Both the position numbers and the translations under genes were made by a program. The notes under the pieces are model-generated. The model had not been told where the DNA came from, made no database searches, and worked only from the letters and a program-made list of their open reading frames with translations. Of a DNA stretch of 64,000 nucleotides, positions 1 through 64,000 are shown piece by piece (position 1 is the first letter of the stretch; each line of letters starts with the position of its first letter). Origin of the DNA: an uncultured Gammaproteobacteria bacterium (lineage in GTDB: Bacteria > Pseudomonadota > Gammaproteobacteria > JAADHQ01); the NCBI GenBank assembly GCA_947258655.1, contig CAMYJD010000003.1, positions 62,001 through 126,000 on the forward strand, given 5' to 3'.

Positions 1-1011
1 CAATCCGATGACGATGGCGAGGACATAAAATTCTCCTTCTGTATCCATCCTGTAGCCCCAGAATACGACCCCGATATAGACGGCGATCGCAATCATGATC
101 CCGGCTTTCGGTCCTATACGTTCGCCGAGCTTACCGTAGAGAATAGCGGCAGGAAATCCGACAAATTGGGTCACCAGGATTGCCTCAATCAAAACGTTAT
201 TCGAGAATCCAAGGTCTTTACCATATACAGATGCCATGCGCACAATCGTGTCGACGCCGTCAATATAAAGCCAGTAACCAATCAGGAACAAGAACACTAC
301 CCGCAGGTTCCTGATTTCACGGAAGGTATGTGCGAGCTGACGAAACCCCAGGATGATCATGTTTCCCTTCGCGGCCGCGACCTTGACTGGAGGTTCCTTG
401 ACCCAGATAAGCAGGGGAATGGAAAATACCAGCCACCATAGAGCGACGAGAAAAAAAGAAAACCGGACTGCCGCATCAGTGCTGACGAATCCAAAGGATT
501 CATACCACTTCACCATGAGCACACACAGTGCGAACAAAAGACCACCGCCCAGATAACCCAGGGCGTAGCCGAAGGCCGAGACGTAGTCGACTTTCTTTTC
601 CGTGGTGATGGAACCGATCAGGGAATCATAGAACGAGATGCTGCCGGAAAATCCGATAGTAGCCAATACAAACAGGAGCAAGGCCAGGCCCCAACTGCCT
701 TGCGCGACAAATTGCAGGGCGCCGGACATTACAATGCCCAGAAACGCGAACAGGAAGAGAAAGCGCTTTTTTGCACCGCCGCGATCGGCAATGGCCCCCA
801 GAATGGGCGCAATCGCGGCGACAATCAAACTGGCTATGGAGTTGGCAGTGCCCCAATACTTGGAACTTTCCAACGGTACTAATTCTGCTGCCCAATAGTC
901 CTTGAAGACCAGGGGGGCGAATACGGTCATAATGACCACGGCATAGGCCGAATTGGCCCAGTCATACAGGGCCCAGGACACGATCTGTCTTGTTCCGTGT
1001 TGTTGACTCAC
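1..1011 (-). CDS. MFS transporter, UMF1 (Atg22-like) family, partial
   Basis: Reading the minus strand from a GTG at 1011 gives an open frame that runs off the left edge, so the C-terminus is missing (337 codons visible). Near the N-terminus is SWALYDWANSAYA, the hallmark of the UMF1 branch of the major facilitator superfamily, followed by repeated hydrophobic segments and a loop IADRGGAKKR like the MFS loop 2-3 motif. The GTG overlaps the TGA of the upstream aas-like gene by four bases, which supports this start and suggests translational coupling. The substrate is unknown for most UMF1 members. In Escherichia coli the neighbour of aas is the lysophospholipid flippase lplT, so a lipid-related substrate is an inference from context only. 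Confidence 0.85.
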   Translation of the reverse strand, partial: MSQQHGTRQIVSWALYDWANSAYAVVIMTVFAPLVFKDYWAAELVPLESSKYWGTANSIASLIVAAIAPILGAIADRGGAKKRFLFLFAFLGIVMSGALQFVAQGSWGLALLLFVLATIGFSGSISFYDSLIGSITTEKKVDYVSAFGYALGYLGGGLLFALCVLMVKWYESFGFVSTDAAVRFSFFLVALWWLVFSIPLLIWVKEPPVKVAAAKGNMIILGFRQLAHTFREIRNLRVVFLFLIGYWLYIDGVDTIVRMASVYGKDLGFSNNVLIEAILVTQFVGFPAAILYGKLGERIGPKAGIMIAIAVYIGVVFWGYRMDTEGEFYVLAIVIGL

Positions 1012-3164
1012 TGTTCGGCCACAACTTCTTCCTGCAGGGTGACATAATCGATCTTGCCACTCGGTAACAGCGGCAGATTTTTGATGATCTCTATCTTTTT
1101 GGGGATATGCAGATCACTCAAGCCCTCGTGCCTGAACCGGGCAGCCAGTTCCTTACGCCTGGCATCCTGATATTCCGTATACATGACAATCTGCTCACCC
1201 TTGGCGCGATCTGGCAGCGTGATAACGGCATGCATATATTCCGGCCAGGTCTTTGCCACCATGTTTTCAATGGCAGCCAGGGATATCATTTCTCCGCCAA
1301 TCTTGGCGAAACGCTTTGCCCGCCCACGAATATAAACATAACCGTCCTCATCGACATCAACGATATCTCCGGTATCATACCACCCGGGGCCGAACTCGGG
1401 CGTTGACGGCGGCCTGATTTCACCCGGATGCTCCGGCAACAGATAACCCTTCATGACATTTGGCCCCTTGATCTGCAGACGCTTGCCATTTTTTATTCCC
1501 GCCACATCAACAAGACGATACTCTATACCCGGGACAAAATGGCCAACGCTACCCTTGCGATAAGTCAGATCGGTGTTGGCAGCCAGCACCGGAGAGGTTT
1601 CGGTAACACCATAACCTTCCAGAATACGCAGGCCGAATTTTTCCATCCATAGGGTTTCGGTTTGTTCTTTCAGTGGCTCGGCGCCCGCAAACACATGGCG
1701 CAATGAATGAAAATCGTAGGGGTGGGCCTGATGACCATATCCATTCAGAAAGGTACTGGTCGCAAAGATAATGCTGGTATCGGTTTCATAGATCAACTCG
1801 GGGATGATTTTATAATGTAACGGCGAGGGATACTGCATGAAGCGGACACCCTGCTCCAATGGCAGGATGGTCCCGGCCGTCAAACCGAAAGAATGGAAAA
1901 TGGGCAGGAAATTCAGTAGCACATCCTTATGGCTCAGGTCGAGAATGCAGTGGGTCTGCCAGCAATTCGCGAGCAGGTTTTTATGACTGAGCGCTACCCC
2001 TTTTGGCAAACCTTCCGAGCCCGATGTGAACAGGATAATCGCAGTATCATCCGCAGACATCGATTGCTCATGTCGCTTGTAATAACTCCCGGCAAACAAC
2101 GAAAGCAGGTATGCACCGAGCTTGTCCATCAGACCAATTTCCCCGGCGATGTCCTCGACATAACGGATTTCGGTATGCTCGCTGATGACCTTTAACAGCT
2201 CCTCGAAACCACCCTCTTTTATAAAGGCGTGTGATGTATATACCACTCTGATATCGGCATTGGCGATACAACTCAGCAGGGCCTTCTTGCCTGCGCCATA
2301 ATTCAACATCGCCGGATAGCGACCGCTGATATGCAATGCGTAGATCATGACCGTGGCGATCACGGTATTCGGCAGGAACATGCCAACCGCGCGGTTCGGG
2401 CCGCTTTTCTTGCGCAGGTATCTCCCAAGCAGGATAATACGCATAAGCAATTGTCGGTAGTTCAGCGGTTTGCGCTTGATATCCTCGATAATGACATGGC
2501 CCGCACCATGTATCCTTTTTGCTCTGAGCAGAGAGCGGAACAGCGTGGTATCGTAGCTTCCGGCCTGGAATTTCGCCTCGCGCATCAATGCGCTCAGATA
2601 TTCAACCGCGGCCTCGCGACGCCTCTGCCCGCTGCATCCTTCGGGCAAATGCATTTTTCTGCCGGGCAGCACGGTCAGGGTAATGCGCGGAAACAGACGA
2701 CGCTTGACCAATCCCCGCAAGCGGGTAAAAAAGGTAAACTGACTGCCATCTATATGCACCGGCACGATTGTTGCGTCTGTCTTGTCGATAACCATCCCGG
2801 TCGACTGATATATCTTCATCAACGAGTTGTTGGTCGACAGACGCCCCTCAGGAAACAACAGGACCTTGTTGTCATGCAGCAGATAATCAATCAGTGTTTT
2901 CACTGACAGGGGATTGCGTGTATCGATGACACAGTAATTGAGCATATGCACAAAGGGCCTGGCCCACCATCGGCTAGCTGCCGTCCTGTCAATAGCATAG
3001 GCAAGCTCCGGGGAGATAAACAGTTTTATTATCAGCGCATCCAACAAGGAGGGATGATTGGCAATGACCAGCACCCTGTTACCCGCCTCATGAAAATGAC
3101 GAAGCCCTCTGACCTGGACGCGAAAGACCAGTTTCAGAATGATCTTGAAAATGCTATTTAACAT
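1008..3164 (-). CDS. aas: Aas-like bifunctional acyltransferase / acyl-ACP synthetase
   Basis: 718 residues, close to E. coli Aas (719). The N-terminal PlsC-type acyltransferase domain shows the HX4D motif in NHPSLLD (His37, Asp42) and FPEGRLS near residue 105. The rest is an AMP-forming adenylation domain with FTSGSEGLPKG (P-loop-like), EGYGVTETSP, YDTGDIVDVDEDG and the C-terminal lysine motif PLLPSGKIDY. The family activates fatty acids to acyl-ACP and re-acylates lysophospholipids (mainly lyso-PE) at the inner membrane. Its stop overlaps the start of the downstream MFS gene by four bases, so the two are probably one transcription unit. The synthetase substrate could differ from Aas, but the two-domain architecture and length argue for this assignment. 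Confidence 0.88.
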   Translation of the reverse strand: MLNSIFKIILKLVFRVQVRGLRHFHEAGNRVLVIANHPSLLDALIIKLFISPELAYAIDRTAASRWWARPFVHMLNYCVIDTRNPLSVKTLIDYLLHDNKVLLFPEGRLSTNNSLMKIYQSTGMVIDKTDATIVPVHIDGSQFTFFTRLRGLVKRRLFPRITLTVLPGRKMHLPEGCSGQRRREAAVEYLSALMREAKFQAGSYDTTLFRSLLRAKRIHGAGHVIIEDIKRKPLNYRQLLMRIILLGRYLRKKSGPNRAVGMFLPNTVIATVMIYALHISGRYPAMLNYGAGKKALLSCIANADIRVVYTSHAFIKEGGFEELLKVISEHTEIRYVEDIAGEIGLMDKLGAYLLSLFAGSYYKRHEQSMSADDTAIILFTSGSEGLPKGVALSHKNLLANCWQTHCILDLSHKDVLLNFLPIFHSFGLTAGTILPLEQGVRFMQYPSPLHYKIIPELIYETDTSIIFATSTFLNGYGHQAHPYDFHSLRHVFAGAEPLKEQTETLWMEKFGLRILEGYGVTETSPVLAANTDLTYRKGSVGHFVPGIEYRLVDVAGIKNGKRLQIKGPNVMKGYLLPEHPGEIRPPSTPEFGPGWYDTGDIVDVDEDGYVYIRGRAKRFAKIGGEMISLAAIENMVAKTWPEYMHAVITLPDRAKGEQIVMYTEYQDARRKELAARFRHEGLSDLHIPKKIEIIKNLPLLPSGKIDYVTLQEEVVAEQ

Positions 3165-3366
3165 ATTGACATGAATTACAGGTCCTCGCCACGATTGTAG
3201 TGTGCAGAGAAGCCATATTTTTATAGTAATATTTTAACTGTTTAGAGTACCAAGAATCATGCTGTTTGCAAACTGTTTAGAAAAATGGATATAGCAGCAT
3301 GATCATATTTTTAACACAGATCATGCCAGCCCAGCGATGTGATTTTCACAAACATTTCCAGGTGCG
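3165..3366. other. AT-rich gap with a direct and an inverted repeat
   Basis: The 202-base gap between the MCE gene and aas has no convincing ORF. AACTGTTTAGA occurs twice (3236-3246 and 3271-3281), 35 bases apart, and ATCATGCTG at 3256-3264 pairs with CAGCATGAT at 3295-3303 around a 30-base loop. These could be operator half-sites for the aas promoter or part of a 3' hairpin of the MCE operon. No T-tract follows, so an intrinsic terminator is not supported. Confidence 0.4.
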
Positions 3367-4380
3367 TCATTGTGTCGCAGGTACTGGTCTATCTGGTTCT
3401 GTCAAAGGATGGACGCTCGGGAAATAAGGCTTTTTCTGTTCCCCGGGTCCTCCCAGGAGCCAATGGTTTTGCAGGCGTTCGCTCAAGTCATTTGCGCGTT
3501 CTATCAGGATTCGACTTTCAGAAAACAGTGCAGGAATATGCTCGCTTCCGGAGTCCATCTGGGTGATCAGATGATCCAGTTGTTCGACCACGCCTCCTAA
3601 CTCTGACAGCAATGCATTCAATTGTTCCGATGCTTTCCTGGCATTGCTGGTACTCGCTCTGATATCAGGCGCAGATGCATCCACCACACCCTGCACACTA
3701 TGACCTGCTTCGGTCCAAGCCTGAAAACCGCTCCGTGCAGACGCCGCAGCCGTGGAAACGGCCTTGACCGCGTCACGCAGGTCCTCGGTAATCGCAGAAA
3801 GGTTTTTAAGTGTTGCAGTTATAACATTCTCACTTTCACCGATCGCGCGACTGATATCAGAGAGATTGGCCAGAATCGACTTGACGTTATCCGCCATCTT
3901 GTTCAGCTCGACGTCACTGAATGTCTCTGCCAGCTCCAGTGGTTCCAACGCCGTAATCAGGGAACCTTGCTCGAGAACTTCGCCTGAAGTCTCGCCAGGT
4001 ATAAGATGCAAACCGGTCCAGCCAATTAACGCACCCAGCCCAAACGAGGATGCTACACGCAAACGGCTACCCTGCGTAATAAATTCCCGATATTCATCAG
4101 AAATGACAATATCCACGCGTACGTTACCGTCCTTACGTAGCGTGACGCTGTCAATCTGCCCGATAGGTATGCCCGCCAGACGCACGTCAGTACCGCGGAC
4201 AATATTGTGGGCCTGATTGAGGACCGTATAGTAATTAACACGGCTGACGCCCGGGCCAATTTCCTGATAACGCAGAACTATTGCAGCAATTATCACGGTT
4301 ATCACAGCAAGCACGATTAATCCGACCAGACGGTCAATATAGGTAATCTGATAAGGCTGCCTGTCTCTATTATTCGTCAT
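3367..4380 (-). CDS. MCE/MlaD-family lipid-transport protein
   Basis: 337 residues. There is one N-terminal membrane anchor (about residues 18-42), then an MCE domain recognisable from the pattern VRLAGIPIGQIDSVTL and the region ending GLHLIPG. A long helical C-terminal half (about 150-320) contains heptad-like stretches. MCE proteins form periplasmic hexamers that shuttle phospholipids or other hydrophobic molecules between membranes as the substrate-binding part of an ABC system. The start ATG overlaps the stop of the ABC-protein gene by four bases (4377-4380), making it the last gene of a lipoprotein-permease-ABC-MCE operon. The longer C-terminus is more like the single-MCE proteins with coiled-coil tails (PqiB/YebT or organic-solvent-tolerance type) than E. 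coli MlaD (183 residues). The exact substrate is not known. Confidence 0.88.
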   Translation of the reverse strand: MTNNRDRQPYQITYIDRLVGLIVLAVITVIIAAIVLRYQEIGPGVSRVNYYTVLNQAHNIVRGTDVRLAGIPIGQIDSVTLRKDGNVRVDIVISDEYREFITQGSRLRVASSFGLGALIGWTGLHLIPGETSGEVLEQGSLITALEPLELAETFSDVELNKMADNVKSILANLSDISRAIGESENVITATLKNLSAITEDLRDAVKAVSTAAASARSGFQAWTEAGHSVQGVVDASAPDIRASTSNARKASEQLNALLSELGGVVEQLDHLITQMDSGSEHIPALFSESRILIERANDLSERLQNHWLLGGPGEQKKPYFPSVHPLTEPDRPVPATQ

Positions 4381-5048
4381 GACAGCGTAGATTGCTCCAT
4401 ACCATTTTCACTAAGCTCATAAGCAATTGTTGCCAGCTCCGATAGCTGGTGCTGCCGGGTGGTCATAACCAGCGCAAAACGCTCCTCTGCCTGATAACTA
4501 CTTATGGCATCGATCACAGTTTGTTTATAATGCAGTGGCATGCCATCAAGAATAGCATCAATTAGAATCAGACGGGGACGACAGATCAAAGCACGTGCCA
4601 GATTGACCAGACGTGCCTGGGCGATATTCAGGTCATCAGGAACAAGCTCGAGCAGATCGTGGATACCCAGGACTGTCGCGATACGACTGACGTTTGCAGC
4701 CAGTTCCTTACGACTGAAATTATAATGATAGGCCAGCGGCAGGGCAATGTTATCAGTCACATTCAATAGACTTATTAGACCTCCGTGCCGATAGACAAAG
4801 CCAATCTGCTCGCGCATTCTGGACAACTCCCTGGAGGGGTGCGTAGCGGTCAGGTCCTTGCCTTGAAAAATCAATTTGCCAGTCACATCGCTCACCATAC
4901 CTGCCAGGGCCTGTAACAGGCAGGTACCCAGCAACAGTACTCCAGAATTGATAACAACACAGTCTCCTTCATCAACATTGAACGATATGTTGTTAATGAC
5001 TGTTTCAGAGTCACAGGGTATATGTAAGTCCTGTACGCTTAGAATCAT
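4377..5048 (-). CDS. MlaF-like ABC protein with degenerate ATPase motifs
   Basis: 223 residues from the ATG at 5048, which forms a TAATG overlap with the permease stop; a longer upstream reading would run through the permease gene. The overall fold pattern of an MCE-type ABC ATPase is clear, but the catalytic elements are not. The Walker A region around residues 34-50 lacks GxGKST (the lysine position aligns with Gly41). The Q-loop glutamine is Arg87, the signature LSGGQ reads LNIAQ (140-144), and Walker B keeps Asp164 but has Ala165 for the catalytic Glu. The H-loop His is Thr197. The frame is intact and fully coupled to its neighbours, so this is not a simple pseudogene. It probably binds the permease without hydrolysing ATP, or dimerises with an ATPase encoded elsewhere. 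Confidence 0.85.
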   Translation of the reverse strand: MILSVQDLHIPCDSETVINNISFNVDEGDCVVINSGVLLLGTCLLQALAGMVSDVTGKLIFQGKDLTATHPSRELSRMREQIGFVYRHGGLISLLNVTDNIALPLAYHYNFSRKELAANVSRIATVLGIHDLLELVPDDLNIAQARLVNLARALICRPRLILIDAILDGMPLHYKQTVIDAISSYQAEERFALVMTTRQHQLSELATIAYELSENGMEQSTLS

Positions 5049-5833
5049 TATTGGTATGCCAATATCGATATTATTATATTGACAAACAGCACCAATACCA
5101 ATGCCCGGGTCGTCGCGATAGACATTCCACGCGCGACCCGTGTCAGGCGGGCCTCGATTGTCGAACCATAATGTAGTGCATACAAACCAATAATCAGTCC
5201 ACTGACAACACATTTGATCACAATAACGAGGATTTCATTAAGTTGCACGCGTGTAAGGATATTATCAATCAGTAGCGCCGCACCGATCCCCGGGTCCAGT
5301 AGCCACAAGGTTATAAATGCTGCACTCATACTGAAGAACAGGAAGTAGATCAACATCAGCAACATCGAGATCGGAAACGCAAAAAATACCGGCACCAGAA
5401 ACAGGTGCACAGGATCAATGCCCAGTGTTTTGGCAATATCAAACTCTCCAGACATTTTTAGATAGCCAATCTTTGCGGTGACCGCAGTCCCGGAGCGCAC
5501 AATTGCTATCAGTGCACACATAATGGGGGCAAGCTCGCGAATGATAACAACAACGAACAGCTCCGCAAATACTGACACAGTCTGCTCACCCGGCGAAATT
5601 TCAGGAAGTTTGAATACCAGTAGCGAGCCTATCAATATGGAGATGACGGCGGTGACATAAAAACCCTGCACTCCAGTATAGTAGATTTGCAGCCTGTACA
5701 GTTTGTAGAAAACCAGCCTGCGACTGCTATGCGCGATAGAGAGTCTGGATGATATCAGCAGTGATAGCAGCCCCAGCATATCACCACTGCGTTTCAGCGT
5801 CTGGAGTACATGCCTGCCTATCGCTTCCAGCAT
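5048..5833 (-). CDS. MlaE-family ABC transporter permease
   Basis: 261 residues with five to six strongly hydrophobic segments and the conserved MlaE/Ttg2B block IRELAPIMCALIAIVRSGTA followed by TAKIG, the coupling-helix region that contacts the ATPase. The family forms the inner-membrane channel of MCE lipid transporters. It overlaps the downstream ABC gene by one base (TAATG) and begins four bases after the upstream lipoprotein gene, so the operon order is lipoprotein, permease, ABC protein, MCE protein. The region that normally contacts MlaF is conserved here even though the partner ATPase encoded next door is degenerate. Confidence 0.9.
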   Translation of the reverse strand: MLEAIGRHVLQTLKRSGDMLGLLSLLISSRLSIAHSSRRLVFYKLYRLQIYYTGVQGFYVTAVISILIGSLLVFKLPEISPGEQTVSVFAELFVVVIIRELAPIMCALIAIVRSGTAVTAKIGYLKMSGEFDIAKTLGIDPVHLFLVPVFFAFPISMLLMLIYFLFFSMSAAFITLWLLDPGIGAALLIDNILTRVQLNEILVIVIKCVVSGLIIGLYALHYGSTIEARLTRVARGMSIATTRALVLVLFVNIIISILAYQ

Positions 5834-5837
5834 AATC

Positions 5838-6626
5838 CTAGAGCCTGCTCAGCTCTGCCTCTATTGCTTGCGCCCTGACGTTATCACCCAGCGAAATAAT
5901 AACTGCGAGCGCGCGCTTATAGTATTGCCTGGCCACAGCCAGGTGTCCGTTTTCTATATTAATTTGCGCCAGCAGATGCAATGCATTCGCGATTCCGCGA
6001 TGATGGTCAATCTTCTTGAACAATTCCAGGGCAGTCTCTGCCGCATCCAGATGGCGACGCTTGCTAGCATATTCATACAATACATAGGCAAAGTCCTCGG
6101 GGGCATCATCAGCCTGATCTATTTTTGTCTCAATCAGCCGGTATGCTTCATCCACTCTGTTCAGGTAGGTGAGTACAACGGCCCGCTGAATAGGGCCTGG
6201 AGATATTTTCAGCGTCTTCTCGAAATCTGCCTGTCGACCTGTCAACCTGGCTTCAAGTAAATAGCTGTCATAGAGATATTCAGGCGCCTGTAGCATTTCC
6301 GCAATCGCTTTTGCCTGTGCCAGGTTTCGGCGCGCGTAATCTGTTTCCCCTGTTCTGATATAGATGCGCACCAGTTTCAGATGGCAGCGAAGCTGGCCCT
6401 CGCGCTCGTCAACCAACGAATACAGATGCAATGCACGCTGCAGGTCGGCAAGTGCCTGCTGCGGTGAGGTGTAAACTGTTTGCGCACTGACCCTGGCCTC
6501 CAGTTTACGCGCATGCTGTAATGAAGGCGGTTCCGAAGATGTGGGCGGTGCGGCGCAGGCCACAATACATGGCACAAGTACAGCTGTCAGTGCACCCCGA
6601 ATATGCCGTATCAACATTGCCAGCAT
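5838..6626 (-). CDS. TPR-like lipoprotein of the MCE operon
   Basis: 262 residues. The N-terminus is a lipoprotein signal (hydrophobic stretch about 10-23 with IVACAAP, lipidation Cys at about 24). The mature part is almost all helical, with TPR-like repeats: ALADLQRALHLYS, ARRNLAQAKAIAEML, AAETALELFKKI and ARQYYKRALAVI. It is the first gene of the MCE operon and probably a periplasmic or outer-membrane scaffold for the transporter. It takes the place where Mla systems usually carry MlaC or a STAS protein. The function is not established by sequence. Confidence 0.75.
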   Translation of the reverse strand: MLAMLIRHIRGALTAVLVPCIVACAAPPTSSEPPSLQHARKLEARVSAQTVYTSPQQALADLQRALHLYSLVDEREGQLRCHLKLVRIYIRTGETDYARRNLAQAKAIAEMLQAPEYLYDSYLLEARLTGRQADFEKTLKISPGPIQRAVVLTYLNRVDEAYRLIETKIDQADDAPEDFAYVLYEYASKRRHLDAAETALELFKKIDHHRGIANALHLLAQINIENGHLAVARQYYKRALAVIISLGDNVRAQAIEAELSRL

Positions 6627-6871
6627 CCGCTTAATCCGCCTCCTCTAGCGCCTGTACGCGAATCAATAATTAAGTTTTCTTATCCTGGTTCGGGCATCGA
6701 AAGTCTATTTGCATTGATTATCTACTCAATCGTGGTCCAGGCATAACCATGATTCATACATAGTGCTTGAATATGACACGCAGGTAAAGAGATTTTAGAC
6801 TGGCAAACACATAAAACAAGCCGGGATATGCCTGGTAATGTCAGCGCTCACCTGGCCGTCTGCCTGAATTT

Positions 6872-8461
6872 TCAGGATGGTATCCCGTGCTCACGCGTCG
6901 CATGGAATTCTATGTCAGGCCAACGTTCCATGGCCAGCTCAAGATTGACGCGCGTGGGAGCGATATAAGTAAGGCTGCCTCCACTGTCGATGGCAAGGTT
7001 ATCGGCCACCTTGTTACGGAATTCCTGCATTTTTTTCTCGTCTGCCGATGTCACCCAACGCGCAGTAACCACGTTCACATTTTCAAAGGAGCATTCAACA
7101 TTATATTCTTCCTTCAATCTGAACGCGACAACATCGAACTGCAAAACACCCACCGCACCGAGAATCAGGTCATTCTTGTTCAATGGCCTGAATAATTGTG
7201 AGGCTCCCTCTTCACATAACTCAATCAGGCCTTTCTGCAGGGCCTTCATACGCAACGGGTCTCTGAGCACGACCCGACGAAACAGTTCCGGGGCAAAATT
7301 GGGTATTCCGGTAAACTGCAGATCCTCACCCTGAGTAAAGGTGTCGCCAATGCGGATCGTACCGTGGTTATGCAGACCAATAATATCGCCGGCATGGGCC
7401 TCCTCCAGCTGGCCGCGCTCACCGGCCAAAAAGGTAATCGCATTACTGATTTTGACATCACGGCCGATACGTACATGGCGCAGTTTCATACCATTGACAA
7501 AGTGCCCGGAACAGATACGCATAAAGGCTATACGGTCACGATGTTGAGGATCCATATTAGCCTGTATCTTGAATACGAAGCCGCTCAGTTTATCTTCCGT
7601 TGGTTCGACAGCCCTGCTGATTGCCGCATGCGCCTGGGGTGACGGGGCGTATTCAACAAAGGCCTCAAGCAATTCCTGCACGCCAAAGTTATTGATCGCG
7701 GAACCAAAGAAAACCGGGGTCAGCTCACCGGCCAGATAGGCATCCAGGTCAAACTCATGACTGGCACCCTGCACCAACTCAATCTCTTCACGCAATTCCT
7801 GCGCCTGCAAACCGAGGAGCTCATCCAGACGTGGACTATCCAGACCTTCTATAATCTCTCCTTGCTGTATTTTTCCACCGTGCGTTGCGCTATAAAGATG
7901 AATGCGGTTTTCCTTGATATTAAACACGCCCTTGAAAGACTTGCCCATGCCGATCGGCCAGGTTATTGGTGCACACTTTATATCAAGCACACTCTCGACC
8001 TCATCGAGCAGGTCAATAGGATCCCGACCCTCGCGATCGAGCTTGTTGATAAAGGTAATAATCGGTGTCGTCCGCAGGCGACAAACACCCATCAGCTTGA
8101 TCGTGCGATCCTCGACGCCCTTGGCGCAATCGATGACCATCAATGCGGAATCAACCGCCGTCAAGGTGCGATAGGTATCTTCGGAAAAGTCCTCATGCCC
8201 CGGTGTATCGAGGAGGTTCATGATGCGTCCCTGAAAAGGAAACTGCATCACCGATGAGGTCACCGATATGCCACGTTCCTTTTCCATTTCCATCCAGTCG
8301 GAGGTCGCATGGCGATCAGACTTGCGCCCCTTGACGGTACCGGATTGCTGGATAACGCGTCCGAATAACAGTAGTTTTTCGGTCAATGTCGTCTTACCCG
8401 CATCCGGATGCGAAATAATGGCAAAGGTTCGACGCTGCTTGATGGCTTCCTGGTTGGACAT
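6872..8461 (-). CDS. prfC: Peptide chain release factor 3
   Basis: 529 residues from the ATG at 8461, the same length as E. coli RF3. An in-frame GTG two codons upstream is less likely because the family begins at this Met and AAAGAA lies just ahead. GTPase motifs are present: HPDAGKTT (residues 18-25), the switch region [17 protein letters not shown] and [11 protein letters not shown]3 is a translational GTPase that removes RF1/RF2 from the ribosome after peptide release. It follows rimI on the same strand with a gap of about 95 bases and may have its own promoter. Confidence 0.97.
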
Positions 8462-8556
8462 GATCACGGTTCTTTACGCTTGAAAACGCGTTATTCTACC
8501 CCAGAACGGGATCGTTTGCAGTCTGGCCGCCCTTGTAATGAACACGCAATTGCACG

Positions 8557-9021
8557 TCACAGATTCAATGCCAGGATAAGGGCATCCTCGCGTCCATTAT
8601 GACTCGGGTAATAATGCCTGCGCGTACCAACCTCGCAAAAACCCATATCATGATACAATGCGAGCGCTACCTTGTTCGAAGGACGCACCTCCAACAGAAT
8701 GATTTCGGCGCGCATACGCCTGGCCGCGTCGATCAGGTGGTTCACCAGCAAACGACCGAAGCCGCTACCCTGGGAAAGCGGGTGTACACAAACATTAAGA
8801 ATATGTGCCTCGCCGACGGCTGCGGACATGACCGCATAACCATGAATGATCCCCTCCTGTTCAAGCACCTGGCAATGATAGCCGACGCGCATACAATCCT
8901 TGAAAATGCCCAGGGTCCAGGGATGGCTGTACGCCGCTTCCTCGATATTGATGACCGAATCAAGATCATCCTCAAGCATGGTACGTAGTTTCATGCTACC
9001 TGGACTAAGGATGGCGCTCAT
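8557..9021 (-). CDS. rimI: Ribosomal protein S18-alanine N-acetyltransferase
   Basis: 154 residues from the ATG at 9021, which overlaps the TGA of the uracil-DNA glycosylase gene by four bases; this decides the start against a much longer reading through that gene. It is a GNAT fold with the acetyl-CoA binding motif QGSGFGRLLVNHLI and the RimI-type block LEVRPSNKVALALYHDMGFCEVG. RimI acetylates the N-terminal alanine of ribosomal protein S18. Coupling to a family-4 glycosylase gene is seen in other gammaproteobacteria. Confidence 0.92.
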   Translation of the reverse strand: MSAILSPGSMKLRTMLEDDLDSVINIEEAAYSHPWTLGIFKDCMRVGYHCQVLEQEGIIHGYAVMSAAVGEAHILNVCVHPLSQGSGFGRLLVNHLIDAARRMRAEIILLEVRPSNKVALALYHDMGFCEVGTRRHYYPSHNGREDALILALNL

Positions 9022-9782
9022 GCACGCGCCTCTGTGTCGAGTTTTTGCATTAACATCACCAGGTCTGCCCATGCCTTGCGCTTTTCCAGCGGCGTCCGCA
9101 ACAGGTAGGCCGGGTGGTAAGTCACCATGACCGGGACATCGATACCCGGGCAGGTGTGAAACTGGCCGCGCAGTCGGCCCAGACTGGTGTCTGTCTTGAG
9201 TAGATTGTGCGCCGCAATACGCCCCAATGCGACAATCAGCTCGGGTCTGACCAGCTGTATTTGCTGGTGCAGAAAGACTTCGCAACTGTTGACCTCATCG
9301 ACCCTGGGATCGCGGTTATTGGGCGGCCGACATTTGAGTATATTGGCAATATACACCTGCTCGCGGCGAAAACCGATTGCTAACAGCATTTCATTGAGCA
9401 ATTTACCGGCGCGGCCGACAAAAGGCTCACCCTGACGGTCCTCGTCGGCACCCGGGGCCTCACCGATAAACATCACCCTGGCATTGCGCTCACCTGTGCC
9501 AAATACCGGCTGGATACGACTTTCATGCAAGGCGCAAGCCTGACAGGATTCCACATTTTGCTGCAAGCTGTGCCAGTCAGGCAGTGCTTGTGCGGTAGCT
9601 GTAGCTCCGGGAGAAAGCTGCGCCTGCATGTCAACGGACGTGTCTGCACTATTGCTGACGTGGACAGGTGCTTCATCACTGGCCTGCGTACCCTGCGGAG
9701 TGCCTTGCATTGAGTTGATCCTCGGCTCCCACAGCTGGACACCCATTGCCTGCAGATAGTATTGTCGTTGCTGCTCATGCAT
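9018..9782 (-). CDS. Type-4 uracil-DNA glycosylase
   Basis: 254 residues. The C-terminal 165 residues are a family-4 UDG: GEAPGADEDRQGEPFVGRAG (uracil pocket), KCRPPNNRDP and the catalytic-site block HPAYLLR. Four cysteines suited to a 4Fe-4S cluster are seen in CQAC, KCRPP and NSCEVF. The first 85 residues are a low-complexity, Ala/Thr/Ser-rich extension common to proteobacterial members. The enzyme removes uracil from DNA to start base-excision repair. It lies 23 bases downstream of leuA and overlaps rimI, so it may be read through from the leucine operon. Confidence 0.92.
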   Translation of the reverse strand: MHEQQRQYYLQAMGVQLWEPRINSMQGTPQGTQASDEAPVHVSNSADTSVDMQAQLSPGATATAQALPDWHSLQQNVESCQACALHESRIQPVFGTGERNARVMFIGEAPGADEDRQGEPFVGRAGKLLNEMLLAIGFRREQVYIANILKCRPPNNRDPRVDEVNSCEVFLHQQIQLVRPELIVALGRIAAHNLLKTDTSLGRLRGQFHTCPGIDVPVMVTYHPAYLLRTPLEKRKAWADLVMLMQKLDTEARA

Positions 9783-9805
9783 AATCGGAGGCCCGTTGAT
9801 CCAGG

Positions 9806-11356
9806 CTATACATCACCCGATTGCGGGTGTTCGCGTAGTGCAGGCTGCTCGATCTTGTTCAGGGCATTGATATACGCCTTGGCGGAGGCAACGACAATAT
9901 CCGTATCAGAACCCTGTCCATTGACAATACGGCCCGCCTTCTCCAGCCTCACCGTCACTTCGCCCTGTGAATCCGTACCACTGGTAATATTGTTGACCGA
10001 ATACAACTGCAGATGCGTATCACTGTGAGCTATCTCTTCAATCGCCTTATATGAGGCGTCGACCGGCCCGCCGCCCTCGGCACGACTGTGCATTTCCTTG
10101 CCATCCACGCTCAGCGTGACAACCGACTCCGGCACCTCACCGGTTTCAGAACAGACTTTCAGTGCGACCAGCTTGTAGCGTTCATTCTCGGCCTCGAGGT
10201 TGCTCTCGGTAACCAATGCCTGCAGGTCTTCATCAAAAATTTCATGTTTCTTGTCAGCCAGGTCCTTGAAGCGGGAGAAGGCATCGTTAAGATCCTCTTC
10301 GGAAGAGAACTCCACCCCCAGTTCGCTCAAACGGGTCTTGAATGCATTACGCCCGGAATGCTTACCCAGGACCATACGATTCGCAGACCAGCCGACATCC
10401 TCGGCACGCATGATTTCGTAAGTCTCACGACTCTTTAATACGCCATCCTGATGAATGCCCGACTCATGCGCAAAGGCATTCGCGCCGACTATCGACTTGT
10501 TTGGCTGCACCGGGAATCCGGTGATATTGGAAACCAGGCGCGAACAGGTAACGATCTGGGATGCATCCAGGTCGGTGTCACAACTGAACATGTCCTGGCG
10601 TGTGCGTACCGCCATGACCACTTCTTCAAGGGCCGCATTACCGGCGCGCTCTCCGAGGCCGTTGATCGTACATTCCACCTGGCGCGCACCGTTCAGCACC
10701 GCCGACAGGGAATTGGAAACCGCGAGACCCAGGTCATTATGGCAATGCACCGAAAATACCGCCTTGTCTGAATTGACTACATTCTCGATCAGTTTTCTGA
10801 TCAACTCTCCAAACTGATGGGGCAGGTTATAACCCACCGTATCCGGGATATTGACCGTGGTCGCACCGGCATCTATCACGGCCTCAAGGACGCGGTAGAG
10901 GAATTCGGGCTCCGAGCGACCGGCGTCCTCGGGAGAGAACTCAACATTGTCGGTATATTTGCGTGCACGTTTTACGGCACGCACGGCCTGCTCGATAACC
11001 TGATCGGGCTGCATGCGTAATTTCATCTCCATATGTATCGGAGATGTGGCAATAAAGGTATGGATGCGGGAAGAATTGGCGGGTTTCAATGCCTCGCCGG
11101 CACGATCTATATCCTTGTCCAGCGCACGTGCCAAACCACAAATCGTACTATCGGTGACCGCTTTGGCAACGCTGTGTACGGCTTCGAAATCGCCGAGGCT
11201 TGCGATCGGAAATCCAGCCTCGATAACATCGACGTGCATGCGCTCGAGCGCCTTGGCTATACGCACCTTTTCGTCGCGTGTCATCGATGCACCCGGGCTC
11301 TGTTCACCGTCTCTGAGGGTAGTATCAAAAATAATGAGTTTGTCTTGCTTGCTCAT
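9806..11356 (-). CDS. leuA: 2-isopropylmalate synthase
   Basis: 516 residues, the usual length of the long-form enzyme. The N-terminal TIM barrel shows [13 protein letters not shown] (residues 9-21) and the metal-binding [13 protein letters not shown]. The last 120 residues form the allosteric leucine-binding domain. It condenses acetyl-CoA with 2-oxoisovalerate, the first committed step of leucine synthesis. It lies downstream of ilvB-ilvH-ilvC-pssA on the same strand, an arrangement known in several beta- and gammaproteobacteria. The 252-base gap before it may contain its own control region. Confidence 0.97.
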
Positions 11357-11608
11357 GTTACAGGCTCCCGTTGTATGGGCATTTTACCCCAGGCACGTGC
11401 CTTTGGGTATTATAGATAGTTGGATTGGAAAATGCGCTGTAACCCTCGCCAGGGGATCTGATAGCTGCCTTACGGCAGTAGCAGCAGAGACAAAGACAGC
11501 AGAACGCCGCTAGCCGCATGCTCGGCCTGACGGGTATTGACGTTTTGACGAAGATTTGAAACAAACATAAGCAGAATATAGCCCGAATTTCCGCCTTTGC
11601 CAAGTCCC

Positions 11609-12424
11609 TTAGTGTTGTTTCGGGGGTATTTCATTGAGAGCCTGTGCTTTTTTACGTCTCCAGCGCAACAACATCATCACTGGACCCGATAGCGCATACA
11701 GAAAAAATACGCCAAAAATGACCTTGGGAGGATCGATGGTCACAAGAATAAAGATCAGCACAACAATCAGAATACCGACAAATGGCACTCTCTCCTTGCG
11801 ATTCTGGTCCTTGAAGCTATGGTACAGAACCGGGCTGACCATCAGTACACCCGCCATGATCGTTAACAGTAGCGATGGCACCAGCAGATAACTCTCACTG
11901 CCCTTCAGATCAAGATCATCAAAGACCCAGATAAACGAAACCAGCAAGGTTGCCGCTGACGGGCTTGCCAGGCCCATAAAATATTTTTTATCCAGCTTAC
12001 CAATCTGGACATTGAAACGCGCCAGGCGCAGCGCCGCCATTGCCGCATAAAAGAATGCCGCCAGCCAGCCGAACTTGCCCCACTGCTCTCCCAACTCCAC
12101 CAGACTCACCAGCGACCATTGATACATGACCAGCGCCGGCGCAAGACCGAACGAAACCATGTCGGCGATGCTGTCATATTGAGCACCGAATTCACTCTGG
12201 GTGTTGGTCATCCGCGCAACACGTCCGTCAACGCCATCGAGCAGCATAGCGACAATCACGGAGATGGCAGCCGCTGTAAAACGCCCCTGCATTGCCAGAA
12301 CTATGGAATAGAAGCCGGCAAACAGCCCTGCCGTGGTAAACAGATTGGGAAGCAGATAGATCACCCTTCTGGGTTTCTTTTCTTCGCCAGCATCCTGTGT
12401 TGTTTCCATGTTTTCTTCAGTCAT
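11609..12424 (-). CDS. pssA: CDP-diacylglycerol-serine O-phosphatidyltransferase
   Basis: 271 residues from the ATG at 12424, chosen because AGGA lies about 12 bases upstream and the protein begins with a short charged tail before the first membrane helix. An in-frame ATG 29 codons further upstream exists but gives an atypical N-terminus. The CDP-alcohol phosphotransferase signature is complete: DGVDGRVAR, eight residues, then GAQYDSIAD. Several membrane helices follow. The enzyme makes phosphatidylserine, the precursor of phosphatidylethanolamine, in the inner membrane. It is embedded between ilvC and leuA as in related genomes. Confidence 0.92.
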   Translation of the reverse strand: MTEENMETTQDAGEEKKPRRVIYLLPNLFTTAGLFAGFYSIVLAMQGRFTAAAISVIVAMLLDGVDGRVARMTNTQSEFGAQYDSIADMVSFGLAPALVMYQWSLVSLVELGEQWGKFGWLAAFFYAAMAALRLARFNVQIGKLDKKYFMGLASPSAATLLVSFIWVFDDLDLKGSESYLLVPSLLLTIMAGVLMVSPVLYHSFKDQNRKERVPFVGILIVVLIFILVTIDPPKVIFGVFFLYALSGPVMMLLRWRRKKAQALNEIPPKQH

Positions 12425-12651
12425 AAAGGGATTCCTGAATCCATGCCATCCATGAATAATGCTTGACTCGATGTTGAGTCCTGCGGCCGTCACCATTCCA
12501 TAATGATACATTCATATTACATGATTATAACACACCGCCGTCACTGGCCACTATTTTCCAACATACCAGGGCCGGGCATTCTCTGCACCCATACTGCATT
12601 ATCCGGCAGAAACCACAAACTCTTGCCATATTTACATATGCATACAGGCAT

Positions 12652-12686
12652 AAAAAAAGGGGTGTGAACCAGCTTCACACCCCTTA
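12652..12686 (-). terminator. Intrinsic terminator after ilvC
   Basis: Read on the minus strand, an 11-base stem AGGGGTGTGAA / TTCACACCCCT closes a 5-base loop and is followed by a run of seven T. It lies about 20 bases beyond the ilvC stop and should separate ilvBHC from pssA, at least partly. Confidence 0.9.
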
Positions 12687-12707
12687 TCGAGTATCGGCAT
12701 ATACGCC

Positions 12708-13736
<1,029 letters not shown>

Positions 13737-13755
13737 TTAGATTTCTGAATTAATT

Positions 13756-14250
13756 CTATAGCGCCAAAACTTTATCGCCGCGTGCGATACCGATGACACC
13801 CGAGCGCACCAGTTCCATGACCTGTATCTTGCCGAGATTGCCGATAAAGGCATCCAGTTTGCTGCTCGAACCGGTCAGTTCGATTGTGTAGCTGAGGTCA
13901 CTGACATCCAGGACCCTGCCACGAAAAATATCAGCAAAGCGCTTTACCTCCTCGCGTTCCTGATGATTGCTGACACGCAGTTTGACCAGCATCATTTCGC
14001 GTTCGAGGTGCTCGCCCTCGGTCATGTCTTGCAATCTGACGATATCAACCAGCTTGTTCAACTGTTTGGTAATCTGTTCTATGATTTGCTCGGTTCCGCG
14101 TGTCACCAGGGTCATGCGTGACAACGATGGGTCATTGGTAGGAGCAACCGTCAGTGATTCGATGTTATAGCCGCGCGCAGAAAACAGACCGGCGACACGT
14201 GATAGTGCACCTGCTTCATTTTCTATAATTATGGATATGATATGACGCAT
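13756..14250 (-). CDS. ilvH: Acetolactate synthase small (regulatory) subunit
   Basis: 164 residues, matching E. coli IlvH. It has an N-terminal ACT domain (MRHIISIIIENEAGALSRVAGLFSARG) and a second ACT-like half. It activates the large subunit and confers valine feedback inhibition; Gly14 and neighbouring residues of the ACT loop are present. It starts four bases after the large-subunit stop, so translation is probably coupled. It could equally be called ilvN. Confidence 0.97.
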   Translation of the reverse strand: MRHIISIIIENEAGALSRVAGLFSARGYNIESLTVAPTNDPSLSRMTLVTRGTEQIIEQITKQLNKLVDIVRLQDMTEGEHLEREMMLVKLRVSNHQEREEVKRFADIFRGRVLDVSDLSYTIELTGSSSKLDAFIGNLGKIQVMELVRSGVIGIARGDKVLAL

Positions 14251-14254
14251 ACGA

Positions 14255-15949
14255 TTACACCAGGATCATTTCATTTTGTCCTGCACCTGCAGGAATCATC
14301 GGATACACATTTTCTTCCTTATCGGTAATAAAATCGAGGAATACAACACGATCGCGAATAGCGACAGCTTCCCTCAATGCAGCCTCGATATCTGCCGGCT
14401 TATCTACCCGTATACCCGCATGCCCATAGCTCTCGGCGAGTTTAACAAAATCAGGCAGGGACTCCATATAGGACATTGCATAGCGCTTGTCATAGAAGAA
14501 CTCCTGCCACTGGCGCACCATACCCAGGTAACCGTTGTTCAACGTAACGACCTTGATAGGCAGGCCATACTGCTTCAACGTAGACAACTCCTGAATATTC
14601 ATCTGGATACTGCCTTCGCCGGTGATACAGGCGACCGTGGCATCCGGAAAGGCCAGTTGCACACCCATCGCTGCGGGCATACCAAAGCCCATCGTGCCCA
14701 GACCGCCTGAGTTGATCCAGCGTCTTGGCTTGTCAAATTTATAGTACTGTGCCGCCCACATCTGATGCTGCCCCACATCCGAAGTCACGAAGGCATCTCC
14801 GTTGGTGACTTCATACAGTTTTTCAACCACCATTTGCGGTTTGATCAGATCGCTGTTGCGGTCATATTTCAGACAGTCCATGGCGCGCCATTCCTCGATC
14901 TGTTTCCACCACTCGACCAGTGCTTCTTTATCGGTACTGAAGCTGCTGTCACTGACCAGTTTGATCATATCCTTGAGCACTGTGCTGACACTACCGACAA
15001 TCGGGATATCGACTTCTACATTTTTTGAAATGGAGGCCGGATCGATGTCGACATGAATAATCTTCGCCGTCGGACAGAACTTTTCAACATTGCCGGTAAC
15101 ACGATCGTCGAAACGCGCGCCAATGGCAATCAGGACATCGCAGTTATGCATGCCGAGGTTCGCTTCATAGGTACCGTGCATGCCGAGCATACCGATAAAC
15201 TGCCTGTCTGTGGCCGGATAGGCACCCAGCCCCATCAATGTCTGCGTGATCGGAAAATCCAGCAGGCGTGTCAGCTCGGTCAATTCCTCGCTGGCATTAT
15301 CAAGAACGACTCCACCACCGGTATAGAGCATCGGCCGTCGCGCCTGCGACATCAGCTTGACCGCCCGCCGGATCTGACCAATATGCCCCTTGACGACCGG
15401 GTTATATGAACGCATGGATACTTCTGCCGGGTAATGGTATTCGGCGCGTTGCGCGGTGACATCCTTGGGGATATCGACAACGACCGGACCGGGACGACCG
15501 GTGGTAGCGACATAAAAGGCCTTTTTGATTGTCGAGGCCAGTTCATTAATATCCTTGACGAGGAAATTATGTTTCACGCACGGGCGCGTAATACCGACAG
15601 AGTCCACTTCCTGAAACGCATCATTCCCGATCAGGCTGGTTGGCACCTGCCCGGTAAATACCACCAGCGGAATGGAGTCCAGGTGGGCCGTAGCGATACC
15701 GGTGACCGCATTGGTAGCCCCGGGACCCGAGGTTACCAGGACCACACCCGGTTTGCCTGTGGCGCGTGCGTAACCGTCTGCGGCATGGGTAGCAGCCTGC
15801 TCGTGGCGCACCAGAATATGCCTGACCTTATCCTGCTGGTAGAGTGCATCGTAGATATGCAATACCGCACCGCCTGGATAGCCGAACAGGCAATCAACCC
15901 CCTCATCTTCGAGGCAGCGGACAAATATCTCGGCACCGGTTATTTCCAC
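14255..15949 (-). CDS. ilvB: Acetolactate synthase large subunit
   Basis: 564 residues from a GTG at 15949 preceded by AAGGGG about nine bases upstream. It has three thiamine-diphosphate enzyme domains: the N-terminal PYR domain with the catalytic Glu in [20 protein letters not shown], a central FAD-binding domain, and the C-terminal PP domain with [13 protein letters not shown] and NNGYLGMV. It makes 2-acetolactate or 2-aceto-2-hydroxybutyrate, the first common step of branched-chain amino acid synthesis. It is first gene of ilvB-ilvH-ilvC. The leader upstream contains a promoter and a terminator-like hairpin. Confidence 0.97.
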
Positions 15950-16034
15950 CTTGGTTTTCCCCTTGGTTCACTATTAAACATGCGCTTTGCACGACGCTTG
16001 GGCACTATCAAGTTAATAAACCCTGCGTATTGGA

Positions 16035-16058
16035 CGAAAAATGCCCGTATAAACGGGC
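16035..16058 (-). terminator. Terminator-like hairpin in the ilvB leader (possible attenuator)
   Basis: On the minus strand GCCCGT, loop TTAT, ACGGGC (16058-16043) is followed at once by ATTTTTCG. It lies between the predicted ilvB promoter and the ilvB GTG, in the place expected for a transcription attenuator. No convincing leader peptide rich in Ile, Leu or Val codons was found, so the mechanism is open. Confidence 0.5.
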
Positions 16059-16086
16059 CGCCTACAGCAAAATCGTAAAACATTAG

Positions 16087-16115
16087 AAAGTACTGTTATT
16101 GACCGTGAAGGTCAA
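16087..16115 (-). promoter_or_regulatory. Sigma70-type promoter for ilvB
   Basis: On the minus strand TTGACC (16115-16110) is separated by exactly 17 bases from TACTTT (16092-16087). Transcription would begin near 16080, about 130 bases before the ilvB start. Confidence 0.55.
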
Positions 16116-16270
16116 GAAAAATAACAAAAATTTCGCTATAATAGCGTCAATTTAACGGTCCATGCCTGAATTTGGACATAACCTACCGAAATAGCAGGAA
16201 ATTATCCTTGTCATGAGGTTTTTTTCCATCATAATCTATTGCTTGACTACTTTACCAACAGGATAAGGAA

Positions 16271-16729
16271 ATGAACGGGCGTATACAACAACTATTGTCG
16301 ATCCTGATTGCGCTGACGGTTTCAGGCGCCAGTCTGGCAGGTATGTACAAATGGACCGACTCCTCGGGCCAGGTGCATTATACCGACAGCCCGCCCATTG
16401 ACGAGAAGGCCAAGGCACTTGATCCGCGCACGGCCATCCCAACCGGGGCCGAAAAAGAGAAATCGAAACTGGACAAACAAATGGAGGAATTCAATAAACG
16501 CAGGGAAGAGGAGAAAGAAAAAGAAGAAGAGGCCAGAAAGGCAGCCCTTGAAAAAAAACAGCGTGAACAGCAATGCGCAACCTTGCGTAAAAACATGCAA
16601 CTTTATTTAACCAAAAGAAAAATGGTTAAAAATGTAGATGGCGAAATAGTTGTGATGCCCTATGAGGAACGATTGAAAGAAATCGAGACTATTCAAAAAG
16701 AAATGAAAAAGGTCTGCGACGATATCTAA
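16271..16729 (+). CDS. DUF4124 domain secreted protein with charged coiled coil
   Basis: 152 residues. There is a signal peptide (cleavage about residue 23, SGASLAG), then a DUF4124 module recognisable by MYKWTDSSGQVHYTDSPP (about 24-41). A very charged Glu/Lys-rich helical region (about 60-100) is probably a coiled coil, and two cysteines lie near residues 100 and 149. DUF4124 proteins are periplasmic and of unknown function; the motif resembles a small beta-sheet binding module. A second DUF4124 protein is encoded just downstream, with a MIF-like gene between them. Confidence 0.8.
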   Translation: MNGRIQQLLSILIALTVSGASLAGMYKWTDSSGQVHYTDSPPIDEKAKALDPRTAIPTGAEKEKSKLDKQMEEFNKRREEEKEKEEEARKAALEKKQREQQCATLRKNMQLYLTKRKMVKNVDGEIVVMPYEERLKEIETIQKEMKKVCDDI

Positions 16730-16765
16730 GCCTAATCAAGCTGATAAAATTTCCGGAAACTAGCC

Positions 16766-17110
16766 ATGCCCTACCTGAAAATCAACACTAATCAGTCGCT
16801 CGATAATGACAGTGAAAATAAACTGGCGAGCGCCGTTTCTCCTTTGTTGGCAACAATGCTAGGCAAACCCGAAACCTATATTATGGTAGAAGTTCATTCG
16901 GGTCTGTCAATGTTATTTGCTGGCTCAGCACAGCCGCTGGCCTATGTGGAATTGAAAAGTATTGGCCTGCCCGAAACAAAGTGCAGCGAGTTTTCACGGC
17001 AACTGTGTGAATTTATTGCAGCCCAACTCGATATCAGTACAGATAGGATTTATATCGAATTTTCCTCGGCCGAACGCCACCTGTGGGGCTGGAACAGCGG
17101 TACTTTCTGA
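16766..17110 (+). CDS. MIF-like tautomerase
   Basis: 114 residues, the length of macrophage migration inhibitory factor. The sequence begins MPYLKINTN, giving the N-terminal proline that is the catalytic base after Met removal. It also shows KPETYIMVEVHSG, the LPE turn and the C-terminal strand DRIYIEFSSAERHLWGWNSGTF typical of MIF. The family catalyses keto-enol tautomerisation of phenylpyruvate-like substrates in vitro; the bacterial physiological role is unclear. It lies between two DUF4124 genes with short gaps and is probably co-transcribed with them. Confidence 0.9.
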   Translation: MPYLKINTNQSLDNDSENKLASAVSPLLATMLGKPETYIMVEVHSGLSMLFAGSAQPLAYVELKSIGLPETKCSEFSRQLCEFIAAQLDISTDRIYIEFSSAERHLWGWNSGTF

Positions 17111-17129
17111 TCACCTTATGGTTATTTAA

Positions 17130-17387
17130 ATGCTAAACAAATTTTTCCTGTTATTACTTATCATCGCCGTGCTTGTCGGTATAACCGCCTATATGGATCA
17201 GGATGTCAGAAACTGGATTCTGAAATCAACCGGGCAGGCAGCGAGCAAGAGCAAGGTTTACAAGTGGCGTGACAGCAATGGTGTGTGGCAAATCAGCAAT
17301 ACACCTCCCGCAGATGGCACCCCTTATACCGAGCAGGAATATTTACATAACACTAACGTTGTACCGGCGTTACCGGAAACAGAATAA
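17130..17387 (+). CDS. Small membrane-anchored DUF4124 protein
   Basis: 85 residues: an N-terminal hydrophobic segment (about 4-21), a short linker, then a DUF4124-type motif VYKWRDSNGVWQISNTPP (about 43-60) and an unstructured tail. It starts 19 bases after the MIF-like gene. The function is not known; it is probably anchored in the inner membrane with the motif in the periplasm. Confidence 0.75.
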   Translation: MLNKFFLLLLIIAVLVGITAYMDQDVRNWILKSTGQAASKSKVYKWRDSNGVWQISNTPPADGTPYTEQEYLHNTNVVPALPETE

Positions 17388-17409
17388 TTCACAATAACCG
17401 CATTGTTGT

Positions 17410-17430
17410 CGCCAGTGGATGTGACTGGCG
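17410..17430 (+). other. Hairpin before proS
   Basis: CGCCAGT (17410-17416) and ACTGGCG (17424-17430) pair around a 7-base loop. No T-tract follows, so it is a possible RNA hairpin in the proS leader rather than a clear terminator. Confidence 0.4.
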
Positions 17431-17471
17431 GCGTCCCCGGCGGTTTCTATTTACAGGATTAAATCATTTAT

Positions 17472-19184
17472 ATGCGAGTCTCAAGCTTTCCCCTGTCGAC
17501 CATCAAAGAAGTCCCGTCTGACGCCGAGGTGATCAGTCACCAGCTGATGCTGCGCAGCGGTATGATACGCAAACTGGCTGCCGGTGTTTATACCTGGTTA
17601 CCGCTGGGTCTGCGCATACTACGCAAGACCGAGGCCATTGTACGCGAGGAAATGAACAATGCCGGCGCCCTCGAGATCCTGATGCCATCGGTGCAGCCCG
17701 CAGAACTGTGGCAGGAATCCGGACGCTGGGAACAATACGGGCCTGAATTACTAAGGTTCCATGACCGCCACCAGCGTGAATTCTGTTACGGCCCGACCCA
17801 TGAAGAGGTCATCACCGACATGGTGCGGCGTGAAATACGCAGTTACAAACAACTGCCGGTTAATTACTACCAGATCCAGACCAAGTTCCGCGACGAAGTG
17901 CGCCCGCGTTTTGGAATCATGCGCGCGCGTGAATTCCTGATGAAGGATGCCTACTCCTTTCATCTGAACCAGGAATCCCTGCAGCAGACCTACGACATCA
18001 TGTTTGCTACCTACAGACGCATATTCACCCGCCTGGGCCTGGAATTCCGATCCGTGGAAGCGGACACCGGCAGTATCGGTGGCAATGCCTCGCATGAGTT
18101 TCATGTACTTGCAGAATCCGGGGAAGATGCGATCGCCTTTTCCGAGCAGAGCCAGTATGCCGCCAATGTTGAACTGGCCCCCGCACTGGTGCCTGATATG
18201 CCACGACCCGCAGCCACGGCCGCACTCGACAAAGTCGCCACGCCGAATCAGCATAGTATCGAGGAGGTCAGCCAGTTCCTCGGCATATCACCCGCACAAT
18301 GCATCAAGACCCTGCTGGTCCAGGGCGAAGACAATGATATGGTCGCCCTGGTGTTGCGTGGCGATCACGAACTGAATGAGATCAAGGCGGAAAAGATCGA
18401 CGGTATAGCCAGCCCCTTGAGCTTCGCCAGCGAAACCCAGGTACGCGAGGTCAGCGGTTGCATGCCGGGCTCGATTGGACCCATCGGCCTGGGTGTGCGC
18501 ACCCTGGTCGATCACAGCGCTGCGCTGCTGGCCGACTTCTGCTGCGGTGCGAACGAAGATGGATTTCACTATAGCGGTGTGAACTGGGAACGTGACTGTA
18601 CTATCACCGATAGCGTCGATATCCGTAATGTCGTTAACGGTGATCCCAGTCCTGATGGCAGCGGTACGTTGTCGATCGCACGCGGAATCGAGGTCGGCCA
18701 TATATTCCAGCTCGGCACCAAGTACAGTGAGGCCCTGCAGGCCAATGTGCTCGATGAAAACGGCAAGTCCACAGTCATGAGCATGGGTTGTTACGGTATC
18801 GGGGTTTCGCGCATTATTGCCGCGGCAATAGAACAAAACCATGACAACAACGGCATCATCTGGCCGCGCGCACTGGCCCCGTTCGAGGTCGCCCTGATCC
18901 CGGTTGGCATGCATAAATCTGCACAGGTACGTAGCGCAGTTGAAGACTATTATCAGGCATTGGTCGATAGCGGCATTGATGTATTGCTGGATGATCGCAA
19001 TGTGCGTCCCGGCTTCATGTTTGCCGACATGGAACTGATCGGGATACCGCATCGTATCGTCATCAGCGACAAGGGTCTCGCTAACGGCGAACTGGAATAC
19101 AGGGGACGTACGGATGATAAAGCATCTTTTATTGAAGCCGATAATATGTTTGAATTCCTGAAAACAAAACTGCAGGGCGACTAG
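17472..19184 (+). CDS. proS: Prolyl-tRNA synthetase (with editing domain)
   Basis: 570 residues, the usual bacterial length. Class II motifs are visible: [19 protein letters not shown] (motif 1 region), [22 protein letters not shown] and [25 protein letters not shown] (motif 2), and [20 protein letters not shown] (motif 3). The middle (about 230-390) is the YbaK-like INS editing domain that clears Ala-tRNA(Pro). The C-terminal anticodon-binding domain follows. The lytic transglycosylase gene is immediately downstream. Confidence 0.97.
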
Positions 19185-19199
19185 AACCATTTGTTAATT

Positions 19200-19775
19200 A
19201 TGTTTAATAGAATTTGCCATATCAGCCTGCTGTGCTGCCTGTTATTTACAGGTTCGCCCGTGCATGCATCGACGCAGCACCTCGATGACGACCTGCGCAA
19301 GCGTCTGATTACGGCTATCAATGACTCGCAGAGTTTCAAGGACAAGTATGTCGCCGAGGTATGGTTAACGGACATGTCGCAGCGTTTGCGGCGTTACGTC
19401 AAGGACGAGGAAGAACGTATTACCATCCTCAAAGTCCTGCACGAGGAAGCCGACCGGGCCAATCTCCCGCCCGAGCTGGTGCTGGCCGTGATCCAGATCG
19501 AAAGTGCATTCAACCGTTTTGCCATCTCCTCTGTGGGTGCCAGAGGCCTGATGCAGGTCATGCCATTCTGGCTCAAGGAAATTGGCAAGCCGGATGAAAA
19601 CATGTTTGATATCCGTGTCAACCTGCGCATGGGTTGCACGATATTACGCTATTACCTCGATATGGAAAAAAATGACAAGACCAGGGCACTGGCACGTTAC
19701 AACGGCAGTCTCGGCAAGCGCAAATATCCGGACAAGGTATTCAAGGCCCTGAGCACAAGATGGTACAGACAGTAA
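19200..19775 (+). CDS. Lytic murein transglycosylase (SLT domain)
   Basis: 191 residues from the ATG at 19200; an in-frame TTG nine bases upstream is possible but less likely. A signal peptide ends near residue 23 (SPVHAS). The SLT fold is clear: LAVIQIESAFNRFAISSVGARGLMQVMPFW carries the catalytic Glu in QIES and the GLMQVMP motif, and LRYYLDMEKNDKTRALARYNGS gives the downstream conserved block. It cleaves the MurNAc-GlcNAc bond in periplasmic peptidoglycan to leave a 1,6-anhydro end. It begins 15 bases after proS, a placement known in other gammaproteobacteria. Confidence 0.92.
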   Translation: MFNRICHISLLCCLLFTGSPVHASTQHLDDDLRKRLITAINDSQSFKDKYVAEVWLTDMSQRLRRYVKDEEERITILKVLHEEADRANLPPELVLAVIQIESAFNRFAISSVGARGLMQVMPFWLKEIGKPDENMFDIRVNLRMGCTILRYYLDMEKNDKTRALARYNGSLGKRKYPDKVFKALSTRWYRQ

Positions 19776-19813
19776 TCATTGCCAAAGCCGGGGCCAGATA
19801 AGCTGACAATCGA

Positions 19814-20083
19814 TTATCTGACCGTAAAACCGGCAATAGATTGATACTCCTGGGTTTCACAAACAACGTTATCAACCCGCGCCCTGTCAGGTCCCTGCGA
19901 CAACCATTGACACAGTGCATCTACTGCGCCTTCATGACCACAGGCCAGTACCTCTACGGTACCGTCGGCCAGATTCCTGGCAAAACCCGATACACCCAGC
20001 TCGATCGCCATACGCATGGTCGTATCCCTGAAAAATACCCCCTGAACGCGACCGCTAACGATGCAATGTCTGCACACGTTCAT
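19814..20083 (-). CDS. acyP: Acylphosphatase
   Basis: 89 residues with both family signatures: GRVQGVFFR (catalytic Arg) and GFARNLADGTVEV (catalytic Asn). It hydrolyses acyl phosphates such as carbamoyl or acetyl phosphate. The start ATG overlaps the stop of the adaptor gene by four bases, so it is expressed as the last cistron of the TolC-like/HlyD-like operon, a combination without an obvious biochemical link. It converges with the lytic transglycosylase gene. Confidence 0.95.
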   Translation of the reverse strand: MNVCRHCIVSGRVQGVFFRDTTMRMAIELGVSGFARNLADGTVEVLACGHEGAVDALCQWLSQGPDRARVDNVVCETQEYQSIAGFTVR

Positions 20084-20853
20084 GGCAATATAATGGTAGC
20101 TGGCTGGCCTTTGCGATAGGTCCTGTCACCGGGATCAAATGCGACCTCCAGCGAGTACAACGGCGACTGTTCATTATTCACCGGCTCCAGGCCCAGACGG
20201 TGTATCTGCCCAGTCAATGTCTGCCCCTGCACGCTGACATCCACCTGCATACCCGTCTTCAGGTCCTGCAGTTCTGCCGCACTGATCATGGTGCGCGCGA
20301 GCATGCGCGTCGCTGCGGCCAGGGCCAGCAGGGGTTTTGCCTGCAAACGATTGCTGACGGTCTGCCCCTGGTGGGCAAAGACCTGGACGACGATAGCGGC
20401 AACAGGAGCACGAATTTCGCTGTATTCCAGCTCCAGTTTTGCCCGGATTAATTCGGCCTGTGCCTCTTTCTTACTAGCATTGGCCTTGCTGTATTCAATC
20501 CTGACCAGTTCGCGATCATGCACCGAGATAGCGGTGCGGTCGAACAACTCCTGGGCGCGTTCCCATTCGCGTTCGGCCTCGGTAAAGGTTTCTGTTGCAC
20601 GATTCAACACAGCTTCTGCCCTGTTAACCTCGGCGCGGAAGCCGCGCTGATCCAGCCTGAGCAAGCGCTGCTTGTGTTTCACCCGCTGGCCGCTATTGAC
20701 ATATACCTGCTCGACGACGCCATCTACGGGCGTGGACAACAACATATATTGATACCAGTCCAGCTGTGCAGACTTCTCCGCAGCAAGACATTGCATAGCC
20801 AGCAAATTCACCGCTATACCCAGAAACCCATGTATTACGTTCAGCCGCTTCAT
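20080..20853 (-). CDS. HlyD/RND-type periplasmic adaptor
   Basis: 257 residues, short for the family. After a signal peptide (cleavage about residue 24, QCLAAE) come the split biotinyl-lipoyl halves (VDGVVEQVYVNSGQRVKHKQRLLRLD and YSEIRAPVAAIVVQVFAHQGQTV) flanking a helical hairpin (about 75-130). A C-terminal beta domain ends YRKGQPATIILP. Such adaptors bridge an inner-membrane pump and a TolC-type duct. The TolC-like gene lies seven bases upstream, but no RND, ABC or MFS pump gene is adjacent; acyP follows instead. Confidence 0.88.
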   Translation of the reverse strand: MKRLNVIHGFLGIAVNLLAMQCLAAEKSAQLDWYQYMLLSTPVDGVVEQVYVNSGQRVKHKQRLLRLDQRGFRAEVNRAEAVLNRATETFTEAEREWERAQELFDRTAISVHDRELVRIEYSKANASKKEAQAELIRAKLELEYSEIRAPVAAIVVQVFAHQGQTVSNRLQAKPLLALAAATRMLARTMISAAELQDLKTGMQVDVSVQGQTLTGQIHRLGLEPVNNEQSPLYSLEVAFDPGDRTYRKGQPATIILP

Positions 20854-20860
20854 AAGTCAC

Positions 20861-22174
20861 TCACTTTTTAAGTGCTTCCGATTGATTTTCATGCACACCG
20901 ACCTGTTTACCCATAATCGCATCGAGACGCGCCCAGGCCAACGCATGATCAAAGTCTGCCTTCGCTGTCTGGTACAGGGCCGCAGAGAACAAGGCCAGCG
21001 AATCGCCGAGATCTGCCGCCACATCCAGCTCATACAGACCACGGTCCTTGTCCAGTGCCGCATCACGAAAATCTGTAAAAACCGCGGCCTCATCGCGCTG
21101 GGCACGGGTAATATAGAGTTGTTGCCACAATTCAAGTACCTGCTGGCGCACTTCCATCTCGGCCTTGTGCAACTCGGCCCGGGTCTCAGTCAATAGCGAT
21201 TGCTGGCGGGCGATTTCGGCGTCGATCGCACCACTGGTACTGAGCGGCATGGCAAATACCAGGCCCGCCCGGTATTTGTCACTGGAACGAATGTCCCGCG
21301 AATAATCGGCCGCCTCCAGCTCCAGGTCAATAGTGGGTTTATTACGTGCACGTACCGATTTCAATTTCTGATGTGCCGACTCCACTTGCTGACGTAATGC
21401 CTGCAAGGCTGGATTGCTATGTACGGCCTGTTGCTGAACCTGCTCAATATCGGGAAGTTCGCGTCCCAGCACAATGAGTTCAGGTCGGACCAGATTGGTT
21501 GGCAGCTCCCCGGGATGATTAAGCAGGTTGGCCAGTCTCGAGCGTGCGGCGCGCCGCTTTACATCACTGGCATAACGGATACTGCGCGCGCGAAAATAGG
21601 TATTTTCCGCCTCGAGTAAATCCACATCCGGGATCTGTTCCAGCCTGTTTCTGTCCTGGGCTCGATCAAAACGAACAAACGCGATCGCCATCAGTTCATT
21701 GTCACGTGCATAGGCAAGATCAGCAAGAATCACATCAAAAAAGGCCTGCATGATATCAATACGATGGCGGCTCTGCTGATCCTGTAACAGCCATTGCTGC
21801 GAACTGAGCGTGGCGTCGGCAGCTGCGATACTGGCCGAGCTTTGACCAAAGTCGTATAAACGCTTGCTTGCCAATAGCGCAACACGATGATCATCCCGGT
21901 CGGGATAAAGCGCACGGCTCGACGGTTCGACCCAGCGCAAGCGACCTTCGAGTCTGGTCTGTAAACCGCTGTCCGCCTCGATCATGTCCTTACTTGCCCT
22001 GGCAGCCTGCAAACGACTGCGCGCCACCAGATTATCGGGATACTCGTTACTGCTCAGCGCCAGCGCATCACTGAGTGTCAGAGGTTCGGGCAGTGCAGTA
22101 TTACCTGTCCCGGCCCCGACCTGACCGATTAACAACAACAGGGCAGCAGAGATTATAATCCTGACTTTAAACAA
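20861..22174 (-). CDS. TolC-family outer-membrane efflux protein
   Basis: 437 residues from a TTG at 22174 with AAAGG eight bases upstream. A signal peptide (about 1-22, GAGTGN) is followed by the TolC duplication: two long helical repeats about 200 residues each, with LSLSDALALSSNEYPDNL-like N-terminal and QQQAVHSNPALQALRQQVESA second-half signatures. It would form the outer-membrane duct for the adaptor encoded next. No pump is encoded with them, so the pair may serve a pump located elsewhere. Confidence 0.85.
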   Translation of the reverse strand: MFKVRIIISAALLLLIGQVGAGTGNTALPEPLTLSDALALSSNEYPDNLVARSRLQAARASKDMIEADSGLQTRLEGRLRWVEPSSRALYPDRDDHRVALLASKRLYDFGQSSASIAAADATLSSQQWLLQDQQSRHRIDIMQAFFDVILADLAYARDNELMAIAFVRFDRAQDRNRLEQIPDVDLLEAENTYFRARSIRYASDVKRRAARSRLANLLNHPGELPTNLVRPELIVLGRELPDIEQVQQQAVHSNPALQALRQQVESAHQKLKSVRARNKPTIDLELEAADYSRDIRSSDKYRAGLVFAMPLSTSGAIDAEIARQQSLLTETRAELHKAEMEVRQQVLELWQQLYITRAQRDEAAVFTDFRDAALDKDRGLYELDVAADLGDSLALFSAALYQTAKADFDHALAWARLDAIMGKQVGVHENQSEALKK

Positions 22175-22317
22175 ACAAGCGACCTTTATTAAATACAGCC
22201 ATTAATGCAATTGACTCAGAATTCCTGTTATTCCCACGACTTTTTTCCTCGTAGTCAGCAATATTTCGTGCTGGTGGAGTATACGCTACGCTTTCCTCTG
22301 ACGTCCTGTCAGATAGC

Positions 22318-22863
22318 CTATTGACGTTGCTGTCTGCGTTTACTCCGTTTGTATTTGGAAAATGTCATTTTTTTATAGATCTCCTCGCTGGCATATTCAC
22401 CCAACCAGATTATCTCGTCCACGCCGGAGGCAGCCCCGGTATAACGTACGACCAGTTTTCCGTGCAGATCAAAAAATGCAAATACAGGTGTGGCACCACG
22501 ATTTTTGGCGATTTTGGCAAAGAATTTTTTCTTTGTGGTTGGCTGGCCTTCGAAATCAATGATCTCTTCATCACTCTCGATATCGATACTCAAAACCAGA
22601 AAGCGTTGCAGATAATAGTCCTGCACCTCGACCTGATTGAGGATAGTCGTTTTCATACGATGACAAAATGGACATTCCTCCTGTTCAAAAAAAAGCAACA
22701 CGCCCTTCTTACCCTTGTCGGTTGCATCCTGCAGGTCTTCAGTCAGGTCACCAAGTGTATGTTCGAAAAAAAACTTGGCCGGATCTCGTGGTAATGCAGC
22801 CGATACACTAGCCAGCATCAGTGTCAGCAACAGGCTCAGGATAATTTTATATAAACGTACCAT
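22318..22863 (-). CDS. Periplasmic thioredoxin-fold protein (CPFC)
   Basis: 181 residues. Signal peptide of about 22 residues, then a thioredoxin fold with the redox motif CPFC in EQEECPFCHRM (about 62-72) and the cis-Pro region GATPVFAFFD. The C-terminus is strongly basic (KYKRSKRRQQRQ). It resembles the SoxW/thioredoxin_2 type thiol-disulfide proteins found near sulfur-oxidation or cytochrome genes. The partner is not evident here; it is transcribed away from the fumarase gene. Confidence 0.82.
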   Translation of the reverse strand: MVRLYKIILSLLLTLMLASVSAALPRDPAKFFFEHTLGDLTEDLQDATDKGKKGVLLFFEQEECPFCHRMKTTILNQVEVQDYYLQRFLVLSIDIESDEEIIDFEGQPTTKKKFFAKIAKNRGATPVFAFFDLHGKLVVRYTGAASGVDEIIWLGEYASEEIYKKMTFSKYKRSKRRQQRQ

Positions 22864-23004
22864 CAGGACATCCGCTTTTTTCGTTGTGTTATGTTACCAG
22901 CGCCATACACTATCGATGCTACAAGCTACAGAATATCGCGTATAGGGCATATAATACTATGTATTGACTGATGTAATAAGCGCAAGTTCAGGTAATATGA
23001 TCCT

Positions 23005-24531
23005 ATGACCGTAATTCGCCAGGAAGATTTCATCACCAGTATTGCAGATGCGCTGCAATATATATCCTATTACCATCCCTCTGATTTTATCGCGGCGATG
23101 AAACAGGCCTATGAGTTGGAAGAATCACCCGCTGCCAGGGATGCCATCGCCCAGATCCTGGTCAATTCGCGTATGTGTGCGCTGGGACATCGCCCCATTT
23201 GCCAGGACACCGGCATTGTCACTATTTTCCTTAATATTGGCATGGACATTCAATGGGACACCAAAATGAGCATTGATGCGATGGTCAATGCCGCCGTCAG
23301 CCGGGCCTACCAGTTACCGGAAAATGTATTACGTGCATCGATTGTCAGCGATCCGGCAGGCAACAGGACCAACACCGGTGATAATACCCCGGCCGTCATC
23401 CACACACAGGTGGTCCCCGGGAATCGGCTTGAGGTAACGGTTGCAGCCAAGGGCGGTGGTTCCGAGAACAAGGCTAAATTTAGCGTATTGAATCCGACTG
23501 ATGATATCGTCGAATGGGTATTGAAGACCGTACCGACCCTGGGCGCCGGCTGGTGCCCGCCCGGTATCCTGAGTATCGGCATCGGCGGTACGGCCGAAAA
23601 GGCCATGTTATTGGCCAAACAGGCGATGATGGCACCCATCGATATACAGGCACTAATTCGCACAGGCCCGGCAAACACGCTCGAGGCATTACGCCTGGAA
23701 CTGTATGAAAAGGTCAATGCACTCGGCATTGGTGCACAGGGGCTGGGTGGACTGGTGACCGTACTCGACATCAAGATACTGGATTACCCTACCCATGCAG
23801 CCTCGATGCCGGTCGCCATGATCCCGAACTGTGCTGCCACACGCCATGCCCATTTTACACTCGATGGCTCGGGGCCGGTGCGACTCGAACCACCCGCTAT
23901 CGACAGCTGGCCGGATATAGACTGGGATCCGAGCCACGCCCGCAGGGTAGACCTGGATACAATCACGGCTGACGATATCCACTCCTGGAAACCCGGAGAG
24001 ACGCTGTTACTGAGCGGGCATATCCTGACCGGCCGCGATGCAGTACATAAAAAAATTGCCACGCTGATTGAACAGGGAAAACCACTGCCTGAGGGGCTCG
24101 ATTTCCATAACCGCTTTATTTACTATGTCGGCCCGGTCGATCCGGTCGGCGATGAAGTGGTCGGCCCGGCCGGCCCGACGACGGCCACACGCATGGACAA
24201 GTTTACCGACATGATGCTTTCCAGAACCGGACTGCTGGGCATGATCGGCAAGGCGGAAAGAGGACCTGACGCCATCGAGGCGATACGTAAATACCGATCG
24301 GTCTACCTGATTGCTACCGGCGGTGCAGCCTATCTGGTGGCAAAGGCCATTCGTTCGTCCAGGGTCGTCGCATTTGCAGAACTCGGCATGGAAGCTGTTT
24401 ATGAATTTGAAGTACGTGATATGCCGGTCACGGTTGCGGTCGACAGTGACGGACATTCGGTCCATCAGAGCGCGCCGCTTGAATGGCAGCGACGTATCGG
24501 CAAGATTGAAGTCCCGTTCACACACAAATAA
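23005..24531 (+). CDS. fumA: Class I (4Fe-4S) fumarate hydratase
   Basis: 508 residues: the alpha domain (about 1-290) and beta domain (about 300-508) are fused as in FumA/FumB. Cluster cysteines are in SRMCALGHRPICQDTG, AGWCPPGILSIGIGG and MIPNCAATRH. The beta part has GPVDPVGDEVVGPAGPTTATRMD and the conserved GKAERG. It interconverts fumarate and malate in the TCA cycle. A related family is the L-tartrate dehydratase, but the fused form favours fumarase. A perfect -10 TATAAT lies at 22950-22955 without a good -35. Confidence 0.93.
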   Translation: MTVIRQEDFITSIADALQYISYYHPSDFIAAMKQAYELEESPAARDAIAQILVNSRMCALGHRPICQDTGIVTIFLNIGMDIQWDTKMSIDAMVNAAVSRAYQLPENVLRASIVSDPAGNRTNTGDNTPAVIHTQVVPGNRLEVTVAAKGGGSENKAKFSVLNPTDDIVEWVLKTVPTLGAGWCPPGILSIGIGGTAEKAMLLAKQAMMAPIDIQALIRTGPANTLEALRLELYEKVNALGIGAQGLGGLVTVLDIKILDYPTHAASMPVAMIPNCAATRHAHFTLDGSGPVRLEPPAIDSWPDIDWDPSHARRVDLDTITADDIHSWKPGETLLLSGHILTGRDAVHKKIATLIEQGKPLPEGLDFHNRFIYYVGPVDPVGDEVVGPAGPTTATRMDKFTDMMLSRTGLLGMIGKAERGPDAIEAIRKYRSVYLIATGGAAYLVAKAIRSSRVVAFAELGMEAVYEFEVRDMPVTVAVDSDGHSVHQSAPLEWQRRIGKIEVPFTHK

Positions 24532-24536
24532 TAGCC

Positions 24537-24971
24537 ATGAATCAGAAGCCTTTCTGGAAGCAAAAAAAACTCCATCAATTCAGTGAGCAAGAATGGGAAT
24601 CGGTCTGTGATGGCTGTGGTCGCTGTTGCCTGCACAAACTGGAAGACAGTGATACGGGCGAGCTGCATTTTACCCGCATAGCCTGCAGGTTGCTTGATGT
24701 GGATACCTGTCGCTGTAACAATTATGCCGAGCGTTTCAGCTTCGTACCCGACTGTATCGCGCTAAAACACGATCTCTACAACACCCTGAAATGGTTACCC
24801 AGTTCCTGTGCTTATCGCTTACTGGCCGAAGGCAAAGACCTGCCCGACTGGCATCCATTGGTCAGCGGTGATCAGCAAACCGTCGCAATCGCCGGTATCT
24901 CAATCAGGAATTTTGCGGTCAGCGAGGATAATGCAGGGGATCCGATAGGCTATATTATTGACGATCTTTAG
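24537..24971 (+). CDS. YcgN-family cysteine-cluster protein (UPF0260)
   Basis: 144 residues, the usual length. The eight-cysteine pattern of the family is visible: CDGCGRCCLHKL near the N-terminus, then ACRLLDVDTCRCNNY, DCIAL and SSCAYRLL. Together with CxxCxxCC this is the zinc/iron-cluster 'CxxCxxCC' domain of unknown function. It begins five bases after fumarase and its last 17 bases overlap the 3' end of the convergent STAS gene. Confidence 0.92.
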   Translation: MNQKPFWKQKKLHQFSEQEWESVCDGCGRCCLHKLEDSDTGELHFTRIACRLLDVDTCRCNNYAERFSFVPDCIALKHDLYNTLKWLPSSCAYRLLAEGKDLPDWHPLVSGDQQTVAIAGISIRNFAVSEDNAGDPIGYIIDDL

Positions 24972-25326
24972 ATGTATCTTTTTCCTCAACATCACTTGCC
25001 TTGATTTCGGTCTTGGTCAGTGACATCCTGATTGTAATCAATCGATCCAGACCCGCCAGCGTAAGACGACGCGCCAGCGCCTTGTCACAATTTATCAATT
25101 CTATCCTTGCATTTCTTTCTTTATCAAAATAAAGCAGGATCAAGGTCGAAAAGATAGTCGCATCGATCTTCGTCACACCCTCCAGGTCAATACGAATTAC
25201 CCTGACAGTATCCGGAAATGCATTGATAATATCCTGCACCTGCAGTGAACGGTTGATATCGAATTCACCGCTTAACAGGATATTAAGCACGCTTCCATCT
25301 GATGAAAGAGACGTTTCTACTGGCAT
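24955..25326 (-). CDS. STAS-domain protein
   Basis: 123 residues forming a single STAS (anti-sigma-antagonist-like) domain, recognised by VLNILLSGEFDINRS and the strand-loop-helix IRIDLEGVTKIDATIFSTLILLY. The position of the phosphorylatable Ser in SpoIIAA-type proteins carries Ala-Thr-Ile here (DATIF), so classical serine kinase switching is doubtful. STAS proteins also occur as MlaB partners of MCE transporters, but the MCE operon is 18 kb away. It overlaps convergently with the YcgN gene. Confidence 0.8.
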   Translation of the reverse strand: MPVETSLSSDGSVLNILLSGEFDINRSLQVQDIINAFPDTVRVIRIDLEGVTKIDATIFSTLILLYFDKERNARIELINCDKALARRLTLAGLDRLITIRMSLTKTEIKASDVEEKDTSKDRQ

Positions 25327-25413
25327 TTTTATTACCCCTGTCCCGCACGCAGAATTCAGTTATCGGCATGCATACATCAATAACTGATCAAATTATTATT
25401 AACCGAAACGCAT

Positions 25414-25445
25414 TAAAAAGGGGATCCCACGGGACCCCCTTTGAG
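25414..25445 (-). terminator. Intrinsic terminator after the LysM lipoprotein gene
   Basis: On the minus strand AAAGGGGGTCCC pairs with GGATCCCCTTT around a tri-base loop, with a T run following. It lies 16 bases past the stop of the LysM gene. Confidence 0.85.
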
Positions 25446-25460
25446 TCGAGCTGTTGTTGT

Positions 25461-26084
25461 TTATTGCCCCAGATAGGCCCTATCGGACTCTTCAACTGTA
25501 CCAATACTCCAGGCACCACGGGTTTTGGCATGACTGACAGCGGCGCCGACATCTGCATCACTGGGATTGCTGTCTATGTCAAACTCCTGCCCTGGGTAGA
25601 TCAGGTCCGCATCCTTGATCTTGTCACTATTGGCTTTATAGATAAGTGGCCATTGGTATGAATTACCATAGATATCGTCCTTGCCGGCGATACCCCACAG
25701 GTGATCACCCTTGACGACATTGTAGGTAATGGAAGCGCTTTCTTTGGAAGCAAGACTACGATCCATTCCCTGCTCTAGATAATACTGTTTGACGGCCAGT
25801 TCAGCCTGATTACGCGCCTGATTAGCCAGCTTGACCGCAGCGGCTTCATCACCTTTCTTGGCAGCGGCTTCGGCTTTCTTCAGTATTTTTCCGGTATCCC
25901 GCCACAGATATCCCAATGAGTCGGCCTTTTTAATCGCAGCCTTGGCATTGGCTATCGCAACGGATGATGCACTGGGACCAGGTTCAGGAGCGGGCTCCTG
26001 TTTTTGTTGACTGGCACAGCCAACCGCCATCGTTACGGTTAATAACAGTACGCCTAAGTGCTTTATTTTATTAGCTATTTTCAT
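25461..26084 (-). CDS. LysM-domain lipoprotein
   Basis: 207 residues. Lipobox VGCAS at about residues 21-25 predicts lipidation. There is an Ala/Lys-rich helical region (about 40-105), then a LysM peptidoglycan-binding motif beginning ITYNVVKGDHLWGIAGKDDIYGN and ending ADLIYPGQEFDI (about 120-175). A Gly/Ala-rich C-terminus follows. The N-terminal helical part may form a scaffold. The RBS is strong (GGGAGAG). A perfect -10 TATAAT on the minus strand lies at 26142-26147. Confidence 0.88.
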   Translation of the reverse strand: MKIANKIKHLGVLLLTVTMAVGCASQQKQEPAPEPGPSASSVAIANAKAAIKKADSLGYLWRDTGKILKKAEAAAKKGDEAAAVKLANQARNQAELAVKQYYLEQGMDRSLASKESASITYNVVKGDHLWGIAGKDDIYGNSYQWPLIYKANSDKIKDADLIYPGQEFDIDSNPSDADVGAAVSHAKTRGAWSIGTVEESDRAYLGQ

Positions 26085-26469
26085 TACTCTCCCACTCCAG
26101 AAGCATCAATGATTTATTGGAAATCTTTCTCAATTTTTCAGATTATAACTGACATTATGCCAAATAGCACATTCCAGCGTTAATCCATTGACAATATATC
26201 CTTTGATTAGAATCAGTTACAGAACATTCTTATTATCATGTAGTAAACACCCTACACATTATGGTGTCAAGTTTATTTGCAGATATAACACACAATTTTT
26301 CGAAGATTCTTAACATAATATCCATATTTCTATACGCATTGATGACGCTGTGTTTGTTATACCGCCGCGCCGGTTTCCTTTCATGATACAGACAACAGAT
26401 TTTGACAGTCGAATCAGGCAAGCGATACACTCCTGTTCCCGCACTTTCAGCACGAGGCCAGTCATCACG
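26085..26469. other. AT-rich gap before arsC
   Basis: This 385-base gap carries a minus-strand TATAAT at 26147-26142 for the LysM gene. On the plus strand TTGACA at 26188-26193 has TAGAAT only 14 bases after it, too close for a good sigma70 promoter. No ORF with family resemblance, repeat or RNA gene was seen. Confidence 0.4.
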
Positions 26470-27802
<1,333 letters not shown>

Positions 27803-27839
27803 CAGCCGCGCTCTCGACCCGGCCTTACCTTCTTATTTA

Positions 27840-28085
27840 AAGAGCACATCTCCATTGATCAACCGAGGTTATGTCCATCGGGCGGCTGATATAAAAACCC
27901 TGGGCGTAATCGCAGTCCATGTCCTGTAGCTTTTGCAGCGTTTCCTGATCTTCAACACCTTCGGCTATCACCTTGAGTCCGAGGCCATGGGCGAGATTGA
28001 TTGTGGAGCGCACAATGACCAGATCGTGATGATTCTTCAGCATATCTATCACAAACGACCTATCGACACATGCTTTGCGACAGTC
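27840..28085 (-). pseudogene. C-terminal fragment of an EAL-domain protein
   Basis: The minus frame contains only the last third of an EAL phosphodiesterase: DRSFVIDMLKNHHD, VRSTINLAHGLGLKVIAEGVED and YAQGFYISRPM. The matching frame upstream ends in a TAA near 28085 (beyond DCRKACVDRSF), and no EAL motif, DDFG or GGDEF precedes it. A 71-residue reading could start at 28052 but cannot form the active site. It is best seen as a remnant of a deleted gene. Confidence 0.8.
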
Positions 28086-28118
28086 TTAGAACAAGCCTGC
28101 GACGTTCAGGCCAGGAAA

Positions 28119-28913
28119 TCATATATTGTCATCGGCGATGAAGATTTTCCCCTGAAGGTAGAGTACTGCCTCCCCGGAAATCGTTACCCGGTCGCCCGCC
28201 AGCTCACAGCACAATTCACCGCCACGTGCAGACAACTGCCTGACCCGAAAATGACTGTTTGTCGTTTTATCCGCCCAGTAGGGTACCAGTTGAGTATAGG
28301 CCGAACCCGTCACGGGGTCTTCATTGATGCCATATTTAGGGGCAAAGAAACGGGCGACGAAATCATACCTGTCTGAACGCGCTGTAATGATTACGCCGCG
28401 CCGATCGAGCTTCTTCAATAGCGCGATGTCAGGAATAGCGGACAATACCTCATCCTCACGCGTAAATACGACAATATAATCCTCAGCACACAGATATTCC
28501 GCCGCCTCTGTACTGAATGCCTCGATCAAGGCCGCTGGTGCCGTGCATACACGTGGCGCTTGCGCCGGAAAGTCCAGCGTCAGTCTGTTTCCGTCGCGGG
28601 TAACCGTCAGTACACCCGAGCGCGAAGTAAACGTCAGGATATTCTCACCAACTTCCATCATTTCGAACAGCACATGCGCCGCAGCCAGCGTTGCATGGCC
28701 ACACAGATCCACTTCGCTGAGCGGCGTAAACCAGCGAATATGAAATTGTTCGCCCTCTTCGACGAGGAATGCTGTTTCCGACAGATTATTTTCCTGCGCG
28801 ATCGCTTGCATGAGCGTATCCGGCAGCCATGCCTGTAGTGGGCACACCGCCGCCGGGTTACCCGAAAATACCTGGCCGGCAAAGGCATCTATCTGGTAAA
28901 GGTCAATTTCCAT
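28119..28913 (-). CDS. PhzF-family isomerase
   Basis: 264 residues with the two-domain diaminopimelate-epimerase-like fold. The catalytic Glu lies in QENNLSETAF (about 41-50). The block VDLCGHATLAAAHVLFE and the C-terminal EDPVTGSAYTQLVPYW are family signatures. PhzF isomerises a phenazine precursor, but most bacterial homologues (for example YddE) lie outside phenazine clusters and have unknown substrates. No other phenazine gene is near, so no phenazine production is implied. Confidence 0.9.
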   Translation of the reverse strand: MEIDLYQIDAFAGQVFSGNPAAVCPLQAWLPDTLMQAIAQENNLSETAFLVEEGEQFHIRWFTPLSEVDLCGHATLAAAHVLFEMMEVGENILTFTSRSGVLTVTRDGNRLTLDFPAQAPRVCTAPAALIEAFSTEAAEYLCAEDYIVVFTREDEVLSAIPDIALLKKLDRRGVIITARSDRYDFVARFFAPKYGINEDPVTGSAYTQLVPYWADKTTNSHFRVRQLSARGGELCCELAGDRVTISGEAVLYLQGKIFIADDNI

Positions 28914-29033
28914 AAAACTATAGTGATCATAGCAGTTATGCTCACATCAACAAGAAAATCGATCAAAACAGGCACGCGATGATCATTGCAGCCAAATTCA
29001 TACAACTGAAATTACACCCTCACCAACAAGCTA

Positions 29034-29723
29034 TTATGGCCTCGCAGTAAAGACCTCGCGAATGAAGGGTATGGTTAGTCGACGTTGCTTGATCAGTGAT
29101 TCCTGATCGAGTGTATCCAGTATATCGAACAGCGCATTCAGATCGCGAGGAAAACGGTTTAATAAATATTTTGCCGGATCATTTTCGAGCTCCAGGCCGC
29201 GTTGCCGGGCACGTAATTTCAGCGCCTCGATCTTTTGCTCGTCATCCAATAGTGGCACATGAAACACCGGCCCGGATTGCAGCCGCGATACCAGGTCCGC
29301 GAGTGACAGACCCAGTTCACCCGGACTTGCCGTTGCCGCAAACAACATACGCCCGCCCTGTTCATGGACACGATTAAACAAGTTAAACAATCCCTGCTGC
29401 CACTCCGGATTCCCTTGCAGATACTGCAGATCATCCACACAGATCACGGCAATGTTCTCCATGCCTTCCAACATGGACACGGGATGTCTGATCAACTCGG
29501 CCATTGGCAGGTAACTGACTGGTGCGTTTGCCAGACCGGCCCGCTGACACACCGCCTGCAACAGATGTGACTTGCCACTGCCGTTCGCGCCCCACAGATA
29601 TATAACCGCGCGAGTGTCTTCGACTGCCAGTTGCTCCAGACTGGCAATCAGAAAGCTGTCCGCGCACAGGAAATTGTCGAAACTTGCCGTTTCATTAATA
29701 TGGATGGCCAATGGAAGTTGCAT
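29034..29723 (-). CDS. hda: DnaA regulatory inactivator Hda
   Basis: 229 residues, an AAA+ protein close to DnaA domain III. Walker A is WGANGSGKSHLLQA, Walker B is VICVDDLQYLQ, and the sensor region contains SRLQSGPVFHVPLLDD. The N-terminal QLPLAIHI is the clamp-binding motif. Hda with the beta clamp stimulates ATP hydrolysis by DnaA after initiation. It is 30 bases downstream of the perM-like gene, as in many gammaproteobacteria. Confidence 0.96.
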   Translation of the reverse strand: MQLPLAIHINETASFDNFLCADSFLIASLEQLAVEDTRAVIYLWGANGSGKSHLLQAVCQRAGLANAPVSYLPMAELIRHPVSMLEGMENIAVICVDDLQYLQGNPEWQQGLFNLFNRVHEQGGRMLFAATASPGELGLSLADLVSRLQSGPVFHVPLLDDEQKIEALKLRARQRGLELENDPAKYLLNRFPRDLNALFDILDTLDQESLIKQRRLTIPFIREVFTARP

Positions 29724-29753
29724 GCTACTTGAATTAACAGTTCTGCCGCCGGA

Positions 29754-30815
29754 TCAGGCTTCGCGATTATCGTATAACGGGCTTTTGACATAACCCTCAT
29801 GTACATGCCTGAGTATCACCACCAGTACCGCAGCAACAGGCAGGGCCAACAACACGCCGAGGAAACCAAACAACTGTCCACCGGCCAAGACTGCAAAGAT
29901 GACGGCGACAGGATGCAGGCCAATGCGGTCCCCGACCAGTGCCGGGGTCAACACAACGCTTTCAAGTACCTGACCGACGCCAAAAACCGCAACGACATAA
30001 AACAGGTCTAGCACCTGCTGGGTCTGCAGCATAATAGCGGCACCGGCAGCAAGAATACCGATAATAAAACCCAGATAGGGTACAAAACTAACCAATCCGG
30101 CCAACAGACCTATCAACAATGCCAGTTCCAGCCCCACCATCCACAGACCGACACTGTAAATAACGCCGAGGGCCAACATCACCAACAACTGTCCACGAAT
30201 GAAGGCACCGAGCACCTCGTCCGATTCATGCGCGAGTTTGCTGACATTGGGCTCCATGGAGCGCGGCACCAGGGCCCTTAATCGCTCTACCAGTTCATCC
30301 CAGTCACGCAGCAGATAAAATGTCACTACCGGCACCAGGACCAGTGATCCTATCGCGCCAACCAACGCCATACCGGAATGCGACAATGAACCGAGGACGA
30401 ATTTGGCAACACCACCTGCCTGTTGCCAGTGTTGTGCAAGCCATTGCTTGAGCGTGTCCATGTCGATCTGTATATCGCTGATACCGAAATGCCCCACCAG
30501 CCAGGGAATAAGTTTATGCTGGATTGCATCAATATATTCCGGCAGTTTTTTCAGCAGATAAATAACCTGTTTTTCAATCTGCGGTACCAGCAGCAACAGC
30601 GCCAGAATAATCACCAGCAGCAACAGCGTGAACACAACTACAACACCCCAGGTACGCGACAACCCCAGGGCCTGCAATCTGTCCACCAAAGGATCAGCCA
30701 GATATGCCAACAGTGCGGCCAGCAGGAATGGAAACAGGATCGGCGCCAGCAGATAGACCAGCCACCCGGATGCCGCTACTCCACCAAACCACAACCATTT
30801 TTGTGAATCAGTCAT
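29754..30815 (-). CDS. AI-2E/PerM-family membrane transporter
   Basis: 353 residues with six to eight hydrophobic segments; a long amphipathic stretch (about 70-140) precedes the conserved VVTFYLLRDWDELVERLRALVPR. The C-terminal motif GDRIGLHPVAVIFAVLAGGQLFG is the family signature. Members export AI-2 or act in pH/Na homeostasis. The substrate is not predictable. It lies four bases after the pgsA-like gene in the run DUF2066-pgsA-like-perM-hda. Confidence 0.93.
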   Translation of the reverse strand: MTDSQKWLWFGGVAASGWLVYLLAPILFPFLLAALLAYLADPLVDRLQALGLSRTWGVVVVFTLLLLVIILALLLLVPQIEKQVIYLLKKLPEYIDAIQHKLIPWLVGHFGISDIQIDMDTLKQWLAQHWQQAGGVAKFVLGSLSHSGMALVGAIGSLVLVPVVTFYLLRDWDELVERLRALVPRSMEPNVSKLAHESDEVLGAFIRGQLLVMLALGVIYSVGLWMVGLELALLIGLLAGLVSFVPYLGFIIGILAAGAAIMLQTQQVLDLFYVVAVFGVGQVLESVVLTPALVGDRIGLHPVAVIFAVLAGGQLFGFLGVLLALPVAAVLVVILRHVHEGYVKSPLYDNREA

Positions 30816-30819
30816 CGCA

Positions 30820-31371
30820 TTATCCCTTTTTTATTTGCCAGGCCTTTCTGCTCCAGGTAATCACGTAATCCAGACCACTCAATACCGTCGTTGCCAGTAC
30901 TGCATAGATCGTACTTTCCACGACGATCGCAGGCAGTTCAAACAGGCTCTTGTGGAACAGGATAATAACGACCAGCAGAATCTGCATCAGCGTGTTCACT
31001 TTGCTGATCAGGGATGGTGCCGCATTGACCTTTTGTATACGGTAGTAATAGTAGAGGCCGCCGCTGACAATCAACAGGTCCCGGAGAATGACGGCCAGCA
31101 ACAACCACCACGGTATCAACTGCAACCAGGTCAGGCCTATATACACCGATACCTGCATGGCCTTGTCTGCGAGCGGGTCCAGCCAGCCACCGAGATGGCT
31201 ACCCCAATGAAATTTACGCGCCAGGTAGCCATCCAACGCATCCGATAACCCAGCAACCATAAACAAACCGAGTGCTATTTCATAACGTTGTTGCAACAGA
31301 TACCAGATGACCGGAATGATCAATAACAGCCGCACGAAGCTGATCAAGTTAGGGATGTCACTTTTTCTCAC
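30820..31371 (-). CDS. CDP-alcohol phosphatidyltransferase (PgsA-like)
   Basis: 183 residues with the complete CDP-alcohol signature: DALDGYLAR, eight residues, then GGWLDPLAD (about 44-68), and four or five membrane helices. It resembles phosphatidylglycerophosphate synthase, the committed step to phosphatidylglycerol, but a paralogue making another lipid cannot be excluded. The start overlaps the stop of DUF2066 by four bases, as in other gammaproteobacteria. Confidence 0.9.
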   Translation of the reverse strand: MRKSDIPNLISFVRLLLIIPVIWYLLQQRYEIALGLFMVAGLSDALDGYLARKFHWGSHLGGWLDPLADKAMQVSVYIGLTWLQLIPWWLLLAVILRDLLIVSGGLYYYYRIQKVNAAPSLISKVNTLMQILLVVIILFHKSLFELPAIVVESTIYAVLATTVLSGLDYVITWSRKAWQIKKG

Positions 31372-32531
31372 GGTCGCAGCCTGTAGTACAGGGTCATCGG
31401 CAACAGTTGCTGATCAGGTACCGTCTTGTCCGGACTGATTACATTCGTTTTTAGCGCACCGACAGCAAGGGGACGAGCGGCATTGTCAGGCAACAAGCGG
31501 TGCTCCAGTTTCAGCGCCCGCTCCAGATCATCGACGTCACCGCGCAGATCGATCTGATAAACGACCCGCCCTCGGGAAATACTCAGTAATCGAAACGCAG
31601 ATATCAGTGAAATATTGCGCAAATATTGCCTGCTGCGATCGTAGTCAGCCAGGGAATTGACCTGACTGATAGCCATTCTGTAACTGGCGGTAACCCCGCC
31701 AGCCTTTACCGCATAGCGTGACGCCAGCAGGTCGGCGAGTCCGTCCATACCTGCGGCGATGGCCTGTCCGGCGTAACTGCCACTGCCAGACCAGCGTTTT
31801 TCGCTCGAACCACTGACCAGGGTCCACTGCGAACGCCAGCCACCGGCAGCCGGATACACCTTGCCAATTAGCAGATTATCAGCCTTGTAACGTGTAGATG
31901 CCGACTTTACAGAGGTTGAAAATCCACCCCAGATATCACCGATACGCACCTTGCCACGATCCTCGATGTCCATCAGCGGTAACAATACCGGCAGTGCTCT
32001 GCGACGAGCATGATCCATCAGATTTCGCTGCAGCGCGTTTTTGTTATCACTACTGACTATATAGCGCCCACGGTTGTTCTCGATCGCAATCCATAACAGT
32101 GTTTCCGGACGAGTACTGCCCCATAGTGGCAGTTGCCTGTCGTGTAACAGCTGCTGCATGGCTTTGCGATTGAAGCGCATCCATAAAATCCGGCCTGGAT
32201 CCGGTTGTTCTGCAGGTTTACCCTCAGGCTTGCGGTAGCGGTATTGCTCGACATATTTAGTCGCACGCCTGAGCGCCGTCGCCGACTGACCCAGCTGGCG
32301 CATACCCTCGGAACCTGACAGACGGCTGATCATCTCGGCAAAACCCTGCTGCATAGCGCGCTGGCGTTCTGCCACGCCCTGATCACGCACGGATACCTCG
32401 ATGTCATACAAATCCTTGACCTGAACCGCTGCCATGGCCGTGCCCTGTGACAGCCATAGCAGCATGGTGAGCATTATGCAGAAGCGTTGAATATGCCCTG
32501 TGTTGATTCCAGTTTTGTATATTTCAGTCAT
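31368..32531 (-). CDS. DUF2066 periplasmic protein
   Basis: 387 residues from the ATG at 32531; an upstream extension would run into the purM promoter region. There is a signal peptide (about 14-33, AMAAVQV), then DUF2066: LYDIEVSVRDQGVAERQRAMQQGFAEMISRLSG and FNRKAMQQLLHDRQLPLWGSTRPETLLWIAIE. The function is unknown, and the gene is conserved next to pgsA/perM/hda and divergent from purM. Confidence 0.88.
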   Translation of the reverse strand: MTEIYKTGINTGHIQRFCIMLTMLLWLSQGTAMAAVQVKDLYDIEVSVRDQGVAERQRAMQQGFAEMISRLSGSEGMRQLGQSATALRRATKYVEQYRYRKPEGKPAEQPDPGRILWMRFNRKAMQQLLHDRQLPLWGSTRPETLLWIAIENNRGRYIVSSDNKNALQRNLMDHARRRALPVLLPLMDIEDRGKVRIGDIWGGFSTSVKSASTRYKADNLLIGKVYPAAGGWRSQWTLVSGSSEKRWSGSGSYAGQAIAAGMDGLADLLASRYAVKAGGVTASYRMAISQVNSLADYDRSRQYLRNISLISAFRLLSISRGRVVYQIDLRGDVDDLERALKLEHRLLPDNAARPLAVGALKTNVISPDKTVPDQQLLPMTLYYRLRP

Positions 32532-32656
32532 AAAATTCAGTAAATTTGCCCATACAGGGCCCTGACAGTGTAAAATAACACAGTTTTTGTCCTGACAGCC
32601 ATGTTTCACCACATGCGTTGTCGGATTAATGGCCAATATTACAGGAGACACCGATT

Positions 32657-33727
32657 GTGACCCATGATTCCAGCGACAGTGAATCACAACATACCGATAA
32701 ATCACTCAATTACCGTGATGCGGGTGTTGATATCGATGCCGGTAATGCACTGATAGAACGTATCAAGCCCATTGCCAGGCAAACATTCAGGCCTGGGGTA
32801 CTAACGGGTCTGGGTGGTTTTGGTGCATTGTTTGAATTGCCACTGGATCGTTACCACCATCCGGTCCTGGTCTCCGGCACTGATGGTGTCGGCACCAAAC
32901 TGAAACTGGCCATGTCAATGAATAAACACGATACAATCGGCATTGACCTGGTCGCGATGTGTGTCAATGACCTGATCGTCGGTGGGGCAGAGCCATTATA
33001 TTTTCTTGATTACTATGCCACCGGCGCCCTGAATGTCGATGAAGCCACCGCTGTCATGCGCGGTATCGGCAAGGGCTGCGAGCTTGCCGGGGCAGCCCTG
33101 ACTGGTGGTGAAACAGCCGAAATGCCTGGCATGTATGCCCCCGGGGATTACGACCTCGCCGGTTTTTGCGTCGGAATCGTGGAAAAGGCAGACATTATCG
33201 ATGGTTCCCGGGTCAAGGCCGGCGATGTCCTGCTGGGTCTGGCTTCGTCTGGCCCGCATTCAAACGGTTACTCCCTGATCAGAAAGGTACTCGAGCATGC
33301 ACGCGCCGACCTGCAGCAGGCCTTCGACGAGCGTACGCTTGGTGAAGCCCTGCTTGAGCCGACGCGTATTTACGTCAAACCTCTGCTCAAGCTGTTTGAA
33401 CAGGTCAGCGTGCACGCATTGGCGCACATAACCGGCGGGGGCTTGACAGAAAATCTGCCGCGCGTCATGCCGGCTGGCACCGTTGCCAGAATTGATCGGG
33501 ACAGCTGGACACGCCCGGCGATCTTCGACTGGTTACAGCAACAGGGTAATATCAAGGATGAGGACATGTATCTGACCTTTAACTGCGGTATCGGTATGGT
33601 CGTCTGTGTCGATCCTGCCGATGTGGATCAGACCCTTGCTATCCTACAGCAACAGGGCGAACAGCCCCGGGTCATTGGCCGCATCGAGCAGGACAATGGT
33701 GACGGCCCACGCGTGCAGATCAGCTGA
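32657..33727 (+). CDS. purM: Phosphoribosylformylglycinamidine cyclo-ligase (AIR synthetase)
   Basis: 356 residues. The N-terminal AIRS domain begins with [20 protein letters not shown] and has [13 protein letters not shown] (ATP site) and [11 protein letters not shown]. The C-terminal domain carries [16 protein letters not shown] and [13 protein letters not shown]. It closes the imidazole ring of AIR in purine synthesis. Eight bases separate it from purN. The gene is divergent from DUF2066. Confidence 0.98.
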
Positions 33728-33734
33728 CAGCATT

Positions 33735-34412
33735 ATGAGCAAAACCAGAATCCCGGTTGTTGTACTGATCTCGGGCAGAGGCAGTAACCTGCAATCCATC
33801 ATCGATGCCATGCAACGCGGTGAACTGGATATCGATATCAGGGCCGTTATTAGCAACCGCCCCGACGCTGCGGGTCTGCAGCGTGCACATAAAGCCGGCA
33901 TTACCGCGATTTCCATAGACCATACCGCATTTGACTCTCGTGCTGAATTTGATCAGGTGTTACAACAGCGCATTGATCGCTATGAACCGGAACTGGTCAT
34001 ACTTGCCGGCTTTATGCGCATCCTCGGCCATGACTTCGTCCAGCATTACCTGGGCCGCATGCTTAACATTCATCCGTCGTTATTGCCGAAGTATACGGGC
34101 CTTAACACCCACCAGCGCGCCCTCGACAATAATGACAATATCCATGGCGCCAGTATTCATTTTGTCACGACTGAACTGGATGGCGGTCCTGTGGTCTTAC
34201 AGGTAGAAGTGCCTGTACTTGAGGAGGACGATGCTGAGCGTCTGGCAAGCAGGGTGCTGCAGCAGGAACACAGGTTGTATTGCCAGGCCATCCAGTGGTT
34301 CGCTGAAAATAGATTGCAGCTGATCGATGGCGAGGCCTATCTGGATGGCGAGAAACTGACCCAGCCTCGGGTACTTGATAGCGAGCAGGCGGACATATCG
34401 AGCAGACCGTAA
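33735..34412 (+). CDS. purN: Phosphoribosylglycinamide formyltransferase
   Basis: 225 residues from the ATG at 33735; an earlier in-frame ATG lies inside purM. Folate-dependent GART motifs are SGRGSNLQSIIDAM, the catalytic Asn-His in NIHPSLLPKYTG, and the Asp in HFVTTELDGGPV. It transfers a formyl group from 10-formyl-THF to GAR. The C-terminal extension is slightly longer than in E. coli (212). Its stop forms a TAATG overlap with the DUF3108 gene. Confidence 0.97.
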   Translation: MSKTRIPVVVLISGRGSNLQSIIDAMQRGELDIDIRAVISNRPDAAGLQRAHKAGITAISIDHTAFDSRAEFDQVLQQRIDRYEPELVILAGFMRILGHDFVQHYLGRMLNIHPSLLPKYTGLNTHQRALDNNDNIHGASIHFVTTELDGGPVVLQVEVPVLEEDDAERLASRVLQQEHRLYCQAIQWFAENRLQLIDGEAYLDGEKLTQPRVLDSEQADISSRP

Positions 34413-35173
34413 TGATGAAAATGAAGCATGCATTCCGAATTCTGATCCCTGTCCTGCTGTGTAGTAGTTCACTGCAGGCCAGCCTGCCGCCGGAATTCAG
34501 TGCAGAATATAGCCTGCATAAATTTGGCATGCATGCCGCCCAGGCCAGCAGTTCATTGCAACGACAGCAGGATGGTTCGTGGCTGTACCGTAGCCAGACC
34601 GAAACCAGGGGCCTGATTTCGGTTTTTCGCAAGGACCGCATCATCGAACAGACGGTGCTGAAAGCATTCTCGAATGAGATCAAACCGGTCAGTTATCAGT
34701 ATATCCATAAGGGCAGCAAGAAAAATCGTGACCGCTCGATCATTTTTGACTGGAACAACATGAGCGCCGGTTCATTACTCGGCGACACCCCCTCGACGGT
34801 TACTATCGGACCTGAAACCATCGACAACTTTTCCATGCAACTAAAGCTGATGCTTGACCTGAAAGCCGGCAAGCGCCCGCTCATCTACAATATCATCAGG
34901 AAAGGCAAGGTCACAGACTATGAATTCAAGGTGCTCGGCAATGAAACAATTGAAACAGACGCCGGAGACTTTGATACCGTCAAACTTGAACGCAGTCGCG
35001 AGGACAGCAAGCGCACAACCATAATGTGGACAGCACCGGCATTACATTACCTGCCGGTCAAGATCATGCACATCGAAACAGACGGCAGCCAATTCTCGTT
35101 ACTCTTGAACAGTGTCAGCGGCAACATAACTGAAAAAGCAGGTCCGGCCGCAACGGCCACAAACAGCGATTGA
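34412..35173 (+). CDS. DUF3108 periplasmic protein
   Basis: 253 residues with a signal peptide (about 1-23, SLQAS). The DUF3108 domain is recognisable by SAEYSLHKFGMHAAQASSSL, TLYRSQTETRGLISVFRKDRI-like spacing and YLPVKIMHIETDGSQFSLLL near the end. Beta-rich, periplasmic, function unknown. It follows purN with a one-base overlap, a linkage common in gammaproteobacteria. Confidence 0.88.
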   Translation: MMKMKHAFRILIPVLLCSSSLQASLPPEFSAEYSLHKFGMHAAQASSSLQRQQDGSWLYRSQTETRGLISVFRKDRIIEQTVLKAFSNEIKPVSYQYIHKGSKKNRDRSIIFDWNNMSAGSLLGDTPSTVTIGPETIDNFSMQLKLMLDLKAGKRPLIYNIIRKGKVTDYEFKVLGNETIETDAGDFDTVKLERSREDSKRTTIMWTAPALHYLPVKIMHIETDGSQFSLLLNSVSGNITEKAGPAATATNSD

Positions 35174-35180
35174 TAATATA

Positions 35181-35798
35181 ATGAACCTGTATGAGAAATA
35201 CATCCTCCCCGAACTCATACACCTGGCCTGTTCAAACAAACGTTTCGGGGAAAAGCGCCAATCCATATTACCTTTGGCCAGCGGCCGGGTCCTGGAAATC
35301 GGCATGGGCTCAGGTCTCAACCTGCCCTTCTACAATCGCGCTAATATCGAGCGTATTTTCGGACTTGAACCCTCGGACCGACTGCGCACAAAGACACAGG
35401 CCCTGGCCACTGAATTAAATATAGCGCTGGAACTGTCAGCCAATGGCGCAGAAGACATACCCCTGGGCAATCATTCTGTGGACACTATTGTCACAACATT
35501 CACTTTATGCAGTATTGCCAATATCGAACAGGCCCTGGAGGAGATGCGCCGCGTCCTGAAAACGGATGGCAAGCTGCTATTCTGTGAACATGGACGTGCA
35601 CCGGAACACGGCATACAACGTTGGCAAGATCGTATAAATCCATTATGGAAAAAAATGGCGGGTGGCTGTAACCTCAACCGCGACATCGATTCCCTACTCA
35701 GGCAGAGCGGCTTTATGGTCGCGCAACACGACTATCAATACATGCAAGGCCCCAGGGCATTCAGTTTTATTTATAAAGGAATTGCCAGACTGCGTTGA
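35181..35798 (+). CDS. Class I SAM-dependent methyltransferase
   Basis: 205 residues. Motif I is VLEIGMGSGLNLPFYN (about 36-51), the acidic residue ending strand 2 is in FGLEPSDRL, motif II region is VDTIVTTFTLCSIANI, and a post-motif FCEHGRAPE follows. The fold is a ubiE/phosphatidylethanolamine-methyltransferase-like type with a family signature RINPLWKKMAGGCNLNRDI. The substrate is not predictable. It begins seven bases after the DUF3108 gene. Confidence 0.88.
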   Translation: MNLYEKYILPELIHLACSNKRFGEKRQSILPLASGRVLEIGMGSGLNLPFYNRANIERIFGLEPSDRLRTKTQALATELNIALELSANGAEDIPLGNHSVDTIVTTFTLCSIANIEQALEEMRRVLKTDGKLLFCEHGRAPEHGIQRWQDRINPLWKKMAGGCNLNRDIDSLLRQSGFMVAQHDYQYMQGPRAFSFIYKGIARLR

Positions 35799-35876
35799 AA
35801 CACTAGCGTAACGGTACTCCAGAGCAGCACATGCATCAGACCTGACAGCTAGAGCGAGTGCTGTTTGCAGCCGCGC

Positions 35877-36590
35877 TCAGGTAAATTCCCGCCCCGCCCT
35901 GCCTTTGCGTTTTTTGCCCTTTGCCTTGTCGGCAACAAGCATTTTTTCATGTGATTTTTTATGCAGCATAACATCCATCGCAGTCTTTACCGCTACCAGG
36001 ACCAGCAGCAGTGCGAGCGGTGAGCCCAGGCGATTGACGAAAATGCCCGCGGCGATAATGGCGATATGCATGATAACTACGCGACCGTAGGGCTGCGCCA
36101 TCAACTTCTTTGGCGTAGTTTTTGTGCGTTCACCCGCGATGATAAAATTATACACATAGGACACGCCGTGACTGATAAACAGGGCGATCAGAGCCCACAT
36201 GAATCCTGCTGGCATATTGATCCAGATGGCATGAACCACATTGAATAACATCTGTATCAACACCAAGGGACCGGGCCAGTCATTTTCAGCATTCATGATG
36301 TCTGTGCCCTGACCAATCTCAAAGAATTGCAGCAGGAACATTCCATGACCTGCGGCGAAGCTGCCATAGTGAATCATGAAAAACAGCACAATAAATACAC
36401 GTCCGCCGAGGGCCTTAAAATCCAGAGGCAGGACGGTCAGCATTTTAACAATATTGTAGATGCCGATGACCAGGTTCTCGGCCCAGTAGATCAATACAAT
36501 CGATGCCGCATCCCAGTCGGCAAAAATAACGCCCAGCACCGGCACCAGGTTACTGAGTATCAGAAAGGCTATCGGTATACGCTTGAACAA
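35877..36590 (-). CDS. DUF6498-like multi-pass membrane protein
   Basis: 237 residues with about six membrane helices (around 8-25, 28-48, 65-85, 110-130, 133-150, 168-200) and a strongly basic C-terminus (KAKGKKRKGRAGR). The LIYWAENLVIGIYNIVKM and HYGSFAAGHGMFL stretches resemble DUF6498 proteins of unknown function. It ends a two-gene run starting with dcd, 15 bases apart. Confidence 0.75.
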   Translation of the reverse strand: MFKRIPIAFLILSNLVPVLGVIFADWDAASIVLIYWAENLVIGIYNIVKMLTVLPLDFKALGGRVFIVLFFMIHYGSFAAGHGMFLLQFFEIGQGTDIMNAENDWPGPLVLIQMLFNVVHAIWINMPAGFMWALIALFISHGVSYVYNFIIAGERTKTTPKKLMAQPYGRVVIMHIAIIAAGIFVNRLGSPLALLLVLVAVKTAMDVMLHKKSHEKMLVADKAKGKKRKGRAGREFT

Positions 36591-36605
36591 GACAGGACCT
36601 GTCGT

Positions 36606-37172
36606 TCAGGTTTTCGGCAATGTTACGCCCTGCTGCCCCTGGTATTTACCACCACGATCACGATAGGAAGTGTCGCACACCTCGTCAGACTCGAAGAACA
36701 GCATCTGCGCAACACCTTCGTTGGCATAAATCTTTGCCGGTAACGGCGTGGTATTGGAGAACTCCAGTGTCACGTGTCCTTCCCATTCAGGTTCCAGTGG
36801 GGTGACATTAACGATAATGCCACAGCGGGCATAGGTGGATTTACCCAGACATACCGTCAGTACACTCCTGGGGATACGGAAATACTCCACCGTCCTGGCC
36901 AATGCAAACGAATTCGGCGGGATAATACAAACATCACCCTTGAAATCAACAAAACTGTGCTCGGAAAAATCCTTGGGATCGACAATGGCCGAATTGATAT
37001 TGGTGAAGATCTTAAACTCGTCGGCACAGCGGACGTCATAACCATAGCTGGAGGTACCGTAGGAGATATGCCGACCCTGATCGCTAGCCTTGACCTGACC
37101 GGCTTCGAACGGTTCGATCATACCGTGCTCCTGCGCCATGCGGCGTATCCACTTGTCTGCCTTGATGCTCAT
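36606..37172 (-). CDS. dcd: dCTP deaminase
   Basis: 188 residues from the ATG at 37172, the family start; an upstream reading adds 22 residues without support. Signatures are [36 protein letters not shown], and [29 protein letters not shown] with the catalytic Glu in PLEPEWEG. It deaminates dCTP to dUTP for dTMP synthesis. Such proteins without the C-terminal extension are monofunctional deaminases. Confidence 0.97.
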
Positions 37173-37502
37173 ACATTTACCATTTGCTTCATAAATATTG
37201 ACGCTGGAATAGTACAGGGATTGACATCGATTTGCCACAACAGGAATAACTTTTATATATATGCCAAGGACTTATATTTATACGAAGCGCAACAAACGCA
37301 CCTTCCAGGGGCAGTATACTTGACGAATAACGTGCTCTTTACTATGTTGAAACAACAGATCTGATTTTACGAATTTTCTTCAACACACGGCCTTCATCAC
37401 CCGGTTTACCCAGGCTTTAAGTGTGTCACTTACAGTCACTCACGAGTTGCTACAGTGGTGCTGGCGCGGATAATATCCCGCCATATATCAGGAGCAATGG
37501 TA
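37173..37502. other. Gap between dcd and the DsrC-like gene
   Basis: A 330-base stretch. A TTGACG near 37320 has TACTAT 14 bases on, too close for a standard promoter. The end holds the AGGAG RBS of the DsrC-like gene. No ORF with family resemblance, hairpin or repeat was recognised. Confidence 0.4.
37490..37494 (+). promoter_or_regulatory. RBS that decides the DsrC-like start
   Basis: AGGAG at 37490-37494 stands two bases from the ATG at 37497 but eight bases from the ATG at 37503, so the latter is favoured. Confidence 0.7.
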
Positions 37503-37829
37503 ATGTATAAAACAAATATCATCAGACCAGATACCCACCTGTTTGATGAAGACGGCTTTCTGATCGAACCTGAAGTTTGGAACGAGCAGATTGCCCGTGT
37601 TGTCGCCAGAATGGATGGTATCGAGGAATTAACACAGACACACTGGCTGATCATACAGACCTTGCGCGAGCATTATAGGAATTTTGGCACGCCACCGATG
37701 TTTCACCATGTCAGTATCGTCAATCATCTCGATCGGCATTGTGTCGAGCAACTGTTTCACAGCCATCGCGAGGCCTGGCGCATAGCCGGTCTGCCGAATC
37801 CCGGCGAGGAAGCTAAGGCCTATATGTAA
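37503..37829 (+). CDS. DsrC/TusE-family protein lacking both conserved cysteines
   Basis: 108 residues from the ATG at 37503. The core matches DsrC/TusE: DEDGFLIEPEVWNEQIA, ELTQTHWLIIQTLREHYRNFGTPPM and the end REAWRIAGLPNPGEE. In DsrC the C-terminal arm reads approximately C-x10-C with a cysteine before RIAGLP and one near the end; here the first position is Trp (AWRIAGLP) and the last residues are KAYM, so neither sulfur-carrying Cys is present. Such DsrC-like proteins are thought to be regulatory or to use another mechanism. It lies upstream of a bidirectional terminator that separates it from mrp. Confidence 0.82.
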   Translation: MYKTNIIRPDTHLFDEDGFLIEPEVWNEQIARVVARMDGIEELTQTHWLIIQTLREHYRNFGTPPMFHHVSIVNHLDRHCVEQLFHSHREAWRIAGLPNPGEEAKAYM

Positions 37830-38050
37830 GCCGTGCGCACGGGGGACACTACCATGAAACGCCGGTACTATTTTCTACTCCCGGATAATGCGCTTGTCAT
37901 CCATCTTGTCACAGTTAATATTCAGGATATATGTGCGCCACCAGTTGCCGGGGCCTTGTTCGTTGTAATGTATCTGCTTGTATGAAGGAGATCTTTTGTG
38001 TAATCCTTCTGGACAGGATATAACGTTTATGTGAATTCATTGACGGGCAT

Positions 38051-38085
38051 AAAAAAAGGCGCAGCCTGTGCTGCGCCTTTTTTAT
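38051..38085. terminator. Bidirectional intrinsic terminator
   Basis: AAAAGGCGCAG and CTGCGCCTTTT form a near-perfect stem around a short loop with A-run before and T-run after, so it can terminate both the DsrC-like gene (plus strand) and mrp (minus strand). Confidence 0.9.
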
Positions 38086-38101
38086 ACCAACAGAACGGCT
38101 A

Positions 38102-39193
38102 TCAGTTATTCTGAATAACGATCTGCGGGAATTTGGCACTATGGTTTTTCGCCTGCAGCGACAGCTTCGCCGCGGTGCGACGGGCGATTTCGCGATAGAT
38201 CTGTGCAATGCGACTGTCGGGTTCGGCGACCACGGTGGGCTTGCCGTTATCGGTTTCCTCACGGATACGGATATCCAGCGGCAAGGCGCCGAGAAAATCG
38301 ACATCGAACTCTTCCGACATGTTCTGTCCGCCACCCTGACCGAAGATATGTTCCTCATGGCCACATTCGCTACAGATATGGATACTCATGTTCTCGACGA
38401 TACCGAGCACGGCGACCTCGACCTTCTCGAACATCTTCAGACCCTTGCGCGCATCGAGCAGGGCAATGTCCTGTGGGGTCGTGACAATGACCGCGCCACT
38501 GACCGGGACCTTCTGTGCCAATGTCAGCTGCGTGTCACCAGTACCGGGAGGCAGGTCGATAATCAGGTAATCGAGGTTGTCCCAACGGGTATCGACGAGC
38601 AACTGTTCCAGTGCCTGGGTCACCATCGGACCACGCCAGATCATCGGTGTATCTTCTTCGATCAGGAAACCGATCGACATCGCCTGGACATCGTAACTGT
38701 TCATCGGCTGCAGGGTTTTGCCGTCCTGCGATTCGGGTTTGCCGGAGATACCAAGCATGCGTGGTTGACTGGGACCGTAGATATCGGCATCCAGTACGCC
38801 GACGTTGGCGCCTTCGGCGGCCAGGGCCAGGGCCAGGTTGACCGAGGTCGTGGATTTGCCGACCCCACCCTTGCCCGATGCGACGGCAATAATGTTCTTG
38901 ACGCCTTCGATCGACTTCAGGCTCTTTTGTACGACATGGGCCGAGATTTTCCAGTCGACTGTGACAGTGGCAGAGTCGACACCGTCAATGGCTTCAATGA
39001 TTTGTTTTAAATCTGCTTCAAGCTTGTCCTTGAAGCCCTTTGCAGGGTAGCCCAGCGTAACGCCGACAGTGACCTTGCCACCATCGATATCAATTTTCTT
39101 GACTGCCTTGGTAGACACCAGATCCTTGTCCAGATGCGGATCAATATAACCCTTAAGGGCCTCTTCTACCTGAGTCTGGCTCACGTTTGACAT
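38102..39193 (-). CDS. mrp: Mrp/ApbC P-loop Fe-S cluster carrier
   Basis: 363 residues. An N-terminal MIP18 (DUF59) domain (about 1-90) precedes the P-loop NTPase with the deviant Walker A VASGKGGVGKSTTSVNLALA (about 109-128) and DADIYGPSQPRMLG. The Fe-S cluster ligand pair is CSECGHEEH. Mrp carries 4Fe-4S clusters to apo-proteins such as the Rsx and class I fumarase proteins encoded nearby. A perfect minus-strand TATAAT lies at 39255-39250. Confidence 0.96.
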   Translation of the reverse strand: MSNVSQTQVEEALKGYIDPHLDKDLVSTKAVKKIDIDGGKVTVGVTLGYPAKGFKDKLEADLKQIIEAIDGVDSATVTVDWKISAHVVQKSLKSIEGVKNIIAVASGKGGVGKSTTSVNLALALAAEGANVGVLDADIYGPSQPRMLGISGKPESQDGKTLQPMNSYDVQAMSIGFLIEEDTPMIWRGPMVTQALEQLLVDTRWDNLDYLIIDLPPGTGDTQLTLAQKVPVSGAVIVTTPQDIALLDARKGLKMFEKVEVAVLGIVENMSIHICSECGHEEHIFGQGGGQNMSEEFDVDFLGALPLDIRIREETDNGKPTVVAEPDSRIAQIYREIARRTAAKLSLQAKNHSAKFPQIVIQNN

Positions 39194-39249
39194 ACAAAAT
39201 CTCCTAAAACCTTCAAGGCGTTTTCTATTCCAGAGTAAAAAGATCGGGT

Positions 39250-39255
39250 ATTATA
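39250..39255 (-). promoter_or_regulatory. -10 element upstream of mrp
   Basis: TATAAT on the minus strand, 57 bases before the mrp start. No good -35 lies 17 bases further upstream, so the promoter call is tentative. Confidence 0.35.
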
Positions 39256-39431
39256 CACAATTTTCGCAGGCTGCGTAGTATTTCATATCGCGTTTGGTTA
39301 CGCCAGATTATTCCTTATTATACAAAAGGTGATTGATATCATCGAAGACGCGTCATTGGATGCTGCCCCGGGGCAAGGAATCGGCTATACTAGGCCAATT
39401 TTATGTACAGATTCAAGCAATTGGGTGAAAA

Positions 39432-41507
39432 ATGAACACAAAATCCCGTAAAATCCTGACTACCAGTGCCCTCCCCTATGCCAATGGCAGTATCCATCTG
39501 GGCCATCTGGTCGAATATATCCAGACCGATATCTGGGTACGTTTCCAGAAAATGCAGGGGCATGAGTGTTATTACGTCTGTGCCGATGACACCCATGGCA
39601 CGCCGATCATGCTGCGTGCCGAACAGGAAGGCATCAGCCCGGAACAATTGATCGAGCGTGTGCATGGCGAGCATCTCAGCGATTTCACAGATTTCCATAT
39701 TGAATTTGATAATTACTATTCGACTAACTCGCCTGAAAACCGCGCGTTATCCGAACAGATCTACCGAACCCTGAAACAGGCCGGCCTGATCGAAAGCCGT
39801 ATGACCGAACATTACTACGATCCGGAGAAGGAGATGTTCCTGCCCGATCGCTACATCAAGGGCGAGTGTCCCAAGTGCCATGCCGAGGATCAGTATGGCG
39901 ATGGCTGTGAAGTCTGTGGTGCCACGTATACAACGACCGAGCTGATCAATCCCTACTCGGTCGTGTCCGGGGCCAAGCCGGTACGCAAGGAGACCGAACA
40001 CTTCTTCTTCAAACTGAGTGAATGTATCGACTTTTTGCGCGACTGGATAGACAACGGCAATCGCGGCAGCAGCCCGTTAGCGCCCGAGGCCAGGAACAAA
40101 CTCGAGGAATGGTTCGACGCCGGCCTGCGTGATTGGGAAATCTCGCGCGATGCCCCCTATTTCGGTTTCGAGATCCCGGATGCACCGGGCAAGTATTTCT
40201 ATGTATGGCTGGATGCACCGGTCGGCTACATGGCCAGTTTCAAAAACCTGTGCGACGCAAAAGACATCGATTTCGACAGCTTCTGGAAAAAAGGCAGTGA
40301 TGCCGAACTCTTTCATTTCATCGGCAAGGATATACTCAGCTTCCATGCACTGTTCTGGCCGGCCACGCTCGAGAATTCGGGCTATCGTACTCCCGACCAG
40401 ATCTGTGTGCATGGTTTCCTGACCGTCAATGGCCAGAAGATGTCGAAATCCCGCGGTACCTTTATTACCGCGCGCTCCTACCTGGAATTCCTGCAACCGG
40501 AATACCTGCGTTATTATTTCGCCGCCAAGCTCAATGACCGTGTCGAGGACATCGACCTTAACCTGGAAGACTTCGTTGCCCGTGTCAACAGCAACCTGAT
40601 CGGTAAATACATCAATATCGCCAGTCGCACGGCTGGCTTCATCAGTAAGCGCTATGATGGCACGCTGGGTAATTGTATCGATGAAATGGATATCACACCG
40701 CTGCAACAACTGCAACGTGCCGCCGATAACATCGCCGATTTATATAACAAGCGTCAATTTAGCGAGGCCATCAGGGAGATCATGGCACTGGCAGATATCG
40801 CCAACGAATATGTCAACGATACTCAGCCATGGGTCATCGCCAAGCAGGAAGGCCAGGAAGAGCGTTTGCAGCAGATATGCACGACAGGTATCAACCTGTT
40901 CAGGATCCTGACCATCTACCTGAAACCGGTATTACCGCAACTGGCCCGCCAGGTCGAGGCGTTTCTGAACATCGAGCCATTGCAATGGCATCACAGCAGT
41001 GAGTTATTACTGGATCATGCCATCAACAAATACCAGCACCTGGCCAAACGTATCGAAGACAAACAGATTCAGGCCATGCTGGAAAAAAACCAGCAAAGCC
41101 TGCAGGCCATGGAACAGAAGGAAAGTCATTCGCCTGCGCGCCATGCACAGGCACAACAGAGCGAGCATCCGCCCATAGCCGAGACGATAGAATTTGACGA
41201 TTTTGCCAAAGTCGATTTGCGTATTGCGCGTATCGTTGACGCCCAACATGTCGAAGGCGCGGACAAGCTATTGCGTCTGACCCTGGATATAGGCGATCAA
41301 CAACGCAATGTCTTTGCCGGTATCAAATCGGCCTATACACCCGAACAGCTACAGGGCAAATTGACTGTCATGGTCGCCAACCTGGCCCCACGTAAAATGC
41401 GCTTTGGCGTATCGGAAGGCATGGTGCTGGCCGCAGGGCCGGGCGGCAAGGAGCTGTGGATACTCGAACCCGATAGCGGCGCACAACCCGGCATGAAGGT
41501 TAAATAG
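39432..41507 (+). CDS. metG: Methionyl-tRNA synthetase
   Basis: 691 residues. Class I motifs: [10 protein letters not shown] (HIGH-like, about 15-24) and KMSKSRG (about 335-341). The zinc knuckle is [18 protein letters not shown]. The C-terminal tRNA-binding (EMAP/Trbp111) domain begins [16 protein letters not shown] (about 580). The gene pairs with mrp in divergent orientation, as in other gammaproteobacteria. Confidence 0.98.
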
Positions 41508-41599
41508 ACCGAAGAACTGAAGTGTCTTTTAACCTTCATAATCACGGGTCTTTGCCAATTCAACTTTATATTTTACCGCGGATAACTTATCTTTAGATC

Positions 41600-42181
41600 A
41601 TGACTGAATATGCACTCCTGCTGGTTAGTACTGTCCTGGTCAATAATTTCGTCCTGGTGAAATTTCTTGGCCTGTGCCCGTTCATGGGCGTGTCACGAAA
41701 ACTGGAAACCGCTGTCGGCATGTCACTGGCCACGACCTTTGTCCTGACGCTGTCCTCGGTGTGCAGTTATCTTGTCAATGAATACCTGTTAATACCTTTG
41801 AGTATCGAATACCTGCGCACCATCAGTTTCATCCTCGTCATCGCGGTCGTCGTCCAGGTAACCGAGATGGTCGTCCACAAGACCAGTCCACTGCTCTATC
41901 AGGTGCTGGGTATCTTTCTGCCATTGATTACGACGAATTGCGCGGTACTGGGTGTGGCCCTGCTCAACATCCAGGAACAGCATGGTTTCATTGAGTCCAC
42001 ATTATATGGCTTTGGTGCCGCCATTGGTTTTTCCATGGTCCTGATCCTGTTTGCGGCGATGCGTGAAAGAATTACCGTGGCCGATGTACCCGAAGCCTTC
42101 AAGGGCAACGCCATCGCCCTCGTCACCGCCGGGCTGATGTCGCTTGCATTTATGGGTTTCTCGGGCCTGATCCAAATCTGA
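41600..42181 (+). CDS. rsxA: Electron transport complex subunit RsxA/RnfA
   Basis: 193 residues, six membrane helices. Signatures are [20 protein letters not shown] and [15 protein letters not shown]. The RNF/RSX complex couples electron transfer between NADH and ferredoxin to a Na+ or H+ gradient, and in E. coli keeps SoxR reduced. The stop overlaps the rsxB start by one base. It is first gene of the complete rsxABCDGE-nth run. Confidence 0.98.
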
Positions 42182-42762
42182 TGCTGGAAGCGATTGTGAC
42201 AATGAGTCTGCTGGCCGCTGTGTTCGGGATATTACTCGGCTATGTGGGTGTGCGCTTTCATATCAAGGGTGACCCTGTCGTCGATAAAATCGATGCGATT
42301 TTGCCGCAGACCCAGTGTGGGCAATGCAGTTACCCCGGGTGCAGACCCTATGCGGAGGCCATCGCCAAGGGCGAAGCCGATATCAATCAGTGCCCGCCGG
42401 GTGGCGAAGCCACCATTGTCGCATTGGCCGACCTGCTCGGTGTCGACCCGAAACCGCTTAATCCCGAACACGGCACTGAGGCCGAAGCGAAAACGCTCGT
42501 CTATATCGATGAGGAAGTCTGTATTGGCTGTACTTTGTGCATCCAGGCCTGTCCGGTCGATGCCATCCTCGGCGCAGCCAAACAGATGCATACCGTGATT
42601 GCCAGTGAATGTACCGGCTGTGACCTGTGCATTCCGCCGTGCCCGGTCGAATGCATTCATATTATTCCGGTCAAGGAGGACATCTCCACGTGGAAATGGC
42701 CGAGCCCGACGCCGACCGGCATGCCCATAAGTAGCAACGATCAGGTGACGGCGACAGAATGA
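42181..42762 (+). CDS. rsxB: Electron transport complex subunit RsxB/RnfB
   Basis: 193 residues. There is an N-terminal membrane anchor, then the N-terminal cluster motif [22 protein letters not shown], and two 4Fe-4S ferredoxin motifs: [12 protein letters not shown] and [12 protein letters not shown]. It passes electrons between ferredoxin and the membrane subunits. The end overlaps the rsxC start by four bases (42759-42762). Confidence 0.98.
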
Positions 42763-44408
42763 TGCAGACGAAGCAGAATCTGTTCAGATTTCATGGTGGC
42801 CTGCATCTGCCCGGGCACAAGGAGATCTCGACCGCGCACGCCATTGGTAATGTGTTTATTCCGTCGCGCCTGGTCCTGCCGCTGCAACAGCATATTGGCG
42901 AATCCTCGGAAGCCATCGTCAATGAAGGTGACCAGGTTCTGAAGGGGCAAATCATTGCCAAAGCCAATGGCTATGTCAGTGTGCCTTTGCATGCGCCGAC
43001 ATCAGGCACCGTTACCCAGATCATCGAACAGCCGGTTCCCCACCCGTCCGGGCTGTCCGCCACCTGCATTATTATCAAGCCCGATCACAAGGACCAGTGG
43101 ATCGAACTGCAAGAAACGGCCGATTACCGCCACATGGACCCCAGTGCGTTACGCAACCGGATCCGCGATGCCGGTATTGTCGGTCTCGGCGGCGCCGGAT
43201 TTCCAGCTTTTATAAAACTGAACCCCGGCGCCAGAACAGCCATTGATGAACTGATTATCAATGCGGCCGAATGCGAACCCTACATTAGCTGCGATGATAT
43301 GTTGATGCGCGAGCGGGCCGTGGACGTAATTGAAGGCGCTCGCATCATGAAGCATGCGTTGCAGGCGCGGCGTTGCCTGATCGGTATCGAGGATAACAAA
43401 CCCGAGGCTTGCGCCGCCCTGACAGAGGCACTGACGAAACTAGGTTACAATGATATAGAAATCATCAGTATACCCACCATCTATCCGGCCGGTGGCGAGA
43501 AACAACTGATCAAGGTTCTGACGGGTAAGGAATCTCCCAGTCATGGCCTGCCGCTGGATATCGGCGTTGTCTGCCAGAATGTTGCCACGGCAGCAGCAGT
43601 CTACCAAGCCGTGATACACAACAGGCCGCTGATTTCACGCATTGTCACCCTGACCGGCAGGGGCATCAACAATCCGGGCAATCATGAATTATTGATTGGC
43701 ACACCGGTCAATGAGTGGGTAGAACATTGTGGCGGTTACGATGAATCGATCGAGCGGCTCGTGATGGGTGGTCCGATGATGGGTTTTAATCTGGGCACCG
43801 ATAACATCCCTGTTATCAAGACGAGCAATTGCATACTCGCGCTTGGTCAGGGTGAATTCAGCGTCAGCTCCAGTAATCCAATGCCATGCATTCGTTGTGG
43901 CGCGTGCATGGATGTATGTCCAGCGAAACTGCTACCGCAGCAGTTATATTGGCAGGCCTATGCCAGGGATTTCGATAAAATACAGGATTATAATCTGTTT
44001 GACTGTATCGAATGCGGCTGTTGCTCATATGTGTGCCCGAGCCACATTCCACTGGTGCAGTACTATCGCTTTGCAAAAACAGAGATCTGGGCGCAGGAAC
44101 GTGACAAGACAAAATCGGACCATGCACGAATACGCCATGAATTCAGGCTGGAACGGCTCGAAAGAGAAAAGCTTGAGCGTGAAGAACGCATGCGCAAGAA
44201 AAAAGCAGCACTGAAAACAGGCAAGGACAAAGCGACTAAAGAAAAGAAGAAAGATGCGATTGAGGCAGCCCTGGCGCGCGTGCGTGAAAAACAGAAACAG
44301 AGTGATATACAGGCAAAAAATATCGATAATCTCAGCGCTGAACAGCAACATAAGATCGATGAGATAGATGCCAGAAGAAAACATGAACAGGATAATTCAA
44401 CGTCATAA
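42759..44408 (+). CDS. rsxC: Electron transport complex subunit RsxC/RnfC
   Basis: 549 residues. It has an N-terminal RnfC barrel sandwich, a flavin/NADH binding core ([13 protein letters not shown], about 140-155), and two 4Fe-4S motifs: [15 protein letters not shown] and [15 protein letters not shown] (about 378-425). The last 120 residues are a Lys/Glu-rich coiled-coil tail of variable length in the family. It is the NADH-oxidising subunit of the complex. Confidence 0.97.
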
Positions 44409-44416
44409 GACCCTAT

Positions 44417-45439
44417 ATGCAATTTCAAAAAACCACATCTCCATACCTGCATAATAATCAGAGCGTTTCACATGTGATGCGGCAGGTAATATATGCATTA
44501 ATCCCGGGCACGCTGGTCTACAGCTACTTTTTTGGCTGGAGTATCATACTTAACATTGCCCTCGCCTGTCTGACTGCCTTACTCAGTGAAGCCCTGATGC
44601 TGACATTGAGAAAGCGACCGCTGGCATTCTACCTGCGTGATAATAGCGCCATACTCAGTGCATGGTTGCTCGCCCTTGCCTTACCCAGCCTGTCACCCTG
44701 GTGGCTAATCGTCATTGCCACGTTATTTGCCATCGTCGTCGCCAAACACTTGTATGGAGGACTCGGTTACAATCCGTTCAATCCAGCCATGGTCGGCTAT
44801 GTCGTTGTCATGATCTCGTTTCCGCAGCACATGACCCTGTGGTTACAACCCAATGCCGGCCTTGATTTTAGCCAGGCATTACAGTTCCTGATCCAGGGAG
44901 AGCTGAACAGTAGTATCAATATGGACAGCATCACATCCGCCACACCCATCGACACCATCAAGACAGGGCTGAGCCTGAACAATACTATAGCCGAGATCAG
45001 TGCTTCACCACTGTTCGGTCACATTGGCGGGACGGCATGGGAATGGATAGCCGGCGCGTTTCTGCTGGGCGGGCTGTGGCTGCTCTACAGGGGCATCATC
45101 AACTGGCAAATTCCGTTCAGCATGTTAGTGAGCATAGCCATCCTGGCGGGGATTTTCTATCTTGTTGATCCGCAACAATACAGTAATCCGCTGTTTCAGT
45201 TGTTCAGCGGTGGCACGATACTCGCCGCCTTTTTTATCGCCACCGATCCTGTCAGCGCCAGCACGACTGCAACAGGCAGGCTCATCTATGCTGCTGGTAT
45301 TGGCGTATTGACCTTCATCATCCGCACCTGGGGAGGTTATCCTGATGGCATTGCCTTTGCCGTGCTGCTGATGAATATGGCTGTTCCGACCATCGATTAC
45401 TACACCCAGCCGCGTGTGTTCGGAGCACCTGGAAAATGA
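44417..45439 (+). CDS. rsxD: Electron transport complex subunit RsxD/RnfD
   Basis: 340 residues with about nine membrane helices. The covalently flavinylated Thr lies in MDSITSATPIDTI (around 170), and YGGLGYNPFNPAMVGY is a family block. Eight bases separate it from rsxC. The last four bases overlap rsxG. Confidence 0.97.
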   Translation: MQFQKTTSPYLHNNQSVSHVMRQVIYALIPGTLVYSYFFGWSIILNIALACLTALLSEALMLTLRKRPLAFYLRDNSAILSAWLLALALPSLSPWWLIVIATLFAIVVAKHLYGGLGYNPFNPAMVGYVVVMISFPQHMTLWLQPNAGLDFSQALQFLIQGELNSSINMDSITSATPIDTIKTGLSLNNTIAEISASPLFGHIGGTAWEWIAGAFLLGGLWLLYRGIINWQIPFSMLVSIAILAGIFYLVDPQQYSNPLFQLFSGGTILAAFFIATDPVSASTTATGRLIYAAGIGVLTFIIRTWGGYPDGIAFAVLLMNMAVPTIDYYTQPRVFGAPGK

Positions 45440-46077
45440 AGAGTGCCCGCGAAAACATGCTGCGCGCGGCTATATTGCTATCCCTGTTTGCTTTCATCGG
45501 CACGACCGTACTGAGTTTTACCTACGAGGCGACAAAAGACAGGATTGTGCAGAATGAACGTGATGCCTTGCTGCGCAGCCTGCATAATATTATCAAGCCT
45601 GACATGCATGATAATGACATATATAATGATATCATTCAGGTCAGCGATCCTGAGCTCCTTGGAACTGAAGCACCGGTAGATGTCTATATCGCCAGAAAGG
45701 ATGGCAAGGTCGTTGCAGCCGTATTCGCCAGCATTGCCCCCAATGGCTATAACGGCAATATCAAGTTACTCGTAGGTGTCGATGTAGATCAGAATCTGAC
45801 CGGGGTACGCGTTATCGGTCATATCGAGACACCGGGGCTTGGCGATGCCATTGAGGAACAGCGTTCCGACTGGATCCTTGGTTTCTCTGGAAAATCGCTA
45901 CAAAATCCACCACAGAGTCAGTGGAAAGTTAAAAAGGATGGCGGCTATTTTGACCAGTTCACCGGCGCCACAATTACGCCCCGTGCCGTGGTCAAGGCTG
46001 TAAGCAATACTCTGCTATACTTCAAAGCGCATAGACAGACGATCCTGGCCACGAGCGAAAATGTAAATCATGAATGA
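45436..46077 (+). CDS. rsxG: Electron transport complex subunit RsxG/RnfG
   Basis: 213 residues with an N-terminal membrane segment (about 12-32) and periplasmic FMN-binding domain. The covalent FMN attachment motif is [12 protein letters not shown] (about 178-189). [19 protein letters not shown] is a further family signature. The start overlaps rsxD by four bases and the end overlaps rsxE by eight. Confidence 0.97.
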
Positions 46078-46756
46078 AGATACACGAACAATTGTCAAAA
46101 ATGGCCTGTGGACGAACAACCCGGCACTGGTGCAGTTGCTCGGCCTATGTCCATTATTGGCCGTTACATCAACCGTCATCAACGGACTGGGACTGGGTAT
46201 TGCGACCCTGCTGGTGCTGACAGGCTCCAATGTTATCGTTTCCATGATCCGTAATTTCGTCGGCAGCGAGATTCGTATCCCGGTTTTCGTCATGATCATT
46301 GCCGCACTGGTAACCACGGTCGAACTGGTTTTGAGTGCCTATTTTCATCCGCTGTACAAAACCCTGGGCATCTTTATCCCACTGATTGTCACCAATTGCG
46401 CCATCATTGGCCGCGCAGAATCCTTTGCCTCTAAACATTCCGTAAGCGATTCCTTTATCGATGGTCTGATGATGGGCCTTGGCTTTACCGCGGTACTGGT
46501 CTTGCTGGGCGCGATCAGGGAACTGCTCGGACATGGCACACTACTGGCCAATGCCGATCTGATGTTCGGTCAGGCAGCCCGGGATCTTACTATCACCTTC
46601 AGTGAAGATTATCCTGGTTTCCTGCTGGCAATCCTGCCCCCCGGTGCGTTTATCGGCCTTGGACTGATCATCGCCATCAAGAACATCATCGATCGTAGAA
46701 TGGTCCAGCGCACAGAAACGCTGATCGTTACGCATACAGAAACCGCTCAACCCTGA
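46070..46756 (+). CDS. rsxE: Electron transport complex subunit RsxE/RnfE
   Basis: 228 residues, six membrane helices homologous to RsxA. Conserved stretches are [17 protein letters not shown] and [16 protein letters not shown], then [15 protein letters not shown]. It forms the inner-membrane core with RsxA and RsxD. It is followed after 19 bases by nth. Confidence 0.97.
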
Positions 46757-46775
46757 TAACCGTGCTCGTGTCTGT

Positions 46776-47411
46776 ATGAATGCCAATAAACGCTACGAAA
46801 TATTCCAGCGCCTGAAACAACACAACCCAACACCGACCACTGAGCTGCAATATGGCAATACCTTTCAGCTATTGATTGCAGTGATGCTATCGGCACAGGC
46901 AACCGATGTCGGTGTCAACAAGGCCACCCGAACCCTGTTCAGAAAATGCAAGACGCCGGCCGCGATGCTGAAGCTTGGAGAAGCGGGACTGAAGGAATAT
47001 ATCAAGACCATCGGCCTATACAACACCAAGGGCGTCAATGTCATCAAAACCTGTCAGATCCTGGTAGATCAGCACAAGGGACGGGTACCGGCCGAGCGTG
47101 CTGCACTGGAGTCACTACCCGGCGTCGGCAGGAAAACCGCGAATGTCGTGCTGAATACTGCCTTTGGCCAGCCCACTATTGCAGTCGATACACATATATT
47201 CCGGGTATCCAATCGCACCGGGATCGCACCAGGCAAGAACGTCGTTGAAGTAGAAAAGAAACTACTGAAATTTGTACCCGATGAATTTAAACTCGATGCC
47301 CATCACTGGTTGATACTGCATGGGCGCTATACCTGCATTGCACGCAAGCCTCGCTGCGGCTCCTGTGTCATCGAGGACCTGTGCGAGTTCAAGCACAAGA
47401 CGGAAGATTGA
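46776..47411 (+). CDS. nth: Endonuclease III
   Basis: 211 residues, identical in length to E. coli Nth. The helix-hairpin-helix is LPGVGRKTANVVLN with catalytic Lys (about 120), catalytic Asp in AVDTHIFRV (about 138), and the 4Fe-4S ligands CIARKPRCGSCVIEDLC at the C-terminus. It removes oxidised pyrimidines from DNA. Linkage to rsx is conserved in gammaproteobacteria. Confidence 0.98.
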   Translation: MNANKRYEIFQRLKQHNPTPTTELQYGNTFQLLIAVMLSAQATDVGVNKATRTLFRKCKTPAAMLKLGEAGLKEYIKTIGLYNTKGVNVIKTCQILVDQHKGRVPAERAALESLPGVGRKTANVVLNTAFGQPTIAVDTHIFRVSNRTGIAPGKNVVEVEKKLLKFVPDEFKLDAHHWLILHGRYTCIARKPRCGSCVIEDLCEFKHKTED

Positions 47412-47424
47412 AGTCGGGAGTCAG

Positions 47425-47501
47425 AAGTCGTAAGTCTTTGGTCTTTGGTCTTTGGTCTTTGGTCTTTGGTTATTCGACTCAAGACTTAAGACTTACGACT
47501 T
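47425..47501. repeat. Inverted repeat enclosing a heptamer array
   Basis: AAGTCGTAAGTCTT (47425-47438) and AAGACTTACGACTT (47488-47501) are perfect inverted copies. Between them lie five tandem GTCTTTG heptamers. It sits between nth and the DUF1841 gene. No T-tract follows, so it is not an ordinary terminator. Confidence 0.85.
47434..47468. repeat. Five tandem GTCTTTG heptamers
   Basis: Five uninterrupted copies of GTCTTTG occupy 47434-47468, overlapping the left arm of the surrounding inverted repeat. Copy number could vary between strains by slippage. Confidence 0.9.
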
Positions 47502-47535
47502 ACAACTAACTAGTTAAACGGTTGAGTAAATACAT

Positions 47536-47973
47536 ATGATCTACACCCAGGACAGAAACCAGATCAGAACCCTGTTCAGGACTGCATGGCAGAAATACAG
47601 GGACAAACTGCCGAGCGAAGCACTGGAAACCATGATCGCCGAGGTCATCAGCATGCACCCCGAGTACCACGCCATGCTGGAGGATGAACATAATCACCTC
47701 GACCATGATTACCTGCCCGAGCATGGTCATGGCAATCCGTTTCTGCACATGGGCATGCATATCACGTTACGGGAACAATACAGTACGGACCGCCCTGCAG
47801 GCATCCAGAAATTATATCAGCAGATACTAATAAAGGCGGGCGACCCACATGCAGCCGAACACGCGATGATAGAATGCCTCGGCGAAAGCCTGTGGCAGGC
47901 ACAAAACAGCGGTCAATTACCCGACGAAAAGGCGTATATTCAGTGTCTGAAGCAAATAATCAGCAAATTTTGA
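47536..47973 (+). CDS. DUF1841 protein
   Basis: 145 residues. Family features are RDQNQIRTLFRTAWQKYR-like N-terminus, EVISMHPEYHAMLEDEH and the C-terminal ECLGESLWQAQNSGQLPDE. It is soluble, without signal peptide, function unknown. It lies downstream of nth across a repeat element and upstream of the RiPP cluster, but on a separate unit by spacing. Confidence 0.85.
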   Translation: MIYTQDRNQIRTLFRTAWQKYRDKLPSEALETMIAEVISMHPEYHAMLEDEHNHLDHDYLPEHGHGNPFLHMGMHITLREQYSTDRPAGIQKLYQQILIKAGDPHAAEHAMIECLGESLWQAQNSGQLPDEKAYIQCLKQIISKF

Positions 47974-48003
47974 TATTAATTTGTGATTTTTCATCCCTAT
48001 AAT

Positions 48004-48033
48004 GAAACTTCCCAGGGCCATTCAAGTCCTATC
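48004..48033 (+). promoter_or_regulatory. Possible ECF-type promoter for the hvf cluster
   Basis: GAAACTT (48004-48010), 16 bases, then TCCTATC resembles the spacing of an ECF sigma promoter (AACTT-N16-TC type). A perfect -10 TATAAT at 47998-48003 just ahead gives a competing sigma70 reading. Neither is decisive. Confidence 0.3.
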
Positions 48034-48146
48034 ACTTAAGGCAAGGCAATGGTTGCGGTGCGGATTAGAACTGCAGCCTGTATGAGCGGCCTGATAAAAA
48101 TTTGAATAGCAAACCAATATAAATTGATCCTTAAGGAGCACAGATT

Positions 48147-48650
48147 ATGGCTAAGAAGTACACACAAAAACCCCTGGCAGCTGCACTGGGCGCGGCATTC
48201 CTGTCCGTCACTGCAAGCTCTGTAGTACAGGCCAATGAAAATCCCTTTGCTGCCAACCAGCTTAGCAGTGGTTACATGCAACTGGCCGCTATGGAAGGCA
48301 AATGTGGTGAAGGCAAATGCGGCGGCATGAAAGCCGAGAAAGCCGAGAAAGCCAAAGAAGGTAAATGCGGTGAAGGCAAATGTGGCGGCATGAAGGGTAA
48401 GGAAGCCAATTGCGGCGGCAAGATGAAAAAAATGGACAAAGACGGTGATGGCAGTGTCAGTCGTGCTGAATTCGACTTCTATCACGCAGCCAAATTCGAA
48501 CGTATGGACAAAAACAAGGATGGCAAGCTGGGAATGTCTGAAATGATGATGAAAAAAGACAAGGAAGGCACATGCGGCGGTATGAAGAAGGGCGCTGAAA
48601 AAGCCAAAGAAGGTAAATGCGGCGAAGGCAAATGCGGTGGCATGAAGTAA
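48147..48650 (+). CDS. hvfA: HvfA-like RiPP metallophore precursor with EF-hand pair
   Basis: 167 residues with RBS AAGGAG eight bases upstream. A Sec signal peptide (cut about Ala29) is followed by cysteine segments: EGKCGEGKCGG at 50-60 and 71-81, NCGG at 88-91, EGTCGG at 140-145 and EGKCGEGKCGG at 155-165, so eight Cys in all (53, 58, 74, 79, 89, 143, 158, 163). EGKCG is the modification motif of HvfA-type peptides, in which an MNIO enzyme turns Cys into oxazolone-thioamide that binds copper. Between the motifs lie two canonical EF-hand loops, DKDGDGSVSRAE (97-108) and DKNKDGKLGMSE (121-132). The EF-hand insertion is the odd point. Maturase, partner and DoxX genes follow directly. Confidence 0.88.
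   Translation: MAKKYTQKPLAAALGAAFLSVTASSVVQANENPFAANQLSSGYMQLAAMEGKCGEGKCGGMKAEKAEKAKEGKCGEGKCGGMKGKEANCGGKMKKMDKDGDGSVSRAEFDFYHAAKFERMDKNKDGKLGMSEMMMKKDKEGTCGGMKKGAEKAKEGKCGEGKCGGMK
48294..48647 (+). repeat. Three coding repeats of the EGKCGEGKCGGMK unit
   Basis: The 39-base unit encoding this 13-residue block occurs at 48294-48332, 48357-48395 and 48609-48647, nearly identical at DNA level. It points to recent duplication of the modification site within the precursor gene. Confidence 0.9.
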
Positions 48651-48663
48651 GGTCTGTGCTCAG

Positions 48664-49521
48664 ATGAATTCAGCACAGTATCCTGTTGAAGGTACCGGCC
48701 TCGGTCTGCGGCGAACCCTGCTGGGTCCGCTGGCCGAGGCCAATCCATCACAAATCGATTTTATGGAAATTGCGCCGGAAAACTGGATCGGCGTCGGTGG
48801 CACGCTGGGTAAACAATTGCGCCATTTCACCGAACGTTATCCGTTTGTCAGCCATGGTCTGTCTCTATCAATAGGCAGCCCGTCACCACTGGATATGGAT
48901 TTTCTGGCAAAGCTCAAAGGTTTCCTGAAAGATCACAATATCAGAACCTATACCGAACACCTCAGTTACTGCAGCGACACAGGCCATCTGTATGACCTAC
49001 TGCCCATCCCGTTTACCGAGGAGGCAGTCAAGTATGTTGCAGAACGTATTCGCATCGTCCAGGACACGCTGGAGCAACGCATAGCAATGGAAAATGTTTC
49101 CTATTATGCCGCCCCGGGACAGGAAATGGCGGAAATTGATTTTATCAATGCCGTACTCGAGGAAGCCGATTGCGACCTGTTACTCGATGTCAATAATATC
49201 TACGTCAACAGCATTAATCACCGTTACGATGCAGAAGCTTATCTCAAGGCACTGCCAGCAGAACGCGTTGTCTATATGCATGTTGCCGGCCATTACCAGG
49301 AAGCGGAAGACCTTATAGTGGACACGCATGGAGCCGATATCATAGATCCGGTATGGCAACTACTCGACAAGACCTACGAACACCTTGGCGCTGTACCTAC
49401 GTTGTTGGAGCGCGACTTTAACATACCCCCTCTGGCCGAGCTGCTGCAGGAGATCGACACGATCTCATCCATGCAGGAAAAATGGAGTCGTCGCAATGCA
49501 CAGCAAAGCGTACAAGGATAA
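48664..49521 (+). CDS. hvfB: DUF692 MNIO-type RiPP maturase (HvfB-like)
   Basis: 285 residues, a TIM-barrel-like DUF692 protein. Candidate metal ligands sit in conserved blocks: SHGLSLSIG (His64), TEHLSY (Glu98, His99), AMENVSYY (Glu143, Asn144), DVNNIYVN (Asp175), HVAGHY (His206, His210), DTHG (Asp220, His222) and LLERDFNIP. Multinuclear non-haem iron oxidases of this family oxidise cysteine in precursor peptides. It starts 13 bases after the precursor gene and overlaps the partner gene by 26 bases. The assignment rests on family and context. Confidence 0.92.
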   Translation: MNSAQYPVEGTGLGLRRTLLGPLAEANPSQIDFMEIAPENWIGVGGTLGKQLRHFTERYPFVSHGLSLSIGSPSPLDMDFLAKLKGFLKDHNIRTYTEHLSYCSDTGHLYDLLPIPFTEEAVKYVAERIRIVQDTLEQRIAMENVSYYAAPGQEMAEIDFINAVLEEADCDLLLDVNNIYVNSINHRYDAEAYLKALPAERVVYMHVAGHYQEAEDLIVDTHGADIIDPVWQLLDKTYEHLGAVPTLLERDFNIPPLAELLQEIDTISSMQEKWSRRNAQQSVQG

Positions 49522-50278
49522 GCAACCCGATTTCATGCGCAAACAATTCGAGTTTGCGGCCCATATACGTAATCCCGACATTAACCGTAAACCCGATGAT
49601 GTTGAAGACCGGCGCATGGGAATCTATCGTGAGCTGTTCTACAACAATGTAGAAGGTTTTATATCCAGCGGCTTTCCGGTGTTGCGCGAACTCTTTGACG
49701 ACAAGACATGGCATACCATGGTCAGGGACTTTTTCTCACGCCATCAATGCAAGACCCCCTATTTTCTTGAAATATCCGAAGAGTTTCTCGACTACCTGGA
49801 GAACGAACGGGACAACAAGGAAGACCCTGCCTTCATCAAGGAACTGGCACACTACGAATGGGTTGAACTGGCGCTGACTGTTGCCGAAGAGCAGATCGAT
49901 GACACGGGCATCGACCCGCAAGGTGACTTTCTGCACAACGTACCTGTCGTCTCTCCACTGGCCTGGTTACTCAACTACCAGTTTGATGTGCAGCATATTG
50001 GTCCGGACTACCAGCCATCGACACCTCCGCAGCATATAACGACATTGATCGTATACCGAAACCGCAACGATGAAATAGGTTTCATGGAAATCAATCCCGT
50101 TACTGCACACATGATACAAAGCCTGCAACTGCACCCTGATCAAACAGGCAAACAATTGCTGGAAAATATCGCTATGGAATTGAACCATTCAGACCCCGAC
50201 ATTGTCATAAATGGTGGAATACAAATAATGAAGCAGTTGCGCGACGCCGATATCCTGCTTGGAGTACGCACAACATAA
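49496..50278 (+). CDS. hvfC: DUF2063 RiPP maturation partner (HvfC-like)
   Basis: 260 residues from the ATG at 49496, which has GGAG eight bases upstream (49484-49487); a longer reading would continue in the maturase gene. The N-terminal DUF2063 domain is recognised by RKQFEFAAHIRNPD, RRMGIYRELFYNNVEGFISSGFPVLRELF and YEWVELAL. In studied systems this partner binds the precursor and presents it to the DUF692 enzyme. It overlaps the maturase gene by 26 bases, indicating coupled synthesis in a complex. Confidence 0.9.
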   Translation: MHSKAYKDKQPDFMRKQFEFAAHIRNPDINRKPDDVEDRRMGIYRELFYNNVEGFISSGFPVLRELFDDKTWHTMVRDFFSRHQCKTPYFLEISEEFLDYLENERDNKEDPAFIKELAHYEWVELALTVAEEQIDDTGIDPQGDFLHNVPVVSPLAWLLNYQFDVQHIGPDYQPSTPPQHITTLIVYRNRNDEIGFMEINPVTAHMIQSLQLHPDQTGKQLLENIAMELNHSDPDIVINGGIQIMKQLRDADILLGVRTT

Positions 50279-50303
50279 CAATAACGGAACAGGAGATCCT
50301 TCT

Positions 50304-50897
50304 ATGTTCATGACTTTGCAAAACCTGCTCGACAAAACTCGCAGTCTGGATTTTCTCGGCCCCCTGGCATTAAGAATTTACCTGTCCCCGATCTTCTTTT
50401 ACGCCGGACTGAACAAGCTATCTGATGTCGAAAGCACAGCATGGTACTTTGGCTCTCTGGGTTTGCCCGCACCCGAGCTGATGGTGTGGCTGGCCGGCTC
50501 TACTGAATTAATAGGTGGCGTGTTGCTAATAGCCGGCCTCGCCGTGCGCTGGATAGCGATACCTCTGATGTTCACAATGGTCGTCGCCGCGGCGAGCGCT
50601 CATTGGGATAACGGCTGGCACGCACTCCCTGACGATACCCTGACCGTTCCGTGGGAATGGAAAAAGGACAAGATAAAGGAAGCTAATATCCGCAAGGAAC
50701 GCGCCAAGGAGATCCTGAAGGAACACAGCAACTATGAGTGGATAACCGAACACGGTTATATCACGATACTGAAAAACGGTATCGAATTTGCGGCGACCTA
50801 CTTTATTATGCTGCTGGTATTGTTTTTTACCGGCGCCGGCAGATATCTCAGTGTCGATTACTGGCTCGCACAGTTCTATAAAAAAGCCCAACACTGA
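50304..50897 (+). CDS. hvfX: DoxX-family membrane protein of the hvf cluster (HvfX-like)
   Basis: 197 residues from the ATG at 50304 with AGGAG eight bases upstream (50291-50295). There are four hydrophobic segments typical of DoxX (about 19-36, 60-78, 83-97, 160-180). Between the third and fourth lies a hydrophilic, Lys/Glu-rich insert of about 50 residues (WDNGWHALPDDTLTVPWEWK through WITEHG) not found in minimal DoxX proteins. DoxX genes accompany DUF692/DUF2063 pairs and are thought to serve redox or copper handling at the membrane. Confidence 0.88.
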   Translation: MFMTLQNLLDKTRSLDFLGPLALRIYLSPIFFYAGLNKLSDVESTAWYFGSLGLPAPELMVWLAGSTELIGGVLLIAGLAVRWIAIPLMFTMVVAAASAHWDNGWHALPDDTLTVPWEWKKDKIKEANIRKERAKEILKEHSNYEWITEHGYITILKNGIEFAATYFIMLLVLFFTGAGRYLSVDYWLAQFYKKAQH

Positions 50898-50914
50898 ACA
50901 ACGACAGGTTTCAG

Positions 50915-50990
50915 CCACGGAGAACCACTGCGATTATTTTATAGCCGTTAAAACTCCTCAGAAAAATAATCCTTCTCCGTGGTGTTTTTT
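50915..50990 (+). terminator. Hairpin with T-tract after the hvf cluster
   Basis: CCACGGAGAA (50915-50924) pairs with TTCTCCGTGG (50973-50982) across a 48-base loop and is followed by TGTTTTTTTT. The T-tract suits a terminator, but the loop is very long. Confidence 0.55.
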
Positions 50991-50995
50991 TTCAT

Positions 50996-51027
50996 ACAAT
51001 TTACGTATTAGAGAATACGTAAATTGT
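50996..51027. repeat. Perfect 14-base inverted repeat
   Basis: ACAATTTACGTATT (50996-51009), loop AGAG, AATACGTAAATTGT (51014-51027). No mismatches. Its AT-rich stem and lack of T-tract argue against a terminator; an operator or dispersed repeat is possible. Confidence 0.9.
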
Positions 51028-51052
51028 GAAAATCCCGCTCTTAAATGCAGTG

Positions 51053-51108
51053 GCGAGTAGCTAGTAAAAGCTGTATACCCCGGTTTTATGAATTTCCTAG
51101 CTACTCGC
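51053..51108. repeat. 12-base inverted repeat with shared word
   Basis: GCGAGTAGCTAG (51053-51064) and CTAGCTACTCGC (51097-51108) are perfect inverted copies. The word CGAGTAGCTAGTAA here recurs at 62428-62441. Confidence 0.85.
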
Positions 51109-51117
51109 AACTCGCTA

Positions 51118-52800
51118 CTATTTTTTCTGCCACGTATCACGCAACGTCACAGTACGATTAAAGACCGGCAAGCCGTTGGCAGAGCGCGCGGGATCCATAT
51201 TGAAATATCCTTCACGTTCAAACTGAAAACCGTCTCCGGCTTGTGCATCTGCGAGACTTTCCTCTACATAACACTGGGTCAGGGTCAGTAGTGACTCGGG
51301 ATTCAGGTAATCGCTGTAATCCTTACCTTCCTTGCTCGCATCCGGGAGCGGGTGGGTAAATAAACGATCGTATAAACGTATCTCGGCCTTGATCGCATGA
51401 TCCACAGCCACCCAGTGAATGACTCCTTTTACCTTCCTTCCTTCGGGGTTGGCACCGAGTGTGGCCGGGTCATAGCTGCAATGCAACTCGATGACCTCGC
51501 CCTTGTCATCCTTGATCACTTCATCACAACGTATGACATAGGCATTGCGCAGACGCACCTCACCGCCCGGGATCAGACGCTTGAATTTCTTTGGCGGTAT
51601 CTCGGCAAAATCATTCCTGTCTATATACAATTCACGCCCGATGTACATTTTCCGCGCACCCATAGCATCATTCTGCGGATGGTTGGCCACCTGCAACTCT
51701 TCCTGCCCATCCTCTGGATAATTGGTAATAACCACCTTGAGCGGATGCAGCACTGCCATGCGCCGCGGGGCAAGCACGTTCAGGTCTTCACGGATACAAT
51801 TTTCAAGTACACCCATTTCAACCAGGTTATCCGCCTTGGTCACACCAATGCGGTTACAGAAATCGCGAATGGACGCCGGCGTGAAACCACGGCGACGCAA
51901 GCCGGCAATGGTCGGCATGCGCGGGTCATCCCAGCCCTCAACGTGGCCCTGCTCGACCAGTTCGGTTAGCTTGCGTTTGCTGGTGACCGTGTATTCCAGG
52001 TTTAATCTCGAGAATTCAATTTGTTGCGGATGACAATCGACATCAAGATTATCGAGAAACCAGTCATACAAGGGACGATGGTCCTCAAATTCCAGTGTAC
52101 ATAGTGAATGTGTTATACCTTCAATCGAATCTGACAGACAGTGGGTAAAGTCATACATCGGATAGATACACCATGACTCGCCGGTCTGATGATGGATAAC
52201 ACCATGGCGGATACGATAAATGGTCGGGTCGCGCAAGTTGATATTGGCTGAGGCCATATCTATTTTGGCGCGCAGCACCTTGCTACCATCCTCAAAATCT
52301 CCGTTGCGCATTCGCCTGAACAGGTCGAGATTTTCTTCGACCGTGCGATTGCGATAGGGGCTTTCCCGACCGGGCTCGGTCAGTGTGCCGCGGTAGTCGC
52401 GGATTTGCTCGGCATTCAGGTCACATACATAGGCCAGTTGCTTTTCAATCAACTGCGCAGCATAGTCATATAGTTGCTCAAAATAATCAGAGGCATAATA
52501 GAGTCGCTCACCCCAGTCATAGCCCAGCCAGTGCACATCTTTTTTAATGGCCTCGACGAATTCTATATTTTCCTTATGCGGATTGGTGTCATCAAAGCGT
52601 AGATTACAAGTGCCATTGTAATCTTTACCGATACCGAAATTCAGGCATATGGACTTCGCATGACCGATATGAAGGTAGCCATTCGGCTCAGGTGGAAAGC
52701 GGGTAGCCACTTTGCCGCCATGCTTGTTTGACTCGATATCCTCATCAATAATATGTCGAATGAAATTACTCGGACTGGATGATGTTTCATCAGCACACAT
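51118..52800 (-). CDS. glnS: Glutaminyl-tRNA synthetase
   Basis: 560 residues. Class I motifs are [15 protein letters not shown] (HIGH, about 35-49) and the MSKRK-equivalent [39 protein letters not shown] is the GlnRS acceptor-binding region, and the C-terminal anticodon-binding beta barrels follow. It charges tRNA(Gln). Monocistronic, with repeats in the gap on its 3' side. Confidence 0.98.
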
Positions 52801-52989
52801 TGGCTTTCCTCGTGGATTCTGGCAAGATCTTCAGGCTATTTTATCCTGTCCCACGGTATTGTGCTAGTAAAGCAATGAATAACAATGGCTTGTTACCCGG
52901 ACGGACAAGGTAGGCTGGAATATGACTATCTGGTACGCAATTAAAACCTGCGAGATTTGATCAATGGATTTAAACGATTAACAACGCTA

Positions 52990-53373
52990 TCAGCGCGGCC
53001 CGAGCAACTCGATCTGATAACCATCAGGATCTTCAACAAACGCGATAATTGTCGTACCTGCATTCATCGGACCGGCATCCCTGATGATCTTGCCACCCTG
53101 CTGACGTATCCTCTCCGTTGCCTGATAGACATCATTGACCTGGATGGCGAGATGGCCGAAACCGCTGCCGATATCATAGCTTCCCACATCCCAGTTATAG
53201 GTCAGTTCAATCACGGAGTTTTCAGATTCGTCCCCATAACCGACAAAGGCCAGGGTAAATTTCCCGTCCGGGTAGTCCTTCTGGCGCAGTAATTTCATGC
53301 CCAGAATTTCGGTGTAGAAGGCAATGGATTTTTCCAGGTTACCTACCCGGATCATCGTATGTAATAAACGCAT
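52990..53373 (-). CDS. gloA: Lactoylglutathione lyase (glyoxalase I)
   Basis: 127 residues. Metal ligands are consistent with His5 (LLHTMIRV), Glu near 56 (VIELTYN), His near 74 (GHLAIQV) and Glu near 122 (QIELLG). It detoxifies methylglyoxal with glutathione. Its start forms a TAATG overlap with the stop of the large GGDEF/EAL gene, an unexpected coupling. Confidence 0.96.
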
Positions 53374-56300
53374 TATCCCCTCGCTATTTCCCCTGATGCC
53401 ACCTCGGACAAGGAGCGTGGCATATCAATATTATAGCCTTGCACATAGTCAATACCAATTTCCTTCAACCGTTCCAGCACTTCCCTGTCTTCGACGAATT
53501 CGGCTATGGTTTTAATGCCCATCAAATGACCAATGCGATTAATCGAAGCCACCATGGCATAGTCGACCGGATCATTATCGATGTTATGCACGAAACTGCC
53601 ATCGATCTTGAGGAAATCGACATCAAGGTTTTTCAGGTACGCAAATGAACTCAAGCCACTGCCAAAATCATCGAGGGCAAACTTGCATCCTAGCTCATGC
53701 AAATGCGCAATAAATATTCTCGCACTATCAAGATTAGCGACGGCGGCCGTCTCGGTAATCTCAAAACAGATCAATGAAGGATCGATACCATATTCGTGCA
53801 TACAATCGATGATAAATTGAAGCATTTTGTCATCACCTACCGACTGACCCGACAGATTGATTGTATAGTGCTGTTGTTCGGCACCAGTCAGGCCGTGTAA
53901 CCAGGAAAATACATCACGGATGACCCAACGGTCTATATCCGTCATCAGATGATAGCGTTCGGCTGCGGGAATAAACGCGCCAGGCAGAACGATATCACCA
54001 TTCTCATCCAGCATCCTAATCAGGATTTCCGCATAAGGCTCGTCTTCACATTGCAAGGGCTGCATTGATTGACAGTAACTGACAAAACGATCTTCTTTCA
54101 AAGCCTGCTGGATACGATTGACCCATTGCATCTCGCTTTTATGTTTGACCAGATCGGTATCACCATGCTGGTATTTATGGATGCGGTTACGGCCCAGGTC
54201 CTTGGCGACATAACAGGCCGCATCCGCTTCACTGAGTAATTCGGTCACACTGGCGCTGTCCTTGTCGATCGGTACCATGCCGATACTGACACCGAGCTCA
54301 AAGGTCTTGTCCTCCCAGGTGAAGCGAAATCCCTTCACGGTCTTGCGAATTTTCTCGACAATAGTTTCCGCCTTGTCCAGCGAACAACCCTCGAGCAACA
54401 ACCCGAACTCGTCACCTCCCAGGCGGGCAAATATATCATTATCACGCACATCGGAAACAAGCACCTGTGACAACTGTTTCAACAATCTGTCGCCGGCGAT
54501 ATGACCGCAGGTATCGTTGACAATCTTGAATTGGTCGAGATCCATATAACAGAGGGTATGCTGCCTGTCTGTTTTGCGGCAGCGTTCCAGGGCCTGACTC
54601 AACTGGCGATCGAATTCACGCCGGTTGATCAGGCCGGTCAGTGCATCATGTGAGGCCTGATAGCTTAGCTGCTGCGCCATTTTCCACATTTCCGAGACAT
54701 CATGCATGACCATAACGACTCCCTGGATAGAGCCCTGCGGGTCACGCATGGGTGAGACCGTCAGCTTGACGGCGAAACGGGTGCCGTCGCTACGTGTCGC
54801 ATGCACATGTTCGTTATAGACAAAAACCTGTTCCTCCTCGAGACACATGGATACCGGATTCTCCAGCGGAACCTGGGTCGCAGCATCGGAAAAATGCAAT
54901 AGACTGCTCAACTGTCTTTTTATCGCGCTATCGCTGGAACACCCGACCATTTGCTCGGCATAGGGATTCAGATATTCAATATTACCCTCTACATCCATGG
55001 TTACCACACCATCACCGATGGACTGCAGGGTAATATGCGCACGCTCCTTTTCCTTGAACAATTGCGCCTCGGCATTCTTTAATTCAGTGATATCCCGCGT
55101 TACCCCTTCAACACCATCGATATTGCCATCCTTGTCATAATGAAAATGCGCACTGGTTGATACCCAGATAACATGCCCTTGCTTGTGCCACATGGCTGAC
55201 TGGTAATTTTGCACCTCACCACCATTCTCCCTGAGTGCCTGCAGGAACTTCTCCCGACCTCCCGGTTCAACATACAGACCGGCAAGGTCGACGCCGACAC
55301 CGTTCTCCGGTGTATATCCGAGCATATTGGTAATCGATTTTGATACACTAACCACCATACCATCCGCGTTGGTGCGGTAATATGTATCCTGCATGCTATC
55401 GAGAATGGCACGCAGTTCCCGCTCTGACTTTCTCAGTTTTTGCTCGTTGACTATACGCTCGGTGATATCATGCAATGACAGTACTGCACCTACGTCAGTA
55501 CTGTTATTATTAACAATGGCCTGCCCACTGACCAGCAGGTGACGATATCCATCTTCACGTTTGATGACCATCTCGTTATCCATAATTGCCTGGCCGTTTA
55601 GCACCTGCGCGAAGGGGCTGTCGTCAAAGCAGAGTGGTGTATGACCATCACCCTTGAAGATATCGAACAACTCAGGCCATTGCTTGCCCTTGATATCTGT
55701 AGCACCCAGGCCACAGATCGTCCGCATGGCCTGATTGAAGTGCGTTATCTTTCCTTCCTTGTTGCAGGCAACGACACCGTCTGAAATATTGTCCAGTAGG
55801 GTGTGCAGCAAATTCCTCTCACTCTGCAGGGAGCGCTCCAGAATCGCACTCTCCTGTACTTTCCTTTCCAGATCCTGCTTCCCCGTTAGTATTCGCCGGT
55901 TAAGGAAAACGGTATGCAACATAAACAATACCATCAGAACCAGCATTGCGCTGAGCAGCAGGATCCATATCAGATAATTTTTCACAAACAGATTGAAGGC
56001 AAAAACCGGAGCGTCCTTGTATGCGCCGACCTGTAGTTGCTGCATCAGGGCATGAACGGGCTGATAATCACTGGACGGCTTCCAGCCGGTAATGCGTATT
56101 CGCCCGGAACGAATAATATCATCAGGCATCTCCAGTAAGGTCTGACTCACCGTATTAACGAGATTCTGGCTAGTATTGGTGAGATAAGCTATAGGCCACT
56201 CAGGATAAAGCTCTGTACTTAACATGAATGGGAAATCCGGCCTGCTCTGTGCATTCAGTATCCTGAACTCTTTCAGGTCCACCAGGCCCTTGTCAGCCAT

Positions 56301-56975
56301 GGCTTCGAGTATGCCGGTGCGCACGGTACCTGCATCGACAAGTCCATTGCGCACCGCAACAACCACGGCACTCTGCGGGAAACCACTGAATTGTAATTCA
56401 CCGAATTCGGTAAAGGGATCGATACTGTTATTCTTGAATTCCCTCCAGGCCAGCTGAAAACCTCCAAAGGCCCCGGGCTTGACACCCATGAAGGATCGCG
56501 ATTTCAGATCGGCCAGCGAGTTGATGTCCAGCCTGTCTGCACGGGTGAATATCACTGCACCGAAAGCATGCAGATCATGGCCATCATATTGCTTTTTCAT
56601 TGTGGCCAGCGAACGCACATTAAACCTGTTTTCCAGGTCGATAAAATTACCCGGATTGGTCAGTAAAAAATCGATTTTCTGCTTTGCCACCGCCTCGCGT
56701 GTCTCGGCTATATTCAATGGCATGATATGAAAGTGATAATCGCGGACCTTGCCAGTCAGGTAATTGGCCAGCGGAGTCCAGGTCTTGAATGCTTCGGCGC
56801 TGCCACGATGGGCCAGCACACCGATGGTGACGGCTTTTTCATCATCTGCCTTGTGCACAATATTCGCTTCGGCCCTTGCCGAATGCGAGAATAACGAAGC
56901 GAGCAACAATAGCAGGATCGGAATTAAATTCCGGCATGTACGTAAGAGGACAAAAATAGGATTCTCAGCAGGCAT
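53373..56975 (-). CDS. PhnD-like/PAS/GGDEF/EAL signalling protein
   Basis: 1200 residues. A signal/anchor (about 15-33) precedes a periplasmic PhnD/phosphonate-type binding domain (about 47-310: [34 protein letters not shown]). One membrane helix (about 330-352) leads to three PAS/PAC units (about 385-760), a GGDEF domain (I-site RDND five residues before GGDEF) and an EAL domain. EAL residues are intact: [30 protein letters not shown] and AEFVED. It probably senses a small molecule in the periplasm and adjusts cyclic di-GMP in either direction. It is coupled to gloA. Confidence 0.9.
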
Positions 56976-57092
56976 TCACAATCACTACACTATTCTGGTT
57001 ACTGTTATATTACATTCCAAACAGCTCTCCATGCCGTTGTCCAAATACGCACTTGACCGTGACTGCAAGGCCGCGCCAATATTGAAAAGGTT

Positions 57093-58307
57093 TTATTTTC
57101 TCATCGCAGATATTCGCATACGCAAGGCATTCAGCTTGATAAATCCCTCGGCGTCCTGCTGGTTGTAGGCACCCGCATCATCTTCGAAGGTGGCGATATT
57201 TTCATCAAACAGACTATCGGTATCCGACATGCGCCCGACCACAGTGACATTACCCTTGTACAGTTTCAATCGAACCTTGCCATTAACGGTTTTCTGTGAG
57301 GCATCGATCATCTCCTGTAACATGAGCCGCTCCGGGCTCCACCAGTAACCGTTATAGATCATGCTCGCATAGCGCGGCATTAGCTCGTCTTTCAGATGCG
57401 CTACTTCGCGGTCGAGCGTGATCGATTCGATCGCACGATGGGCCTTGAGCATGACGGTACCTGCCGGGGTTTCGTAACAGCCCCTGGATTTCATCCCCAC
57501 ATACCTGTTTTCGACAATATCATCGCGGCCAATACCATTCTCACCGGCAATACGATTCAGGGTTTCCATGACCATTGCCGGCGACGTATCCTGACCATCA
57601 ATCGCAACGATATCGCCCTGGCGGTATGTCAACTCCAGGTAACGCTGCTCATCAGGAGCCTTCTCGGGAGAGACCGTCCAGCGCCACATGTCTTCCTCGG
57701 GTTCGGCCCACGGATCCTCGAGAATGCCGCCTTCATAGGAAATATGTAATGAGTTCGCATCCATCGAATAAGGTGATTTCTTGCCACGCTTTTGTTCAAT
57801 ACTGATCCCGTGCTGTTCTGCATAGGCCATCAGCTTTTCACGTGAATTCAGGTCCCACTCCCGCCATGGCGCGATGACCTTGACGTCAGGCATTAATGCA
57901 TAGGCACCCAGTTCAAAGCGGACCTGGTCATTGCCCTTGCCGGTGGCTCCGTGAGAAATGGCATCTGCACCGGTTTCGCGGGCAATTTCAACCAGACGCT
58001 TGGATATCAATGGACGCGCGATAGAGGTACCGAGCAGGTATTCCCCTTCGTAAATGGTATTGGCGCGAAACATCGGAAAAACGAAATCACGGGCAAATTC
58101 TTCACGCAGATCTTCTATATAGATTTCGTTGATCCCGTATGCTTCCGCCTTGGCACGTGCAGGTTCGACTTCCTCACCCTGGCCGATATCGGCGGTGAAC
58201 GTCACTACCTCACAGCCATAGCTATCTTCCAGCCATTTCAAGATAACGGACGTATCGAGACCGCCCGAATAAGCCAGCACAACCTTTCTGACCTCACCCT
58301 TTGACAT
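57093..58307 (-). CDS. argG: Argininosuccinate synthase
   Basis: 404 residues, the length of the short class. The N-type P-loop is [16 protein letters not shown] (about 12-27), with [13 protein letters not shown] and the citrulline/aspartate binding residues further on. It condenses citrulline and aspartate with ATP in arginine synthesis. Monocistronic by spacing. Confidence 0.98.
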
Positions 58308-58369
58308 TTCCAGCTCCTGACAATATACACTGCAGTGTATTATGATCGATCTGTTGTTTTTATAAAACC

Positions 58370-59239
58370 TTATTCGCGAACTAACTTGACACTGACCCGC
58401 CGGTTTAATGACCTACCCTTCACGGTACTGTTGCTTGTGGCCGGCTTACGCTTGCCAAAATAGCGCACCAGCAACTTTGCTGCCGGGACATCATGCTGGA
58501 GTATGTAATTCCTGACCGCAATGGCCCGTTGTTCGGACAATTCATTATTGTAGGCATGCGTACCCAGTTCATCGGCATGGCCTTCCACATAGGCCTTCTT
58601 GACACTGGGATCGCGTAATAGATAGGCAATCACCCCGTCCAGTTTACGTTTTGCCCTTGAGCTCAAGGAGTGTTTGGCAGTCGCAAAAAAAATCGGGCTA
58701 TTACGTACCTTGTTGTAATCATAGGGGATAAGCTGTCCCATACAGCTACGAAACCTGGTCTGCGCCTCAAGATAACGCACACCGGACAGCACCGCCGTGA
58801 CATTATCCCGCCCATCGCCCCAGTCCTTGAAACTGAATACCGGCGCCATGCCCTGTTCCAGTTCAGCGAGCAGGCGCAGACTGATCTCACGCCGAAACCG
58901 AAACGGCGTCTCATCCACCCTGTAGGTGTATTCTCCAAGCGGCCGCGGCACCTGATCATGTTTCCAGCCTGGCGGCCTGGAAGTCACGGTTACCGTACCC
59001 TTGCGAATGGGAGCCTGGTCGACAAAAAACTTGAAACGCGGTTGATGCCCGGCTTGCTGATAAAACTCGGCACGGCCGAAGCGATTGACCGTGTGGCTCA
59101 GCGTACATAACAGCGGCGATGAGGTCGTCTCCCATTTAGAGTCATGCAGGGACGCTTCATAGTGCAGGTTGCCGGCCTCAACCGGCATTATAGCTGCCAA
59201 CCAGAGCAGTAAATGGAATAATCTTGTCAACAAACGCAT
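58370..59239 (-). CDS. motY: MotY-like OmpA-family flagellar protein
   Basis: 289 residues, near Vibrio MotY (293). There is a signal peptide (about 1-22, PVEAG), the N-terminal domain with [21 protein letters not shown] and [20 protein letters not shown] that contacts the motor, and a C-terminal OmpA peptidoglycan-binding domain ([22 protein letters not shown] and GKRKPATSN). MotY helps hold the stator around the motor in polar-flagellated bacteria. No other flagellar gene lies in the window. Confidence 0.82.
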
Positions 59240-59297
59240 AATGGACTCATTTGAAATCGTTTATCTTTACTTTTCAAATACATATCCATGTTAGCGG

Positions 59298-59330
59298 TCT
59301 GATGGCCTATTTCTTTATAGGCCATCTGAC
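59298..59330. other. Hairpin between motY and the E2-E3 gene
   Basis: GATGGCCTAT (59301-59310), loop TTCTTT, ATAGGCCATC (59317-59326), with three more pairs possible after one mismatch. It lies just past the stop of the pyruvate dehydrogenase operon but has no T-tract. Confidence 0.5.
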
Positions 59331-59351
59331 ATTCTGCCGCACGAATCTGCG

Positions 59352-62300
59352 TCAGGCTTTTTGCTTGCGTTTGCTGCGGCGCAGGCGTGACAATAAGCGG
59401 CGCGCCATTTCCCCGAACATCTCGGTCTGGGTCGGATGCGGATGGATGGCCTGGGCGACCTGCTCGAGCGTCATGTCCGCCGATACCATCATGACCCCTT
59501 CACCGATCAGCGTATCGGCATGGTCGGCGAGGTAATGCACACCGACAATGCGATGTGTGGCCTTATCGGCCACAATCTTGATCATGCCATGAATTTCATT
59601 GGTAATCATAGCCTTGGCATCAATACTCATCGGCATTTTAACCTCGACCGCATCGATACCCTTGGCCTTGGCCTGCTCAACCGACAGCCCGACGAAGGCT
59701 GCCTCGGGGCGGGTAAAGATGACGCCACTGTCCTTGTCCTGGTCATAGCGCATGTCTTCGCCCAGGATCGTGGCCGCAGCCACCCGGCCCTGCTGGCCTG
59801 CCGTGTGCGCCAGCATCAGCCCGCCGATCACATCACCCACAGCAAAAACATGGGAAATATTACTGCGACCACGTGCGTCGACACTGATAACGCCCTTATC
59901 GCTGGCGATCCCGGCCTTGTCCAGCTGCAGCGGCTCAAGCACGGGGCGTTTACCCGTCGCCATGACGACATAATCGCAACTGAAGGTATGGTCCTTGCCA
60001 TCCTCACCGCTGTAGACCAGCTTCATCGCCCCCGGCTCACCCTTGATGGATTTGACCTGGACCGATGTCAGGATATTCAGGTTCGGATCTTCATTCAGTA
60101 CCGCGGTCAGGTGCTTGGCTATCTCAGGCTCAACCTCGGCCAGAATCCTGTCCTGTCCTTCCAGTAACGTCACCTTGCTGCCGAAGTCCTGGAAAATCTG
60201 CGCCATTTCCATACCGATCGCACCACCACCGATGACGCCGAGGCGTTTGGGTACGCCTTGCAGACCCCAGACCGTATCCGACGTCAATACACCACCCTTG
60301 TCGAGTGCTTCATGGGCACCGGGAATCGGTGGCACGAATGGTGGTGCACCGGTGGCAATCACGGCACAACCGAAACGGATACGCTCCCCTGCCGTGCCAT
60401 CACCGAGCGGCGCACGTTGATGCGGATTGTCGTTATTCGCCGACGTATCGACGAACAGGGTATGATCATCCTCGAAGCGAGCAAAGCCCTGGATCACCTT
60501 GATCTTGACACCCTTGTCGGTCTTCAAGGCCATATCGCCACGTGTTTCGAGAACATGCCGGCGTGTCTGCTCCAGTTTGTCCCAGTTCAGTTTGGCCTTG
60601 TTAGTCCCTTCGACACCCAGATGTTCATCATGGGCACGGTCACGCATACGGTCTGCCGCAGCGCGCCAGGCCTTCGATGGTATACAGCCACGCCACAGAC
60701 ATTCGCCGCCCGGGAATGGACTATCGTTGACCATCGCGACCTTGATACCGTGCTCGGCCAGATCGCGTGCACAATCTTCTCCACCGGGTCCGCCACCGAT
60801 AACGACAACGTCATAGTCCCAGTCACCTTCCGGAATCGCCGGCCCGACTGGCCCCATCCATGATTCCGGTTGTTCGATCAGACCCTTCAGTGTATTCAGA
60901 TAGAGTGCGACCTCGGCACCGTTGACGACGCGATGATCCGCGGTCACAGTCAACGGCATACCAGCGGGGCCGGCCGATGATATCGCCAATATTGCCGCGG
61001 TACCCGGGGTCGGTATCGCATCAAAATAACTGACCCCCAACATACCCATATTGGAAACCATAAAGGTCGGATTGGCATATTCCTCGGGTGCCAGGCGGCG
61101 TTTACGCGCACGATCCAGAAGGCCTTTCCATTCCTCATTGAGGGATTCGAGGCTGCTGGATTCACAGGCACGCAGGACCGGCACCACGAGGCCGCCACCG
61201 TCTGCAGATACGGCCATGCCGATATCAACCTGACTGCGTTCAACCAGTTTGTCGACCGGCTGGTAACACCAGTTCATGGTCGGATGTTGTTGCATCGCCA
61301 GGGCACAGGCCTTGGCAATTGTAACTGTGACCGAAACGCCCTTCTGCTTCGAGGCCTTTATCAGTGCATCGGGTTTTGCATCGACCGTAACGTGGAACGT
61401 CGGCATGCTCAGCGATGAAGTCATCGACTGACTGATCGCGCGTTCCATTGCATTCATGGCTCGGCCTTCACCCGGCACGTCCACCTGCATCACACCGGCA
61501 GCAGCGGCCGCCGGTGCAGCCGCCTGGCTTGATGCCACGTCGGTAGAGGTAATCACGCCACCCGGACCACTGCCGTGCATGCTATTAAGATCGATACCGC
61601 TCTGACCGGCCAGTTTGCGTGCATACGGTGTTGCCTGTTTGCTGTGTGGGCGCGGGGCCGGTGCAGCTTTACCTGCGGCCTGGATGACATGACTGGCACT
61701 TGTGGCAGCGACAGGCTCTGCGGCAACGGGAGGCTTTTCCCCGGTGCCGGCAGCAGCGGCCTGGACGACGGCGCTTTCGCGCACGACCTTATCCGCGTCT
61801 TCGACCAGATAGGCCATTGCTCCACCGACAGCGACGACGCTGTCAACTTCCGCTATCGGGCCTGACAGATAACCATCACGAAACACCTCGACATCCATGA
61901 TCGCCTTGTCGGTCTCGACCTGGGCAACGACGTCACCACGTTCTATCTTGTCACCGGGAGCCTTCGTCCATTCAACTACAATCCCCTCGGTCATGGTGTC
62001 CGACAACTGCGGCATCTTGATTGTGTAAATACTGCCTTCCGGTTCGGCTGCTGCTGGTGTGGGTGCCTGCTGCTCGCCTGTGCTTTCCGTCGTCTCTGCC
62101 ACGTCAGCTTGCGGTGCTCGTTCGGCTACCGCTGCTGTAGCGCCTGCCTCACCCTGCTGGACTTCATCTGCAGAAGCGACGATATAGGCAATCGCGTCCC
62201 CTACAGCAACAGTACTGTCAACGGCCGCAATCGGTCCGGACAAATAACCTTCGCGGAATACCTCGACGTCCATAATCGCCTTGTCGGTCTCAACCGTTGC

Positions 62301-62414
62301 AACGATATCACCGCGTTCAAGCTTGTCGCCGACATTTTTTTCCCAACTGACGATAACACCTTCGGTCATCGTATCTGACAGTTGCGGCATTTTAATTACA
62401 TAGGGCTCTGACAT
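59352..62414 (-). CDS. Fused pyruvate dehydrogenase E2-E3 (acetyltransferase and dihydrolipoyl dehydrogenase)
   Basis: About 1020 residues from the ATG at 62414 (GGA five bases before); a ten-residue longer start would lie in a repeat. There are two lipoyl domains with lipoyl lysines at 45 and 170 in VETDKAIMD, Ala/Pro linkers, an E3/E1-binding domain near 265-300 (TPYARKLAGQSGIDL), and the E2 catalytic domain (TADHRVVNGAE, with Asn where DHRxxDG has Asp). Directly joined is a complete E3: FAD site VVIGGGPGG, redox pair GGECLWRGCIPSK, NAD site GVIGGGAIGMEMAQIF and HPHPTQTE. It follows pdhB by 72 bases. Confidence 0.95.
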   Translation of the reverse strand: MSEPYVIKMPQLSDTMTEGVIVSWEKNVGDKLERGDIVATVETDKAIMDVEVFREGYLSGPIAAVDSTVAVGDAIAYIVASADEVQQGEAGATAAVAERAPQADVAETTESTGEQQAPTPAAAEPEGSIYTIKMPQLSDTMTEGIVVEWTKAPGDKIERGDVVAQVETDKAIMDVEVFRDGYLSGPIAEVDSVVAVGGAMAYLVEDADKVVRESAVVQAAAAGTGEKPPVAAEPVAATSASHVIQAAGKAAPAPRPHSKQATPYARKLAGQSGIDLNSMHGSGPGGVITSTDVASSQAAAPAAAAAGVMQVDVPGEGRAMNAMERAISQSMTSSLSMPTFHVTVDAKPDALIKASKQKGVSVTVTIAKACALAMQQHPTMNWCYQPVDKLVERSQVDIGMAVSADGGGLVVPVLRACESSSLESLNEEWKGLLDRARKRRLAPEEYANPTFMVSNMGMLGVSYFDAIPTPGTAAILAISSAGPAGMPLTVTADHRVVNGAEVALYLNTLKGLIEQPESWMGPVGPAIPEGDWDYDVVVIGGGPGGEDCARDLAEHGIKVAMVNDSPFPGGECLWRGCIPSKAWRAAADRMRDRAHDEHLGVEGTNKAKLNWDKLEQTRRHVLETRGDMALKTDKGVKIKVIQGFARFEDDHTLFVDTSANNDNPHQRAPLGDGTAGERIRFGCAVIATGAPPFVPPIPGAHEALDKGGVLTSDTVWGLQGVPKRLGVIGGGAIGMEMAQIFQDFGSKVTLLEGQDRILAEVEPEIAKHLTAVLNEDPNLNILTSVQVKSIKGEPGAMKLVYSGEDGKDHTFSCDYVVMATGKRPVLEPLQLDKAGIASDKGVISVDARGRSNISHVFAVGDVIGGLMLAHTAGQQGRVAAATILGEDMRYDQDKDSGVIFTRPEAAFVGLSVEQAKAKGIDAVEVKMPMSIDAKAMITNEIHGMIKIVADKATHRIVGVHYLADHADTLIGEGVMMVSADMTLEQVAQAIHPHPTQTEMFGEMARRLLSRLRRSKRKQKA

Positions 62415-62427
62415 AATAATCCAGTAT

Positions 62428-62441
62428 CGAGTAGCTAGTAA
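62428..62441. repeat. Dispersed word CGAGTAGCTAGTAA
   Basis: The 14 bases at 62428-62441 equal those at 51054-51067. The similarity continues loosely into AAG and nearby GGCGAG. It lies in the gap between pdhB and the E2-E3 gene. Confidence 0.6.
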
Positions 62442-62486
62442 CAAGTGGCGAGGCGATGGACATAATCCATACCTCGCCAGCAGATT

Positions 62487-63467
62487 TTATTTTCCAAACA
62501 TTTTCAGTGCGGCTTTGACGATATCCTGGGCTGTCGGAATCGCCGCCTTTTCCAGTGTATGGTTATATGGGATTGGAACATGGGCGGCAGACACGCGTGC
62601 GGGAGGCGCATCCAGTTCAAAAAAGCACTCTTCATTGATAATTGCCATGACCTCTGCGCCGACACCGACAGCAGGTTCTGCCTCTTCGGCAATCAATGCA
62701 CGATGGTTCTTGCTTACCGATGCCTTGATACCTTCACGATCCAGAGGACTCAGTGCATACAGGTCGACAACCTCGGCATCGATGCCGTGTTGTTTGGCAA
62801 GGATATCCGCGGCCTGCAGGCACCAGTGCACAGAAATGTTATAGCCGAACAGGGTGATGTCCTTGCCACTTCGCGCCACTTCAGAACCAACCAGGGGCAT
62901 AAAGAACTCTTCGTCAGCGACTTCACCCTTCATGTTGTACATCAGTTCGTGCTCATTGATGAACACCGGATCATCGCAGCGAATCGCCGATTTAAGCAGA
63001 CCGTAGGCCTGGCGAGGATTGGAGGGTGTCACCACGCGCAGACCGGCGATCCCCATGAATACCTTTTCCATACGTGCCGAATGCTGCGCGCCGAGCTGAT
63101 GCGCAGTACCGCCGGGAGAACGCACGACCACAGGGGCCTTGAGCTGCCCACCGGACATATAGTGCACCTTGGCCGCAGTATTGAATATCTGGTCCATCGC
63201 CAGCCAGGCAAAGTTCACCGACATGATCTCGATTATTGGACGCACGCCCAGATAAGAAGCACCGATACCGAGACCGGTATAGCCGTTTTCGGATATGGGC
63301 GTATCGATTACACGCTCCGGTCCATACTTGTCATACAGGCCATTGGTAGCCTTGTAGGTTCCACCCGCGACACCGATATCCTCACCCATACAGATAACCA
63401 TCGGGTCACGACTCATCTCTTCATCATGGGCACGGCGCACGGCCTCCCAAAACATAATCTCGGACAT
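62487..63467 (-). CDS. pdhB: Pyruvate dehydrogenase E1 component, beta subunit
   Basis: 326 residues, the usual length of the E1-beta of alpha2beta2 dehydrogenases. Typical blocks are MGEDIGVAGGTYKATNGLYDKYG, RVIDTPISENGYTGLGIGAS, RSPGGTAHQLGAQHSARMEK and PSNPRQAYGLLKSAI. It forms the thiamine-diphosphate active site with E1 alpha. The start overlaps the E1-alpha stop by one base (TAATG), giving the operon order E1 alpha, E1 beta, E2-E3. Confidence 0.96.
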   Translation of the reverse strand: MSEIMFWEAVRRAHDEEMSRDPMVICMGEDIGVAGGTYKATNGLYDKYGPERVIDTPISENGYTGLGIGASYLGVRPIIEIMSVNFAWLAMDQIFNTAAKVHYMSGGQLKAPVVVRSPGGTAHQLGAQHSARMEKVFMGIAGLRVVTPSNPRQAYGLLKSAIRCDDPVFINEHELMYNMKGEVADEEFFMPLVGSEVARSGKDITLFGYNISVHWCLQAADILAKQHGIDAEVVDLYALSPLDREGIKASVSKNHRALIAEEAEPAVGVGAEVMAIINEECFFELDAPPARVSAAHVPIPYNHTLEKAAIPTAQDIVKAALKMFGK

Positions 63468-64000
63468 TATTTCGACCCTCCATTAACCCAGGGGTCATTT
63501 TCAACCAGTGTGTATTTTTCCAGCATTTCCAGGGGTGGCTCCGGTGATTCTTCGGCAAACTTGATGATTTCGTCCTCGATTTGTTCAAGGATTTCGGTGT
63601 CCATCTCCTTGTAATCGTCCAGCGTCATCTCACCTGCCTCGATCAGGCGATCACGCAAGATGATGATCGGGTCGCGCTTACTCCACATGCGTTCCTCTTC
63701 TTTGGGACGATAGGCATTGGAATCCGACATCGAATGTCCGCGATAGCGGTAGGTCATTAATTCAAGGAAATAGGGACCCTTGCCAGAACGCACATGCTCG
63801 ATGGCCTTTTGCGCAGCCTCATAGACCACTTCGATGTCCTGACCATCAACCTGCGTAGATGGAATGTTATAGCCCGATACGCGTTTGTATTGATCCACGA
63901 CCGCGGTCGAACGATCGATACGTGTGCCGATTCCATACAGGTTATTCTCACAGACATACAGGACTGGCAGTTCCCAGACCTTGGCCATATTCAGTGATTC
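63467..64000 (-). CDS. pdhA: Pyruvate dehydrogenase E1 component, alpha subunit, partial
   Basis: The frame is open to the window edge (178 codons), so the N-terminal part with most of the thiamine-diphosphate motif is missing. Visible are LPVLYVCENNLYGIGTRIDR, the end of the ThDP motif, the phosphorylation-loop-like TYRYRGHSMSDSNAYR and the C-terminal helix. It decarboxylates pyruvate together with E1 beta. The stop overlaps the pdhB start. Confidence 0.95.
   Translation of the reverse strand, partial: ESLNMAKVWELPVLYVCENNLYGIGTRIDRSTAVVDQYKRVSGYNIPSTQVDGQDIEVVYEAAQKAIEHVRSGKGPYFLELMTYRYRGHSMSDSNAYRPKEEERMWSKRDPIIILRDRLIEAGEMTLDDYKEMDTEILEQIEDEIIKFAEESPEPPLEMLEKYTLVENDPWVNGGSK

Follow-up and report, generated by a model that had tools for sequence, protein, structure and literature searches.

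A family of Mla/MCE-type operons whose MlaF-type ABC protein is predicted to be a remodelled pseudo-ATPase

Background

In an ABC dimer, each ATP is held between the Walker A, Walker B, Q- and H-loops of one subunit and the signature motif of the other. To our knowledge, ABC transporters are defined by ATP-driven nucleotide-binding domains (NBDs), and the degenerate ones that are known retain one working site. Heterodimeric exporters of the TM287/288, TmrAB and CFTR class are described as having an ABC domain that has lost catalytic residues and is kept by selection, with one full site remaining (excerpt of PMC7756269). In E. coli MlaFEDB, the Walker A substitution K47R of MlaF is described as leaving neither ATPase activity nor complementation (excerpt of PMC5016091), and K47A and E170Q are described as failing to complement (excerpt of PMC7367683). 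In PqiABC and LetAB the inner-membrane partner of the MCE protein is free of any ATPase, and Pqi includes an outer-membrane lipoprotein; according to its authors, PqiA, if it is a transporter, could act passively, via an unidentified ATPase, or by the proton motive force (excerpt of PMC10897342). Veillonella parvula MlaEFD is a three-gene core with an elongated MCE protein that has been proposed as an envelope bridge, and the excerpted account mentions no inactive NBD (PMC10665443).

We have analysed a 64,000-nucleotide stretch of DNA (hereafter the window) from an uncultured gammaproteobacterium, positions 62,001 to 126,000 of contig CAMYJD010000003.1. It carries an operon of Mla type in which the sole NBD appears to have no ATP site. 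A search of titles and abstract starts in open-licence PMC found no description of an MCE system whose MlaF-type NBD is inactive.

Methods

Motif positions in the ABC protein of the window (P0001) were set by alignment to the intact MlaF paralogs of its own genome. The permease was searched against a class sample of 369 genomes, and the genome_contigs scan with four permeases used two peptide patterns. The family set comprised 41 rows, P0001 included, from which the duplicates L009, L010 and L081 were dropped and to which the copy of genome G234 was added, giving 39 rows. Controls were 28 ABC proteins encoded beside ordinary MlaE genes, or close paralogs of such proteins; 23 were picked by HMM match (25 of 26 loci yielded an ABC protein) and five because they contain both the Walker A and the LSGG motif. 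Before counting, we removed from the controls two duplicates, a truncated row and the partly degenerate L049. Conservation of the replacement residues was counted over 37 rows, with the window's genus excluded.

Results

Organization of the operon and comparison with described systems

Read on the minus strand, the order is TPR lipoprotein, MlaE-family permease, ABC-domain protein, MCE protein and Aas-like gene (Table 1). The permease and ABC genes have one base in common (5048), the end of the ABC gene and the MCE gene share four bases (4377-4380), and 4377-5048 on the minus strand translates to 223 aa with zero internal stops. The first-pass annotation had described an intact frame coupled by overlaps to both neighbours, and this holds. 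The MCE gene is separated from the Aas-like gene by 202 bases. Because an Aas-like gene lies beside only 1 of 38 family loci, that of the congener, the enzyme is probably not part of the transport system. The congener's Aas-like gene (L069:10867-12982) consists of two open frames, and the window copy (1008-3164) is one intact frame of 718 aa. A scan for promoters and terminators gave nothing decisive.

Table 1. Genes of the operon and its downstream neighbour, and ATP-site positions of the ABC protein, in window coordinates
Feature	Position	Strand	Basis or remark
TPR protein with lipobox-like signal (P0004, 262 aa)	5838..6626	-	First gene of the operon; lipobox read from sequence
MlaE-family permease (P0002, 261 aa)	5048..5833	-	Pfam PF02405, 115.6 bits; structural model
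Predicted pseudo-ATPase, MlaF-type NBD without competent ATP site (P0001, 223 aa)	4377..5048	-	Pfam, alignment, model
Long MCE-domain protein (P0003, 337 aa)	3367..4380	-	Pfam PF02470, 42.6 bits
Aas-like acyltransferase/acyl-ACP ligase (P0005, 718 aa)	1008..3164	-	Downstream neighbour
Walker A position, residues 35-42, SGVLLLGT (intact GxSGxGK(S/T)); Lys to Gly41	4923..4946	-	Alignment
Q-loop position; Gln to Arg87 (Glu in rest of family)	4788..4790	-	Alignment
Signature position, residues 140-144; LSGGM to LNIAQ (LNDVQ in most of family)	4617..4631	-	Alignment
Walker B Asp164 kept; catalytic Glu to Ala165	4554..4559	-	Alignment
H-loop position; His to Arg198	4455..4457	-	Alignment

The three components of an Mla-type system, namely an MlaE-family permease, an MCE/MlaD-domain protein and an NBD of MlaF fold, are all present, and a competent ATP site is absent from P0001. 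The AlphaFold2 model of P0001, built on a 28-sequence alignment, has an NBD fold with a mean pLDDT of 89.3, and its best Foldseek match is E. coli MlaF (6xbd; TMq 0.90). The permease model (pLDDT 83.5) best matches MlaE of 6xbd (TMq 0.87). The permease also retains, as in intact MlaE, the segment R-S-x-x-A-x-T-A-x-I...E/Q...P, which we take to be the site of the coupling helix.

The operon resembles MlaFEDB in both of these folds, in its MCE partner and in its operon logic, but its NBD lacks the ATP-site motifs. P0001 (223 aa; family median 218) is also shorter than the E. coli MlaF chain (269 aa) and is missing the C-terminal extension of MlaF. No STAS/MlaB protein was found by Pfam among the five scanned proteins (the operon and its downstream neighbour), and the operon has in addition a long MCE protein (337 aa; family median 330 over 37 loci) and a TPR lipoprotein. 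Like PqiABC and LetAB, it has an MCE protein and an inner-membrane partner without an ATPase, in that the site here is predicted to be incompetent, and a lipoprotein, here putatively in the outer membrane, as in Pqi (excerpt of PMC10897342). Unlike them, it has an MlaE-type permease with a pseudo-NBD instead of a PqiA/LetA-type membrane protein, and its lipoprotein is a TPR protein, not PqiC-like. The three-gene core and elongated MCE protein are shared with V. parvula MlaEFD, from which the operon differs in its predicted inactive NBD (excerpt of PMC10665443).

The ATP site of the ABC protein

P0001 scores 43.3 bits against Pfam ABC_tran, and because this cut-off is passed, automatic annotation likely labels proteins of the family as ATP-binding. 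The first-pass annotation had listed the Walker A Lys, the Q-loop, the signature Ser and Gly, the catalytic Glu and the H-loop His as changed, and alignment with the MlaF paralogs confirmed each of these (Table 1). The D-loop Asp is replaced as well, by Pro171. Three of the ATP-site residues that we compared are still as expected, namely the Walker B Asp, the Walker A Thr and the opening Leu of the signature. In the degenerate-site exporters one complete site is left and the degenerate site still binds ATP, whereas P0001 has lost both halves of the site in one polypeptide, including the Walker A Lys.

A family of degenerate NBDs

Permease matches at E 4e-54 or better occurred in four of the 369 genomes of the class (G000, G003, G234 and G302), and the next best match was at 1e-22. 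The pattern scan with four permeases recovered at least 38 family loci, which is a lower bound; they include Catenovulum, Alteromonas, Marisediminitalea, Aestuariibacter and Pseudoalteromonas denitrificans, as well as MAGs named Colwellia and Methylophaga. In a phylum survey with the permease profile, 2 of 398 genomes passed E 1e-30 besides the window's own, and one survey match, L108, is a locus with intact ABC motifs. The other, at L107:1372-2154 (G713), is a lone MlaE-like gene between a cyclase-like gene and thrS, with no ABC or MCE gene in the 3.6 kb examined. No relatives of the pseudo-NBD were found in viral contigs.

A homologous ABC gene adjoins the permease gene at 37 of the 38 loci, and the exception, L083, shares its permease with G234. 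The G234 operon is split (L041, L112), with the permease alone on one contig and the pseudo-NBD and MCE genes together on another. A permease working without any NBD in G234 was considered and rejected, since its pseudo-NBD and MCE genes sit on that other contig.

Across the 39 family rows, the Walker A Lys is never present (Gly in 30, Ala in 8, Ser in 1), nor are the Q-loop Gln (Glu in 37, Arg in 2), the second signature Gly or the H-loop His, and the signature Ser survives in a single row (Asn in 38). No row has lost the Walker B Asp or the Walker A Ser/Thr (39/39). The catalytic Glu is kept in 37/39, with Ala in both rows of the window's genus; the idea, taken from the window alone, that its loss extends throughout the family was wrong, as it is confined to those two rows. 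Of the 28 controls, 27 have the full set of Lys, Gln, Ser, Gly and His, although five controls are biased because they were selected on Walker A and LSGG motifs; the remaining control has a Q-loop Glu. Alignment with MlaF homologues and a hunt for degenerate relatives, both proposed at the outset, thus led to 39 non-redundant gammaproteobacterial members, marine bacteria among their hosts, that all lack the same core residues.

Two other NBDs deserve mention. The MlaF-type NBD at L056 is intact except for its Q-loop, where Glu replaces Gln as it does in the pseudo-NBD family. In another MCE operon (L049:2289-3008, genome G211), the NBD is partly degenerate, with Walker A intact (GEHGAGKS), the Q-loop Gln replaced by Gly, LSGG by MSES, the catalytic Glu by Asn and the H-loop His by Lys; no close relative of it was found in 55 genomes.

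Remodelled motifs and a second step in the window's genus

In an IQ-TREE tree of 67 rows, a branch supported at 99/98 separates all 38 family rows from the rest; the program gave a long-branch warning, and the nearest outgroup of the family is tentative. With the window's genus set aside, the residues invariant over all 37 rows are, in P0001 numbering, Asp39, Gly40, Glu87, Gly90, Ser93, His108, Leu140, Asp142, Arg146, Asp164, Glu165, Gly169, Met170 and Thr196, and Asn141 and Gln144 are each present in 36. The replacement motifs of the family can be written DGG-T/S, E, LNDVQ and DE...GM. Position 39, with its fixed Asp, is variable among intact NBDs, and free drift is seen only at the H-loop position (entropy rank 109 of 217). 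Because the lost motifs give way to other rigidly conserved residues, the ABC protein of the family is, as judged by its sequence, a remodelled pseudo-ATPase and not a decayed one. The first-pass annotation of a single dead ABC protein was right as to the losses, but what it described is shared by an entire clade that has replacement motifs of its own.

In the window's genus, Leu39, Arg87, Ile/Val142 and Ala165 stand in place of four of the acids. By this alignment the genus is a second step, in which most of the acidic set has been lost too.

Conservation and selection within the genus

Genome G003, a separate assembly from the same genus, carries the operon, and its ABC protein is 79% identical to P0001 and has the same losses. 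Between window and congener, the ABC gene has a Nei-Gojobori dN/dS of 0.085, a value matched by the MCE gene (0.086) and close to that of the permease (0.051); the TPR lipoprotein gives 0.195. These ratios are approximate, as dS is above 1 (1.2-1.8). By these estimates the ABC gene is under strong purifying selection. The operon is patchy within the genus, being present in G000 and G003, and no ortholog was found in G001 and G002 (95% and 79% complete).

Gene clusters around the operon in relatives

Out of 38 loci, 31 have LPP20-type proteins near the operon, 32 a TPR protein that probably has a membrane segment, and 30 a GNA1162-like/beta-helix lipoprotein, and the operon's own TPR lipoprotein was found at 28. 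These counts are rough, since several contigs are short and there is some overlap, or relatedness, between the proteins matched by the two LPP20 searches and by the beta-helix search. At L102, L072, L076 and L093 the pseudo-NBD operon is embedded in long runs of genes for LPP20-like, GNA1162-like, beta-helix and TPR envelope proteins, which may represent an undescribed envelope system. No such wider cluster was found beside the operon at L069, L071, L081, L083 and L087, which are among the loci nearest to the window by tree or permease type. A search for the beta-helix lipoprotein drew a blank in G000, G003 and G302, and G234 gave two partial, weak matches.

Discussion

We put the probability at roughly 70% that the operon encodes an Mla/MCE-type lipid conduit with a structural pseudo-ATPase NBD and no ATP cycle at that subunit; the transporter probably has no ATP motor of its own, and independence of ATP is likely. 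An earlier suggestion that the protein is a pseudo-ATPase bridging the permease is well supported by the NBD fold, the docking segment, purifying selection and the family-wide loss. The pseudo-NBD would dock on the MlaE-type dimer from the cytoplasm, at the coupling segments, and would hold or gate that dimer mechanically without an ATP cycle. The MCE protein would span the periplasm, its oligomer carrying a putative lipid cargo toward an outer-membrane contact that would include the TPR lipoprotein, itself predicted in the outer membrane. The lipid would move passively, down a gradient or toward a sink, or by another source of energy, e.g. the proton motive force, and PqiABC may on the best reading be the nearest analogy for energetics. 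In evolutionary terms, the ancestor of the family would have swapped its ATP site for a set of acidic motifs that then stayed fixed, and most of this set would later have been lost in the window's genus.

The pseudo-NBD might pair with an intact MlaF-like ATPase of another operon in a mixed dimer, the partner hydrolysing ATP, and heterodimeric ABC exporters with one degenerate site are known (excerpt of PMC7756269). The search for a second MlaF in the genome found three intact MlaF-like ATPases (E 2e-115, 1e-61 and 9e-61; next 5e-37), but each adjoins its own MlaE permease and MCE gene, and no orphan MlaF was found in that genome. Moreover, the Walker side and the signature side are both lost in one polypeptide, so that a homodimer would contain no site at all and pairing with an intact NBD would yield only two half sites; a complete composite site, as in degenerate heterodimers, is not obtained. 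The earlier proposal of pairing with an ATPase elsewhere thus goes unsupported, and we regard it as quite improbable. It is very improbable that the protein is still an ATPase, working through non-canonical residues or unusual ATP contacts: the Walker B Asp and Walker A Ser/Thr of all members, and the catalytic Glu of most, would suit such an enzyme, but the Lys, Gln, second signature Gly and His are gone from every member, the window's genus lacks the catalytic Glu too, and single changes of this kind are described as inactivating E. coli MlaF (excerpts of PMC5016091 and PMC7367683). A decaying pseudogene or a sequencing error, the latter raised earlier, might be suggested by the extreme motif loss in the window's genus, but is scarcely credible: the low dN/dS and the clade-wide losses with invariant replacement residues contradict it, the frame has no stops, and the congener's separate assembly shows the same losses.

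What speaks most strongly against a mere scaffold is that, outside the window's genus, every row retains the catalytic Glu (37/39 overall) together with the Walker B Asp and the Walker A Ser/Thr, residues for which a pure scaffold would have no use. On this basis the old ATP site could instead be a nucleotide-free ligand or cation pocket through which a regulatory pseudo-NBD gates the permease. Four acids (Asp39, Glu87, Asp164 and Glu165) and a Ser/Thr are fixed at phosphate-binding positions in most family members, Asp39, Glu87, Asp142, Asp164 and Glu165 are each invariant outside the window's genus, and Asp39 sits where intact NBDs vary. Against this, the genus has lost four of these five acids and the gene is still under selection, which means that a pocket is not needed there. 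We hold it to be unlikely that an acidic, nucleotide-free pocket, perhaps for a divalent cation, gates or locks the permease in this clade, which would make it an ABC transporter with no requirement for ATP, and that the window's genus has lost it to become a permanently locked conduit, perhaps via an Arg87-Asp164 salt bridge.

Conclusions

We conclude that the operon is a real, conserved variant of the Mla/MCE transporter with a family-wide predicted pseudo-ATPase, of which no description was found in titles and abstract starts of open-licence PMC. An operon whose sole NBD has no predicted ATP site, yet is selected and remodelled, would part the structural role of an NBD from its role as a motor, and bears on whether MCE systems can move lipid across the envelope without ATP. 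The occurrence of the family in cultured hosts (Alteromonas, Catenovulum, Marisediminitalea and Pseudoalteromonas) opens it to experiment.

Follow-up and report, generated by a model that had tools for sequence, protein, structure and literature searches.

A probable Hvf-type captophorin operon in an uncultured gammaproteobacterium encodes a precursor with an internal EF-hand pair

Within the 64,000-nucleotide stretch of an uncultured gammaproteobacterium analysed here, which we refer to as the window, four consecutive genes lie on the forward strand: an hvfA-like captophorin precursor gene (48147-48650; 167 aa, 8 Cys), hvfB for an MNIO (DUF692) maturase (48664-49521; 285 aa), hvfC for an RRE-type partner protein combining DUF2063 with a C-terminal domain (49496-50278; 260 aa) and hvfX for a DoxX-family membrane protein (50304-50897; 197 aa). 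The open reading frames confirmed the gene positions and spacings given in a preliminary description of this DNA, with a gap of 13 bases, an overlap of 26 and a gap of 25, and a ribosome-binding site, AAGGAG (48133-48138, forward strand), is located 8 nt 5' of the precursor ATG. Pfam recovered MbnB_TglH_ChrH on the MNIO (2.4e-107), DUF2063 plus NGO1945_C on the partner and DoxX on the membrane protein, and all three proteins passed the NCBIfam equivalog cut-offs for HvfB (453 bits against 360), HvfC (322 against 142) and HvfX (199 against 80). The MNIO further matched 3BWW at 4e-77 and the partner 3DEE at 7.8e-13. These curated family scores, together with the conserved metal ligands and synteny described below, bear out the earlier assignment of the locus as Hvf-type. 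A bufferin (Buf1/Buf2) identity was considered and rejected, with BufB scoring 273.7 bits against a cut-off of 310 and no match to DUF2282.

The precursor begins with a signal-peptide-like N terminus, recognized by inspection (residues 1-29, ending in VVQA; 48147-48233, forward strand) and followed by a conserved NPF....LSSGYM segment; this N terminus is kept in the four genus members and in most relatives of the class. Six exact EGKCG codon patterns occur in the window, every one inside the precursor gene, against 0.01 expected from shuffling, which rules out chance as their source, and two more cysteines, in EANCG and EGTCG, bring the total to eight. The motifs fall into an N-terminal copper arm (residues 50-92; 48294-48422, forward strand) with four EGKCG and EANCG, amounting to five cysteines, and a C-terminal copper arm (residues 140-167; 48564-48647, forward strand) with EGTCG and two EGKCG, amounting to three. 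Paired EGKCGEGKCGG cassettes recur along the protein at irregular spacing, the observation that bears on the absence of 17-residue EGKCG repeats expected of EGKCG/EF-hand chimaeras. The NCBIfam domain KCGExKCG_twice was passed at 41.8 bits against 19.5; since the HvfA equivalog NF050188 scored 48.1 bits, below its cut-off of 95, we would not, on this profile evidence, file the precursor as HvfA proper.

Between the two arms, at residues about 93-136, Pfam detected an EF-hand pair (EF-hand_5, 2.3e-8, over cut-off). The preliminary description of a Cys-rich precursor with EGKCG motifs was accurate as to the motifs and overlooked this canonical pair. Loop 1 (residues 97-108, DKDGDGSVSRAE; 48435-48470, forward strand), which lies in the EF-hand_5 match, has the canonical ligands at loop positions 1, 3, 5 and 12, and loop 2 (residues 121-132, DKNKDGKLGMSE; 48507-48542, forward strand) likewise has canonical ligands and is modelled at pLDDT 80-91. 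The protein is thus an EGKCG precursor with two EF-hands, the combination that marks an EF-hand chimaera. AlphaFold returned a confident fold only at residues about 90-139, with pLDDT 80-91 over most of this segment and helices at 89-96, 106-120 and 130-139; both copper arms were modelled as disordered (pLDDT about 40), the N-terminal one up to residue 89. A fold search with the full precursor model returned mostly EF-hand proteins, none of them significant (best E 0.16), because most of the model is disordered.

The two loops of this compact pair are separated by a linker of 12 residues (109-120), in keeping with the lanmodulin hallmark of EF loops 12-13 residues apart; a 12-residue spacing has been given as such a hallmark (PMC10232371). 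The EF core aligns ungapped over both hands to the lanmodulin-type PDB chains 8fns and 6mi5, whereas the calmodulin matches listed for it mostly cover one hand. Lanmodulin, however, has four EF-hands and at least one Pro at position 2, while the precursor has two hands with Lys at position 2 in both, Ca2+-type loops and EGKCG arms. With two hands, no Pro at position 2 and an NCBIfam LanM score of 23.4 bits against a cut-off of 135, a lanmodulin identity was ruled out.

With HvfA/oxazolin of H. influenzae the locus shares the HvfB, HvfC and HvfX equivalogs and the EGKCG repeats, differing in the inserted EF pair and in missing the HvfA equivalog cut-off. An EGKCG precursor, an MNIO with a DUF2063 partner and an expected -4 Da per Cys are likewise common to fontiphorin, gonophorin and bulbicupramide (PMC12668002, PMC12538549), for which, unlike the precursor here, EF-hands have not been reported. 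EGKCG/EF-hand chimaeras have already been published (PMC12452194; Microb Genom 2025), and these share with our locus the signal-type N terminus, EGKCG, two EF-hands and genes for an MNIO, a DUF2063 protein and a DoxX protein. Their EF-hands are worded as C-terminal to a short EGKCG domain, whereas here EGTCG and two EGKCG follow the EF pair, although that wording is perhaps no strict definition. The earlier proposal of a new subtype had been given no basis; the real departure lies in the EF-hand pair, and such chimaeras have been described (PMC12452194). The operon is genuine and conserved and belongs to a known system, with a precursor of a chimaera type already on record; what has been little described is an EF hub placed inside the precursor and flanked by copper arms. 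Neither this both-sides layout nor repeated changes of EF state were found in the article texts searched.

In the maturase, metal-ligand and recognition positions are conserved across 184 aligned homologues: each His, Glu, Asp or Asn examined is retained, with the exception of the variable H186, and so is D251, which has been put forward as the base. R16, R17, D251 and F252 are as in the Lys-Cys enzyme class, and R16, R17 and F252 fit the published specificity class. Alignment to 3BWW also located N178, D220 and H222, which, by a transfer of numbering through that structure, are the likely counterparts of the site-3 residues that HvfB of H. influenzae has been shown to require (PMC13419390). 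The oxazolone-thioamide product named in the preliminary description has been superseded: HMBC data recorded after alkylation of the peptides led to a new assignment of the product of H. influenzae, a "captophorin", as 5-thiooxazole (PMC12668002), and a 2026 preprint on HvfB from the Rosenzweig group likewise uses 5-thiooxazole (PMC13419390). The mass shift of -4 Da per Cys put forward alongside it is unchanged under the revised structure.

Two further MNIO loci were recovered in the same genome. The first (L002; G000:C2, about 150994-151779, minus strand) combines a Buf2-like (Cys-Lys) precursor of 84 aa in which CK motifs are repeated, an MNIO with Ala at the second Arg position and Asp at the Phe position, and a DUF2063 partner. 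The second (L003; G000:C8, about 66079-66852, minus strand) combines a DUF2282 (Buf1) precursor, an MNIO with Ser and Asn at these respective positions, and a partner-like open reading frame, alongside a divergent gene for an ECF sigma factor. The specificity residues at both loci fit the published class rule (PMC12668002), and this one genome therefore holds EGKCG, Cys-Lys and DUF2282 precursor types.

Upstream of the precursor gene, conservation pointed to a candidate promoter block (47998-48031, forward strand) consisting of TATAAT (47998-48003), GAAACTT (48004-48010), a 15-nt spacer and GTCCTA (48026-48031). In each of the four species of the genus, the block, TATAATGAAACTT-N15-GTCCTA, precedes hvfA at the same place; one species carries the variants TATACTGAACTTT and GTCCGA, and the 15-nt spacer is invariant. 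The block could be a sigma-70 or ECF-type promoter; because the pattern showed no genome-wide enrichment over a reversed-pattern control, we retain it as a candidate only and assign no regulator. A promoter shared with the Buf1 and Buf2 loci was rejected, GAAACTT-N15-GTCCTA not being seen upstream of either, and searches for known RNA elements around the operon gave chance matches only, far under gathering scores. Two short elements were observed in passing: a GAACTTT...GTCTTA element between polA and engB, conserved in three genomes of the genus (L303, L297, L290), an interval that harbours the Spot 42 RNA in E. coli, and a short tandem run of GTCTTTG-like units directly 3' of nth (window 47438-47474).

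The order to which the organism belongs comprises one genus with four species (the window species, G001, G002 and G003), all of which retain the gene order rnfC-D-G-E, nth, DUF1841, hvfABCX and, in opposite orientation, glnS. The EF pair is present in the window species and G003, and the precursors of G001 and G002 are plain EGKCG; since both of these sister species have retained the operon with no EF-hand in it, the basic system can do without the pair. In an unbiased survey of the class, a close HvfB was found in 119 of 369 genomes, an adjacent EGKCG-type precursor at 84 of the 122 loci examined, and the EF pair in seven of those 84. EGKCG motifs flank the pair on both sides in six of these seven MNIO-linked precursors, the seventh (L274) having a C-terminal EF pair, and in none of the seven are the two EF-hands separated by an EGKCG motif. 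A scan seeded partly on MEGKCGE yielded 24 further EF-type loci; as it is biased to C-terminal tails, these were left out of the six-of-seven proportion. The 31 EF-type loci (among them L072, a second copy of L005) rule out a pair unique to the source organism. Four EF-type EGKCG precursors (L174, L175, L176 and L182) have no local MNIO and sit away from any HvfB in their own genomes; they are possible donors of the EF module.

When the EF label was mapped on a quick HvfB tree of 146 rows, at least nine changes were counted, six of them forced by well-supported branches; the EF state also changes within the four-species genus. The tree contains one large EF cluster, mostly Lysobacteraceae, and the window genus, L069, L074, L077 and the f133 pair are dispersed among EF-less enzymes. 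Because the EF cores share one pattern, E-F-x-x-x-H...F...D, the module looks homologous by sequence, and we infer transfer, recombination or loss behind its patchy distribution. All four genes are under purifying selection (dN/dS 0.04-0.11 against the nearest species), and so is every segment of the precursor: in the comparison with G003 the N-terminal arm has 0.08, the EF pair 0.12 and the C-terminal arm 0.10, values that are rough given such short segments.

The gene identities, active-site residues, synteny, selection and domain layout established here describe what is, with high probability, an Hvf-type (EGKCG, Lys-Cys class) captophorin operon whose EF-hand chimaera precursor would become a periplasmic Cu(I)-sequestering thiooxazole peptide with a Ca2+-structured hub. 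By analogy with characterised homologues, from which the chemistry, copper binding and export of the product are taken, HvfC would bind the precursor, and the multi-iron oxidase HvfB would turn the EGKCG-motif cysteines, of which six are canonical and up to eight may react, into 5-thiooxazoles, with a shift of -4 Da for each. Delivered to the periplasm via Sec, the product would then sequester Cu(I). The claim that the organism exports a peptide thus stands for delivery to the periplasm, which the Sec-type signal sequence backs; release outside the cell goes beyond that evidence. Sequence and model together predict Ca2+ binding by the EF pair, which would fold into a small hub with a disordered copper-binding arm extending on either side. 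Weighing against the overall reading are the missed HvfA equivalog cut-off, a fold search whose matches fell short of significance and the two EF-less sister species. A bolder version makes the product a calcium-gated copper metallophore, in which Ca2+ folds the lanmodulin-spaced pair, joins the thiooxazole arms and sets copper affinity or oligomer state, with EGKCG captophorin lineages having repeatedly taken up or dropped the module. We consider this version unlikely, and put forward calcium control of copper binding as a hypothesis, not a result.

Alternatives to a copper-sequestering captophorin differ in what they make primary. Were the EF pair itself primary, the product would be an EfhP-like protein that senses or buffers Ca2+ in the periplasm, with thiooxazole arms serving another metal or anchoring; the canonical Ca2+ loops suit such a role, no second EF-hand_5 pair was found in the source genome, and Ca2+ homeostasis or signalling has been raised for EGKCG/EF-hand chimaeras (PMC12452194). 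The dedicated maturase, partner and DoxX genes are nevertheless kept, the EGKCG N-terminal arm is under tighter conservation than the EF region, and sister species retain the operon without the pair; we find this role very unlikely. It is also quite improbable that the same biosynthesis serves a physiological metal other than copper, such as gold or zinc, or a mixed role in metal stress. Related operons have also been named gig, for their induction by gold (PMC12452194, PMC5413113), but Cu(I) is what those EGKCG products bind that have been characterised (PMC12668002). Least credible is a secreted, methanobactin-like chalkophore for copper uptake. MNIO chemistry and a copper-binding Cys modification would be common to both, but the MbnB equivalog reached 45 bits against a cut-off of 325, which rules out a methanobactin identity, the operon contains no TonB receptor or exporter, and 5TO pathways are reported as induced by metal excess, not scarcity (PMC12668002).

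Captophorins are widespread. For the cellular role of EGKCG products and of EF-hand chimaeras, the genus offers a natural experiment, with the operon at one place in four species and the EF pair in two and absent in two; matched maturases acting on precursors with and without EF-hands would allow a direct comparison for calcium tuning of copper binding. Elsewhere in the window, two large minus-strand genes were observed: one (53373-56975) encodes a 1200-aa protein with a phosphonate-binding-type periplasmic domain, PAS domains, GGDEF and EAL, and the other (59352-62444) a 1030-aa E2-E3 fusion with lipoyl, 2-oxoacid acyltransferase and dihydrolipoamide-dehydrogenase-type domains.
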